This document shows, in pieces, positions 1 through 43,415 of a stretch of DNA of 43,415 nucleotides. Made by a program: the position numbers and the translations under genes. The notes under the pieces were generated by a model. That model saw nothing but the letters and a program-made list of their open reading frames with translations. It searched no databases and had not been told where the DNA came from. Origin of the DNA: Candidatus Cacconaster stercorequi. GTDB taxonomy: Bacteria > Bacillota > Clostridia > Oscillospirales > Oscillospiraceae. Where the stretch lies: NCBI GenBank assembly GCA_018064925.1, contig JAGHUH010000009.1:1-43415 (forward strand). Direction: 5' to 3'. The stretch's first letter is position 1, and every line of letters starts with the position of its first letter.

Positions 1-993
<993 letters not shown>

Positions 994-1044
994 TCATCGT
1001 GCACAAAAATTCTTATGCCAATTGGTGACTTTTTCAATAAAACC

Positions 1045-1073
1045 TTTCCCACACAATTATTTTGTGGTATGAT
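1045..1073 (+). promoter_or_regulatory. Predicted extended -10 promoter of comM
   Basis: TATGAT (1068-1073) is preceded by TGG, giving an extended -10 element within GTGGTATGAT, 39 bases before the comM start codon. The -35 region at the normal spacing (TTTCCC) is weak, which fits an extended -10 promoter. Confidence 0.45.
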
Positions 1074-1112
1074 AACCTTAAATTAGTATGCGTTTGGAAA
1101 GGAGTGCGGCGT

Positions 1113-2627
1113 ATGGTGGTATCGGTACGGTCGCTTGGATTAAGCGGTATTACAGGCTACGAAGTCAGCGTGGAGTGCTTCCTCTCCGGCGGTCTTCCCG
1201 CCTTTGATGTCGTGGGTCTGCCGGATGCCGCCGTTCGGGAGGCGCGGGAGCGCGTACGGGCCGCCGTGAAAAACTGCGGCGCCAAATTCCCCGTCAGCCG
1301 CATTACCGTCAATCTGGCACCCGCCAGCCAACGCAAGGAGGGCACCATCTATGATCTGCCGATTTTTCTGGGCATCCTGCGTGCCTCGGAGGAGCTGAAA
1401 TCTCTGCCTGAGGACGCCGCCTTCCTGGGCGAGCTGAGTCTAACCGGCAAGCTGCGGGGCGTTAGCGGTGTGCTGCCCATGGCACTGTGCGCCGCGCGAA
1501 TGGGTATCAAGAGCTTATTTGTTCCGGTGGAAAACGCTGCCGAGGCCACATTGGCTGACGGCATCACCGTGTACGGCGTGTCCGATGTGGGACAGCTTGT
1601 GCGCCATCTGCGGGGCGAGGAGCCCATTCCGCCGGCGGAGAAGTGGCAGATCGTTTCCTCTGCCCAAGCGATACCGGATTTTTCCGATGTGATGGGGCAG
1701 GAAACTGTCAAGCGGGCGCTGGAGGTGGCCGCCGCCGGTGGGCACAACATCCTGTTGGTGGGTTCCCCCGGCTCCGGCAAGTCCATGCTGGCGCGGCGTT
1801 TGCCCTCCATCCTTCCGGATATGACCCGGGAGGAATCTCTGCAGACCACGGAGATCTACTCCGTGGCAGGCATGACAGACCCTGCCCATCCGCTGATAAC
1901 GGAGCGTCCTTTCCGCTCTCCGCACCACACCGCCTCGCCGGTCTCGCTGGCAGGCGGCGGCACCGTTCCCCGACCCGGTCAGATTTCTCTGGCGCACAAC
2001 GGCATCCTCTTTTTGGATGAGCTGCCGGAATTTGATAAATCGTCGCTGGAGACCCTGCGCCAACCACTGGAGGACGGCGTGGTGACCATCACCCGGGTGT
2101 CCGGCTCGCTGACGCTGCCCAGCCGCTTCATGCTGGTGTGCGCTATGAACCCCTGTCGCTGCGGTTGGTACGGTCATCCCTCCGGACGGTGCACCTGCTC
2201 GGAGGCCCAAGTGGAACAATATTTGCGCCGCATTTCCGGCCCGCTTTTGGATCGCATTGATATGCACATTACGGTACCGTCAGTGGAATACGATGCCATG
2301 CGCCGCAAAGACGCGCCGGAGACCTCCGCCGCAGTGCGGCAGCGCGTCAACGCCGCCCGGGAAATTCAGAAGCGCCGCTTTGCCGGTACGGATATCACCT
2401 GCAATGCCTACATGACCCCCGCCATGCTCGGACAGTACTGCGCTTTAGATGAAGCAGGTGAAAAGCTGATGCGGGGCGCCTTTGACCGGCTAGGCCTCAC
2501 CGGGCGCAGCCATGACCGCATATTGCGGATGGCACGCACCATCGCCGATCTGGACGGAAGCGAAACCATTCAGGCATTTCATTTGGCAGAAGCCATTCAA
2601 TATCGCAGCAACAACATATTAAAATAA
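1113..2627 (+). CDS. comM: YifB/ComM family Mg-chelatase-like AAA+ ATPase
   Basis: The product has 504 residues, normal for the YifB/ComM family. In Vibrio and Haemophilus, ComM is a hexameric helicase that drives branch migration of incoming DNA during natural transformation; the role in Clostridia is less clear. The N-terminal domain (about 1-180) has the family's SLGLSGITGYEVSVE opening. A Walker A motif GSPGSGKS lies near residue 217, a Walker B LFLDELPEF near 300, and the Mg-chelatase C-terminal domain follows. A reading frame extends upstream to 1062, but ATG 1113 is preceded by GGAAAGGAG at proper distance and gives the family N-terminus. The gene is followed after 11 bases by thiI, so the two are probably cotranscribed. 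Confidence 0.93.
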   Translation: MVVSVRSLGLSGITGYEVSVECFLSGGLPAFDVVGLPDAAVREARERVRAAVKNCGAKFPVSRITVNLAPASQRKEGTIYDLPIFLGILRASEELKSLPEDAAFLGELSLTGKLRGVSGVLPMALCAARMGIKSLFVPVENAAEATLADGITVYGVSDVGQLVRHLRGEEPIPPAEKWQIVSSAQAIPDFSDVMGQETVKRALEVAAAGGHNILLVGSPGSGKSMLARRLPSILPDMTREESLQTTEIYSVAGMTDPAHPLITERPFRSPHHTASPVSLAGGGTVPRPGQISLAHNGILFLDELPEFDKSSLETLRQPLEDGVVTITRVSGSLTLPSRFMLVCAMNPCRCGWYGHPSGRCTCSEAQVEQYLRRISGPLLDRIDMHITVPSVEYDAMRRKDAPETSAAVRQRVNAAREIQKRRFAGTDITCNAYMTPAMLGQYCALDEAGEKLMRGAFDRLGLTGRSHDRILRMARTIADLDGSETIQAFHLAEAIQYRSNNILK

Positions 2628-2638
2628 GGAGAACATCC

Positions 2639-3811
2639 ATGCACGAAATTATCCTCTGCAAGCTGGGCGAGGTCGTTCTGAAGGGACTGAACCGCCGCAG
2701 CTTTGAAATGAAGCTGATGAGCAATATCCGCCGGCGCACCTCCCGCTTCGGCAAATTCAAAATCTACTCCAAGCAGAGCACCATCTATGTGGAGCCGATG
2801 GAGGATACCTGTGATCTGGACGGCGCCTACGCCGCCTGCAAGCAGGTATTCGGCATCATCGCCATCGCCCGTGCCCTGCCCTGCGCAAAAACCAAGGAAG
2901 CCATTTTCGACACCGCCAAGCTGTATCTGGGCGATGCGCTGACGGCGGCAAAGAGCTTTAAGGTAGAGAGCAAGCGCGCCGACAAGTCCTTCCCCATGGG
3001 CTCCATCCAGCTCAGCCAGTGGGTGGGCGGCATGCTGCACGACGCCTATCCCCACCTGACGGTAGATGTCCACCATCCCGAGCTGACGGTGCATCTGGAG
3101 ATCCGCGAGGACGCCGCCTATGTCCACGCTCCTGCCGAACCCGCCGCCGGCGGTCTGCCCATCGGTATGGGCGGCAGCGCCGTGAGTCTGCTCTCCGGCG
3201 GCATCGACTCTCCGGTATCCTCCTATATGATGGCCAAGCGCGGCTGCAAGCTGGAGATGATCCACTTTGCCTCACCTCCCTACACTTCCGAGCTTGCCCG
3301 TGAAAAGGTGCTGCAGCTTGCCCGTGAGTTGACGCCCTGGTGTGGTCGGCTGAATGTTTACATTATCCCCTTCACCGAAATTCAGGAGGAGATCCGCCGC
3401 AATTGTCCCGAGGATTATTATACGCTGATCATGCGCCGGTTTATGATGCGCATGGCCGACCGGCTGGCCAAGGAGCTCCACTGCCACGCGCTGGTGACCG
3501 GCGAATGTCTGGGGCAGGTAGCCAGCCAGACCATGGATGCCCTGCGCGTCAGCGGTGATGTCACCGAGCTGCCCATTTTGCGTCCCCTGATCGGCATGGA
3601 CAAGGAGGAGATCGTCCGTATTGCCCGCCACATCGGCACCTTTGACACCTCCATCCTGCCCTACGAGGATTGCTGCACCGTGTTCACCCCCCGCCATCCC
3701 AAGACAAAACCCCATGTGGAGGATGTGCGCGAGATGGAGCAGGCACTGGGCATTGACGGTCTTTGCCAGCGGGCCATGGAGCAGCGGGAAATGGTCAAAA
3801 TCAAATTTTAA
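2639..3811 (+). CDS. thiI: tRNA 4-thiouridine synthetase ThiI (no rhodanese domain)
   Basis: ThiI adenylates U8 of tRNA and transfers sulfur to make 4-thiouridine; in many bacteria it also feeds sulfur to thiamine synthesis. The 390-residue protein has an N-terminal ferredoxin-like and THUMP region (about 1-165), then the PP-loop SGGIDSP at about 186-192, which binds ATP. The C-terminal rhodanese domain found in enterobacterial ThiI is absent, as in Bacillus, where a dedicated cysteine desulfurase (NifZ) supplies sulfur directly. A pair of cysteines in YEDCCTVF near residue 345 fits the catalytic cysteine region. The start is ATG 2639 with AAGGAG just upstream. It lies 11 bases after comM and is followed by a 190-base A+T-rich gap. 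Confidence 0.95.
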   Translation: MHEIILCKLGEVVLKGLNRRSFEMKLMSNIRRRTSRFGKFKIYSKQSTIYVEPMEDTCDLDGAYAACKQVFGIIAIARALPCAKTKEAIFDTAKLYLGDALTAAKSFKVESKRADKSFPMGSIQLSQWVGGMLHDAYPHLTVDVHHPELTVHLEIREDAAYVHAPAEPAAGGLPIGMGGSAVSLLSGGIDSPVSSYMMAKRGCKLEMIHFASPPYTSELAREKVLQLARELTPWCGRLNVYIIPFTEIQEEIRRNCPEDYYTLIMRRFMMRMADRLAKELHCHALVTGECLGQVASQTMDALRVSGDVTELPILRPLIGMDKEEIVRIARHIGTFDTSILPYEDCCTVFTPRHPKTKPHVEDVREMEQALGIDGLCQRAMEQREMVKIKF

Positions 3812-3976
3812 TGCTAAATTCTAAAGGCTGCATGCAAAATGAAGTTTGTGCTTTGAGAAAATCCAACATGGATAAAACGCGAAAACAAATTTGAATTTTC
3901 TGTCCGTTTCGTCGTTTGCAGAGAGTTTCATATTTGCAGGAACGAAATTTCCGTTTAGCATTTTGCATTCTGCATG
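3811..3976. repeat. A+T-rich spacer bounded by inverted ATGCTAAA / TTTAGCAT
   Basis: The gap between thiI and cinA is much richer in A+T than its neighbours and holds no gene. ATGCTAAA at 3811-3818, followed by ATGCAAAATG at 3832-3841, is mirrored by TTTAGCAT then TTTGCATTCTGCATG at 3954-3976. The ends therefore form a loose inverted repeat. This could be a decayed small mobile element or an extended RNA hairpin; the sequence alone does not decide. Confidence 0.35.
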
Positions 3977-4001
3977 ATTCCCACCGAAGGGAGGAATAAC
4001 C

Positions 4002-5258
4002 ATGACCTGTGAACTTATCGCCGTGGGCACTGAGCTTTTACTGGGCAATGTGGCCAACACCGATGCCCAGCATTTGTCCGAGCAGCTCTCCGGCGCGGGA
4101 GTCAATGTACTGTATCATACCGCCGTGGGCGATAACCCCGCACGGCTCACCGAGGTCATCCACATCGCCCACCGTCGGGCAGATCTGCTGATCTTTACCG
4201 GCGGTCTCGGCCCCACCTATGACGATCTGACCAAAGAGGTAGTCTGCCGCGCCTTTGGGCGAAAAACGGTGTTCCACCCGGAGATCGTGGAGGAAATTCA
4301 GCACTATTTTGACACGGTGTTCCGCAGACCGATGCCGGAATGCAATCTGCAGCAGGCATATCTGCCGGAGGGGTGCACCATTTTCCACAACCCCGTGGGC
4401 ACGGCGCCCGGCTGCGCCTTTGAAGCGGACGGAATTACCGTAGTGATGCTGCCCGGTGTGCCCCGGGAGTGTCGCTACCTCACCGATCATGCGCTGATCC
4501 CATGGCTGCGGGAAAAAAGCGGCGAGGTCATCACATCCCATGAGCTGCGGATCTTCGGTCTTACGGAGCCGCAGGTGCAGGAGAAGCTGGGTGACATCAT
4601 GAACAACGCCGTCAATCCCTCTCTGGCGCCCTACGCCAAAACCGGTGAGGTACTGCTGCGGCTCACCGCCAAAGCCGCCACCACCGCCGATTGCGAAGCG
4701 CTGATGGCGCCGATGCTCCGGGAGGTTCAGGCGCGGCTGGGGGAATATCTCTACGGCATTGATACGGGCAGTCTGGAACAACAGGTGCTGACGCTGCTGA
4801 AGGCACGCGGTCTGACCCTGTCCGCCGCCGAAAGCTGTACCGGCGGTCTGATCGCAAAGCGCATTACCGATTTACCCGGTGCATCCGCTGTTTTTCTGGG
4901 CGGCGTAGTCAGCTACACCAACGGCGTCAAGGCCGGGGTGCTGGGCGTGGCGCAGGAGCTGTTGGATGAATACGGCGCCGTATCCGAACCGGTGGCGCGG
5001 GCCATGGCGCAGGGTGCGCAGCGTATCACCGGCAGCGATCTGGCTGTATCCGTCACCGGAGTGGCGGGGCCGGACAAGGATGACCGGGGCAACGATGTGG
5101 GTACCGTGTTCGTGGCGTTGGCCGCAGAAAACGGCACCGTGGTGCAAAAACTTGATCTGGGAACAGGACGCCACCGTATCCGCGCCATGACCGCCCACCA
5201 CGCATTTGATATGATCCGCCGCTATCTGACGGATTTACCGATAAGAAAAGGAGAATGA
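4002..5258 (+). CDS. cinA: CinA family protein (competence/damage-inducible; NMN deamidase domain)
   Basis: The 418-residue protein has the full CinA architecture. An N-terminal MoaB/MogA-like molybdopterin-binding-type domain (about 1-170, AVGTELLLGN and FTGGLGPTYDD) has ADP-ribose pyrophosphatase activity in studied members. The C-terminal PncC domain (about 255-410, SAAESCTGGLIAKRI and SVTGVAGP) is a nicotinamide mononucleotide deamidase that recycles pyridine nucleotides. The start is ATG 4002 after GAAGGGAGG. In Gram-positive bacteria cinA often precedes recA; here it is followed immediately by a small membrane protein, so the competence link is not supported by context. Confidence 0.94.
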   Translation: MTCELIAVGTELLLGNVANTDAQHLSEQLSGAGVNVLYHTAVGDNPARLTEVIHIAHRRADLLIFTGGLGPTYDDLTKEVVCRAFGRKTVFHPEIVEEIQHYFDTVFRRPMPECNLQQAYLPEGCTIFHNPVGTAPGCAFEADGITVVMLPGVPRECRYLTDHALIPWLREKSGEVITSHELRIFGLTEPQVQEKLGDIMNNAVNPSLAPYAKTGEVLLRLTAKAATTADCEALMAPMLREVQARLGEYLYGIDTGSLEQQVLTLLKARGLTLSAAESCTGGLIAKRITDLPGASAVFLGGVVSYTNGVKAGVLGVAQELLDEYGAVSEPVARAMAQGAQRITGSDLAVSVTGVAGPDKDDRGNDVGTVFVALAAENGTVVQKLDLGTGRHRIRAMTAHHAFDMIRRYLTDLPIRKGE

Positions 5259-5260
5259 TT

Positions 5261-5725
5261 ATGGGAAAGAGATATGTGAACCATTACACCGATCTGACCA
5301 ACGAGTATACCAAGCGTGAGCGTGACATCAAGAAGGCCAAAGGCAACCCCAACAAGAACAAGCACCAGAAGAAGAACGGCTCCAACTATCAGGGCGCCAT
5401 GATGGCAAAGGCCATTGCCGACAAGGCCGCCAAGCAGGAGCATGTGAAGCTGCCCAAGTGGCTGTATATCGTGCTGGGTATTCTGTTTGCCGGCATACTG
5501 GTGACGCTGATTTTGCGTATGACGCTGTTTAAGACCAGTCTGACTCTGGTTTATCTCTCCTCGCTGTTTTTGGGCGTGACCTGCGGCGTACTGTTTTACA
5601 CCCGTCGCTTTTTCCGCAAGCAGAAGAAGGGCACGCTGTACTCCGTCATCTCCATTCTGCTGATGATCGCGTGCCTGTACTACACCACCGCCAGCATTGT
5701 GGGGCTGACCGGCATCCTGAACTGA
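5261..5725 (+). CDS. Small membrane protein of unknown function (three predicted membrane segments)
   Basis: I do not recognise this 154-residue protein. The first 65 residues are hydrophilic and lysine-rich (KKAKGNPNKNKHQKKN), then come three hydrophobic segments at about 66-90, 92-115 and 125-150. The layout suggests a cytoplasmic basic N-terminus anchored to the membrane. An ATG at 5255 overlaps the cinA stop, but the ribosome-binding site AAAAGGAG (5246-5253) is properly spaced only for ATG 5261. It is probably cotranscribed with cinA. Transcription of the following mscS gene appears to restart from its own promoter. Confidence 0.75.
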   Translation: MGKRYVNHYTDLTNEYTKRERDIKKAKGNPNKNKHQKKNGSNYQGAMMAKAIADKAAKQEHVKLPKWLYIVLGILFAGILVTLILRMTLFKTSLTLVYLSSLFLGVTCGVLFYTRRFFRKQKKGTLYSVISILLMIACLYYTTASIVGLTGILN

Positions 5726-5742
5726 CAAATCGAAAATTGCTA

Positions 5743-5772
5743 TTGACGCTTTAGCAAAGCAGTATATATAAT
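5743..5772 (+). promoter_or_regulatory. Predicted sigma-A promoter of mscS
   Basis: TTGACG (5743-5748) and a perfect TATAAT (5767-5772) are separated by 18 bases and lie 31 bases before the channel gene's ATG. The region is locally A+T-rich. Confidence 0.75.
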
Positions 5773-5803
5773 GCATGGTATATTTATAATGTGGAGGTAT
5801 TTT

Positions 5804-6610
5804 ATGGCTTTTCTTTCAACAATTACCGCATGGATCACCAATGTCGGTTTGAATGTTCTGGTCGCGCTGATCATCCTTCTGATTTCTTTCCGCATCATCA
5901 ACACAGTGTCCAAACGCATCAGTGTCAAGCTGGCAGCAAGCGACAAGCTGGATGAGACTCTGACCAAAGCGCTCTGCAATGTGGCAACGATCGCGCTGAA
6001 GGTACTGGTGGTCGTTTGCCTGATCGGCTATCTGGGCATTGAAACCAGCGGTATTTCCGCCGTGATCGCCTCTCTGGGCGTCTGCGTAGGTCTTGCCGTC
6101 AACGGTACGCTGAGCAATCTGGCCGGCGGCGCCATGATCCTGATCACCCGCCCCTTCAAGGTGGGCGACTACATCAGCGCACAGGGCTATGACGGCACCG
6201 TGGAGGAGATCCTCATCTGCTCCACCAAGATCCTGACGGTGGACAACAAGGTGGTCTATCTCCCCAACAGCGCTCTGTCCACCGGCACCATCGTGAACTT
6301 CTCTGAAAAGGAGCTGCGCCGCGTGGATCTGGACTTCTCCGTGGCCGGCAACGATCCCGTCAAGGTCCGCGATCTGCTGCTGAACATCTGCGCACAGGAG
6401 GCTCTGGTACTGAACGATCCCGCACCCTTTGCCCGCATCACGGATTTCGGCGCCGGAAACGGCACGAAGATTACCCTGCGTGCCTGGTGCAAGTCCGCAG
6501 ATTACTGGGATACATACTTTGCTCTGCTGGACAGCGCACAGAAAGCATTTGAAACCGAGCACATCGTGGTGCCCTTCAACCAGCTGGATGTACACATCAA
6601 GAATAGCTGA
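5804..6610 (+). CDS. mscS: Small-conductance mechanosensitive channel, MscS family
   Basis: MscS channels open under membrane tension and release solutes during hypo-osmotic shock. The 268-residue protein matches the short single-module form. It has hydrophobic segments near 10-35 and 65-90, then the pore-lining helix region SLGVCVGLAVNGTLSNLAGG (about 98-117). The linker TRPFKVGDYI follows, and then the beta and C-terminal cytoplasmic domains. The glycine/alanine pattern of the third helix is typical. The frame is open back to 5771, but ATG 5804 follows GTGGAGGT at good spacing. A strong hairpin terminator follows at 6631. Confidence 0.92.
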   Translation: MAFLSTITAWITNVGLNVLVALIILLISFRIINTVSKRISVKLAASDKLDETLTKALCNVATIALKVLVVVCLIGYLGIETSGISAVIASLGVCVGLAVNGTLSNLAGGAMILITRPFKVGDYISAQGYDGTVEEILICSTKILTVDNKVVYLPNSALSTGTIVNFSEKELRRVDLDFSVAGNDPVKVRDLLLNICAQEALVLNDPAPFARITDFGAGNGTKITLRAWCKSADYWDTYFALLDSAQKAFETEHIVVPFNQLDVHIKNS

Positions 6611-6630
6611 CTCTCCCAGTTGCCAAAATA

Positions 6631-6666
6631 AGTCCCGACACGGTACCGTGCCGGGACTCCCCTTTT
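6631..6666 (+). terminator. Rho-independent terminator after mscS
   Basis: AGTCCCGACACGG pairs with CCGTGCCGGGACT (one mismatch, tight GTAC turn), followed by a pyrimidine run containing TTTT. It closes the mscS transcript. Confidence 0.75.
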
Positions 6667-6740
6667 CCGGATACAACGGCAGGCAAAATCGCAAAAAGAA
6701 CGCGCCATGCGCAGATTTGAACAAGGCGCAAAATTCCCCG

Positions 6741-6769
6741 TTGACAAATGGGGAAAAAATGGGTAAGAT
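6741..6769 (+). promoter_or_regulatory. Predicted promoter of the ileS T-box transcript
   Basis: A consensus TTGACA (6741-6746) and TAAGAT (6764-6769) are separated by 17 bases, directly upstream of the T-box leader. Confidence 0.75.
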
Positions 6770-6784
6770 ACAAGATAAATACTG

Positions 6785-7056
6785 TACTACAAGCGATGAT
6801 GGGGAGCAGTAGCCCACCTCCGCCGCGCAAAGAGAGCCGCCGTTTTGGTGCAAGGCGGACACGGCAGGTGCATGGCGAATATCACCCCGGAGCAGCCGGC
6901 TGAACCAACAGTAAGCCCGGACGGCAGAGGGCCGTTATCTCCCCTCCTCCCATCACAGGTGGGATCTGAGCGGCCGCAGTATGCTGCGGCAATAAGAGTG
7001 GTACCGCAGAGGTCTTTTGCGCCTTTGTCTCTTGTAAAAAAGAGGCAAAGGCGTTT
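6785..7056 (+). promoter_or_regulatory. T-box leader (isoleucine) with terminator, controlling ileS
   Basis: T-box leaders sense uncharged tRNA and allow read-through when the amino acid is short. The specifier loop carries ATC, an isoleucine codon, at 6881-6883 in the GAATATCACC context typical of these leaders. The T-box itself, AAGAGTGGTACCGC, is at 6994-7007. Its TGGT pairs with the tRNA 3' end, the final T matching an A discriminator. The leader ends in a strong terminator, GCCTTTGTCTCTT against AAGAGGCAAAGGC, at 7019-7056. The 5' boundary is approximate. Confidence 0.93.
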
Positions 7057-7110
7057 ATTATTTGAAACTCCGCATTTCATAAAAATTCATCATAGATGGA
7101 GGAGATCACT

Positions 7111-9909
7111 ATGGAATACAAAAAGACACTGAATATGCCCAAGAGCGGCTTCCCCATGCGGGCAGGTCTTCCCAAGCGCGAGCCGGATATGCTCAAGCAT
7201 TGGCAGGAGCTGGATCTGTACAACGAGCTGCTGAAAAAGAACGAGGGTAAGCCCCTGTTCAACCTGCACGACGGCCCCCCGTTCTCCAACGGCAACCTGC
7301 ACATGGGTCACGCCCTGAACAAGGCCATTAAGGACTTCATTACCCGCAGCTATGCCATGCGCGGCTACTATACCCCCTATATTCCCGGCTGGGACAACCA
7401 TGGTATGCCCATCGAAAGCGCCATCATTAAGGAGCAGAAGCTGAACCACAAGGCCATGAGCGTGGCCGACTTCCGCTCCGCCTGCCATGATTACGCCGAG
7501 AAGTATGTGAACCTGCAGAGCGAGGGTTTCCAGCGCATGGGCGTGGTGGGTGACTGGGAGCATCCCTACTGCACCATGGATAAGACCTTTGAAGCCGAGG
7601 AAGTCAAAGTATTCGGCGAGATGTACAAGAAGGGCTATATCTACAAGGGCCTGAAGCCCGTGTATTGGTGCTATCACGACGAGACCGCTCTGGCCGAAGC
7701 TGAGATTGAGTACAAGGACGACCCCTGCACCACCGTGTATGTCAAGTTCCCCATGAACGATGATCTGGGCAAGCTGAGCCATCTGGACCACAGCAAGCTC
7801 TTCTTCGTCATCTGGACCACCACCATTTGGACGCTGCCCGGCAACCTGGCCATTGCCCTGCATCCCGACGAGAGCTACGCCATCGTTAAGGCAGAGGGCG
7901 GCGAGATGTATATTATGGCCGAGGCACTGACCGAAAAGGTCATGAAAATTGGCGGCTTTGACAACTACGAGATCGTGGAGACCCACAACGGCGCCTTCTA
8001 TGAAAATATGCTGGCCAGCCATCCCTTCCTGCCCAAGACCTCCCGTCTGCTGCTGGCTGATTATGTTACCATGGATTCCGGTACCGGCTGCGTGCATACC
8101 GCCCCCGGCTTCGGCGCCGATGACTATCAGACCTGCCGCCGCTACGGTATGGACATGGTGGTGCCTGTCAATGATCAGGGCCGCCACACCGACTATGCAG
8201 GCAAGTACGCCGGTATGCTGGTGGAGGAGTCCAACCCCATCATTCTCAGCGACATGAAAGAAGCCGGCTCCCTGTTTGCCAGCGAGGAGATCGTCCACAG
8301 CTATCCCCACTGCTGGCGCTGCAAGCACCCCATCATCTTCCGCGCCACGCCCCAGTGGTTCTGCTCTGTGGACTCCTTCAAGGATGAAGCCACTGCCGCC
8401 TGCGAAAAGGTACGCTGGCTGCCGGCATGGGGCGAGGAGCGCATCAAGAGCATGATCCGCGAGCGCGCCGACTGGTGCATTTCCCGTCAGCGCCGTTGGG
8501 GTCTGCCCATCCCCGTGTTTTACTGCAAGGATTGCGGCAAGCCCATCTGCAACGATGACACCACCAAGTCTGTAGCCGACATCTTCGAGCAGAAGGGCTC
8601 CAACGCCTGGTTCGATATGGAGGCTGAGGAGCTGCTGCCTCAGGGCTTCACCTGCCCCCACTGCGGCAAGAGCGCCGGCTTCGAGAAGGAAACCGACACG
8701 TTGGACGGCTGGTTCGACTCCGGTTCCACCCACTTCGCTTCCATGGAGCGCGATCAGGGCTTCTGGCCCTCCACCGTGTACTTTGAGGGCCTTGACCAGT
8801 ACCGCGGCTGGTTCCAGTCCTCCATGCTGGTGGCCGTTGGCGCGCTGGGCCGCGGCGCACCGTTCAAAGAGTGCATCACTCACGGCTGGACCGTGGACGG
8901 CGAGGGTAAGGCCATGCATAAGTCTTTGGGCAACGGCATGGATCCCAACGAGATTATCAACAAGTACGGCGCCGATCTGCTGCGTCTGTGGGCCGGCAGC
9001 GCTGACTATCATGTGGATGTCCGCTGCTCCGACGAGATCTTCAAGCAGCTCAGCCAGAACTATCTGAAGTTCCGCAACACCAGTAAGTTCTGTCTGGATA
9101 ACCTCAGCGACTTCGATCCTGAAAATCTGGTCGCTCCCGCCGATATGCCCGAGCTGGATAAGTGGGCCATTACCCGCCTGAATCAGCTGATTGAAAAGGT
9201 GTTCGCCTGCTATGACAACTACGAGTTCCATACCATCGCCCACGCCATTAACGACTTCTGCGTGCTGGATTTGTCCTCCTTCTACTTCGACATCATCAAG
9301 GATCGTCTGTACTGCGATGAAAAGGACGGCTTGAGCCGCCGCAGCGCACAGACCGTTCTTTGGCTGATCCTGGATGCCATGACCCGTATGTTCGCGCCCA
9401 TCCTCGCCTTTACCTGCGATGAGATCTGGCTGATGATGCCTCACCGTGCCGGCGATGATGCACGCAATGTCCTGTTCAATGACATGGTACAGCCCTACAC
9501 CGCCTATGCACTGGATGACGACACCATGGAGAAGTGGGCAATTATCGCCAAGCTGCGCCAGGATGTCAACAATGTTCTGGAAGCTGCACGCAATGAAAAG
9601 CGCATCGGTAAGTCTTTGGAGGCTCATGTCAACCTGTACGCCGAGGACGACGAGAACATGGCCATCATGGAAAGCCTGAAGAGCATGGATCTTGCCGACA
9701 TTCTGCTGGTATCCGAGTGCCAGGTGGTGGAAGGCAAGCCCGACAACGCCAACCACGCGGCTACCTTCAACGGCCTGACCGTGGAAGTCATGGAAGCTCC
9801 CGGCACCAAGTGCCCCCGTTGCTGGAAGCACTCCACCGCTGCCGACGCCGAGGGTCTGTGCCCCCGCTGCGCCGCTGTGATGGCTAAGATCCCTCAGATC
9901 GCCGAATAA
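7111..9909 (+). CDS. ileS: Isoleucine--tRNA ligase
   Basis: The enzyme charges tRNA-Ile with isoleucine and edits misactivated valine. The product has 932 residues, normal for the bacterial type. The class I HIGH motif appears as HMGH (64-67) in PPFSNGNLHMGH. The KMSKS loop is AMHKS near 601-605, a relaxed form in which the first lysine is replaced but the catalytic second lysine is kept. A CP1 editing domain lies between them. A C-terminal zinc site has CPRCWKH and CPRCAAV. The frame is open to an ATG at 7096, but that ATG overlaps the GGAGG ribosome-binding site, so ATG 7111 is chosen. The gene is controlled by the T-box at 6785-7056. Its last 40 bases and flank are repeated twice downstream. 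Confidence 0.96.
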   Translation: MEYKKTLNMPKSGFPMRAGLPKREPDMLKHWQELDLYNELLKKNEGKPLFNLHDGPPFSNGNLHMGHALNKAIKDFITRSYAMRGYYTPYIPGWDNHGMPIESAIIKEQKLNHKAMSVADFRSACHDYAEKYVNLQSEGFQRMGVVGDWEHPYCTMDKTFEAEEVKVFGEMYKKGYIYKGLKPVYWCYHDETALAEAEIEYKDDPCTTVYVKFPMNDDLGKLSHLDHSKLFFVIWTTTIWTLPGNLAIALHPDESYAIVKAEGGEMYIMAEALTEKVMKIGGFDNYEIVETHNGAFYENMLASHPFLPKTSRLLLADYVTMDSGTGCVHTAPGFGADDYQTCRRYGMDMVVPVNDQGRHTDYAGKYAGMLVEESNPIILSDMKEAGSLFASEEIVHSYPHCWRCKHPIIFRATPQWFCSVDSFKDEATAACEKVRWLPAWGEERIKSMIRERADWCISRQRRWGLPIPVFYCKDCGKPICNDDTTKSVADIFEQKGSNAWFDMEAEELLPQGFTCPHCGKSAGFEKETDTLDGWFDSGSTHFASMERDQGFWPSTVYFEGLDQYRGWFQSSMLVAVGALGRGAPFKECITHGWTVDGEGKAMHKSLGNGMDPNEIINKYGADLLRLWAGSADYHVDVRCSDEIFKQLSQNYLKFRNTSKFCLDNLSDFDPENLVAPADMPELDKWAITRLNQLIEKVFACYDNYEFHTIAHAINDFCVLDLSSFYFDIIKDRLYCDEKDGLSRRSAQTVLWLILDAMTRMFAPILAFTCDEIWLMMPHRAGDDARNVLFNDMVQPYTAYALDDDTMEKWAIIAKLRQDVNNVLEAARNEKRIGKSLEAHVNLYAEDDENMAIMESLKSMDLADILLVSECQVVEGKPDNANHAATFNGLTVEVMEAPGTKCPRCWKHSTAADAEGLCPRCAAVMAKIPQIAE

Positions 9910-9920
9910 TCATCTGTTTT
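9862..9920 (+). repeat. ileS tail repeat, copy 1 (the functional gene end)
   Basis: This 59-base segment covers the last 16 codons of ileS (ending PQIAE and TAA) and 11 bases beyond. It recurs with 57 of 59 bases identical at 10063-10121. Confidence 0.9.
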
Positions 9921-9939
9921 CGGTGTTCTTCCTTGTCTG

Positions 9940-10062
9940 GCTGCTTCGCGGTGGCCCACCGTCACGGCATTGCAATTTGCAGTCACTATTCGCGTCTGCG
10001 AATTGCGCCGCTTCCTCGAATTTGGCTCGCTGCATCCGCCACTGGCGGCGCTTCGCCAAATT
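9940..10062 (+). other. Palindrome-rich insert between ileS tail copies
   Basis: No gene is visible. The segment holds ATTCGC-GTCT-GCGAAT (9988-10003), GCAATT (9972-9977) against AATTGC (10001-10006), and GAATTTGGC (10018-10026) against GCCAAATTC (10055-10063). The last pair encloses CCGCC-ACT-GGCGG (10036-10048). Such nested hairpins suit a small dispersed palindromic element or the stub of a larger insertion. Confidence 0.5.
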
Positions 10063-10121
10063 CCCCGCTGCGCCGCTGTGATGGCTAAGATCCCCCAGAT
10101 CGCCGAATAATCCTCTGTTTT
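10063..10121 (+). repeat. ileS tail repeat, copy 2
   Basis: A direct repeat of 9862-9920 with two substitutions, again ending in the ileS stop codon and TCTGTTTT. It has no upstream ileS sequence. The near identity points to recent duplication or an attachment-site-like event. Confidence 0.9.
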
Positions 10122-10130
10122 GTTATCGTC

Positions 10131-10167
10131 AGAACACCGCATCCCTTCGGGTGCGGTGTTCTTCTTT
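10131..10167 (+). terminator. Rho-independent terminator, probably the original ileS terminator
   Basis: AGAACACCGCATCCC and GGGTGCGGTGTTCT pair around a TTCG loop, followed by TCTTT. After copy 1 of the tail only the right arm remnant CGGTGTTCTT is present (9921-9930). This suggests the insertion separated ileS from its terminator. Confidence 0.8.
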
Positions 10168-10226
10168 GCTCTATGCGCCGCAGTGGCCAAAATTCTTCAG
10201 ATCGCTGAATAATCCTCTTGCATTTT
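10165..10226 (+). repeat. ileS tail repeat, copy 3 (diverged)
   Basis: TGCGCCGCAGTGGCC through GCTGAATAA reads C-A-A-V-A-K-I-L-Q-I-A-E-stop against C-A-A-V-M-A-K-I-P-Q-I-A-E-stop in ileS. Most base differences are at third codon positions, so it resembles the end of a divergent ileS allele rather than a decayed copy of this one. Confidence 0.6.
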
Positions 10227-10245
10227 TTTTTAAAATCTGTATAAT
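10218..10245 (+). promoter_or_regulatory. Predicted promoter of tRNA-Ala
   Basis: TTGCAT (10218-10223) and a perfect TATAAT (10240-10245) are 16 bases apart, ending 64 bases before the tRNA. The -35 box lies within the flank of ileS tail copy 3. Confidence 0.6.
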
Positions 10246-10309
10246 AAATGAGCGAGCAGGAATTTTTCGTATGCATGTGCGAATCATTCTGGTTGCTCCA
10301 ATAGAATAC

Positions 10310-10385
10310 GGGCTTGTAGCTCAGCTGGGAGAGCGTTCGGTTCGCATCCGAGAGGTCGAGGGTTCGAATCCCTTCAGGTCCACCA
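10310..10385 (+). tRNA. tRNA-Ala(CGC)
   Basis: The 76 bases fold as a cloverleaf. The acceptor stem GGGCTTG pairs with CAGGTCC, the D arm is GCTC/GAGC, and the anticodon stem TTCGG/CCGAG carries the loop TTCGCAT. The T arm has GTTCGAATC, and CCA is encoded. The anticodon CGC (10343-10345) reads GCG. The third acceptor pair is G3:U70, the main identity element for alanyl-tRNA synthetase, with A73 as discriminator. Both agree with alanine. Confidence 0.95.
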
Positions 10386-10390
10386 AAAGC

Positions 10391-10438
10391 AAAAAAATCC
10401 GAACTTTAAGCCGATTGGCGAAGGATTCGGATTTTTTG
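10391..10438 (+). terminator. Rho-independent terminator after tRNA-Ala
   Basis: AAAAAATCCGAA at 10391-10402 and TTCGGATTTTTT at 10426-10437 form an A-stem/T-tail hairpin right after the tRNA CCA end. Confidence 0.8.
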
Positions 10439-10487
10439 TTTATATCCGTTTTGCGGGAAAGAACTCATCATAGAAAGGAGAAGACCA

Positions 10488-13400
10488 ATGCCAGCAACCA
10501 GATTCACCAAACCCGAAGAAAACAGGGCGTATTATGCTTTTCTGAACGACATGCTCAACCACCTTGGGCAGTTTGATACTTGGAAGAATCAAGTAAATCA
10601 GCGTCGGGCAGAAAGTGGACAGCCTGCTGTTAATGACTTGCGCATATCGGACGACGAATTTGAAAGCGCCGAGAAATTTATCGAGGACGCACTCAGTAAA
10701 GGTCTCATTCTTCCCGATAAAGAAACCTACATCGCCCTCGGTTCGGATTGTTTCAAATTATACAAAGCCATCACGGCTGAAGACAACGCTTCTCAAGCAG
10801 ACAGTCATCTTCATGTATACAAAAACGGGCAGTATCATTCTCTCAGTGTGGGAGCCGACGGACGCACGGCAGACGACGGACAGACGATATTCACGGAAGC
10901 CGCCAGCGTTTATCCCTATGTGAAAAGCAGGATCATCGAGCTGACGAACGACCTGCTCTCTGCCCAGCATTTTTGGACTGACAGCAGCCCCGAGCTTGGT
11001 GAATTTAGCAAAGCGATGCGGGATTTAGGCAGGAATTTCCGGTTTTTAACCCCCATTAATAAGAATAACAAGCTTGGGCATCTCTACGGCCTTAAGGACA
11101 TGGTCGACGAGCTTTCCCCCGCTTTCCGGGCAATGGAGCAATATCTGGATAACACGGACAGAAATGAAGAGCTCGATCCCCGTCAGGTCACCGTGCGGAA
11201 AGCAATGAACAGCTTCAAAATCATCTATGAAACGGTGAAAGCTGCGGCGGAACGCCAACCCGATCCCCGGAGAGAACCTTTTTCTGCGGTCGATCTTCGC
11301 AATGCCGAGCAGCGAAATGCAGATCCTCTTGTCTTCCGCGAGAAAACCGTAACCCTTACGGCAGATGAAGAGAAGGTATTAAACCTGCTTTACCCGGAAA
11401 ATAATATCAGCGTTACGGAAAAGAACCGCCTCCTTTGGACGGCGGTAAACACAGGAAAGCTCCGAGTGATCGATGAGTACGGCGACTTTGCAAAACCGGA
11501 GGACGCTCTCCGCGTGCTCACTTTCAATACGCGGCATAAACACGGTGTTCATCATTATCAGCTTTCCAACGACGGTAAGACCTACGAAAGTAAGGTTATA
11601 AAAAAGGTCCCCGACCAGGGCGCGAACGGTAATACCTTTACGATCACCCAAGCAAGAGAAAATGCTCCCAGTTCGGACAAAATCCTCATTATCAAAGATG
11701 TCGAAAACGAGCTTTTCAGGCTGGGTGGAGATCTGTGGGCTGCCAGATCCTATTTCGGCCCAAGTGAAAAACGCCAGGCCCTGGGCAACGGGATTCACGA
11801 CGCATATGAAAAGCTCCACTTTAATCAGGTATCCTACGAGGATGACTTCAAAGAGTTTTTACACGATGCTGCCGAGTCTGCTCTGGCGTATATTGAAGAT
11901 AAAAAAGGCAACAGCCTGGATGCCAAACAGATTGACAGACTCTGCGTGGCTCATAAAATCGTTGCATTGGACAGCCTGCTCAAGCAGCCCGATTTGACCT
12001 ACGGGGATTATCTCAAGAACATGTATGCTGAAAAGATCTTTCTTGACGGCGTCGCCGACATCCATTCGAGATCGAAATCCCTGGTAGACATTACCGCGAA
12101 CGAAGCGGAAAAAGCGATGGCGAAAGAGCTCACGACTGTTGAAAGTCCGGAGCTTTTCAAAGAAACCATGGCAGCGAAGCGTCAGGCCATCATGAACTCC
12201 GAGGAGTTCTGGAACTGTACGACCGAATTGGGCACGGAGCTGAGTGCCGGAGATCTGAAAAAAATGCTCCACGAAGAGCGGGAAGTGACCTGCAAAAAAC
12301 TCAACACAGAAGTCAATATTCTGCATCAGCATTGGAAGGAAGTTCAGCGAGAAGCCGGAGTCGGCCCGTACGGCTGGGTTGGGAAGTACGGTACAGGGCA
12401 GGAGCCGCAGCGACCTGCCCCGAAAAAAACAGACAAAGAGGCCTATTGCGATTTTCTTACAGATATGCTCAAGGTTCTCGGACGGTACGACGAATGGAAT
12501 GCAGCTCCCGTGATACCGCAGGAGCCGCAGAGAAACGACGCGTCGTCCATGGTATTGCCGGGCAAGTATAAACGAGCTGAAAAGATGGTCGAGGAAGCAT
12601 TCGGCAAAGGTCTGATCCTTGACGACAACGGAAGAGCCATCGCCGGGAATGCGAAATGCTCTGCGGTATTTCAAAAGATCCGCCCCGTGAAAAGTGATGC
12701 AAACGAATCCTCGCATCTGCACATCTACAAAAACGGATCGTTCAACTCTGTTGATGTGAAGCACGACGGTACGGCAACTTTGAACGGTCAATCGAAATTC
12801 ACCGAAGCTACCATTGTTTGTCCCTATCTGAAGACAAGAGTGAATGAGCTGACGGCAGACCTTCTTTCCACACAGCACTTTTGGGTCAACAGCAGCCCCG
12901 AATACAACAAAGCCAGTGAAGCGCTTGTGGATTTGAGCAAGAAGCTCGAGGATCCGGAGTTTGCGAAAAAAAGCTTTTCCGACTTGGAAAAAGAATTTTT
13001 ACCGACCGTAAGGGCAATGGAACAGTATCAGGAAAGCAAGCGCGAAACTGCGAATCTCAGCTCCCGTCAGGTCACACGCCTTAAAATCATGAGCAAATTC
13101 CAAGCCATCTATGAAGCCGTAAAAGAAGCTGCAGCGGACAGACCCAGACCTCGTCCGGAGCCTCTTTCCGACCTCGCTTTTCGCGGTGCCGAGCTGAAAA
13201 ACAAAGCTGCTTTGGTCAATCTTGAAAAAATGGGGCCGGAATATGTCAAAGCCGGTCTGACAAACAGACAGCTCCTCGGCGAAGTGCGCAGCAGCGTGCC
13301 GGTAGAACTGCCGAACACGAAAAAAAGCCCGGTTTTCAAATACACAAGCAAAGAAATCGCAGCCCATTTCCTGTATGGAGATCAGGAAAATCGGAAGTTA

Positions 13401-14597
13401 AATCTCAAGAACAAGTATTTCATATCGCCGTCCGGGAAAGCCGTCACCCAAAGAGAACCCTTTACAGCAGAGGAAGAGAAAATACTCAATTCTCTCAACC
13501 TAACCGGTGCAGATATCAATCAGAAGTACGAGAACTTTTTGGAAATTGCCAAAAAGGGCAAAATCATGGTGTTTAACGGGAATAAACCGGCAGCTCCGGA
13601 AGAGGCTCTCCGGGTGCTTGCAAGCAATATCCGCAGGGCGGACGGAAAAGCCCACTTTTATCAGCGCAAGGATATTAAGACCTATGAGGGCAAAACTCTT
13701 GAATTGCCTGCCGGGGCAGAACCGAACCGAAATTATGAAATAAAACCTGCCGGAAATTTGCCTATCCAAACCGATCAGCTTCTGATTTATACCGAAGCCA
13801 TCAAGCAAACTTCCCAGCTCATTAAGGATCTGGCCCATGCGGACAGTATGCTGCCCCCCGGCGAGTTGCATCGGGAGATGAGTGACAAGCTGAAAGACAT
13901 CTTTAAGAGATTCGACCAATACGATATGGAGAACGGCTCGGTGGAAGCTTTTAAGCGGGACTTCTACGATCTCGCTTCGGCTGCCAGACACTATATTGGC
14001 AACAAAAAAGGTAAGAGTTTGGACGATAATACCGTCGATAGGCTCTGTGTGGCACATAAAATCGTGGCGATCAGCGATCTGATCTGGCAACCCAACCTGT
14101 CTTATGAACTTTTCCTCAAAAATATGTACGCCGAGAAGGTCTACCTTGACGGCCTTGCCAACGGACATTCCAAGATCAAATACTCATTGGATGCGAATAT
14201 GAAGGCGGTTGATAAAAAGCTGATGGCGGAGCTTACCGACACCGGTAAACTAGATACCCAACCGGGGTGGACTTGGGATCATAAACCCGCGACTTATTCT
14301 ATCGGAACCGGTAGAAATGCCAGAGCGGAAAAGCGTATACAGGTCATGCAAACCCGCGAATTCAACCAGCACATAGCCGGCATGGGTGTCGCAGGGCTGA
14401 AGGAATTGCTCAAAGAGAAACGCGAAGTTACCTGCGAGGCACTCAAGACAACAGAAAATCTGAGAAACATGTATTGGTCTGAAATTCAGCAAGCTGCCGG
14501 AGTCGGCCCGGGCGCGTACAGCGCGCAGCCGCAGAATAATGCAGCCCGGAATGGCAATGCTGCCAACAACGCAGCAAATAATCACGCTCACATCTGA
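10488..14597 (+). CDS. Giant protein of unknown function with two tandem homologous modules
   Basis: I do not recognise this 1369-residue protein. It consists of two related modules of about 615 and 690 residues (about 12-627 and 648-1341). Matching pairs include SHLHVYKNG (106) and SHLHIYKNG (742), QHFW followed by NSSPE or DSSPE, an identical LCVAHKIVA (485 and 1186), an identical LKNMYAEK, REVTC, and the module end AGVGP (623 and 1337). Module 2 has an extra segment of roughly 70 residues before its TAEEEKIL region. No signal peptide or membrane segment is evident; it is mostly charged and looks helical and cytoplasmic. The tail is rich in Asn and Ala. G+C is lower than in neighbours (26/60 and 24/60 in lines at 11341 and 13501, against 35/60 in recQ at 15001), though some stretches approach the genome level. 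ATG 10488 follows GAAAGGAG. It stands alone between a tRNA and recQ, which suggests horizontal acquisition. Confidence 0.85.
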   Translation: MPATRFTKPEENRAYYAFLNDMLNHLGQFDTWKNQVNQRRAESGQPAVNDLRISDDEFESAEKFIEDALSKGLILPDKETYIALGSDCFKLYKAITAEDNASQADSHLHVYKNGQYHSLSVGADGRTADDGQTIFTEAASVYPYVKSRIIELTNDLLSAQHFWTDSSPELGEFSKAMRDLGRNFRFLTPINKNNKLGHLYGLKDMVDELSPAFRAMEQYLDNTDRNEELDPRQVTVRKAMNSFKIIYETVKAAAERQPDPRREPFSAVDLRNAEQRNADPLVFREKTVTLTADEEKVLNLLYPENNISVTEKNRLLWTAVNTGKLRVIDEYGDFAKPEDALRVLTFNTRHKHGVHHYQLSNDGKTYESKVIKKVPDQGANGNTFTITQARENAPSSDKILIIKDVENELFRLGGDLWAARSYFGPSEKRQALGNGIHDAYEKLHFNQVSYEDDFKEFLHDAAESALAYIEDKKGNSLDAKQIDRLCVAHKIVALDSLLKQPDLTYGDYLKNMYAEKIFLDGVADIHSRSKSLVDITANEAEKAMAKELTTVESPELFKETMAAKRQAIMNSEEFWNCTTELGTELSAGDLKKMLHEEREVTCKKLNTEVNILHQHWKEVQREAGVGPYGWVGKYGTGQEPQRPAPKKTDKEAYCDFLTDMLKVLGRYDEWNAAPVIPQEPQRNDASSMVLPGKYKRAEKMVEEAFGKGLILDDNGRAIAGNAKCSAVFQKIRPVKSDANESSHLHIYKNGSFNSVDVKHDGTATLNGQSKFTEATIVCPYLKTRVNELTADLLSTQHFWVNSSPEYNKASEALVDLSKKLEDPEFAKKSFSDLEKEFLPTVRAMEQYQESKRETANLSSRQVTRLKIMSKFQAIYEAVKEAAADRPRPRPEPLSDLAFRGAELKNKAALVNLEKMGPEYVKAGLTNRQLLGEVRSSVPVELPNTKKSPVFKYTSKEIAAHFLYGDQENRKLNLKNKYFISPSGKAVTQREPFTAEEEKILNSLNLTGADINQKYENFLEIAKKGKIMVFNGNKPAAPEEALRVLASNIRRADGKAHFYQRKDIKTYEGKTLELPAGAEPNRNYEIKPAGNLPIQTDQLLIYTEAIKQTSQLIKDLAHADSMLPPGELHREMSDKLKDIFKRFDQYDMENGSVEAFKRDFYDLASAARHYIGNKKGKSLDDNTVDRLCVAHKIVAISDLIWQPNLSYELFLKNMYAEKVYLDGLANGHSKIKYSLDANMKAVDKKLMAELTDTGKLDTQPGWTWDHKPATYSIGTGRNARAEKRIQVMQTREFNQHIAGMGVAGLKELLKEKREVTCEALKTTENLRNMYWSEIQQAAGVGPGAYSAQPQNNAARNGNAANNAANNHAHI
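10521..12368 (+). repeat. Module 1 of the giant protein
   Basis: Codons for residues about 12-627, homologous at protein level to 12429-14510. The two are too diverged at DNA level to be a recent duplication, so the two-module architecture is old. Confidence 0.75.
12429..14510 (+). repeat. Module 2 of the giant protein
   Basis: Codons for residues about 648-1341. It is colinear with module 1 but carries an additional segment of roughly 70 residues around 13200-13450. It ends at the second AGVGP motif. Confidence 0.75.
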
Positions 14598-14625
14598 TAA
14601 ACTATACCCATATTGCAATCAGATG
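14591..14625 (+). promoter_or_regulatory. Hairpin spanning the giant gene's stop codon and the recQ ribosome-binding site
   Basis: CATCTGAT (14591-14598) is perfectly complementary to ATCAGATG (14618-14625). The left arm includes bases of the upstream stop codon and the right arm overlaps the GATGAGGA ribosome-binding site of recQ. It could lower recQ translation on a read-through transcript. There is no T-run, so it is not a terminator. Confidence 0.4.
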
Positions 14626-14635
14626 AGGAATATTT

Positions 14636-16453
14636 ATGGATAAATACGCAATACTCAACCAATATTTCGGTCATAGCACCTTTCGTCCCGGGCAGGAAGC
14701 GCTGATCGACGCCATTCTGGGCGGGCAGGACACCTTGGGCATTATGCCCACCGGCGGCGGGAAAAGTATCTGCTATCAGGTACCGGCCCTGCTGCTGCCG
14801 GGTATCACGCTGGTGGTGTCGCCTTTGATCTCTCTGATGAAAGACCAGGTGCTCTCCCTGACAAGCGCGGGCATCGATTCGGCATATATCAATTCCTCCC
14901 TGTCATCCGAGCAGCAACGGGCAGTGTATCACGGCATCCGCATAGGTCGGTACAAAATTGTCTACATCGCCCCGGAGCGGCTGTGTCTGGAGGGTTTTCT
15001 TCATTTGGCACAGACGCTGCCCATCTCCCTGCTGGCGGTGGACGAGGCTCATTGTATCTCCCAGTGGGGGCAGGATTTTCGCCCCAGCTATCTCAAAATT
15101 CCGGACTTTATTCAGGCCCTTCCCCAGCGTCCCCCGGTGGCAGCCTTTACCGCCACGGCTACCAGACAGGTACGGAAAGATATCGAAAAGTATTTGAACC
15201 TGCGCGCCCCTTATTCCGTGGTAACCGGTTTTGACCGCCCCAACCTCTTCTTTGAGGTGCAGCGTCCCCGTGACCGGAGGGCGCAGCTTTTGGAGCTGAT
15301 CCGCTCCCGCCCCTCCCGCAGCGGCATCGTGTACTGCGCCACCCGGAAAAATGTGGAGGAGCTATGCACCATGCTGCGCCAGCATGACATTCCGGCCACC
15401 CGCTACCACGCAGGACTCAGCAAGGAAGAACGCGCAGCCAATCAGGAGGATTTCCTCTTTGACCGCTCCCTTGTTATGGTGGCCACCAACGCCTTTGGCA
15501 TGGGCATCGACAAGTCCAATGTCAGCTATGTCATCCACTACAATATGCCCAAAAGCGTGGAGGCGTACTATCAGGAGGCAGGACGCGCCGGACGGGACGG
15601 CAGTCACGCGGAATGTATTCTGCTCTTTGCCCCGTCAGATATTCAGACGGCGAAGTATCTGATTTCCCATGCCGGGGACGATAACGACGCCTTAACAGAG
15701 GACGAGCGGCGGGAGGTCATTCGCCGGGACACGGTAAGGCTCTCCGCCATGATCGAATACTGCAAGACTACTTCCTGCCTGCGTGGTGAGATCCTGTCCT
15801 ACTTCGGTCAGGCACATGAGGCGCACTGCGAAGCCTGCGGCAACTGCATGATACAGTTCATTGAAACGGACATTACCCGCGAGGCGCAGATGATCCTCTC
15901 CTGCATCAAGCGCATGCGGGACAAGCTGGGCTACACCGTGGGTGCGTCGCTGATCGCGCAGGTGCTTTGGGGTAGCACAGGGAAACGCGTACGGGAGCTG
16001 GAGCTGGACACCCTGTCCACCTACGGTCTGCTGCACCATCTGTCAACAGAGCGCATTCGGGCGTTGATAGAGCGGCTGGAAAAGCTGGGATACCTGGAAA
16101 CGGAGGAGCAGCACAACACCATCAGGCTGACGACTCTGGCAAAAGAAGTGCTATTCCACGGCGAACGGGTCACATTTTTGGAGCGCCGTCCGCCGGAGAA
16201 AGCGCATAAAGATAAGGAAACCGGAGAAAATTCGCTGCTGTTCGAGGCATTGCGAAAGCTCCGCAATCAGATTGCCCAGGAAGAAGGCGTCCCGGCCTTT
16301 GTCATCTTTTCCAATGCCACGCTGGAGGATATGGCACGAAAGGCCCCGCGAAGCTCCATGGAATTTCGCCGGGTATCCGGCGTCGGCGAGGTAAAGGCCA
16401 ACCGCTACGGCAAGCGGTTTGTGGATGCAATCCGGGTATTCAACGAGGAGTGA
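14636..16453 (+). CDS. recQ: ATP-dependent DNA helicase RecQ
   Basis: RecQ unwinds DNA 3' to 5' in recombination repair and fork restart. The 605-residue product has Walker A PTGGGKS (38-44), the DEAH box in VDEAHCISQWGQDFRPSY (about 134-151) and motif VI QEAGRAGRDG. It also has a four-cysteine zinc site from CKTTSCLRG to CEACGNC (about 377-402), a winged-helix RQC region and a C-terminal HRDC domain (about 525-600). ATG 14636 follows GATGAGGA at normal spacing. Base composition returns to the window's usual high G+C. No promoter is obvious, and only 38 bases separate it from the giant gene, so read-through is possible. Confidence 0.95.
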   Translation: MDKYAILNQYFGHSTFRPGQEALIDAILGGQDTLGIMPTGGGKSICYQVPALLLPGITLVVSPLISLMKDQVLSLTSAGIDSAYINSSLSSEQQRAVYHGIRIGRYKIVYIAPERLCLEGFLHLAQTLPISLLAVDEAHCISQWGQDFRPSYLKIPDFIQALPQRPPVAAFTATATRQVRKDIEKYLNLRAPYSVVTGFDRPNLFFEVQRPRDRRAQLLELIRSRPSRSGIVYCATRKNVEELCTMLRQHDIPATRYHAGLSKEERAANQEDFLFDRSLVMVATNAFGMGIDKSNVSYVIHYNMPKSVEAYYQEAGRAGRDGSHAECILLFAPSDIQTAKYLISHAGDDNDALTEDERREVIRRDTVRLSAMIEYCKTTSCLRGEILSYFGQAHEAHCEACGNCMIQFIETDITREAQMILSCIKRMRDKLGYTVGASLIAQVLWGSTGKRVRELELDTLSTYGLLHHLSTERIRALIERLEKLGYLETEEQHNTIRLTTLAKEVLFHGERVTFLERRPPEKAHKDKETGENSLLFEALRKLRNQIAQEEGVPAFVIFSNATLEDMARKAPRSSMEFRRVSGVGEVKANRYGKRFVDAIRVFNEE

Positions 16454-16595
16454 TTCCTTACTTTTTCGTCGTAGATAGGATTGCTCGCACTGTTCGCTTT
16501 ATTTTGCGGATGGTATAGGCATACAGAGATCGTATTACCGAACGCAGCCCTCAGAAATGCTTGCAAGATAGGGTGAAAAACATTGAAAATTAGTC

Positions 16596-16645
16596 AAAAC
16601 AAGCTTTGGGGCGACCAAAACGGCCGTTCCAAAGCTTGTTTTTTG
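16596..16645 (+). terminator. Rho-independent terminator downstream of recQ
   Basis: AAAACAAGCTTTGG (16596-16609) pairs with CCAAAGCTTGTTTT, followed by TTTTTTG. The stem is flanked by A and T runs, so it can work in both directions. Confidence 0.75.
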
Positions 16646-16813
16646 TCATATTAGGCGAAAGCAGCACCAAAATTCTTCGCTGCTCTTTGCTTTTTCTCGC
16701 GGAAACTAAAACATCCAACTATGGCGAACATAGGCAATTTCAACCGAACGGGCAGCAAGCAGCAATCTCCTCGCGTGTGCCAGACCGTATACGCGCCTTC
16801 ATGCGCCGCTGCT

Positions 16814-16836
16814 CATCCCCGACTTTATCGGGGATG
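16814..16836 (-). terminator. Hairpin just after the FAD/Rieske gene
   Basis: CATCCCCGA and TCGGGGATG form a 9-base-pair stem immediately after the minus-strand stop codon. There is no T-run behind it, so termination is uncertain; it may protect the 3' end. Confidence 0.45.
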
Positions 16837-16837
16837 G

Positions 16838-18130
16838 TTATTGCCTCAGATCGCCGTTGGCAGGGTTATTCAGCACCGCGCCGTCCTCGGAAAAGCGGGA
16901 GCCGTGGCAGGGACAGTCCCATGTGTGCTCCGTCTTGTTCCACTTCAGCGCACAGCCCATATGGGGGCATCTCCTTTTCGAGGGCGTAAGCAGATTGGCA
17001 ACTGCCTCAAAACCGTTGAGCAATAGCTGGGGCTTCAGGATACTTCGGGACGGATCAAAGACCTCGGCAAACTCGTTTTCCCTGCCGAGAATGGCATCGC
17101 TGATCAGCATCGCCGAGAGCATAGAGCTTGTCATGCCCCACTTATTGAACCCGGTTTCTACATAAAAACCCGGCGTGCGTCGGGAATACTGACCGATATA
17201 CGGAACGGAGTCCAGACTCATGCAGTCTTGCGCCGCCCAGAAGCATTCTTCCTGTGCCTGCGGATAATGCTCCCGCGCGAAGCGGCGAAGCGTTTCCCAG
17301 TTGCCGTGATCCTTCCCGGTGCGCCCGCCGCTTCCGCCCAGAAGCAGAAGACCATTATGGTTGCGGAAGGACAACCCACTGCTTGCATCGTCCACATACA
17401 TCCCGCCCACATCCGGCGCGTCAGAGAGGGCAATGACATAGGATCTGTCCTGATACAGCTTCAGGAAATAGCCGCCGTGCTTGTTGATGAACGGAAAGTG
17501 TGTGGCGCAGATGACTTTGTCGGCGACGATCTTTCCGCGGTTCGTTACGGCTGTGTTGCCTGCCATCTCCCGAACGCAGGTGTTTTCGTAAATATGAAGT
17601 CCGCCGACGATGCCGGACAGGAATTTTATGGGATCGAACTGCGCCTGGTGGGGGAATTTTACCGCACCGGCGGCCTTCACCGGCAGGGGCAGCGTTTCCG
17701 TAAATTCGGCGGGATAACCGATTTCCTCCAGCGCACGCAGCTCCTTTTCCAACTTGCTCCCATCGTCTGCATACACATAGTTGTCCTTGCGCTGAAAATC
17801 ACAGGCTATGGTTTTGCTCATCTGTGCGTATCTGTCCAGTGCGGCAAGATTGGCACGAAGATACTTCTGCGCCGTTTCCACGCCGCTGTCCTGCAACAGC
17901 CTGCTGTATATCAGACCGTGCTGCGCCGTGATCTTTGCCGTGGTGTTCACGGTGTTTTCCATACAGATGCGATCTTTTTCCACCAGCATGTATGGAACGC
18001 CGGATTGATGCAGAAAATATGCCGTGAGGATTCCCGCGATCCCGCCGCCGATGATCAGGACATCCGTTTTTGCATCATCGTCCAGATGAGGAAAGCGAGG
18101 AAGAGACGCTTTCTGCCATACAGATTGCAT
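16838..18130 (-). CDS. FAD-dependent oxidoreductase with C-terminal Rieske [2Fe-2S] domain
   Basis: The 430-residue protein begins with a DAO-type FAD-binding fold (GGGIAG at 28-33, then the VEKD strand end). It finishes with a Rieske centre: Cys388-Pro-His390 and Cys406-x-x-His409 in CPHMGC and CPCHGS. Family members of this FAD plus Rieske type occur in Firmicutes, but their substrates are mostly unknown; amine or amino-acid oxidation is only a guess from the DadA-like fold. Electrons could pass from FAD to the Rieske cluster. The frame is open to 18220, but ATG 18130 follows GAGGTGAATC and gives the natural N-terminus. It diverges from the tocopherol-cyclase-like gene with only 43 bases between start codons. 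Confidence 0.88.
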   Translation of the reverse strand: MQSVWQKASLPRFPHLDDDAKTDVLIIGGGIAGILTAYFLHQSGVPYMLVEKDRICMENTVNTTAKITAQHGLIYSRLLQDSGVETAQKYLRANLAALDRYAQMSKTIACDFQRKDNYVYADDGSKLEKELRALEEIGYPAEFTETLPLPVKAAGAVKFPHQAQFDPIKFLSGIVGGLHIYENTCVREMAGNTAVTNRGKIVADKVICATHFPFINKHGGYFLKLYQDRSYVIALSDAPDVGGMYVDDASSGLSFRNHNGLLLLGGSGGRTGKDHGNWETLRRFAREHYPQAQEECFWAAQDCMSLDSVPYIGQYSRRTPGFYVETGFNKWGMTSSMLSAMLISDAILGRENEFAEVFDPSRSILKPQLLLNGFEAVANLLTPSKRRCPHMGCALKWNKTEHTWDCPCHGSRFSEDGAVLNNPANGDLRQ

Positions 18131-18173
18131 ATGATTCACCTCGCGTGTTAGTATGGGAAGGAGGGTGCAGATT

Positions 18174-18977
18174 ATGCGAAAAGAATTCTGCGGCCGGTAT
18201 TTTAAATGCCAGTCCGACACACAGACGCTGGCCGTGATTTCGGCAATTCACGGCGGTAGCCGCTCCGTGCAGATCATCACCGACGACGGCGTCTGGAATT
18301 TTTCCCGGCATACTGACCGCTGCCGCTTCTCCGATGCGGGCTTCTCTCTTGACCTGTGGGAAAACGGCGTTTCCGCTGTGGGCGAGGTTCGATTCGGCCC
18401 GCTTTCGCCCATCCGCTATGACATCATGGGGCCGTTCCGTTTCGTGCCGTTTATGCAGTGCCGCCACAGCATCTACAGTATGCGCCACCGGGCAGACGGC
18501 TGCATCCGCATCAACGGGACGCAGTATGCGTTCCGGGATGCACTGGGCTATATCGAGGGTGACCGAGGGCGCTCCTTCCCCAGAGAGTATGCGTGGACGC
18601 AGTGCTTTTTTGACGGCGGATCGCTGATGCTCAGCGTGGCTGACATTCCTCTGGCAGGCGTTCATTTCACCGGCGTGATCGGTGTCATTGCACTGCGGGG
18701 AAAGGAGTATCGCCTCGCCACCTATCTGGGCGCAAGGGCGGTGAAGACGGCAGACAATGAGGTGATCGTGCGGCAGGGTGGCGATATGTTTTCAGCAAAA
18801 CTTCTGGAAAAGCGGGGACTGCCGCTGGCGGCGCCGGTCTGCGGCAGTATGGTGCGAACTATTTACGAGAGCGCCGCCTGCCGCGCCGCGTACCGTTTTG
18901 AAAAAAACGGAGAAGTCCTTTTGGAATTTGCGTCAGACAGGGCATCTTTTGAATTTGAATATGGAGGCAACCAATGA
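18174..18977 (+). CDS. Tocopherol cyclase-like protein (PF14249-type)
   Basis: This 267-residue protein has the family hallmark [17 protein letters not shown] near residues 123-139, matching the E-x-D-x-G-x-x-FP-x-x-x-x-W pattern of plant and cyanobacterial tocopherol cyclases. Bacteria like this do not make tocopherol, so the true substrate is unknown; a lipocalin-like beta-barrel binding or modifying a lipid is plausible. ATG 18174 follows AAGGAGGG; a frame-extending ATG at 18153 lacks a site. Its end overlaps the next gene by ATGA (18974-18977), so the two are translationally coupled. Confidence 0.75.
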
Positions 18978-20884
18978 ACCGATTGGCACAGGAAAAATCG
19001 CCGTATCTCCGGCAGCACAGGGACAATCCCGTTGACTGGTATCCCTGGGGCAATGAGGCGTTTGAAAAAGCAAAGCAGAAGGATAAGCCGGTGCTTCTCA
19101 GCATCGGATATTCCACCTGCCACTGGTGTCATGTGATGGCACACGAGTCCTTTGCGGACGCGGATGTCGCCGCGGTGCTCAACGAAAATTTTGTCTGCAT
19201 CAAGGTTGACCGGGAGGAGCGCCCCGACATTGACGCTGTCTATATGAAGGTGTGTCAGGCGATTACCGGCGCCGGAGGCTGGCCGCTGACCGTTTTCCTG
19301 ACACCGGAGCAAAAGCCTTTTTTTGCAGGCACCTATTTCCCGAAGCACAGCCGCTACGGACAGCCGGGACTGGTGGAGCTCTCACAGGAAATCGCACATC
19401 TCTGGCGCAACGACCGGGACAGCCTTCTTCGTTCCTGTGAGGAGATTGCTGCAGCAATCTCGGTGCAGCACGAACGAAACGGTGAGCCGCGCCAAGAGCT
19501 GCTGCAAAGTGCCTGTGACACACTTCGCTGCAGCTTTGACGGGAAGTGGGGCGGCTTCGGTGAGGCGCCCAAGTTTCCCGCAGCGCACAATCTGCTCTTC
19601 CTGATGCAGTGCGGCGAGACCGAGATGGTGAATGTAACACTGACTGCCATGGCGAAGGGCGGCATCTTTGATCAGATCGGCGGTGGCTTCTCCCGCTATT
19701 CCACGGACAATATGTGGTTGACGCCCCATTTTGAAAAAATGCTGTATGACAACGCACTACTCCTGATGGCATACAGCGAAGCCTATGAGCGCACAGGGAA
19801 TCCGTTTTATGAGGAGATCGCACGCAGGACGGCGGCGTATCTTCTCCGGGAGCTGCGCGCGCCGGAGGGTGGCTGCTTCTGCGGGCAGGACGCCGACAGT
19901 GACGGTGTTGAGGGCGGATACTATACCTTTTCACCCGATGAAATCCGGAGCGTTCTGGGTGATGCGGAGGGTGAGGCATTCTGCCGCGACTATGGCGTCA
20001 ACAAAGAGGTAAGTATCCCGAACCGCATCGGGAAGGACGACGCACTCTGGAGCGAGGCGCGGCTGCAAAAGCTGTATCATTATCGCAAAGCGCGCACAAA
20101 GCTGCACGCGGATGATAAAATCCTGCTTTCGTGGAATGCCTGGGCAATGATCGCCTTTGTCCGGAGCGGACACACAGACGCGGCAATCAGGATACGGAAC
20201 TTTATCGAAAAGAATATGACTGACGCAGATCACCGGCTCTTTGTATGCTGGCGCGACGGTGAGGCGGCAAACGGCGGTCAACTGGACGACTACGCCGTGT
20301 ATGCACTGGCACTGCTTACCCTCTACCGCGCCACCTTTGATGTGGCGTATCTCGAGCAGGCAATATTTCGCAGCAAACAAATGCTGGACTGTTTTGCCGA
20401 TGACGCCGGAGGATTTTTCATGACCGCCCACGATGCCGAGCACTTGATCGGCCGTCCAAAGGAAACCTATGACGGCGCGATCCCCTCGGGCAATTCCGTC
20501 GCGGCGATGGTGCTGGAAACGCTGGCTCAGCTAACCGGCGAGACGGTGTGGCGCGAGGCGGCCGACCGACAGATGCGTTTTATGGCCGGACAGGCAGAAG
20601 CGTATCCCGCCGGACATTGCTTTGCGTTGCTCGCCATGGATCAGGCGCTGCGGCCCAGCCGGGAGCTAATCGTTTGCGGAACGGAAGTCCCCGCAGCAAT
20701 CACCACACGGCACGGCAGCGATCTCAACATTCTCTTCAAGTCCCCGGAAAATGCGGTGCGTCTGGCAAGGTGTGCACCGTTCACCGAAAGCTATCCCGTT
20801 CCGGAGGACGGAAGCGTCGGGTATCTATGCGAAAATGGCACCTGCCGCCGATCGAATGCCGATCTGGATGAGCTGCTGGATTAG
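18974..20884 (+). CDS. YyaL/Spermatogenesis-associated-protein-20-like thioredoxin-domain protein (DUF255)
   Basis: The 636-residue protein opens with the near-invariant [14 protein letters not shown] and NPVDWYPWG of this family. A thioredoxin-like domain (about 1-165) follows with C49-H-W-C52 in STCHWCHVM. After it comes an (alpha/alpha)6-barrel like that of N-acylglucosamine 2-epimerase (about 180-560). The molecular function of the bacterial family is not established; a redox or sugar-related enzyme is usually suggested. Its start overlaps the stop of the tocopherol-cyclase-like gene by four bases, a sign of joint translation. A strong terminator follows at 20915. Confidence 0.93.
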
Positions 20885-20914
20885 CCGCAGGAAGTGTACA
20901 GGTGAAAACGCATA

Positions 20915-20946
20915 CTCCCCCGAAACCACTGGGTTCCGGGGGATTT
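20915..20946 (+). terminator. Rho-independent terminator after the DUF255 gene
   Basis: TCCCCCGAAACC pairs with GGTTCCGGGGGA (one mismatch), followed by TTTTT. Confidence 0.85.
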
Positions 20947-21079
20947 TTCTTGTGTTCTTAAAGAAAGTCCACGGCTATGCCGGGGGAAAATAGCCTGCGG
21001 TGAGGAGAAAAGTAGACGGGCAAAAGTCTCCAAGCCAAAGTGACCTGCCCCAGATTGTGCAGACAGCACAAAAACCTTT

Positions 21080-23710
21080 TCACTCTTTTAGGCCGTATTT
21101 GATCTTGATGCGCTCCAGCTTCTCCAGCATCGGCTCTGCGGCGATCCACAGGAAAAACACCGTGGCGATGGCATGGACACAGTCCGCCGGAAAGCCGGTG
21201 AGATAATAGGGCAAAATCATTTCCCATCGGATCTCCCGGCTCCAGATCAAAACGGACACGGGATTCATGATACCGCCGTAAATCACAAAGGCAGTAATGG
21301 CACCGAATACGCACAGTGTGCTCCGCGACGGATGGAGCCGTCCTCTGCGGAACAGTACGCCCGCCAGAAAGCCGATAATTCCCATAGCGAACATTTGAAA
21401 CGGTGTCCACGGCCCCTGCGAAAACAGCATATTGCTGACCAGCATGGTCATGGCGCCCACCAGAAAGCCGGTCTCGCCGCCCAATGCCACACCGGAGATG
21501 ATGGTCAGCGCCAGAATCGGCTTGAACTGCGGCAGCATGAAGAATGCCGCGCGGCCCGCCACGCCCAGCGCACAGAGCACCGCGATCACCACCAGCTCCC
21601 GCGCCTGCGGGCGGCGCCCCTCAAATGCCAGAAAGAACGGCAGCATACATTCCAGCAGCACCGCAAAGGCCAGCAGATAATAGTGGCTGCTGCCCAAAAG
21701 CCGACTGCCGAAAACCAGCGTTGCCGGAATGCACAGCACGATGAAAATAGTCGCCGCCCATGTGCACCTGGGCAGTGTTTGTTTTTGCATCGCCGGCGCA
21801 GGCGCCACCGACGGCTGACTGCGGCGACCCATGGCAGCGGCGGTGACAAAAAGTGCCGCCAGAAATACGCCGTCGATCTTCAGCATCTCCCATCCCGCAT
21901 CCGTCAGGGATGTACCGGCAATAAGGTGGCTCAGATCGGTGTTCTGCGTGGCCTGCCAGAGGATCAGCAGCGCCACCGCGCCGGAAATTGCGGCCAGCAG
22001 CTTGCGCCACCACGGCAGTTTTTTCGGTTTTTCCGCCGCAGGGCCCTCCGCCGGAGGCGGTAGCGGCGCAATTTCACGCACCGGCGGAGTTTCCTCCGGC
22101 AGCGTCCCGCCGATGACAGCAATGACATCATTCACCGTTATCGCCTGCGGGCAGACGGTGCGCGCCATGCGGTTGGCAGAGGTGGTATAGAAACTGTTGC
22201 CGAAAAAAAATGCGCGGGGCGTCCCCTCGGCCACGATGTCACCGTCAAAGAGCAAAGCACAGCGATGAGCATAGCTGGCACAGAACTCCACATCGTGACT
22301 CACCATCAAAACCGCCGCACCGCGGCACAAAAGATTATTCAGAATGCCGGCAAGTTCCTGCTTAAACGCCGCATCCACCCCCTTGGTGGGCTCGTCCAGC
22401 AGCAGGATATCCGGCTGCAGCAACAAGATCTTGGCCAATGCCGCGCGTTGCTGCTCGCCGCCGCTGAGGTCATAGGGGTGGCGATCCAGCAGATGCGTCA
22501 GATGGCACAGAGCAACTGTTTCGGCTATGCGGTCTCGTGCATCTTCGCCCGCAATATCCGTGCCGTCAAAGACCTCCTGCAAATCCTCCCGGACGGTTTT
22601 CTCCACAAACAGCGCCTGCGGATTTTGAGGCAGCACGCCGATGCGACCGTGCCGCAACACATTGCCGCGCTGCGGCGTATCGATGCCGGCCAGAATGCCC
22701 AATGCGGTGCTTTTCCCCGTACCGTTGCCGCCCAGCAATGCCAGAAGCTCGCCGCGATGAAGCGAAAGCTCCAACCCCTTGAGTACATCGGCACTCTTTT
22801 CCGCATAGCGGAACCAAAGCCCCTCTGCCTGCAATACGCTCTCACCCCGCGGCGGGATCTGCTCCGGCGGCAATGCGTAAAGCGGCCGGAATCGCGTTTC
22901 CAGAAAGTCGCGTCCCTCCTGCACAGTAATGGGACAGGGTGCATCCGTTTCCACCGACGCCCAGATGCGCATGGTGGCGGGCATGGCGGCAAATAAGCTG
23001 CTGCCTCGAAGCTGCAGGCCAACCTCCCTCGGATTGCCGCAGGCGATGAGTTTCCCCTCCTGCAAAACGGCGGCCTGTGTGGCCATGGGGAATACCTCCT
23101 CCAATCGGTGCTCCGTCAGAATAATAGTGGTACCCAGCTCACGATGAATGCGGCCCAGCATTTGCAGAAAGTCCGATGCGGCAATAGGATCAAGCTGTGC
23201 CGTGGGCTCGTCCAAAATCAGCACCTGTGGCTGCATGACCATCACCGAAGCCAACGCCAAAAGCTGCTTCTGCCCGCCGGAAAGGGTGTTTACCTCCCGG
23301 TGAAACCAATCCTGAATACCGAAGAAGGACGCCATTTCCGCCACACGGCGGCGAATAGTGGGCGTATCACAGCCCAGATTCTCCAATCCAAATGCCAGCT
23401 CGTGCCATACCTTGTCCGTCACCACCTGATTGTCCGGTGATTGCTGCACAAAACCAATTTCAGACATCTGGCGGCGCTGGGGCACCTGCTCCAACAGCGT
23501 GCCGCAGAACAGGATCGTCCCCTCCCTCTGCCCGTGGGGTGCCAGCACCGATTTAAATTGCCGCAGCAAGGTGGTCTTGCCACAGCCTGAGAGGCCGCAA
23601 AGCACGAGGAAATCACCTTTTCGCACGGTAAGGGAAAGATCCCGCAGCGCCGGCGTTTTTTGCCGGGGATAGGTAAAACTGACATGCTGTACGGTAAACA
23701 GCTCACTCAT
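21080..23710 (-). CDS. ECF transporter: two fused energy-coupling ATPases plus a membrane S-component-like domain
   Basis: The 876-residue protein has three parts. ATPase 1 (about 1-250) has Walker A GLSGCGKT (39-46), signature LSGGQKQ and LILDEPTAQLD. ATPase 2 (about 290-520) has Walker A GGNGTGKS near 326, signature LSGGEQQR near 415 and LLLDEPTKGVD near 440. A proline-rich linker near 545-560 precedes about six hydrophobic segments (about 570-865) resembling an ECF substrate-binding S component. ECF transporters import vitamins across the cytoplasmic membrane; normally EcfA1, EcfA2, S and T are separate. The start overlaps the EcfT gene by eight bases. The operon lies behind a cobalamin riboswitch, which points to cobalamin or a corrinoid precursor as cargo. 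The S-component assignment is inference from topology and context. Confidence 0.85.
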   Translation of the reverse strand: MSELFTVQHVSFTYPRQKTPALRDLSLTVRKGDFLVLCGLSGCGKTTLLRQFKSVLAPHGQREGTILFCGTLLEQVPQRRQMSEIGFVQQSPDNQVVTDKVWHELAFGLENLGCDTPTIRRRVAEMASFFGIQDWFHREVNTLSGGQKQLLALASVMVMQPQVLILDEPTAQLDPIAASDFLQMLGRIHRELGTTIILTEHRLEEVFPMATQAAVLQEGKLIACGNPREVGLQLRGSSLFAAMPATMRIWASVETDAPCPITVQEGRDFLETRFRPLYALPPEQIPPRGESVLQAEGLWFRYAEKSADVLKGLELSLHRGELLALLGGNGTGKSTALGILAGIDTPQRGNVLRHGRIGVLPQNPQALFVEKTVREDLQEVFDGTDIAGEDARDRIAETVALCHLTHLLDRHPYDLSGGEQQRAALAKILLLQPDILLLDEPTKGVDAAFKQELAGILNNLLCRGAAVLMVSHDVEFCASYAHRCALLFDGDIVAEGTPRAFFFGNSFYTTSANRMARTVCPQAITVNDVIAVIGGTLPEETPPVREIAPLPPPAEGPAAEKPKKLPWWRKLLAAISGAVALLILWQATQNTDLSHLIAGTSLTDAGWEMLKIDGVFLAALFVTAAAMGRRSQPSVAPAPAMQKQTLPRCTWAATIFIVLCIPATLVFGSRLLGSSHYYLLAFAVLLECMLPFFLAFEGRRPQARELVVIAVLCALGVAGRAAFFMLPQFKPILALTIISGVALGGETGFLVGAMTMLVSNMLFSQGPWTPFQMFAMGIIGFLAGVLFRRGRLHPSRSTLCVFGAITAFVIYGGIMNPVSVLIWSREIRWEMILPYYLTGFPADCVHAIATVFFLWIAAEPMLEKLERIKIKYGLKE

Positions 23711-24605
23711 GGATCCGTCCCTCCTTTCGCTGTTTTCTCCACCGCTCTGCGGCGCATCGCTGCAGAATGACCGGTGTCAGGCACAAAAACGCATATACCG
23801 CAAAGAAGCTGACACCCATGGGGGACAGTTCCGCGCCGGATACGCTTGGATAATATCGGAAATCAAATCCGCCGGCTACGGCGCCGCTCAATAGATAAAC
23901 ACCGCAAAAGCACAGCCACAGAAGAAGCAGCCTGTCACGGTCATCAAAGCGGTAAACGGAAAAAGCGGTGCGCCCCTTTTCTCCATAGCCGCGGCTTTTC
24001 ATACTGTCCGCGGTTTCCATAGCACCTTCCAGCGACCATGTAACCACAATGGAAAAGACCTTTACTGCATTCCGGATGCGGTGCCACAGCTTGCCCTTGC
24101 TGATTTCGCGTCCCATGCTTTTCTGCGCCCGGGCAACGGTACCCATCTGTGCTTTGAAGCGAGGCACAAAGCGCAGCGTCATGCTGAGCACCAGGCTCAG
24201 GGACGGGATGATGCGGCCAAAAAGATAGATAAACTTGTCCGAGGTCACCACATCGGTGAAGCAAACAAACCACAAAAACACCGCCGCCAACATCGCCGCC
24301 GCGGCAAGGCCGTAGAGGATACTCTCCAGTGTCACCGGATTTCCGGAGGGCAGATGCGCAAGCACCGTCATCCCCCGATGGGTAAAGAGCGGGTTGAGCA
24401 CGGCCGCACACAGAGCAACGGGCAACAGCCAGCGGCATTGGGCAGCCAGCTCCCTGCCGCCCCGCAGCACAACAAGATACGCCGCGGCACTCGTTAGTGA
24501 GATCAGCAGACACGCCGGGTGGGTACAGCACATGGAGAAGGCGATAACCAGCGCGAAGTACAGAAAGTTCACCGCCGGGTGGCAGCCGGAAAACGCATCA
24601 TGCAC
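23703..24605 (-). CDS. ecfT: ECF transporter transmembrane T component (CbiQ/EcfT family)
   Basis: The 300-residue protein has several hydrophobic segments and, near residues 160-205, the cytoplasmic coupling region with the family's arginine motifs (SMGREISKG and SMKSRGYG). In EcfT the two such motifs grip the ATPases and transmit movement to the S component. The likely start is GTG at 24605, with GGAGG nine bases upstream. An ATG at 24612 is too close to that site and runs into a stop. Its 3' end overlaps the ATPase-S fusion by eight bases. Expression should be shut off when the upstream riboswitch binds cobalamin. Confidence 0.88.
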   Translation of the reverse strand: MHDAFSGCHPAVNFLYFALVIAFSMCCTHPACLLISLTSAAAYLVVLRGGRELAAQCRWLLPVALCAAVLNPLFTHRGMTVLAHLPSGNPVTLESILYGLAAAAMLAAVFLWFVCFTDVVTSDKFIYLFGRIIPSLSLVLSMTLRFVPRFKAQMGTVARAQKSMGREISKGKLWHRIRNAVKVFSIVVTWSLEGAMETADSMKSRGYGEKGRTAFSVYRFDDRDRLLLLWLCFCGVYLLSGAVAGGFDFRYYPSVSGAELSPMGVSFFAVYAFLCLTPVILQRCAAERWRKQRKEGRIHE

Positions 24606-24630
24606 TTGTCATCGCCTCCTTACATAAAAC

Positions 24631-24675
24631 CAAAAACGGCTGTGACAACTCAAAAAGCTGTCACAGCCGTTTTTA
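24631..24675 (-). terminator. Terminator between the cobalamin riboswitch and ecfT
   Basis: AAAAACGGCTGTGACA and TGTCACAGCCGTTTTT form a 16-base-pair stem ending in T-run, located between the B12 box and the ecfT start. It is the probable expression platform of the riboswitch. Confidence 0.85.
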
Positions 24676-24735
24676 TCTGCAGACAAAACAAAATCAGCCA
24701 TTCCGTAGCTCGCAGAACGACTTCCTTCTTCCGTT

Positions 24736-24912
24736 TGAGCAGGTCTCCCGGCTTACGCTTCCCTGACCGCAGACGGCCTTCGGAACTCTCCGCGGCTGAA
24801 TTTCTTCCTGTCTGCGCTCTCCACGCTTACGGTGGCGGTACCGTTCGGGATTTGCACCCGATTCCCTATTCTCCGATGACTTCTGTTACCAAAGTCCCGG
24901 CACTCAAACGCT
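24736..24912 (-). promoter_or_regulatory. Cobalamin riboswitch
   Basis: On the minus strand the B12 box AAGCCGGGAGACCTGCTC lies at 24737-24754. Upstream are GGGAATCGGGTGCAAATCCC, GGTACCGCCACCG and GTAAGCGTGG, all in the order expected of the adenosylcobalamin-type aptamer. A consensus promoter precedes it and a strong terminator follows. This supports repression of the ECF operon by cobalamin. Boundaries are approximate. Confidence 0.93.
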
Positions 24913-24927
24913 GTTTCATTTTTAATG

Positions 24928-24956
24928 ATTATAGCACGATGCGTTTTCCTTGTCAA
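24928..24956 (-). promoter_or_regulatory. Consensus promoter of the riboswitch/ECF operon
   Basis: Perfect TTGACA (24951-24956) and TATAAT (24928-24933) on the minus strand with 17 bases between, just upstream of the aptamer. A promoter this strong fits a unit held down by riboswitch termination. Confidence 0.88.
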
Positions 24957-25067
24957 AATCCGGACGGCACAGTCCCTTTTCTGCTCGCAATATCCACAAA
25001 GCGACCGCGAGTGAACGCTCTGTTTTTTCTATTGCGGACAAGATTTTCCGGTTTTGTCTATTGCGCC

Positions 25068-25097
25068 TTGACATTCTTACCCTCTATCACATAGAAT
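25068..25097 (+). promoter_or_regulatory. Predicted promoter of the cNMP-fold protein gene
   Basis: TTGACA (25068-25073) and TAGAAT (25092-25097) with an 18-base spacer, 35 bases before the start codon. Confidence 0.7.
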
Positions 25098-25132
25098 ACA
25101 GGAAAACATGGATTGAGAGGAAACCGCATATC

Positions 25133-25606
25133 ATGGTAGAACTTGAGGAAAAACGCTTCAAAAAGGGGGAAATTATCTATAAAAGCGGCGAATTGGACGC
25201 CAATATGTACAACATTTTTCTTGGCAGAGCCGCCGTCTATATGGATTACGGCACCCCCGCCCAGCAGCTGATATTGGAGGTGGAGGAGGGCGATTTTCTG
25301 AATATCATTAGCTTTCTGGAGGCTCGACCCCGCAACACCACCGCCGTGGCGCTGCAGAATACCGTGGTGGGTGTGATCACCACCGAGAACTTCGGCAAAT
25401 TCTTTCAGGAGCATCCCGCCAAGATTATGAGTCTGCTGCAGCACATGAGTGCCCGTATCCGCCATCTGCAAAAAGCCTATCTGGAGACCAGCCAGGCATT
25501 GGAGGATTATGCTGACACGGATCGGCTGAAAAAGGAAAACGGCGAGTGGTATGCGCAGCACAACAGTCTGTATCGGTCGCTCTCCTCCCTGCTCGGTCAT
25601 CGGTAA
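25133..25606 (+). CDS. Stand-alone cyclic-nucleotide-binding-fold protein without DNA-binding domain
   Basis: The 157-residue protein resembles the effector half of Crp/Fnr regulators. It has a cupin-like beta-roll (about 1-105; FKKGEIIYKSGELDANMYNI, and EEGDFLNII in the GE-loop position) followed by a long helix (about 105-135). The canonical cAMP-binding signature with its invariant Arg in RTA is not evident, so the ligand may differ or be absent. It ends where Crp/Fnr proteins would begin their helix-turn-helix. The C-terminal segment is charged and helical instead. ATG 25133 is chosen because the open frame upstream crosses the promoter; GAGAGG lies somewhat far (12 bases). A terminator follows, so it is its own transcription unit. 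Role unknown; a sensor or protein partner is possible. Confidence 0.75.
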   Translation: MVELEEKRFKKGEIIYKSGELDANMYNIFLGRAAVYMDYGTPAQQLILEVEEGDFLNIISFLEARPRNTTAVALQNTVVGVITTENFGKFFQEHPAKIMSLLQHMSARIRHLQKAYLETSQALEDYADTDRLKKENGEWYAQHNSLYRSLSSLLGHR

Positions 25607-25617
25607 TACTGACTCCT

Positions 25618-25648
25618 ATCAGAGCCGCATTGCGGCTCTGATTTTTTT
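25618..25648 (+). terminator. Rho-independent terminator
   Basis: ATCAGAGCCGC and GCGGCTCTGAT form an 11-base-pair stem with an ATT loop, then a T-run. Confidence 0.9.
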
Positions 25649-25665
25649 ATTCCCCTGCGCGGCAC

Positions 25666-25678
25666 TTCGTGGTATACT
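25666..25678 (+). promoter_or_regulatory. Predicted extended -10 promoter of the GTPase-NYN fusion
   Basis: TTCGTGGTATACT contains TATACT (25673-25678) preceded by TGG. The identical 13 bases precede the CofE-like gene at 28397-28409. The -35 region is weak. Confidence 0.6.
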
Positions 25679-25716
25679 GATGGCAATATGACGATCTCAC
25701 AAAAGGCGGTGAAACC

Positions 25717-28287
25717 ATGAAAAAAGCCATCCTCGGCATTCTGGCCCATGTGGATGCCGGCAAGACCACACTGGCGGAGGCCATGCTGTATCACACCGGC
25801 GCACTGCGAAAGCTGGGTCGCGTTGACCACGGCAGCACGGCGCTGGACACCCACGATCTGGAACGGGAGCGCGGCATCACCATCTTTTCCAGTCAGGCAC
25901 AGTTCGCCACCGGTGAGCTGGAGGTGACGCTGCTGGACACCCCCGGCCATGTGGATTTTTCCGCGGAGACCGAGCGTACGCTGCAGGTGCTGGATTATGC
26001 CGTGCTGGTGATTAACGGCGCCGAGGGCGTACAGGCGCACACCCATACCCTGTGGCGGCTGCTGGCGCTTTATCAGGTGCCCACCTTCCTGTTCATCACC
26101 AAAATGGATTTCGCCCGCCACAGCCGCGATGCGCTGATCCGGGAGGTACAGCGAGAGCTGGATGAAAACTGCATGGATTTCAGTCCGGATACACAGGAGG
26201 CACGCATGGAAGGTCTTGCCATGTGCCGGGAGGATCTGCTGGAGCGTTATCTTGACGGCGAAGCCATCTCCGATGAGGACACCGCGGAACTGATTGCCAC
26301 CCGCACCATCTTCCCCTGCTATTTCGGCTCGGGATTAAAGCTGGACGGTATCGAGGAATTTCTGCAGGGTCTGGAACGCTTTGTACAGGAGCCGACCTAT
26401 CCCGATGCCTTCGGCGCACGGGTCTTCAAGATCAGCCGTGATGCCCAGGGCAACCGCCTGACCCATCTGAAAATCACCGGCGGCACGCTCCATGTGAAGG
26501 ACACGGTGGACTGCCGCGGCACACAGGAAAAAATCAACCAGATCCGATTGTATACCGGCAACAAATTCATCACAGTGGATGCACTCCCCGCCGGCAGCGT
26601 CTGCGCGGTTACCGGATTGACGGCGGCCATGGGCGGCATGGGATTGGGACATGAGGCGTCCGCCGCCAAGCCGGTGCTGGAGCCGGTGATGAATTACCGC
26701 ATCGTGCTGCCGCCCGACTGCGACGCCCGCACCATGCTGCCCAAGCTGCATCTTCTGGAGGAGGAAGACCCGCTGCTGCGCATCACATGGAACGAGCATT
26801 TGCAGGAGATCCATGTGGGGCTGATGGGCGCGGTGCAGACGGAAATTCTGAAAAGCCTGATCGCCCAGCGCTTCGGCGTGGAGGTGGTCATCGACTGCGG
26901 GCAGGTGATGTACCGGGAGACCATTGAACACGAGGTGGAGGGCGTGGGACACTACGAACCTCTGCGCCACTATGCCGAGGTACATCTTCTGCTCTCTCCC
27001 CTGCCCCAGGGCAGCGGATTGGTCTTTGACACGGCCTGCAGCGAGGATGTGCTGGATCGCAACTGGCAGCGCCTGATCCTCACCCATCTGACGGAAAAAC
27101 CGCATCTGGGCGTGCTCACCGGCTCGCCCATTACGGATATGAAGATCACGCTGGCCGCCGGCCGCGCCCACATCAAGCACACCGAGGGCGGCGATTTCCG
27201 ACAGGCCACCTACCGCGCCGTGCGGCAGGGGCTGATGCAGGCACAGTCCAAATTGCTGGAACCGTACTATGACTTTCGGCTGGAAGTCCCTGCATCGCAA
27301 ATCGGGCGGGCCATCAGCGATATCCGGATGCGCAGCGGTACCTTTTCTCCGCCGGAGGACACCGGAGAGATGCAGCTTTTGCGGGGCACAGCACCGGTCA
27401 CCACGATGAATGACTATGCTGCCGAGGTGGCTTCCTACACCGGCGGACGGGGGCGGCTGAGCTGTCAGGTAGCCGGCTACGGGCCGTGCCACAACCCGGA
27501 GGAGGTAATCGAGCGACTCGGCTATGAAGCACAGAGCGATCTGGACAACACGCCGGACTCCGTATTCTGCGCCCACGGCGGCGGCTTTACCGTCAAGTGG
27601 GACAAGGTGCCGGAGTATATGCATCTGGAAAGCTGTCTTTCCCGTCCGGAGCAGCCCTACACCCCGCAGGTCAACCGACAAAATCTCCATCTGGATGACA
27701 AGGAGCTGGAGGCCATCATGGAGCGGGAGTTCGGTCCCATCCGCCGCCCTGTCTATTCCGCGGCACGCGTCAATGCCGCGCCGGACAAGTCCGTCACACT
27801 GCGGGAAACGCGGCGGCATCTCATTGTGGACGGGTACAATGTGATTTTCGCCTGGGACGGTCTGCATCAGCTGGCCGAAGAGGATCTGGCCGCGGCGCGG
27901 GATCGGCTGATGGATATTCTGTGCTCCTGGAGCGCTTTCACCCACCATCAGGTGGTGCTGGTATTCGACGGCTACAAGGTACCCGGCGGTACCGGAGAAC
28001 GATTTGACCACCGGGGCATCCATGTGGTCTACACCCGTGAGCACGAAACCGGCGATATGTATATCGAGCGGCTGCTGCAGGACATCGGCAAAAATGAGCA
28101 GGTGCGCGTGGTGACCTCCGACGCCCTGATCCAGCTTTCCGCTGTGCGCTCCGGCGTACTGCGGATGTCCGCGGCGGAATTTGAGCGGGAGGTCAATGCC
28201 TCCAACGCAGAGGTACAGCAAATTCTGCGGGAAATTCAGGGCCGCAAGCAGGGCATTCCCCTATCCGAGCAGCTAAAAAAGAACTGA
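25717..28287 (+). CDS. TetM/EF-G-like translational GTPase fused to a C-terminal Rae1/YacP-like NYN nuclease domain
   Basis: The 856-residue protein joins two ribosome-linked families. Residues 1 to about 650 form a TetM/EF-G-type factor: G1 AHVDAGKTT (10-18), G2 RGITI (52-56), G3 DTPGH (74-78) and G4 TKMD (128-131; usually NKxD). Domains II to V follow and end in a TetM-like GRLSCQVAGY segment. Residues about 700-840 match YacP/Rae1: HLIVDGYNVIFAW with the first catalytic Asp, VLVFDGYK, YTREHETGDMYIERL and VVTSDALIQ. Rae1 of Bacillus subtilis is a ribosome-associated endonuclease cutting mRNA in the A site, while TetM-type GTPases bind at the EF-G site. The fusion therefore suggests a GTP-controlled mRNA cleavage or ribosome-rescue factor; this is inference. 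Automated annotation would probably call it tetracycline resistance, which the extra domain argues against. The start is ATG 25717 after AAGGCGGTG. Confidence 0.9.
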   Translation: MKKAILGILAHVDAGKTTLAEAMLYHTGALRKLGRVDHGSTALDTHDLERERGITIFSSQAQFATGELEVTLLDTPGHVDFSAETERTLQVLDYAVLVINGAEGVQAHTHTLWRLLALYQVPTFLFITKMDFARHSRDALIREVQRELDENCMDFSPDTQEARMEGLAMCREDLLERYLDGEAISDEDTAELIATRTIFPCYFGSGLKLDGIEEFLQGLERFVQEPTYPDAFGARVFKISRDAQGNRLTHLKITGGTLHVKDTVDCRGTQEKINQIRLYTGNKFITVDALPAGSVCAVTGLTAAMGGMGLGHEASAAKPVLEPVMNYRIVLPPDCDARTMLPKLHLLEEEDPLLRITWNEHLQEIHVGLMGAVQTEILKSLIAQRFGVEVVIDCGQVMYRETIEHEVEGVGHYEPLRHYAEVHLLLSPLPQGSGLVFDTACSEDVLDRNWQRLILTHLTEKPHLGVLTGSPITDMKITLAAGRAHIKHTEGGDFRQATYRAVRQGLMQAQSKLLEPYYDFRLEVPASQIGRAISDIRMRSGTFSPPEDTGEMQLLRGTAPVTTMNDYAAEVASYTGGRGRLSCQVAGYGPCHNPEEVIERLGYEAQSDLDNTPDSVFCAHGGGFTVKWDKVPEYMHLESCLSRPEQPYTPQVNRQNLHLDDKELEAIMEREFGPIRRPVYSAARVNAAPDKSVTLRETRRHLIVDGYNVIFAWDGLHQLAEEDLAAARDRLMDILCSWSAFTHHQVVLVFDGYKVPGGTGERFDHRGIHVVYTREHETGDMYIERLLQDIGKNEQVRVVTSDALIQLSAVRSGVLRMSAAEFEREVNASNAEVQQILREIQGRKQGIPLSEQLKKN

Positions 28288-28315
28288 AAAAGGCGAGCCG
28301 TATGACTCGCCTTTT
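28287..28315 (+). terminator. Rho-independent terminator after the GTPase-NYN gene
   Basis: AAAAGGCGAG and CTCGCCTTTT pair around an eight-base loop immediately after the stop codon. Confidence 0.85.
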
Positions 28316-28381
28316 CTGCGCCGCTTTTTGTCCCGGACGGCCATATCTATAATATTTATATCGAATATTAAATTTTTTTAT

Positions 28382-28409
28382 TTTACATGCGGCTATTTCG
28401 TGGTATACT
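28382..28409 (+). promoter_or_regulatory. Predicted promoter of the CofE-like gene
   Basis: TTTACA (28382-28387) and TATACT (28404-28409) with 16 bases between and an extended TGG upstream of the -10 box. Confidence 0.7.
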
Positions 28410-28469
28410 TTTTCTGTTATGGAGCTTTTATCAATTCCCGTCTATTTCTATTTATAAGGAGATCATAAT

Positions 28470-29669
28470 ATGAGCAGAACATTGGGTACCGTGGTGCGCG
28501 GCATTCGCGCCCCCATTTTCCGCGAGGGTGACAGCGTTGTCGCCGGCACTGTTGACTCCGTGCTGACCGCACTGAAGGAAAACGGCATCGAGGCCCATGA
28601 CCGCGATGTAGTGGCCGTGACCGAATCCGTGGTAGCACGCTGCCAGGGCAACTATGCCACCGTCGAGCAGATCGCCAAGGATGTCCGCGCCAAAACCGGC
28701 GGCGAAACCGTAGGCGTCGTCTTCCCCATTCTGAGCCGCAACCGCTTCTCTCTGCTGCTGCGCGGCATTTCCATGGGCGTGAAGAAGGTCGTTCTGATGC
28801 TGAGCTATCCCTCTGACGAGGTGGGCAATCATCTGGTGTCTTTGGATCAGCTGGACGAGGCCGGCATCGATCCCTGGCACGATGTGCTGAGTCTGGAGCA
28901 GTTCCGCGCCGCCTTCGGCAGCGTGGTGCATCCCTTTACCGGCGTGGACTATGTGTCCTTCTACACCGAGCTGATCGAGGGCGCAGGTGCAGAGGTGGAG
29001 ATCGTGTTTGCCAACCGCGTGCAGACCATTCTGGACTACACCGACACCGTCATCACCTGCGACATCCACAGCCGCGCACGCAGCAAGCGTCTGCTGGCTA
29101 AGGCCGGCGCCAAGACCGTTCTGGGTCTGGACGACCTGCTGACCGAAAGCGTGGACGGCAGCGGCTACAATGAGCAGTACGGCCTGCTGGGCTCCAACAA
29201 GGCCGACGAGGAGCGCATCAAGCTGTTCCCCCGCGACACCATGACCGTGGCACACGAGATCAGCGAGGGGCTGAGCAAGGCCACCGGCAAGCGCATCGAG
29301 GCCATGGTTTACGGCGATGGCGCTTTCAAGGATCCCGTGGGCAAGATCTGGGAGCTGGCTGACCCCGTGGTCTCCCCCGGCTACACCGAGGGTCTGGTCG
29401 GCACCCCCAACGAGCTGAAGCTGAAGTATCTGGCCGACAAGGAGTTCGGCGATCTGAACGGTGAGGCTCTGCAGCAGGCCGTGGCACAGAAGATCCGCGA
29501 GAAGGACGCCAAAGTCTCTCTGGTGGGCAACATGGTTTCCGAGGGTACGACCCCCCGTAACCTGACCGACCTGATCGGCTCTCTGTGCGACCTGACCAGC
29601 GGCAGCGGCGACAAGGGTACCCCCATCGTCTATATTCAGGGTTACTTCGATAACTACACCAACGACTAA
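28470..29669 (+). CDS. Coenzyme F420-0:L-glutamate ligase (CofE) family protein
   Basis: The 399-residue protein resembles the CofE family (PF01996), which adds glutamate to F420-0 using GTP in methanogens and actinobacteria. Visible stretches include VVAVTESVVARCQGNY near residues 47-62, VFPILSRNRFSLLLRGI, VITCDIHSRARSK and the MVYGDGAFKDP region near 274-284. It is longer than archaeal CofE (about 250 residues). Clostridia of this kind are not known to make F420, and no other F420 gene is visible in this window, so the real acceptor is unknown; glutamylation of another molecule is possible. The gene has its own promoter and terminator. ATG 28470 follows AAGGAG. Confidence 0.82.
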   Translation: MSRTLGTVVRGIRAPIFREGDSVVAGTVDSVLTALKENGIEAHDRDVVAVTESVVARCQGNYATVEQIAKDVRAKTGGETVGVVFPILSRNRFSLLLRGISMGVKKVVLMLSYPSDEVGNHLVSLDQLDEAGIDPWHDVLSLEQFRAAFGSVVHPFTGVDYVSFYTELIEGAGAEVEIVFANRVQTILDYTDTVITCDIHSRARSKRLLAKAGAKTVLGLDDLLTESVDGSGYNEQYGLLGSNKADEERIKLFPRDTMTVAHEISEGLSKATGKRIEAMVYGDGAFKDPVGKIWELADPVVSPGYTEGLVGTPNELKLKYLADKEFGDLNGEALQQAVAQKIREKDAKVSLVGNMVSEGTTPRNLTDLIGSLCDLTSGSGDKGTPIVYIQGYFDNYTND

Positions 29670-29684
29670 AAGGACTTTATAATG

Positions 29685-29721
29685 AAGCGAGCGTGGATTA
29701 CAAAATCCACGCTCGCTTTTT
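29685..29721. terminator. Bidirectional terminator between CofE-like gene and ABC permease
   Basis: AAGCGAGCGTGGATT and AATCCACGCTCGCTT form a perfect 15-base-pair stem followed by TTT, between two convergent genes. Confidence 0.9.
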
Positions 29722-29755
29722 ATGGAATGGATCACCGTGCAGATTTGTTTCGTTC

Positions 29756-31522
29756 TTACCAATGGCAGAACAGATCCTCGGCCTTTTCCGCTACGCCCAT
29801 CTTCAGCAGCAGTTCAATGGTTTCGGTGCAATCCTTTGTCAGCCCGTTGGAGCAGATGCTGACATCGGTTTTCTCCGTGTCAAAGCTCATGTCCACGGTG
29901 CTATATAGATCGCTCATCATATCGCGCCGACCATGTCCCTGCTCTACATCCCGCAGCAATGCGGCGTACAGCTCCTGCGCCTCCTCCTCCGACAGCGATT
30001 CGTCATAGTGATAGTCATTTTCTCCGTAGCAGCTGACATAACCGCCGTAAATATCCTCGACCTTCAGCAGCGTATCGCCCAGCAGCGCAGCCGTGCGCAC
30101 CGCCTCAACGCCGGCCAGATCATTCACTACCTTGTGCAGTTCGCTGCCACGCTCCATACAGACACTGTAATGGCGTGACACCTGGCGGCCGTTTTGCATG
30201 GTATAGCTCAAATGCACGGTGCAGGATGCAACATTGCTGTTGGTGTTGTCGCATTCGGCAGGCTGATCGAGCCCCTGCGCCAGAATGGCGTTGTGCGTGG
30301 CAATGGCACCGGCAATTGCATCCGGATCCGTACAATTCGATACATCGAAGCCGGCATTGCAGTTGGTTGATACGGTAATCGCCTTCACCTCGTCGGCTTC
30401 CGGCACATAGGTCTGGTAGCCGAAAACATCCATTTTCAATCCCACGCAGATCAGCACCAGCACCGCACACAGCGCTGCCAATCCCTTCCAGCTACTCTTG
30501 AACACCCGGAAGGATCTGCAAATGATCATCTCTGCGGCAATGTAGCACAGCGCCATCATCAGCAGCACGCAGATCATCAGCGCCGGAAGGGATGTATTGC
30601 CCAGCATCACAAGATCATGCACACCCATGCCCAGCGCAAGGCCGCCTACCAGGGCAATCGCACAACGGAAAATAGGCCGCGCCCAACGGTATGCCACCGG
30701 ATCGCCGGCGGACTCGCTGTGGCGAAGGCGATACAGCAGGAAGCTGATCCCCAGCAGCGCCAGTGCAAAAACGGCATAGATCACCGTGATTTTGACAGCC
30801 TCCATATCCATGTGGCTGATCGGGCCATTCGTCCACTCGTCGGTACGCAGGGCTCCGCCCAGCTTCATGGCAGGCGTCAGCCAATAGACAACGAGCAGCG
30901 GATCAAAGTCGCCGACATAGCCGAAGTAAAAAATTCCGGCCAGGCTCTCCAGCAGGGTCTCCAGCACCACGGCTACAAAATTGATGCCCACATAAATCAC
31001 CGGTACAGCCAGCACCCAACCGGTGAGCATGGCGCAGAAAATGGCAATCGAGAAAAAGATGAAGTCCAGCAAGGACACCATCACCAGCCACCACAGCAGC
31101 GCCTTCAGGGACACATAGCCCGTCACAGCCTCCACCACCAGCGTCAATGCCGCCGCAATCACATTGCCCAAAAGCAGCATCCCCATGCCGCCGGTGAAGT
31201 GGGCGAAAAACTGTGTGGAACGCTTGACCGGCAAGCTGTGATGCAATCCCACGCTGCGGGCGGTCATCAGATAGGAATAGGCCGCCATGGCCATAATCAC
31301 ACCGAAGATGGCCGCCATGATCACGCCCATAAACTGCAGATTATAAGTGACATCGGTCACCTCCGCCAAACGCTGCGCCTTGTTGCCGTAGCTCATAGCG
31401 GCGTTCCAGATGCTCACCGGCAGACCGATGATCCAGATGCCGGTATACACAAACCCGATGGGCCAATAGTGGCGCAGATCACTGCGTACCAAAGTCTTAA
31501 AGCACGATGTCGCGGACCGCAT
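29756..31522 (-). CDS. ABC-2 type transporter permease (YtrC/D-like)
   Basis: The 588-residue membrane protein has hydrophobic segments at about 22-45, 70-90, 105-135, 140-185 and 195-215, then further segments near 235-260, 280-305, 310-335 and 345-365. After these comes a non-membrane C-terminal region of about 220 residues carrying cysteines and charged residues. It is the likely partner of the ATPase that overlaps it upstream; the pair resembles the Bacillus ytr systems linked to cell-envelope stress. A GTG at 31531 overlaps the ribosome-binding site, so ATG 31522 after GGGAGG is preferred. The gene starts within the end of the ATPase gene (26-base overlap). The cargo, and whether it exports, is not shown by the sequence. 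Confidence 0.85.
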   Translation of the reverse strand: MRSATSCFKTLVRSDLRHYWPIGFVYTGIWIIGLPVSIWNAAMSYGNKAQRLAEVTDVTYNLQFMGVIMAAIFGVIMAMAAYSYLMTARSVGLHHSLPVKRSTQFFAHFTGGMGMLLLGNVIAAALTLVVEAVTGYVSLKALLWWLVMVSLLDFIFFSIAIFCAMLTGWVLAVPVIYVGINFVAVVLETLLESLAGIFYFGYVGDFDPLLVVYWLTPAMKLGGALRTDEWTNGPISHMDMEAVKITVIYAVFALALLGISFLLYRLRHSESAGDPVAYRWARPIFRCAIALVGGLALGMGVHDLVMLGNTSLPALMICVLLMMALCYIAAEMIICRSFRVFKSSWKGLAALCAVLVLICVGLKMDVFGYQTYVPEADEVKAITVSTNCNAGFDVSNCTDPDAIAGAIATHNAILAQGLDQPAECDNTNSNVASCTVHLSYTMQNGRQVSRHYSVCMERGSELHKVVNDLAGVEAVRTAALLGDTLLKVEDIYGGYVSCYGENDYHYDESLSEEEAQELYAALLRDVEQGHGRRDMMSDLYSTVDMSFDTEKTDVSICSNGLTKDCTETIELLLKMGVAEKAEDLFCHW

Positions 31523-32396
31523 AGTCAGCACCTCCCAGCTCGTAAATAAAAATCTCCTCCAGCGTCAGGGGAATGGCCTCCATCAGTATGGGCTGCGTAA
31601 TGGCCATGCGGCTTTGAATTTCCTGACTGCTGCCGCGCATGATATAGGTATAGACCCGCCCCACATGGGACTTATGCAGAATGTTCAGCTCGGCAGGCAG
31701 TGCCGGCTCCTCGGCGCTCTGATACGCTACCTGCAGCTTCACCGTGTTGTCCTGCAAATCGGACAGCGTGCGCTCCAGCAGTACCTTGCCCTTGTTCATG
31801 ATGCCCACATGGTCGCACACATCCTCCAGCTCCCGCAGGTTGTGGCTGGACACCAGCACCGTGGTGCCCCGCTCGGCTACATCGCCCAGCAGCAAACTCC
31901 ACACCTGACGGCGCATCACCGGGTCCAGACCGTCCACCGGCTCATCCAGAATGAGATACTCCGGCATACAGCACATGGTGATCCAGAACGCCGCCTGCTT
32001 CTGCATACCCTTGCTCATGCGGCGGATCATCTGCTTGTCGTTCAGCGGAAACACCTGCTTCATCTTCCCGTAGCGCTCCCAGCTGAAGGTAGGGTACATC
32101 CCGGCATAGAACTTCGCCATCTCCGCAATGGATGCCTGCGAGAAATGATACCAATCGTCGGGAATGGACACCATCTTCTGCTTGGCAGAGGGGTTTTCAT
32201 AGATGGGCTGCCCCTCCAGCAGCAGTTCACCGCTGTCCGGACGGTAAATGCCCGTCAGATGGCGGATAATAGTGGATTTGCCCGCACCGTTGGGGCCTAC
32301 CAAGCCATACACCGCGCCCTTGGGCACCGTCATGGTGGTGCCGTCCAATGCGCGGGTACCGTCAAAGGTTTTCACCACATTCTTTGCTTCAAGCAT
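31497..32396 (-). CDS. ABC transporter ATP-binding protein (YtrB-like)
   Basis: The 299-residue ATPase has Walker A GPNGAGKST near residues 34-42, a degenerate signature MSKGMQKQ, Walker B YLILDEPVDGLD and the switch histidine in VSSHNLRELE. A C-terminal accessory region of about 85 residues follows. The MSKGMQ form of the signature is common in YtrB-like proteins. It powers the neighbouring permease at the cytoplasmic face. ATG 32396 follows AAGGAGG and overlaps the regulator gene by eight bases, so the three genes form one operon under the GntR regulator. Confidence 0.92.
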   Translation of the reverse strand: MLEAKNVVKTFDGTRALDGTTMTVPKGAVYGLVGPNGAGKSTIIRHLTGIYRPDSGELLLEGQPIYENPSAKQKMVSIPDDWYHFSQASIAEMAKFYAGMYPTFSWERYGKMKQVFPLNDKQMIRRMSKGMQKQAAFWITMCCMPEYLILDEPVDGLDPVMRRQVWSLLLGDVAERGTTVLVSSHNLRELEDVCDHVGIMNKGKVLLERTLSDLQDNTVKLQVAYQSAEEPALPAELNILHKSHVGRVYTYIMRGSSQEIQSRMAITQPILMEAIPLTLEEIFIYELGGADYAVRDIVL

Positions 32397-32754
32397 CTTT
32401 TTTGCCTCCTTCCCACAGCGCCAGCCATTCTTCCCGTGTCAGTCCCAGACTGCGCAGCTCCTCTAAAAGCGGCTTCACCTGTGACACGACCTCCTGCCGG
32501 CGCAGTTCATGCTGGCTCTGTCCCGCAGCCACAAAGGTTCCGCGGCCGCTGACGGAATACACATACCCCTCACTCTCCAGCTGCGCGTAGGAGCGCTGGA
32601 TGGTGTTGGGATTGATGGCCAGCTCCGTGGCCAATTGCCGCACCGACGGCAGCTTGTCATCGCTTTGCAGCACACCGGTGACCATCAGCTTCCGCAGCCC
32701 GTCGCATACCTGCTCGTAGATCGGCCGGCTGTCCCGGTAATCCAGATGGATCAT
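32389..32754 (-). CDS. GntR family transcriptional regulator, YtrA subfamily
   Basis: The 121-residue protein has an N-terminal GntR winged helix-turn-helix (about 8-75; YEQVCDGLRKLM, LPSVRQLATELAINPNTIQR, YVYSVSGRGTFV) and only a short helical tail. This is the size and shape of the YtrA subfamily, which represses its own ABC transporter operon. It is the first gene of the operon, and an operator of the YtrA type lies between its promoter and start codon. The effector is not known; in Bacillus the ytr operon responds to some cell-wall antibiotics. Confidence 0.93.
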   Translation of the reverse strand: MIHLDYRDSRPIYEQVCDGLRKLMVTGVLQSDDKLPSVRQLATELAINPNTIQRSYAQLESEGYVYSVSGRGTFVAAGQSQHELRRQEVVSQVKPLLEELRSLGLTREEWLALWEGGKKDA

Positions 32755-32775
32755 GGGCGATCCCTCCCTGTATAA

Positions 32776-32800
32776 AGTGTACTAATTGTGTTGGTACGCT
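32776..32800. promoter_or_regulatory. Predicted YtrA-type operator
   Basis: AGTGTA and TACGCT are separated by 13 bases, one mismatch from the AGTGTA-N13-TACACT pattern of the YtrA subfamily. Inside it lies a second inverted repeat, GTACTAA-N5-TTGGTAC (32779-32797). It sits directly downstream of the operon's -10 box, where a repressor would block transcription. Confidence 0.7.
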
Positions 32801-32801
32801 T

Positions 32802-32830
32802 AATGTAGCACTTTCTATCTCCCTTGTCAA
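32802..32830 (-). promoter_or_regulatory. Predicted promoter of the GntR/ABC operon
   Basis: On the minus strand TTGACA (32825-32830) and TACATT (32802-32807) are 17 bases apart, adjoining the operator. Confidence 0.7.
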
Positions 32831-32872
32831 TGGGGAAATACTGAACTTTTTTCTGAAAATATACACAGGGGG

Positions 32873-32901
32873 TTTTCATCGTGTCATTCCTCTGCTATAA
32901 T
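32873..32901 (+). promoter_or_regulatory. Predicted promoter of the ATP-grasp gene
   Basis: TTTTCA (32873-32878) and a perfect TATAAT (32896-32901) with 17 bases between, and an extended TGC before the -10 box. Confidence 0.7.
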
Positions 32902-32942
32902 GTGGATGATAAAAAACTTTCGTGTCAAAAGGGGTACTTATT

Positions 32943-33971
32943 ATGAAGCTATCTACCGTCATTCGCACTGCATCGCAGTCTGGCAATGCGCTCCAGAAGG
33001 CCTCCGCCGCCGCCAAAAAAGCCCATGCCTTTTGCGGCAAGTCCACCGTGGGTCTGTTTTTTGATATCCTGCGCTCCGCCAGCACCTACGGCGCCGGCCC
33101 CATGGACTATCTGATGTCCCATTTCTATGAGCTGAACGCCGAGGAACGCGCCACCTATCTGACCCGGATTCGCAGCGCAGAGTTCGTGCGCAAGGTCAAC
33201 GATCCTGCCTACTGGCCCATTTTCGATGACAAAAACGCCTTCTACCCCAAGTTCCATGATATGATGGGCCGGGAAACCTACGACCTGACCAAGGGCGATC
33301 TGGAGGGCTTCCGCGCTTTTATGGAGGGGAAGGAGGCCATCATGGCCAAGCCCTCCGATCAGGACGGCGGCAGCGGCATCGAAAAGCTGCGCCCCTCCGA
33401 TTTTGAGAGCATTGACGCCATGTGGGCGTATCTCCGCAACCCCGCCAAGCCTTTCCATATCGCCGACGAGGCATTGAAGCAGCACCCCGGCATGGCCGCT
33501 CTGCATCCCGCCTCCGTTAACTGCGTGCGCCTGTCCACCTATGTAATGGATGACGGCGAACCGGTAGTGGTCTATGCCGCCTGCAAGGCCGGCACCGGCG
33601 GCGGCGAATGCGACAACACCGGACGCGGCGGCATCACCTGCCGGCTGGACATCGAAAACGGTGTCATCACCTCCAACGGTCACAACGAGGAGCTGGAGGA
33701 GTTCATTACCCATCCCGACACCGGCATTACCTTCAAGGGTTATCACATTCCTATGGCCAAGGAGTGCAAGGAGCTGGCGCTGACCGCCGCCAAGCGGTAT
33801 CCCTCCTTCCGCTATGTGGGCTGGGACATCTGCGTCACCCCCACCGGCCCCGTGCTGATCGAGGGCAACAACTATCCCGGCTACGATCTGGCTCAGATGC
33901 CGGACAACGACGATCCTCATCCCCGCCACGGCCTGATCACCAACTTTAAAAAGCTGGGCATCGAAATTTGA
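32943..33971 (+). CDS. Sugar-transfer-associated ATP-grasp protein (PF14397-type)
   Basis: The 342-residue protein matches the ATP-grasp_ST family, named for frequent association with exopolysaccharide or capsule loci. Visible are MAKPSDQDGGSGIEKL near 133-148 (ATP-binding glycine-rich loop), HPASVNCVRLSTYV near 185-198, ECDNTGRGGI near 222-231, and the metal-binding end VLIEGNNYPGYDLAQMP near 305-321. ATP-grasp enzymes join a carboxylate to an amine or hydroxyl through an acyl phosphate. Here it stands alone without glycosyltransferases, so its substrate is open. A GTG at 32922 is rejected because AAAAGGGG is placed for ATG 32943. A terminator follows. Confidence 0.85.
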   Translation: MKLSTVIRTASQSGNALQKASAAAKKAHAFCGKSTVGLFFDILRSASTYGAGPMDYLMSHFYELNAEERATYLTRIRSAEFVRKVNDPAYWPIFDDKNAFYPKFHDMMGRETYDLTKGDLEGFRAFMEGKEAIMAKPSDQDGGSGIEKLRPSDFESIDAMWAYLRNPAKPFHIADEALKQHPGMAALHPASVNCVRLSTYVMDDGEPVVVYAACKAGTGGGECDNTGRGGITCRLDIENGVITSNGHNEELEEFITHPDTGITFKGYHIPMAKECKELALTAAKRYPSFRYVGWDICVTPTGPVLIEGNNYPGYDLAQMPDNDDPHPRHGLITNFKKLGIEI

Positions 33972-33987
33972 CTTTTCTGCAAAAAGT

Positions 33988-34015
33988 AATCCGTCCTTTG
34001 GGCGGATTATTTTTT
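33988..34015 (+). terminator. Rho-independent terminator after the ATP-grasp gene
   Basis: AATCCGTCC and GGGCGGATT pair around TTT (one G-U), followed by ATTTTTT. Confidence 0.85.
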
Positions 34016-34068
34016 ACCCATTCGGGGCATACTGCTGTTATCCATATATGATAAGGAGTGTGCATCAC

Positions 34069-34260
34069 ATGAAAGCCATGGTCAACCAGAAGGCCTGCAT
34101 TCGCTGCGGCCTGTGCCCCACCATTTGTCCGGAGGTGTTCTCCCTGCCCGATAACGGCGAGAGCGCCCACGCCATCACCGAGCCTGTCCCCGCGGAGCGG
34201 CAGGCCGCCGCCCAGGAGGCCGCGGACAATTGTCCCACCGGTGCCATTGAGATCAGCTAA
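34069..34260 (+). CDS. Small [4Fe-4S] ferredoxin
   Basis: The 63-residue protein has one cluster motif, C-x2-C-x2-C-x3-CP in CIRCGLCPTICPEVF (residues about 10-24), and a distal cysteine in CPTGAI near the C-terminus. This layout resembles Desulfovibrio gigas ferredoxin, which carries one cubane cluster with a spare cysteine. It shuttles low-potential electrons in the cytoplasm, for example from PFOR, part of which is encoded at 1-867. ATG 34069 follows AAGGAG by 10 bases. An upstream in-frame ATG at 34048 precedes the ribosome-binding site and is rejected. Confidence 0.92.
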   Translation: MKAMVNQKACIRCGLCPTICPEVFSLPDNGESAHAITEPVPAERQAAAQEAADNCPTGAIEIS

Positions 34261-34305
34261 ATGGCAATTTCTTTTGAAAAAGTGTCTCTTTTTTGATTTT
34301 TCCGC

Positions 34306-34334
34306 TTTACAAGCGGACTTATGTGTGGTATCCT
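34306..34334 (+). promoter_or_regulatory. Predicted promoter of rpsO
   Basis: TTTACA (34306-34311) and TATCCT (34329-34334) with a 17-base spacer ending in an extended TGG. Confidence 0.6.
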
Positions 34335-34374
34335 TTCAAAGTACGCTGTAAAAGCGATAATAGCCCCTTCCCTT

Positions 34375-34438
34375 AGTCCTGCGGACTCCTTTCACCTGTC
34401 CCGGTACTCAGGATGCGGGCAAAATGTAAGAAAGGTGG
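34375..34438 (+). promoter_or_regulatory. rpsO leader, candidate S15 autoregulatory structure
   Basis: The leader can form AGTCC-TGC-GGACT (34375-34387) and CCCG (34400-34403) with CGGG (34416-34419). CCTTTC (34388-34393) can pair with GAAAGG (34430-34435), which includes the rpsO ribosome-binding site. Ribosomal protein S15 is known to repress its own translation through varied leader structures in bacteria. That this leader does so is inference. Confidence 0.5.
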
Positions 34439-34447
34439 AAACACACT

Positions 34448-34714
34448 ATGATGCTGAAAGACCAGAAGACCTCCATCATCGAGGCCAACCGTACCCATGA
34501 GACCGATACCGGTTCTCCCGAAGTGCAGGTCGCTATCCTGACCGAGCGCATCAACCAGCTCACTGCTCACCTGAAGGTTCATCCCCATGACTTCCATTCC
34601 CGTCGTGGTATGCAGATGATGATCGGTAAGCGCCGTCGCCTGCTGGACTACCTGGCCAAGAAGGACATCGAGCGTTATCGTGCTCTGATCGCCAAGCTGG
34701 GTCTGCGCCGCTAA
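34448..34714 (+). CDS. rpsO: 30S ribosomal protein S15
   Basis: S15 binds 16S rRNA early in assembly of the 30S platform. The 88-residue product has the conserved [38 protein letters not shown] and the C-terminal end [12 protein letters not shown], all typical. Two adjacent ATG codons occur (34448 and 34451). AAAGGTGG at 34431-34438 is spaced nine bases from the first, which is preferred. The gene is followed by a terminator and then pnp, the common rpsO-pnp order. Confidence 0.97.
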
Positions 34715-34726
34715 AAGAAACGAAAC

Positions 34727-34758
34727 AGGGTGGTGTGTCGTGCGCACCACCCTTCTTT
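34727..34758 (+). terminator. Rho-independent terminator/attenuator between rpsO and pnp
   Basis: AGGGTGGTGTG and CGCACCACCCT form a stem followed by TCTTT. Some read-through into pnp would be expected, as in other rpsO-pnp pairs. Confidence 0.8.
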
Positions 34759-34813
34759 CACACTTACCGTCCCCTGTCATTCCGCGTATGCGGAGCCTGA
34801 CAAAGCCTTTAGA

Positions 34814-34860
34814 ACTTGAAAATGCGCCGGACATTTGCCGCTTCCGGCCTGTTTTCAAGT
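34814..34860 (+). promoter_or_regulatory. Long stem-loop in the pnp leader
   Basis: ACTTGAAAA (34814-34822) pairs with TTTTCAAGT (34852-34860), enclosing GCCGGA against TCCGGC. In Escherichia coli a long leader stem of pnp is cut by RNase III and used by PNPase for autoregulation; this stem could serve similarly. There is no terminal T-run. Confidence 0.5.
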
Positions 34861-34914
34861 GCTAAATGGTTTGGCTCCTCATACGAGAAAAATACAAGAA
34901 AAAGGAGCAAATTC

Positions 34915-37086
34915 ATGTCTACCATCATTACCAAAAGACAGTTCCCCAACTATCACAAGTACACCATGGAGCTGGCCGGTCGTCCTTTGACGCTGGAAGT
35001 GGGCAAGCTGGCCGAGCTGGCCAACGCCTCCGTCATGGTCACCTACGGCGAGACCAGCGTGCTGTGCTGCGTGACCGCCGCCGCCCGTCCCCGCGACGGC
35101 ATCGACTTCTTCCCCCTGAGCGTTGACTTCGAGGAGAAGCTGTACTCCGTGGGCCGCATTCCCGGCAGCTTTAACCGCCGCGAAGGCCGTCCCGGTGAAA
35201 AGGGTGTCCTGACCTCTCGTGTCATCGACCGACCCATTCGCCCCCTGTTCCCCTATGATTTCCGCAACGATGTGTCCGTGATGTGCACCGTCATGAGCGT
35301 CGATCATGACTGCTCTCCCGAGATCTGCGGCCTCATCGGTACCTCCGCCGCCCTGGCCATTTCCGATATCCCCTGGAACGGCCCCGTGGGCGCCGTGAAG
35401 ATGGGTCTGGTGCACGGCCAGCTGGTCATCAACCCCACCAGTGAGCAGCGCAAGGTCAGCGATCTGGATGTGACCGTGGTGTCCACCGGCAAGAAGGTGG
35501 TCATGATCGAGGCCGGCGCCAACGAAGTGCCCAATGACAAGATGTTCGAGGCCATCCGTACCGCTCACGAGGAAAACCAGAAGCAGGTCGCCCTCATCAA
35601 TCAGATGGTGGCCGAGGTGGGCAAGCCCAAGTTTGACTATCCCCACGCCGATTTCGATCAGGAGCTGTTTGACAAGATCGTTGCCGAGTTCATGGACGAG
35701 GCCAAGGCCGCCATGGACACCGACGACAAGAATATCCGCGAGGCCCGCTGGAACGAGATGATCGAGCACTGGCACGAGAAGTATCTGGAAGAATATCCCG
35801 ATATGGATCAGTATCTGGACGAGTTTACCTACAAGTTCCAGAAGAAGATCGTCAAGGCATGGCTGCTGGAGGGTCATCGCGTTGACGGCCGTCAGAAGAA
35901 CGAGATCCGTCCGCTGGACGCCGAGGTGGGCGTCCTGCCCCGCGTACATGGCAGCGGCCTGTTTACCCGCGGCCAGACGCAGGTGCTCTCCGTGGCTACG
36001 CTGGATACCCTGTCCGCCAACCAGAAGCTGGACACCATCTGGGAAGAGACCGAAAAGCGCTATATGCACCACTACAACTTCCCCGGCTACTCTGTCGGTG
36101 AGGCCAAGCCCGCCCGCAGCCCCGGCCGCCGCGAGATCGGCCACGGTGCGCTGGCGGAACGCGCTCTGCTGCCCGTGATCCCCTCTGTGGAGGAGTTCCC
36201 CTATGCCATCCGCGTGGTCTCCGAGGTGGTATCCTCCAATGGCTCCACCTCCCAGGGTTCCATCTGCGGCTCCACCCTGGCTCTGATGGACGCCGGTGTG
36301 CCCATCAAGGCCCCCGTGGCCGGCATCTCCTGCGGCCTCATTCAGGACGATGACGGCTCCTTCACCACCTTCATCGACATTCAGGGTGTGGAGGACTTCC
36401 ACGCCGAGATGGACTTCAAGGTGGCCGGTACCAAGAAGGGTATCACCGCCATCCAGATGGATCTGAAGAACGACGGTCTGACCATGGAGATCATCGAAAA
36501 CGCGCTGGACATCACCTACGATGCCCGCGTGCAGATTCTGGATCAGGTCATGCTGCCCGTCATCGCCGAGCCTCGCGCAGAGGTCAGCAAGTACGCCCCC
36601 AAGATGGTCACCATGCACATTGATCCCGATAAGATCCGCGATGTCATCGGCAAGGGCGGCAGCGTCATCCAGAAGATCGTTGCCGAGTCCGGCGCCAAGA
36701 TCGACATTGACGACGACGGTACCATCCACATTGCCTCTCCCGATGCCGATTCCTGCGCTATCGCCAAGAAGTGCATCGACGACATCGTGTTCATGCCCGA
36801 GGTGGGCGCGCTGTACTACGGCCGCGTTGTCAACTATCTGACCAGCAAGCGCGACGGCGCACAGATGGGCGCTTTCATCGAGCTGGCTCCCGGCAAGGAC
36901 GGCCTGTGCCACATCTCCAAGGTGTCCGACCACCGCGTGGAGAAGGTGGAGGATGTGCTGAAGATCGGTGATATGACCTGGGTCAAGGTCACCGAAATCG
37001 ACGAAAAGGGTCGCGTCAACCTCAGCCGCAGAGATGCGCTGAAGGAGATCGCTGCCAAAGAAGCCGCCGGCGAAATCGTGAAATAA
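34915..37086 (+). CDS. pnp: Polyribonucleotide nucleotidyltransferase (PNPase)
   Basis: PNPase degrades RNA 3' to 5' by phosphorolysis as a trimer. The 723-residue product has two RNase PH-like domains (about 10-215 and 315-530; [18 protein letters not shown] and [21 protein letters not shown]) with the helical linker between them. A KH domain follows ([16 protein letters not shown] near 575-590), and then an S1 domain (GRVVNYL to LKIGD, about 635-690). Length and order are standard. The frame extends upstream to 34816 across the leader stem, but ATG 34915 follows AAAAAGGAG and gives the family N-terminus. A terminator follows at 37100. Confidence 0.97.
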
Positions 37087-37099
37087 TAACAGTTATCAG

Positions 37100-37136
37100 A
37101 AAAAACCAGGACAGAAATGATCTGTTCTGGTTTTTT
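37100..37136 (+). terminator. Rho-independent terminator after pnp
   Basis: AAAAAACCAGGACAG and CTGTTCTGGTTTTTT form a strong A-to-T-flanked stem (one mismatch). Confidence 0.9.
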
Positions 37137-37143
37137 CTGGATT

Positions 37144-37171
37144 TTTACCGCCGACTATGTTATACTATACA
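37144..37171 (+). promoter_or_regulatory. Possible promoter of mnmE
   Basis: TTTACC (37144-37149) and TATACA (37166-37171) are 16 bases apart in an A+T-rich stretch that offers other -10 candidates (TATACT at 37161). The exact boxes are uncertain. Confidence 0.4.
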
Positions 37172-37203
37172 TATTATACCTAATTATCAAGGAGGCGACT
37201 CCT

Positions 37204-38571
37204 ATGTCCGACACCATTGCCGCCATTGCCACGCCGCAAATTCCCAGCGCCATCGGTATTCTGCGTCTGAGCGGGCCCGACACTGTCCATATTCTGGACA
37301 CGGTGTTCCGTGCCAGAAACGGTAAGACCATGTCCGCGCAGCCCAGCCGCAAAATGGTCTATGGTGCACTACTGGACAGCGACGGCACCATGATTGACGA
37401 TGTGTTGTGCGTGCTGTTTCCTGCACCCAACAGTTATACCGGCGAGGATTGCGCCGAAATTCATTGCCACGGTTCTCCCATCGTGCTGAACGAGGGCTTA
37501 TCCGCCCTGTTTGCCGCCGGAGCGCGGCAGGCCACCGGCGGAGAGTTCACCAAGCGCGCTTTCCTGAACGGACACATGGATCTTATTCAGGCCGAGTCCG
37601 TGGTGGATCTGATCGATGCGGAAACCGCCGAAGCAGCGCGCAACGCCGCCGCGCAGCTGACCGGCGTTTTGAGCCGCAGCATCGACGATATTTACGATGG
37701 TCTGATGGCCATTGTCAGCCGGTTTTACGCCGTGGTGGACTATCCCGACGAGGACATTGAGGATCTGCAGCGCGAGGAAATGCTGGACACCCTGCGCCGC
37801 AGCGAAAATAAGCTCACCGAGCTGCTGGCCACCTTCTCCCGGGGCAAGCTTTTGAAGCTGGGCATCCCCACCGTCATTCTGGGACGCCCCAACGCCGGCA
37901 AATCCTCCCTGCTGAATGCCCTGCTGGGCTATGACCGCGCCATTGTCACCGACATTGCCGGCACCACCCGAGATACCGTGGAGGAAAAAGTCCGCATCGG
38001 CCATGTGCTGCTGCGGCTGTGTGATACCGCCGGTATTCGCCGCTCCGCCGACACCGTGGAGCAAATGGGCGTGGATCGCGCCCGCAGCGCCGCGCAGAAT
38101 GCGTCGCTGGCTCTGCTGGTACTGGATGGCTCCGCACCCCTGACGGCAGAGGACAAGGAAGCCGCGGAAATCGCCCGGAAGGTGCAACATCTGCTGGTGG
38201 TGGTCAACAAGGCCGACCTCCCCTGCAAAATGGATATCAGCGCACTATCGGAGCGCTTTGACCATGTGATCTCCCTGTCCGCCAGAACCGGCGAAGGCAT
38301 CACCGCTCTCACCGATGCCATTGAAGCCCTGTATCCCACCGGCACCGTTCCATGCGGCGAAATGCTGACCAATGCCCGTCAGGCGGATGCCGTCAGCCGC
38401 GCTTTGCAGTCTGTGCAGGCGGCACGAACCAGTCTGCACAGCGGTATGACGCCCGATGTGGTGCTGACCGACGCAGAAAGTGCTTTGGAGGCGCTGGGCG
38501 AGCTGAACGGCAAGTCCATCCGCGAGGATCTGGTGGCCACGATTTTCTCCCGGTTTTGCGTGGGCAAGTGA
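37204..38571 (+). CDS. mnmE: tRNA uridine-5-carboxymethylaminomethyl modification GTPase MnmE
   Basis: MnmE with MnmG modifies the wobble uridine of several tRNAs, using tetrahydrofolate and GTP. The 455-residue product has the N-terminal folate-binding domain (starting DTIAAIATP), a helical domain and an inserted G domain: GRPNAGKSS near 227-235, DIAGTTRD, DTAGI and NKAD. It ends in the catalytic FCVGK motif, the family's C-[ILV]-GK. The open frame reaches 37117 but ATG 37204 follows AAGGAGG. Its usual partner mnmG is not next door; pnp precedes and a DegV gene follows. Confidence 0.97.
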   Translation: MSDTIAAIATPQIPSAIGILRLSGPDTVHILDTVFRARNGKTMSAQPSRKMVYGALLDSDGTMIDDVLCVLFPAPNSYTGEDCAEIHCHGSPIVLNEGLSALFAAGARQATGGEFTKRAFLNGHMDLIQAESVVDLIDAETAEAARNAAAQLTGVLSRSIDDIYDGLMAIVSRFYAVVDYPDEDIEDLQREEMLDTLRRSENKLTELLATFSRGKLLKLGIPTVILGRPNAGKSSLLNALLGYDRAIVTDIAGTTRDTVEEKVRIGHVLLRLCDTAGIRRSADTVEQMGVDRARSAAQNASLALLVLDGSAPLTAEDKEAAEIARKVQHLLVVVNKADLPCKMDISALSERFDHVISLSARTGEGITALTDAIEALYPTGTVPCGEMLTNARQADAVSRALQSVQAARTSLHSGMTPDVVLTDAESALEALGELNGKSIREDLVATIFSRFCVGK

Positions 38572-38619
38572 GTGTCCTTCCATTGTGAACCATTTGGAAA
38601 ATTTTTGTATACTATTATA

Positions 38620-38648
38620 TTGAAAATAAGCAAATAATATAGTATATT
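38620..38648 (+). promoter_or_regulatory. Predicted promoter of the degV-prmA unit
   Basis: TTGAAA (38620-38625) and TATATT (38643-38648) with 17 bases between, in an A+T-rich gap after mnmE. Confidence 0.6.
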
Positions 38649-38692
38649 ATACCATAAGGAGTATGGTAACTTTTCGTAAGGAGGCACATATC

Positions 38693-39565
38693 ATGCGAGA
38701 CTATGTGATCATGACAGATAGCTGTTGCGATCTGACCGACCATATGGCCAACGAACTGCAGTTGGAAGTCCTCCCTCTGACACTGCACATGGAGGGCCGG
38801 GACTACCCCAATGACCTGGCCGGCAGCGCTTTGAGCCACGAAGAGTTTTATCGATGTATTCGCCAGGGAAAACTGGCCACCACCTCCGGCGTGAATGTGG
38901 GGCAGTATCAAGAGGCCATGCGCCGCGTATTGGAGCAAGGTAAGGATATCGTCTGTATCTGCTTTTCCTCTGCGCTATCCACCACCTATCAGTCTGCCAA
39001 TATTGCCGCCAATGATCTGATTCCGGAATATCCCGACAGCCGGATTTATGTCATTGACTCGCTGTGTGCTTCCCTGGGTCAGGGCTTGCTGCTGTATCTG
39101 GCGGGCGAACAAAAGAAAAAGGGCCTCACCGTCGATCAACTGGCCGAGTGGGTGGAAAAAACCAAAGGTCACATCTGCCACTGGTTTACGGTGGATGATC
39201 TGAATTATCTGAAAATGGGTGGGCGTGTATCCTCCGCCACAGCATTGCTGGGCACCATGTTGTCTATCAAGCCGGTAATGCATATGTCAGACAAGGGTAT
39301 GCTTACCGTTGTCGGCAAGGTGCGCGGCCGCAAGGCCAGTCTGCGCGCCATGGTGGATGCCGTGGAGCAGTTGGGCATCGATCCGGAAAACCAGACCATG
39401 TTCATCTGCCACGGTGATTGTGAGGACGATGCCCGTGCCATGGCCGAGCAGTTGAAGGAGCGCTTCGGCGTGCAGACCGTATATATCAACTACATCGGTC
39501 CCATCATCGGCAGCCATACCGGCCCCAACACCATGGGTCTGTTCTTCGTGGGAACGGAGCGATAA
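38693..39565 (+). CDS. DegV family fatty-acid-binding protein
   Basis: DegV proteins (FakB family) hold a single fatty acid; in Firmicutes with FakA they present it for phosphorylation and entry into phospholipids. The 290-residue product opens with the family's MTDSCCDL (usually TDS-[TS]-xD) and has the SSALSTTYQSA loop near 94-104. The region GRVSSATALLGTMLSIKPV near 179-197 and the C-terminal GPIIGSHTGPNTMGLFF complete the lipid pocket. A FakA gene is not in the window. ATG 38693 follows AAGGAGG. It is 25 bases upstream of prmA, probably cotranscribed. Confidence 0.93.
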   Translation: MRDYVIMTDSCCDLTDHMANELQLEVLPLTLHMEGRDYPNDLAGSALSHEEFYRCIRQGKLATTSGVNVGQYQEAMRRVLEQGKDIVCICFSSALSTTYQSANIAANDLIPEYPDSRIYVIDSLCASLGQGLLLYLAGEQKKKGLTVDQLAEWVEKTKGHICHWFTVDDLNYLKMGGRVSSATALLGTMLSIKPVMHMSDKGMLTVVGKVRGRKASLRAMVDAVEQLGIDPENQTMFICHGDCEDDARAMAEQLKERFGVQTVYINYIGPIIGSHTGPNTMGLFFVGTER

Positions 39566-39590
39566 CTTAAATTTGCAAGGAGGATCCGCC

Positions 39591-40544
39591 ATGAAATGGC
39601 TGGAACTCAAAATTGATACCTCCCCGGCCGGTCTGGACGGCGTTAGCCAAATGCTGGAGAATCTTGGGATCTCCGGTCTGATTATTGACGACGAGGGGGA
39701 TTTTCAGGATTTTCTGGAAAACAACCACCAGTACTGGGACTATGTGGACGAGGAGCTGTTGAAGGAAAAGCAGGGCGTGTGCCGCATTACCTTTTACCTG
39801 TCCGATGACCCAGATGGATACAATGCACTTTCCCAGGTCCGCATTGCGTTGTCTGCACTGAAGAAGGAGCATCCGGAGTTCGCGCCTCTCTGCCTGACCA
39901 TGGACAGCGTGGCGGATTGCGATTGGGAGAACAACTGGAAGCAGTTCTACAAGCCCATGGAGATCGGTGAGCGGCTGATTGTGGTGCCCGAGTGGGAGCA
40001 AGCCGGCGCCGGCGACCGCGTGGCGCTGATCCTCAACCCCGGTCTGACCTTCGGTACCGGCAGTCACGCCACCACGCGGCTATGTTTGCAGGCTCTGGAG
40101 CAACATATCCACGGCGGCGAAAAGGTGCTGGATCTGGGCTGCGGCAGCGGTATTCTGTCCATCGCCGCACTGCTGCTGGGTGCCGACCACGCCTTTGCCT
40201 GCGATATTGATGAGAAGTGCGTGGATGTGGCGTATGAAAACGCCGCGCTGAACGCCATTGGCAAGGATCGTTACACCGTCCGCTGGGGCGATGTGCTCAC
40301 CGACCGACAATTGCAGCGTGAGTTCGGCGGAGATTACGACATCATTGTGGCCAACATTGTGGCGGATGTGATTATCGGTCTGAGTGGTCAGGTGCGTCCC
40401 CTGCTGAAGAAGAATGGCCTGTTCCTCTGCTCCGGCATTATTGATGACCGCGCCGAGGAAGTGGCACAGGTTCTCACCGACAACGGCTGGACCATTCTGG
40501 AGACCCGTCAGAGCGAGGGTTGGTTCTCCTATCTGTGCAAGTAA
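39591..40544 (+). CDS. prmA: Ribosomal protein L11 methyltransferase
   Basis: PrmA trimethylates lysines and the N-terminus of ribosomal protein L11 using S-adenosylmethionine. The 317-residue product has a substrate-recognition N-terminal domain (about 1-100) and a class I methyltransferase domain: FGTGSHATTRLCL near 157-169, VLDLGCGSGILSIAAL near 180-195, and NIVADVI near 254-260 in the position of the family NI(L/V)A motif. ATG 39591 follows AAGGAGG. It ends at a terminator shared with the convergent vanW gene. Confidence 0.96.
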   Translation: MKWLELKIDTSPAGLDGVSQMLENLGISGLIIDDEGDFQDFLENNHQYWDYVDEELLKEKQGVCRITFYLSDDPDGYNALSQVRIALSALKKEHPEFAPLCLTMDSVADCDWENNWKQFYKPMEIGERLIVVPEWEQAGAGDRVALILNPGLTFGTGSHATTRLCLQALEQHIHGGEKVLDLGCGSGILSIAALLLGADHAFACDIDEKCVDVAYENAALNAIGKDRYTVRWGDVLTDRQLQREFGGDYDIIVANIVADVIIGLSGQVRPLLKKNGLFLCSGIIDDRAEEVAQVLTDNGWTILETRQSEGWFSYLCK

Positions 40545-40557
40545 ATATCCGATGATA

Positions 40558-40606
40558 AAAACCCCTGCCTTCGGCAAATGCTGAAGGCAGGGGTTGCATT
40601 TTTTTC
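40558..40606. terminator. Bidirectional terminator between prmA and the VanW gene
   Basis: AACCCCTGCCTTC..GC and GC.GAAGGCAGGGGTT form a long near-perfect stem. T-runs on the plus side and an A-run at its other flank allow use by both convergent genes. Confidence 0.85.
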
Positions 40607-42313
40607 TTAATTTGTTTTGGTGGATGTTGTTTTCTGCGTGTCGGTGTTTTTCTCCGTCTTGGTAGTCTCTTTTGTATCCTTCTTTTCCTCCGCGCGCTTC
40701 TTCGTGCCCACTTTGATGATCTGGTCGCGGGCCTCGTAGTTGCTGGAATCCTCAAAGGTACTGGAGATCAGTTCGCCGTCGCCGGAATACACATTGCGCC
40801 AGGTCTCCACATAGTAACCCACATAGGGGGACTGCTCTTCCACTTCCTCGCCCTCGTACAGATCCTTTGTCTTTTCATAGACCACCTTGTAGTCGGTACT
40901 GGACTGCGTCTCGCTGACGATCTGGACATAGGTATCATCCACCTTGGTGCCGTAGATCTGCACGGTCAGCGTGTTGTCATAGTAGGAGGTAACGATCTTG
41001 ATGGGATAGTCCGTGTTGTTGCGGAAGGCAAACTCCGGGCCGCCCCAGCTGACCGTGGCATCGCAGCCAAAGGTGATGTAGGACGGGGCAAACTGATGCT
41101 CCTCGCGGATCAGAATCTCCAGATTGGACAGCATCACGGCGTAGTACAGCGTGGAAGATACCTGACAGATACCGCCGCCTACCTGATCCACGGTCTTGCC
41201 GCCCACATAGGCGGGCGCCGCCTGAAAGCCGCGCTCTGCCGTGCGCTCGCCCACCGTGTCATTATAATAGAAGTCCTCGCCGCTGTTATACACGCAGCCG
41301 TTGATCTGTTCCGCCGCCAGACGCACATTGTTCAGGCGTTCTGCACTGCCGCCCACATTGGTGGTGTAGCTGCCCAGCACATCGCGGAACATGACCTTCT
41401 TCAGCTTTTCCGAGGTAATAGCCGCTGTTTTGAACTTGGCGGGGACAACAAATTCCTTGCCCGCTTCTGCCTTGTCCAGCAGCTGCTGGGCTTTTTCTAC
41501 ATCAAACCGCACGCCGGAGCGGGAATCCGTCACACCGCCGGTATCGTGGTCATACTTGGCATTGACGGCCTTTTTGATCTTCTTGCTGATCTTATTAAGG
41601 TCTACACCCTTGGCCGCCAGCACATCGTAACGACATTCCACCGGCTGAAGGGTACCCTGCTGCAGTTCCTTTAGCAATGCCGATGCCAGCGCATCAGCAT
41701 CCGCTTTGCGCCCGTCGGCGGGCTTGGTCACATAGAAACCGTCCGTCTTTTCAGGATCAATGCGATAGGCGCCATCCACCGGCTTGCAGCTCAATTTCTT
41801 TGCCACTGCCCCGGCTGTGGATTTCAGTGTCTTTTCGTCGATGGTCAGCGGCGGCTTTACGGAAGTCTGCTGAAACCAACTGCGAACCAGCGCCACGCCG
41901 TTGGTGATGAAGTTTCCGCCATGTCCGGCATCCCACGCCGTCTTGGCGGCATCCTCCGGTGTAATGGTGGCACCCAGCTCCGTCAGAGACAACTTCTTGG
42001 CCTCTTCTCCGTCCAGCTTTACGGTAACGGTGGTCTGATCGCAGATCTGATCCACCTGCTTGGCCCACAGATCCTCTACCTGCTGGCGGGTCTTGCCGCT
42101 GACATCCACGCCCAGCACATCGGTCTTGCCCAGCATGGTCTGGCTGTTTGCCGCAACGGCGCACACGGCAACGCAGGCCGCAATCAGCACACCCGCAATG
42201 ATGCCGATCGTCAATCCGATCTTTTTCCCCTTCCCCGTTTTTGAGACGGTTTTTTCTGCCACAGCAGTCGCCGCGGCCATATCCTTCTTTTTCAAGGGCT
42301 CATGCTTCCCCAT
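40607..42313 (-). CDS. Membrane-anchored VanW family protein
   Basis: The 568-residue protein has a short basic cytoplasmic N-terminus, one membrane segment (about 32-53) and an extracellular region. Residues about 70-310 look like paired peptidoglycan-binding-type domains (LGVDVSGKTRQQVEDLW is the usual opening). The VanW domain follows at about 325-460 (NSGEDFYYNDTVGERT, GGGICQVSSTLYYAVM, INGCVY). The C-terminal tail is rich in Lys and Thr. VanW proteins accompany some vancomycin-resistance clusters but are common in Clostridia without resistance; function is unsettled, likely cell-wall related. No van genes are nearby. The frame reaches 42376 but ATG 42313 follows AAGGAGGGG. Confidence 0.92.
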   Translation of the reverse strand: MGKHEPLKKKDMAAATAVAEKTVSKTGKGKKIGLTIGIIAGVLIAACVAVCAVAANSQTMLGKTDVLGVDVSGKTRQQVEDLWAKQVDQICDQTTVTVKLDGEEAKKLSLTELGATITPEDAAKTAWDAGHGGNFITNGVALVRSWFQQTSVKPPLTIDEKTLKSTAGAVAKKLSCKPVDGAYRIDPEKTDGFYVTKPADGRKADADALASALLKELQQGTLQPVECRYDVLAAKGVDLNKISKKIKKAVNAKYDHDTGGVTDSRSGVRFDVEKAQQLLDKAEAGKEFVVPAKFKTAAITSEKLKKVMFRDVLGSYTTNVGGSAERLNNVRLAAEQINGCVYNSGEDFYYNDTVGERTAERGFQAAPAYVGGKTVDQVGGGICQVSSTLYYAVMLSNLEILIREEHQFAPSYITFGCDATVSWGGPEFAFRNNTDYPIKIVTSYYDNTLTVQIYGTKVDDTYVQIVSETQSSTDYKVVYEKTKDLYEGEEVEEQSPYVGYYVETWRNVYSGDGELISSTFEDSSNYEARDQIIKVGTKKRAEEKKDTKETTKTEKNTDTQKTTSTKTN

Positions 42314-42418
42314 AATAGCCCCTCCTTTGTCGCATCTCTCTTTCTTTGCGCATAACGCGCAAGGTATAGTATACACCCTGTCTTTTCAAAATGCGTTACA
42401 ATTCTGGTAAAAAGGTTA

Positions 42419-43249
42419 CTATTTTGTCACAATATTCCTGTCTTTGCTCCGTTTCGGGATGCGGATGGTTAAAAAGATGGTGTCTTCCGTGTCCTCCCTG
42501 CCGCAATCGGCCTCCACACCCGCACGGCGCATTAGATTGACGCCGCGATCCACGCTGTTGAGAAACAGCCGTACATCCTTAATAATATAAGTTGTGCGTC
42601 TTTGCGGCGGCGTGGTCTGCGTTTCCCGGAGCTGCCGCTCGATATATTCCTCAGTCTGCGCCACATTCCAGCCGTGCTGCACGATTTGCTCCACCGCGTG
42701 GCACTGCTCCTCCTCGCTCTGCAAACGCAGTAAGGCCCGGGCATGGCGCTCGGTCAGCTCATTCTGCCGCAAGAGCTGCTGTACAGCCTGCGGCAGGCGC
42801 AGCAGGCGCAGCTTGTTGGCCACCGCCGATTGCGATTTGCCCAATTGCTCTGCCGCCGCCTCCTGACTGAGTCCATAGCGGCTGATGAGCCGGGCGATGG
42901 CGGCAGCCTCCTCCCAATAGTCCAGATCCCGCCGCTGCAGATTTTCAATCAGCGCCAGAAACGCTGAATCCTTCTCGTCCACCTGCGCCAGCAGGCACGG
43001 CACACGCTGCAATCCGGCCAGACGCGCAGCGCGCAGGCGTCGCTCCCCTGCCACCAGCTCATAGCCGTTGGCGATGCGGCGCACCGTCAACGGCTGCAGC
43101 ACACCATAGGTGCGGATGCTGTCCGCCAGCTCCTGCAGGGCTTTTTCATCAAATGCGCGGCGGGGCTGCTGGGGATTGGGATGGATCTGATCCGACGATA
43201 TGTATTGTACACGCGTGGAAAAAAACGCGCTCTTGTACGAATTTCTCAT
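42419..43249 (-). CDS. noc: ParB/Spo0J family DNA-binding protein, probably nucleoid occlusion protein Noc
   Basis: The 276-residue protein has a ParB N-terminal CTP-binding domain with the box GERRLRAAR near 67-75 and ENLQRRDLDYWEEA near 96-109. A helix-turn-helix (SQEAAAEQLGKSQSAVANKL, about 120-139) and a C-terminal dimerisation region follow. Its length and C-terminal KDVRLFLNSVDRGV region fit Noc-like clostridial proteins better than Spo0J. Noc spreads on DNA from its sites and keeps the division septum off the chromosome. No ParA gene accompanies it here. ATG 43249 follows AAGGAGGG; the open frame upstream lacks a site. A plain ParB function remains possible. Confidence 0.85.
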   Translation of the reverse strand: MRNSYKSAFFSTRVQYISSDQIHPNPQQPRRAFDEKALQELADSIRTYGVLQPLTVRRIANGYELVAGERRLRAARLAGLQRVPCLLAQVDEKDSAFLALIENLQRRDLDYWEEAAAIARLISRYGLSQEAAAEQLGKSQSAVANKLRLLRLPQAVQQLLRQNELTERHARALLRLQSEEEQCHAVEQIVQHGWNVAQTEEYIERQLRETQTTPPQRRTTYIIKDVRLFLNSVDRGVNLMRRAGVEADCGREDTEDTIFLTIRIPKRSKDRNIVTK

Positions 43250-43322
43250 GGTATCCCTCCTTTTCCCCCATTGTACGAGCGCGACGGCGCAAAGTGCGTC
43301 GAAGCGGGTCGGGAAAATCATG

Positions 43323-43393
43323 ACCACCAGTAAACTGGTGGTTTGACCAGCCCCTAAAAGGGGCTAATACGACCGTAGCCCCTAAAAGGGGCG
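43323..43393. repeat. Array of three short perfect hairpins
   Basis: ACCACCAGT-AA-ACTGGTGGT (43323-43342) is followed by AGCCCC-TAAAA-GGGGCT (43349-43365) and by AGCCCC-TAAAA-GGGGC (43377-43392). The last two share 16 identical bases, 28 bases apart. They lie upstream of noc, at the window edge, and look like a dispersed palindromic element. Confidence 0.7.
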
Positions 43394-43415
43394 CTGAAGG
43401 TTTGACACCGCATTA

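Follow-up and report, generated by a model that had tools for sequence, protein, structure and literature searches.

A translation-factor-like GTPase fused to a Rae1/YacP-type nuclease domain in Clostridia, in genomes that nearly always lack a separate Rae1

Architecture of the fusion gene and its surroundings

The window, a stretch of 43,415 nucleotides from Candidatus Cacconaster stercorequi, carries a gene for a single chain in which a translational GTPase of the EF-G/Tet type is followed by an NYN domain of the Rae1/YacP type (Table 1). The open reading frame starts with ATG, with AAAGGCGGTG immediately 5′ of it. The first-pass annotation had read a TetM/EF-G-like GTPase and an NYN nuclease in one chain, and the Pfam domains, all above their curated cut-offs, bear this out. 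We ruled out an assembly or frame artefact because the same architecture is found in many genomes. Fused frames of ∼840 to 960 amino acids recur across genomes (three are listed at 1078 to 1190 amino acids and 13 as shorter pieces), so the fusion is neither chance nor an assembly error. Relatives that are 49 to 69% identical retain the frame and all four NYN aspartates.

Table 1. Coordinates of the fusion gene, its domains and the flanking hairpins in the window
Feature	Position	Strand	Basis or remark
Fusion gene, 856 aa, EF-G/Tet-like translational GTPase and Rae1/YacP-type NYN	25717..28287	+	ORF, translation, Pfam
GTPase domain GTP_EFTU, residues 5-224	25729..26388	+	Pfam, above curated cut-off
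Domain II EF-G_D2, residues 233-302	26413..26622	+	Pfam, above curated cut-off
Domain III EFG_III, residues 322-392	26680..26892	+	Pfam, above curated cut-off
Domain IV EFG_IV, residues 395-510	26899..27246	+	Pfam, above curated cut-off
Domain IV loop III, residues 482-495, GRAHIKHTEGGDFR	27160..27201	+	Alignment
Domain V EFG_C, residues 512-593	27250..27495	+	Pfam, above curated cut-off
Conserved C-terminal extension of the GTPase subfamily	27475..27639	+	Alignment A3; also in NYN-less relatives; no Pfam match
Conserved helix island DKELEAIMEREFGPI, residues 661-675, within loose linker	27697..27741	+	AlphaFold2, alignment
NYN_YacP domain, residues 702-853; Asp 705, 751, 780, 802	27820..28275	+	Pfam, alignment
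Terminator-like hairpin upstream of the fusion gene	25618..25642	+	74 bases before start codon
Terminator-like hairpin at the stop codon	28287..28316	Listed on -	Near-palindromic

All four motifs proposed earlier for the nuclease half (HLIVDGYN, VFDGYK, HETGD and VVTSDALIQ) are found in the translation, and the NYN_YacP match scores 146.5 bits against a Pfam cut-off of 24.6. With phmmer, the domain matches Bacillus subtilis YacP (5mq8/5mq9) with 82.8 bits over 153 residues (E 2.6e-22). In that alignment, counted by hand, D705, D751, D780 and D802 align with YacP D7, D53, D81 and D104. All 48 rows of alignment A2, an alignment of fused proteins, keep the four aspartates unchanged. A2 covers 47 of the 54 related loci; L034, L040, L045, L071, L075, L078 and L079 were omitted for short or unclear frames or starts. 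(Alignment A1 covers 35 of the 54 loci and two plasmid loci.) The four aspartates are also invariant in 38/38 fused and 31/31 standalone NYN rows, and the claim of a Rae1-type domain with intact catalytic aspartates therefore stands.

The GTPase half retains the P-loop, switch I, switch II, G4 and G5 in the alignment. Its G4 motif is TKMD and not NKxD, as the first-pass annotation had pointed out; the first position is T in 8 of 27 fused rows and N in the other 19, and it is N in all 18 NYN-less rows. On sequence grounds, this GTPase represents a distinct subfamily, marked by particular domain IV loops and a 55-residue extension. The curated NCBIfam models point the same way: the fusion reaches 419.5 bits on tet_protect (cut-off 775), 234.2 on Tet(M) (cut-off 1420) and 281.8 on the canonical EF-G model TIGR00484 (cut-off 659.4). 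We therefore rejected both labels, Tet resistance protein and canonical EF-G. The best whole-chain PDB matches are TetO (255 bits) and TetM (251), then EF-G (241); for residues 395 to 590 alone, EF-G is best, with 71 bits versus 57 for TetM.

At the domain IV tip, loop III sets the subfamily apart from tet(M). The fusion has KHTEGGDFR where tet(M) has SPVSTPADFR; in the subfamily the loop reads mostly GRAHxKHT(E/S)GGDFR, its counterpart in tet(M) being GLYYSPVSTPADFR, and most positions vary little or not at all across 27 fused and 18 NYN-less rows. H485, at the tip of the loop, aligns with H573 of Thermus thermophilus EF-G (counted by hand on the alignment), and this EF-G-type histidine is kept in 26/27 fused and 17/18 NYN-less rows. 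As a functional label, "TetM-like" did not hold: the Tet cut-offs were failed, loop III is not that of tet(M), and the distance from hairpin to start codon is 74 bases versus a leader of 117 bases annotated before a tet(M).

The extension that follows domain V is 55 residues long (GYxPCHN...SVFCxHGAGFxVKWDKVPEYMH). C32, W42 and H50 (alignment numbering) are invariant in 29 rows, and the Trp is replaced by G in one NYN-less row of the 45-row set. A profile of the extension matched no Pfam family, and against the PDB it gave only chance-level matches (E 0.15 and above). The linker from H636 to the DGYN motif spans 67 to 129 residues (median, 71; 38 rows). Within it, a helix island is kept (E663 in 37/38 rows, I667 in 36/38 and G673 in 35/38), which makes it a candidate docking element.

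Whole-chain structure prediction had been proposed as a check, and AlphaFold2 was run on 48 sequences (mean pLDDT 80.2, pTM 0.58). An EF-G-like part was predicted together with an NYN domain that is mostly confident (10-residue blocks at pLDDT 63 to 92) and an extension predicted as structured (block pLDDT 81 to 89); residues 641 to 700 are loose except for a helix at 661 to 672. At a pTM of 0.58, the position of the NYN domain relative to the factor is not predicted. The 50 Foldseek matches listed are all EF-G/EF-2-type structures, with TM-scores by query of 0.34 to 0.57. No NYN match is among these 50, and the NYN fold is therefore assigned from sequence.

The neighbors of the fusion gene are ordinary genes, and the gene is apparently chromosomal. 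When 54 related loci were compared (both flanks available in 31), matches to the transporter ATPase turned up in 9, to CbiQ in 1 and to the F420-ligase-like protein in 1; the remaining neighbors were matched in none of the 54. An operon partner or a toxin-antitoxin context was considered and set aside, since the neighbors are not conserved. The two hairpins are weak evidence because 2 sites were found in the region versus 2.5 expected in shuffles.

A phage or plasmid origin was weighed as well. Two PLSDB records, both large Clostridia replicons, reach a query coverage of at least 80%. Of three plasmid relatives, one fused protein bears the product name "translation factor GTPase family protein", whereas a second fused protein and an NYN-less one are named "TetM/TetW/TetO/TetS family". 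Two unverified "Bacteriophage sp." records carry the fusion, MT835514, where ordinary bacterial genes surround it, and MT835563, whose surroundings gave no decision. Of 49 viral-contig loci, none matched past query residue 642.

Fused and separate nuclease domains across Clostridia

The first-pass annotation had proposed a search of Clostridia for the same fusion and for loss of a separate yacP. The PF05991 search behaved as expected in control genomes, matching B. subtilis and Synechococcus elongatus (2 of 14). In the class, NYN_YacP matches occur in 249/391 genomes, 248 of them above the cut-off. These 248 comprise 140 genomes with a fused NYN frame, 107 with a separate one, and one more genome, G285, that lacks an extension match and whose NYN frame was not seen. 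One genome listed as separate, G224, proved to carry a fusion split by two contig ends, which brings the totals to 141 fused and 106 separate. Thirteen of the 140 fused frames are short pieces of 295 to 789 amino acids, classed as fused because extension matches lie in the same contig and frame. The architecture is thus conserved in 141/391 class genomes. G133 carries two fused copies; second NYN matches in G136, G201 and G242 fall below the cut-off. The source genome, which is 88% complete, has the fused NYN copy only.

Fused and separate NYN_YacP occur together in only one of the 391 class genomes (G330, 1 of the 141 fused), and the predicted loss of a separate yacP from fused genomes was thereby supported. 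The exclusion gives a Fisher p of 2.5e-24, with G285 counted as separate and kinship uncorrected. Three genera (g34, g101 and g39) each contain both fused and separate-gene genomes. Six mixed families, whose codes were read by eye, hold 41 genomes with the fusion and 12 with a separate gene, one genome being counted in both. These data suggest that the fused NYN replaced the separate Rae1 in related genomes. The mutual exclusion is, however, partly shared ancestry. Gain and loss of the whole fusion gene also explains it as well as a functional link would, because 10 of the 12 separate-gene genomes in the six mixed families lack the factor altogether.

The extension profile finds the factor in 164/391 class genomes, including all 140 with a fused NYN frame. 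The NYN-less factor is present in 23 class genomes: 15 also have a separate NYN, 11 of them belonging to one family (f44), and 8 have no NYN at all, one of which (G237) shows only a 293-amino-acid frame. The Rosetta-stone link between the NYN-less factor and the separate NYN is weak. A sample of 20 regions yielded 17 NYN-less proteins from 17 genomes; the other three regions were a fused gene with a broken frame in G221, and the second copy of G121 and G034, neither of which gave a frame in the scripted search. The NYN-less proteins are 640 to 660 amino acids long (one has 724) and stop a few residues past the extension; a few bear a short tail. In a draw from the phylum, the factor was found in 18/249 genomes. 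The 13 of these not already counted have exactly one NYN each, 11 fused and 2 separate.

Each half of the fusion also occurs independently of the other, the factor without any NYN in 8/391 genomes and the separate NYN without the factor in 91.

We then looked at ancestry in two trees. The NYN tree holds NYN_YacP rows only, 38 fused and 31 separate-gene (out of ∼107 separate-gene genomes), and was rooted at the midpoint without an outgroup. The 38 fused rows and the separate copy of G243 share one side of a branch with support 95/99, the bootstrap not having settled; the separate NYNs of families f25, f26, f30 and f57 are placed elsewhere. At least two changes of state are required (bootstrap range, 2 to 3). 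The factor tree, built by a quick method, holds 27 fused and 18 NYN-less rows and has long outgroup branches. Its "EFG" row is an EF-G paralogue (PRK12740.1-5) on a very long branch and therefore serves only as a distant outgroup. Fused and NYN-less members form a group separate from both tet(M) and a tetB(P)-like protein (SH-aLRT 93).

Within the factor tree, the 27 fused rows stand together with an NYN-less protein encoded on Ligilactobacillus salivarius pMP118 (SH-aLRT 89, not starred). Because this protein lies among the fused rows, it reads as a loss of the NYN domain. G243 has a free NYN of the fused type and its own factor from the NYN-less branch; no factor remnant was found near the free NYN in the stretch examined around the gene. 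These placements fit one fusion, followed by spread or inheritance, displacement of the older rae1 and one separation (in G243), in an order that they do not prove.

A proposed role on paused ribosomes and its alternatives

In B. subtilis, Rae1 associates with ribosomes and acts as an endonuclease in the A site; in EF-G-type factors, domain IV acts in the A site. The reading that we favor, at even chances, is that the fusion works in Clostridia as a translation factor which in nearly all carriers holds the cell's sole Rae1, and that it cuts mRNA on paused ribosomes. For the fusion itself, we infer ribosome binding, the order of events, coupling to GTP and the target ribosomes. The GTPase part would bind paused or stalled ribosomes. 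Domain IV would visit the A site, and GTP hydrolysis would reset and release the factor. The tether would keep the NYN domain at a high local concentration; the domain could then move into the A site once this is vacated, on the same ribosome or on a neighbor, and cut the mRNA. After cleavage, the ribosome would be rescued and the message would decay.

Domain IV and the NYN domain can hardly fit one A site together. It is for this reason that we propose sequential action or action on a neighboring ribosome, and that the idea first put forward, direct positioning of the nuclease at the decoding centre, is only partly supported. A stronger form of the proposal, in which the fusion is a GTP-driven, mRNA-cutting surveillance factor that replaces free Rae1 across much of Clostridia and in which GTP turnover lets the NYN domain take over the A site from domain IV, is tentative, and we regard it as somewhat unlikely.

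The NYN domain might instead be merely held near ribosomes by an EF-G-like accessory factor with a task of its own, the two activities being uncoupled. The existence of NYN-less subfamily members agrees with such a tether, both those beside a separate NYN (15/391 genomes) and those in genomes without one (8/391), as do the place of the NYN-less L. salivarius protein among the fused ones and the length and looseness of the linker. However, the persistence of the fusion in many families, together with the conserved helix island in the linker, hints at more, and on balance we consider a tether alone rather unlikely.

Resistance to tetracycline or another drug by ribosomal protection, whether or not the RNase takes part, is suggested in passages of Atkinson 2015 (PMC4342817). 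Tet proteins are indeed the best matches of the whole chain (TetO 255 bits, TetM 251, tet_protect 419.5), and one fused and one NYN-less relative bear "TetM/TetW/TetO/TetS family" names. Yet the tet_protect score lies far under 775, loop III reads KHTEGGDFR and not the SPVSTPADFR of tet(M), with the EF-G-type histidine kept, and residues 395 to 590 are closer to EF-G than to TetM (71 versus 57 bits). The 74 bases from hairpin to start are fewer than the 117 of a tet(M) leader, and the neighboring genes are ordinary. We judge resistance improbable.

Equally improbable, in our estimate, is a role in RNA maturation or ribosome quality control, in which the NYN domain would trim or cut rRNA or tRNA on ribosomes that are damaged or still under assembly. 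Such a role follows an early proposal for NYN domains, cited by Atkinson 2015 (PMC4342817), and an EF-G-fold factor would carry the domain to ribosomal subunits; but the nearest characterized relative by sequence, YacP/Rae1, is described in passages of the literature as an A-site endonuclease. The toxin-like translation control raised in the first-pass annotation found no support and is very improbable: a nuclease joined to a ribosome factor might be toxic if unleashed, but the gene is single copy in nearly all carriers, has no conserved neighbor among 54 related loci and is found where other genomes have a separate NYN, and passages on B. subtilis Rae1 describe it as non-essential.

If the fusion is a translation factor that carries the cell's Rae1, its standing in for the free protein points to the type of ribosomal partner able to bring Rae1. 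It would also provide one chain on which mutations could separate recruitment, GTP hydrolysis and cleavage, and the near-exclusion of the free nuclease by the fused one opens the way to a clear experiment. Among the Clostridia genes that bear the name "TetM/TetW/TetO/TetS family" (one fused relative was seen), some may not confer resistance, which would affect resistome counts.

Relation to known systems

Passages of Atkinson 2015 (PMC4342817) describe, for ten Clostridiales species, a Tet-type GTPase that carries a YacP-like NYN RNase domain, and file these fusions under Tet. The fusion described here has that published architecture, a Tet-type GTPase followed by a YacP-like NYN, and very probably belongs to the same family. 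Beyond what those passages contain, we add the features of the subfamily, its distribution, the grouping of the fused NYNs and the exclusion of a separate Rae1. Our literature search found no further paper on the fusion; the main Rae1 papers, which lay outside the search, may mention it. Within the literature searched, we found neither the near-exclusion of a separate NYN_YacP and the grouping of fused NYNs nor the traits of the GTPase subfamily and its failure at the Tet and EF-G cut-offs.

Rae1, described in passages of three papers (PMC12320835, PMC8266666 and PMC10100781) as an A-site endonuclease, is the closest counterpart of the nuclease half. B. subtilis Rae1/YacP shares with it the four aspartates of the NYN domain and is similar in overall sequence. 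YacP, however, is a free protein with a PDB chain of 181 residues, whereas the NYN domain of the fusion forms the C terminus of a GTPase of 856 residues.

TetM and TetO have the five-domain EF-G architecture and the G motifs in common with the fusion, with ∼30% identity among the labeled rows listed (29% for an NYN-less relative). They differ from it in loop III, in the extra extension, in the added NYN domain and in the scores of the fusion, which lie below the curated cut-offs. EF-G and its paralogues, such as the ribosome-bound Bacteroides thetaiotaomicron EF-G2 (8dmf), share the EF-G fold, but the fusion has its own loop I (GHYEPLRHYAEVH) and the extension. The architecture has thus been known since 2015, and the near-exclusive replacement of a separate Rae1 is the part worth following.

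Extension and linker of the fusion protein

The GTPase part of the fusion ends in a 55-residue extension, which is also common to members of the subfamily that lack the NYN domain. Searches with this extension gave no match in Pfam and, in the PDB, matches at chance level only. Between the extension and the NYN domain, a single helix, DKELEAIMEREFGPI, stands out within a linker that is elsewhere variable and loose. Alignment of 38 fused proteins revealed conservation of its residues E663 (37/38), L664 (35/38), I667 (36/38) and G673 (35/38). The helix is a possible docking element.

Features of the window discussed here
Feature	Window position	Strand	Remarks
T-box leader	6787-7035	+	Upstream of class I aminoacyl-tRNA synthetase ORF (7096-9909)
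Cobalamin riboswitch	24721-24922	-	Upstream of the CbiQ/ECF transporter operon adjoining the fusion
55-residue extension of the GTPase subfamily	27475-27639		Conserved Cys/Trp/His
Linker helix DKELEAIMEREFGPI	27697-27741		Conservation across 38 aligned fused proteins

Fusion genes that are separated, present twice or broken

In one genome (G243), an NYN domain of the fused type is encoded by a free gene (L166 and L024 being the loci concerned), and the factor of the same genome belongs to the NYN-less branch; here the two parts are naturally separate. Genome G133, which is 61% complete, carries two differing fused copies on separate contigs (L177 and L178). The frame of the fusion gene is broken in the single-contig genome G221 (L160) and on contig C121 of G341, where the frame change falls between the extension and the NYN domain. 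A record labelled Bacteriophage sp. (MT835514, L241) is probably bacterial DNA; its fusion is flanked by FeoB, a class I tRNA synthetase, a RelA/SpoT-like gene and further bacterial genes.

EF-G and Rae1 relatives

In the window's genome (88% complete assembly), EFG_IV was found in only one protein besides the fusion, an EF-G paralogue (PRK12740.1-5; L184, G000:C21:47500-50700) whose G4 motif is NRTE, and canonical EF-G had no match in that assembly. In G332, a genome without the factor, NYN_YacP lies within a 342-aa frame (L170) and forms a long branch in the NYN tree. This protein is perhaps a longer form of Rae1.
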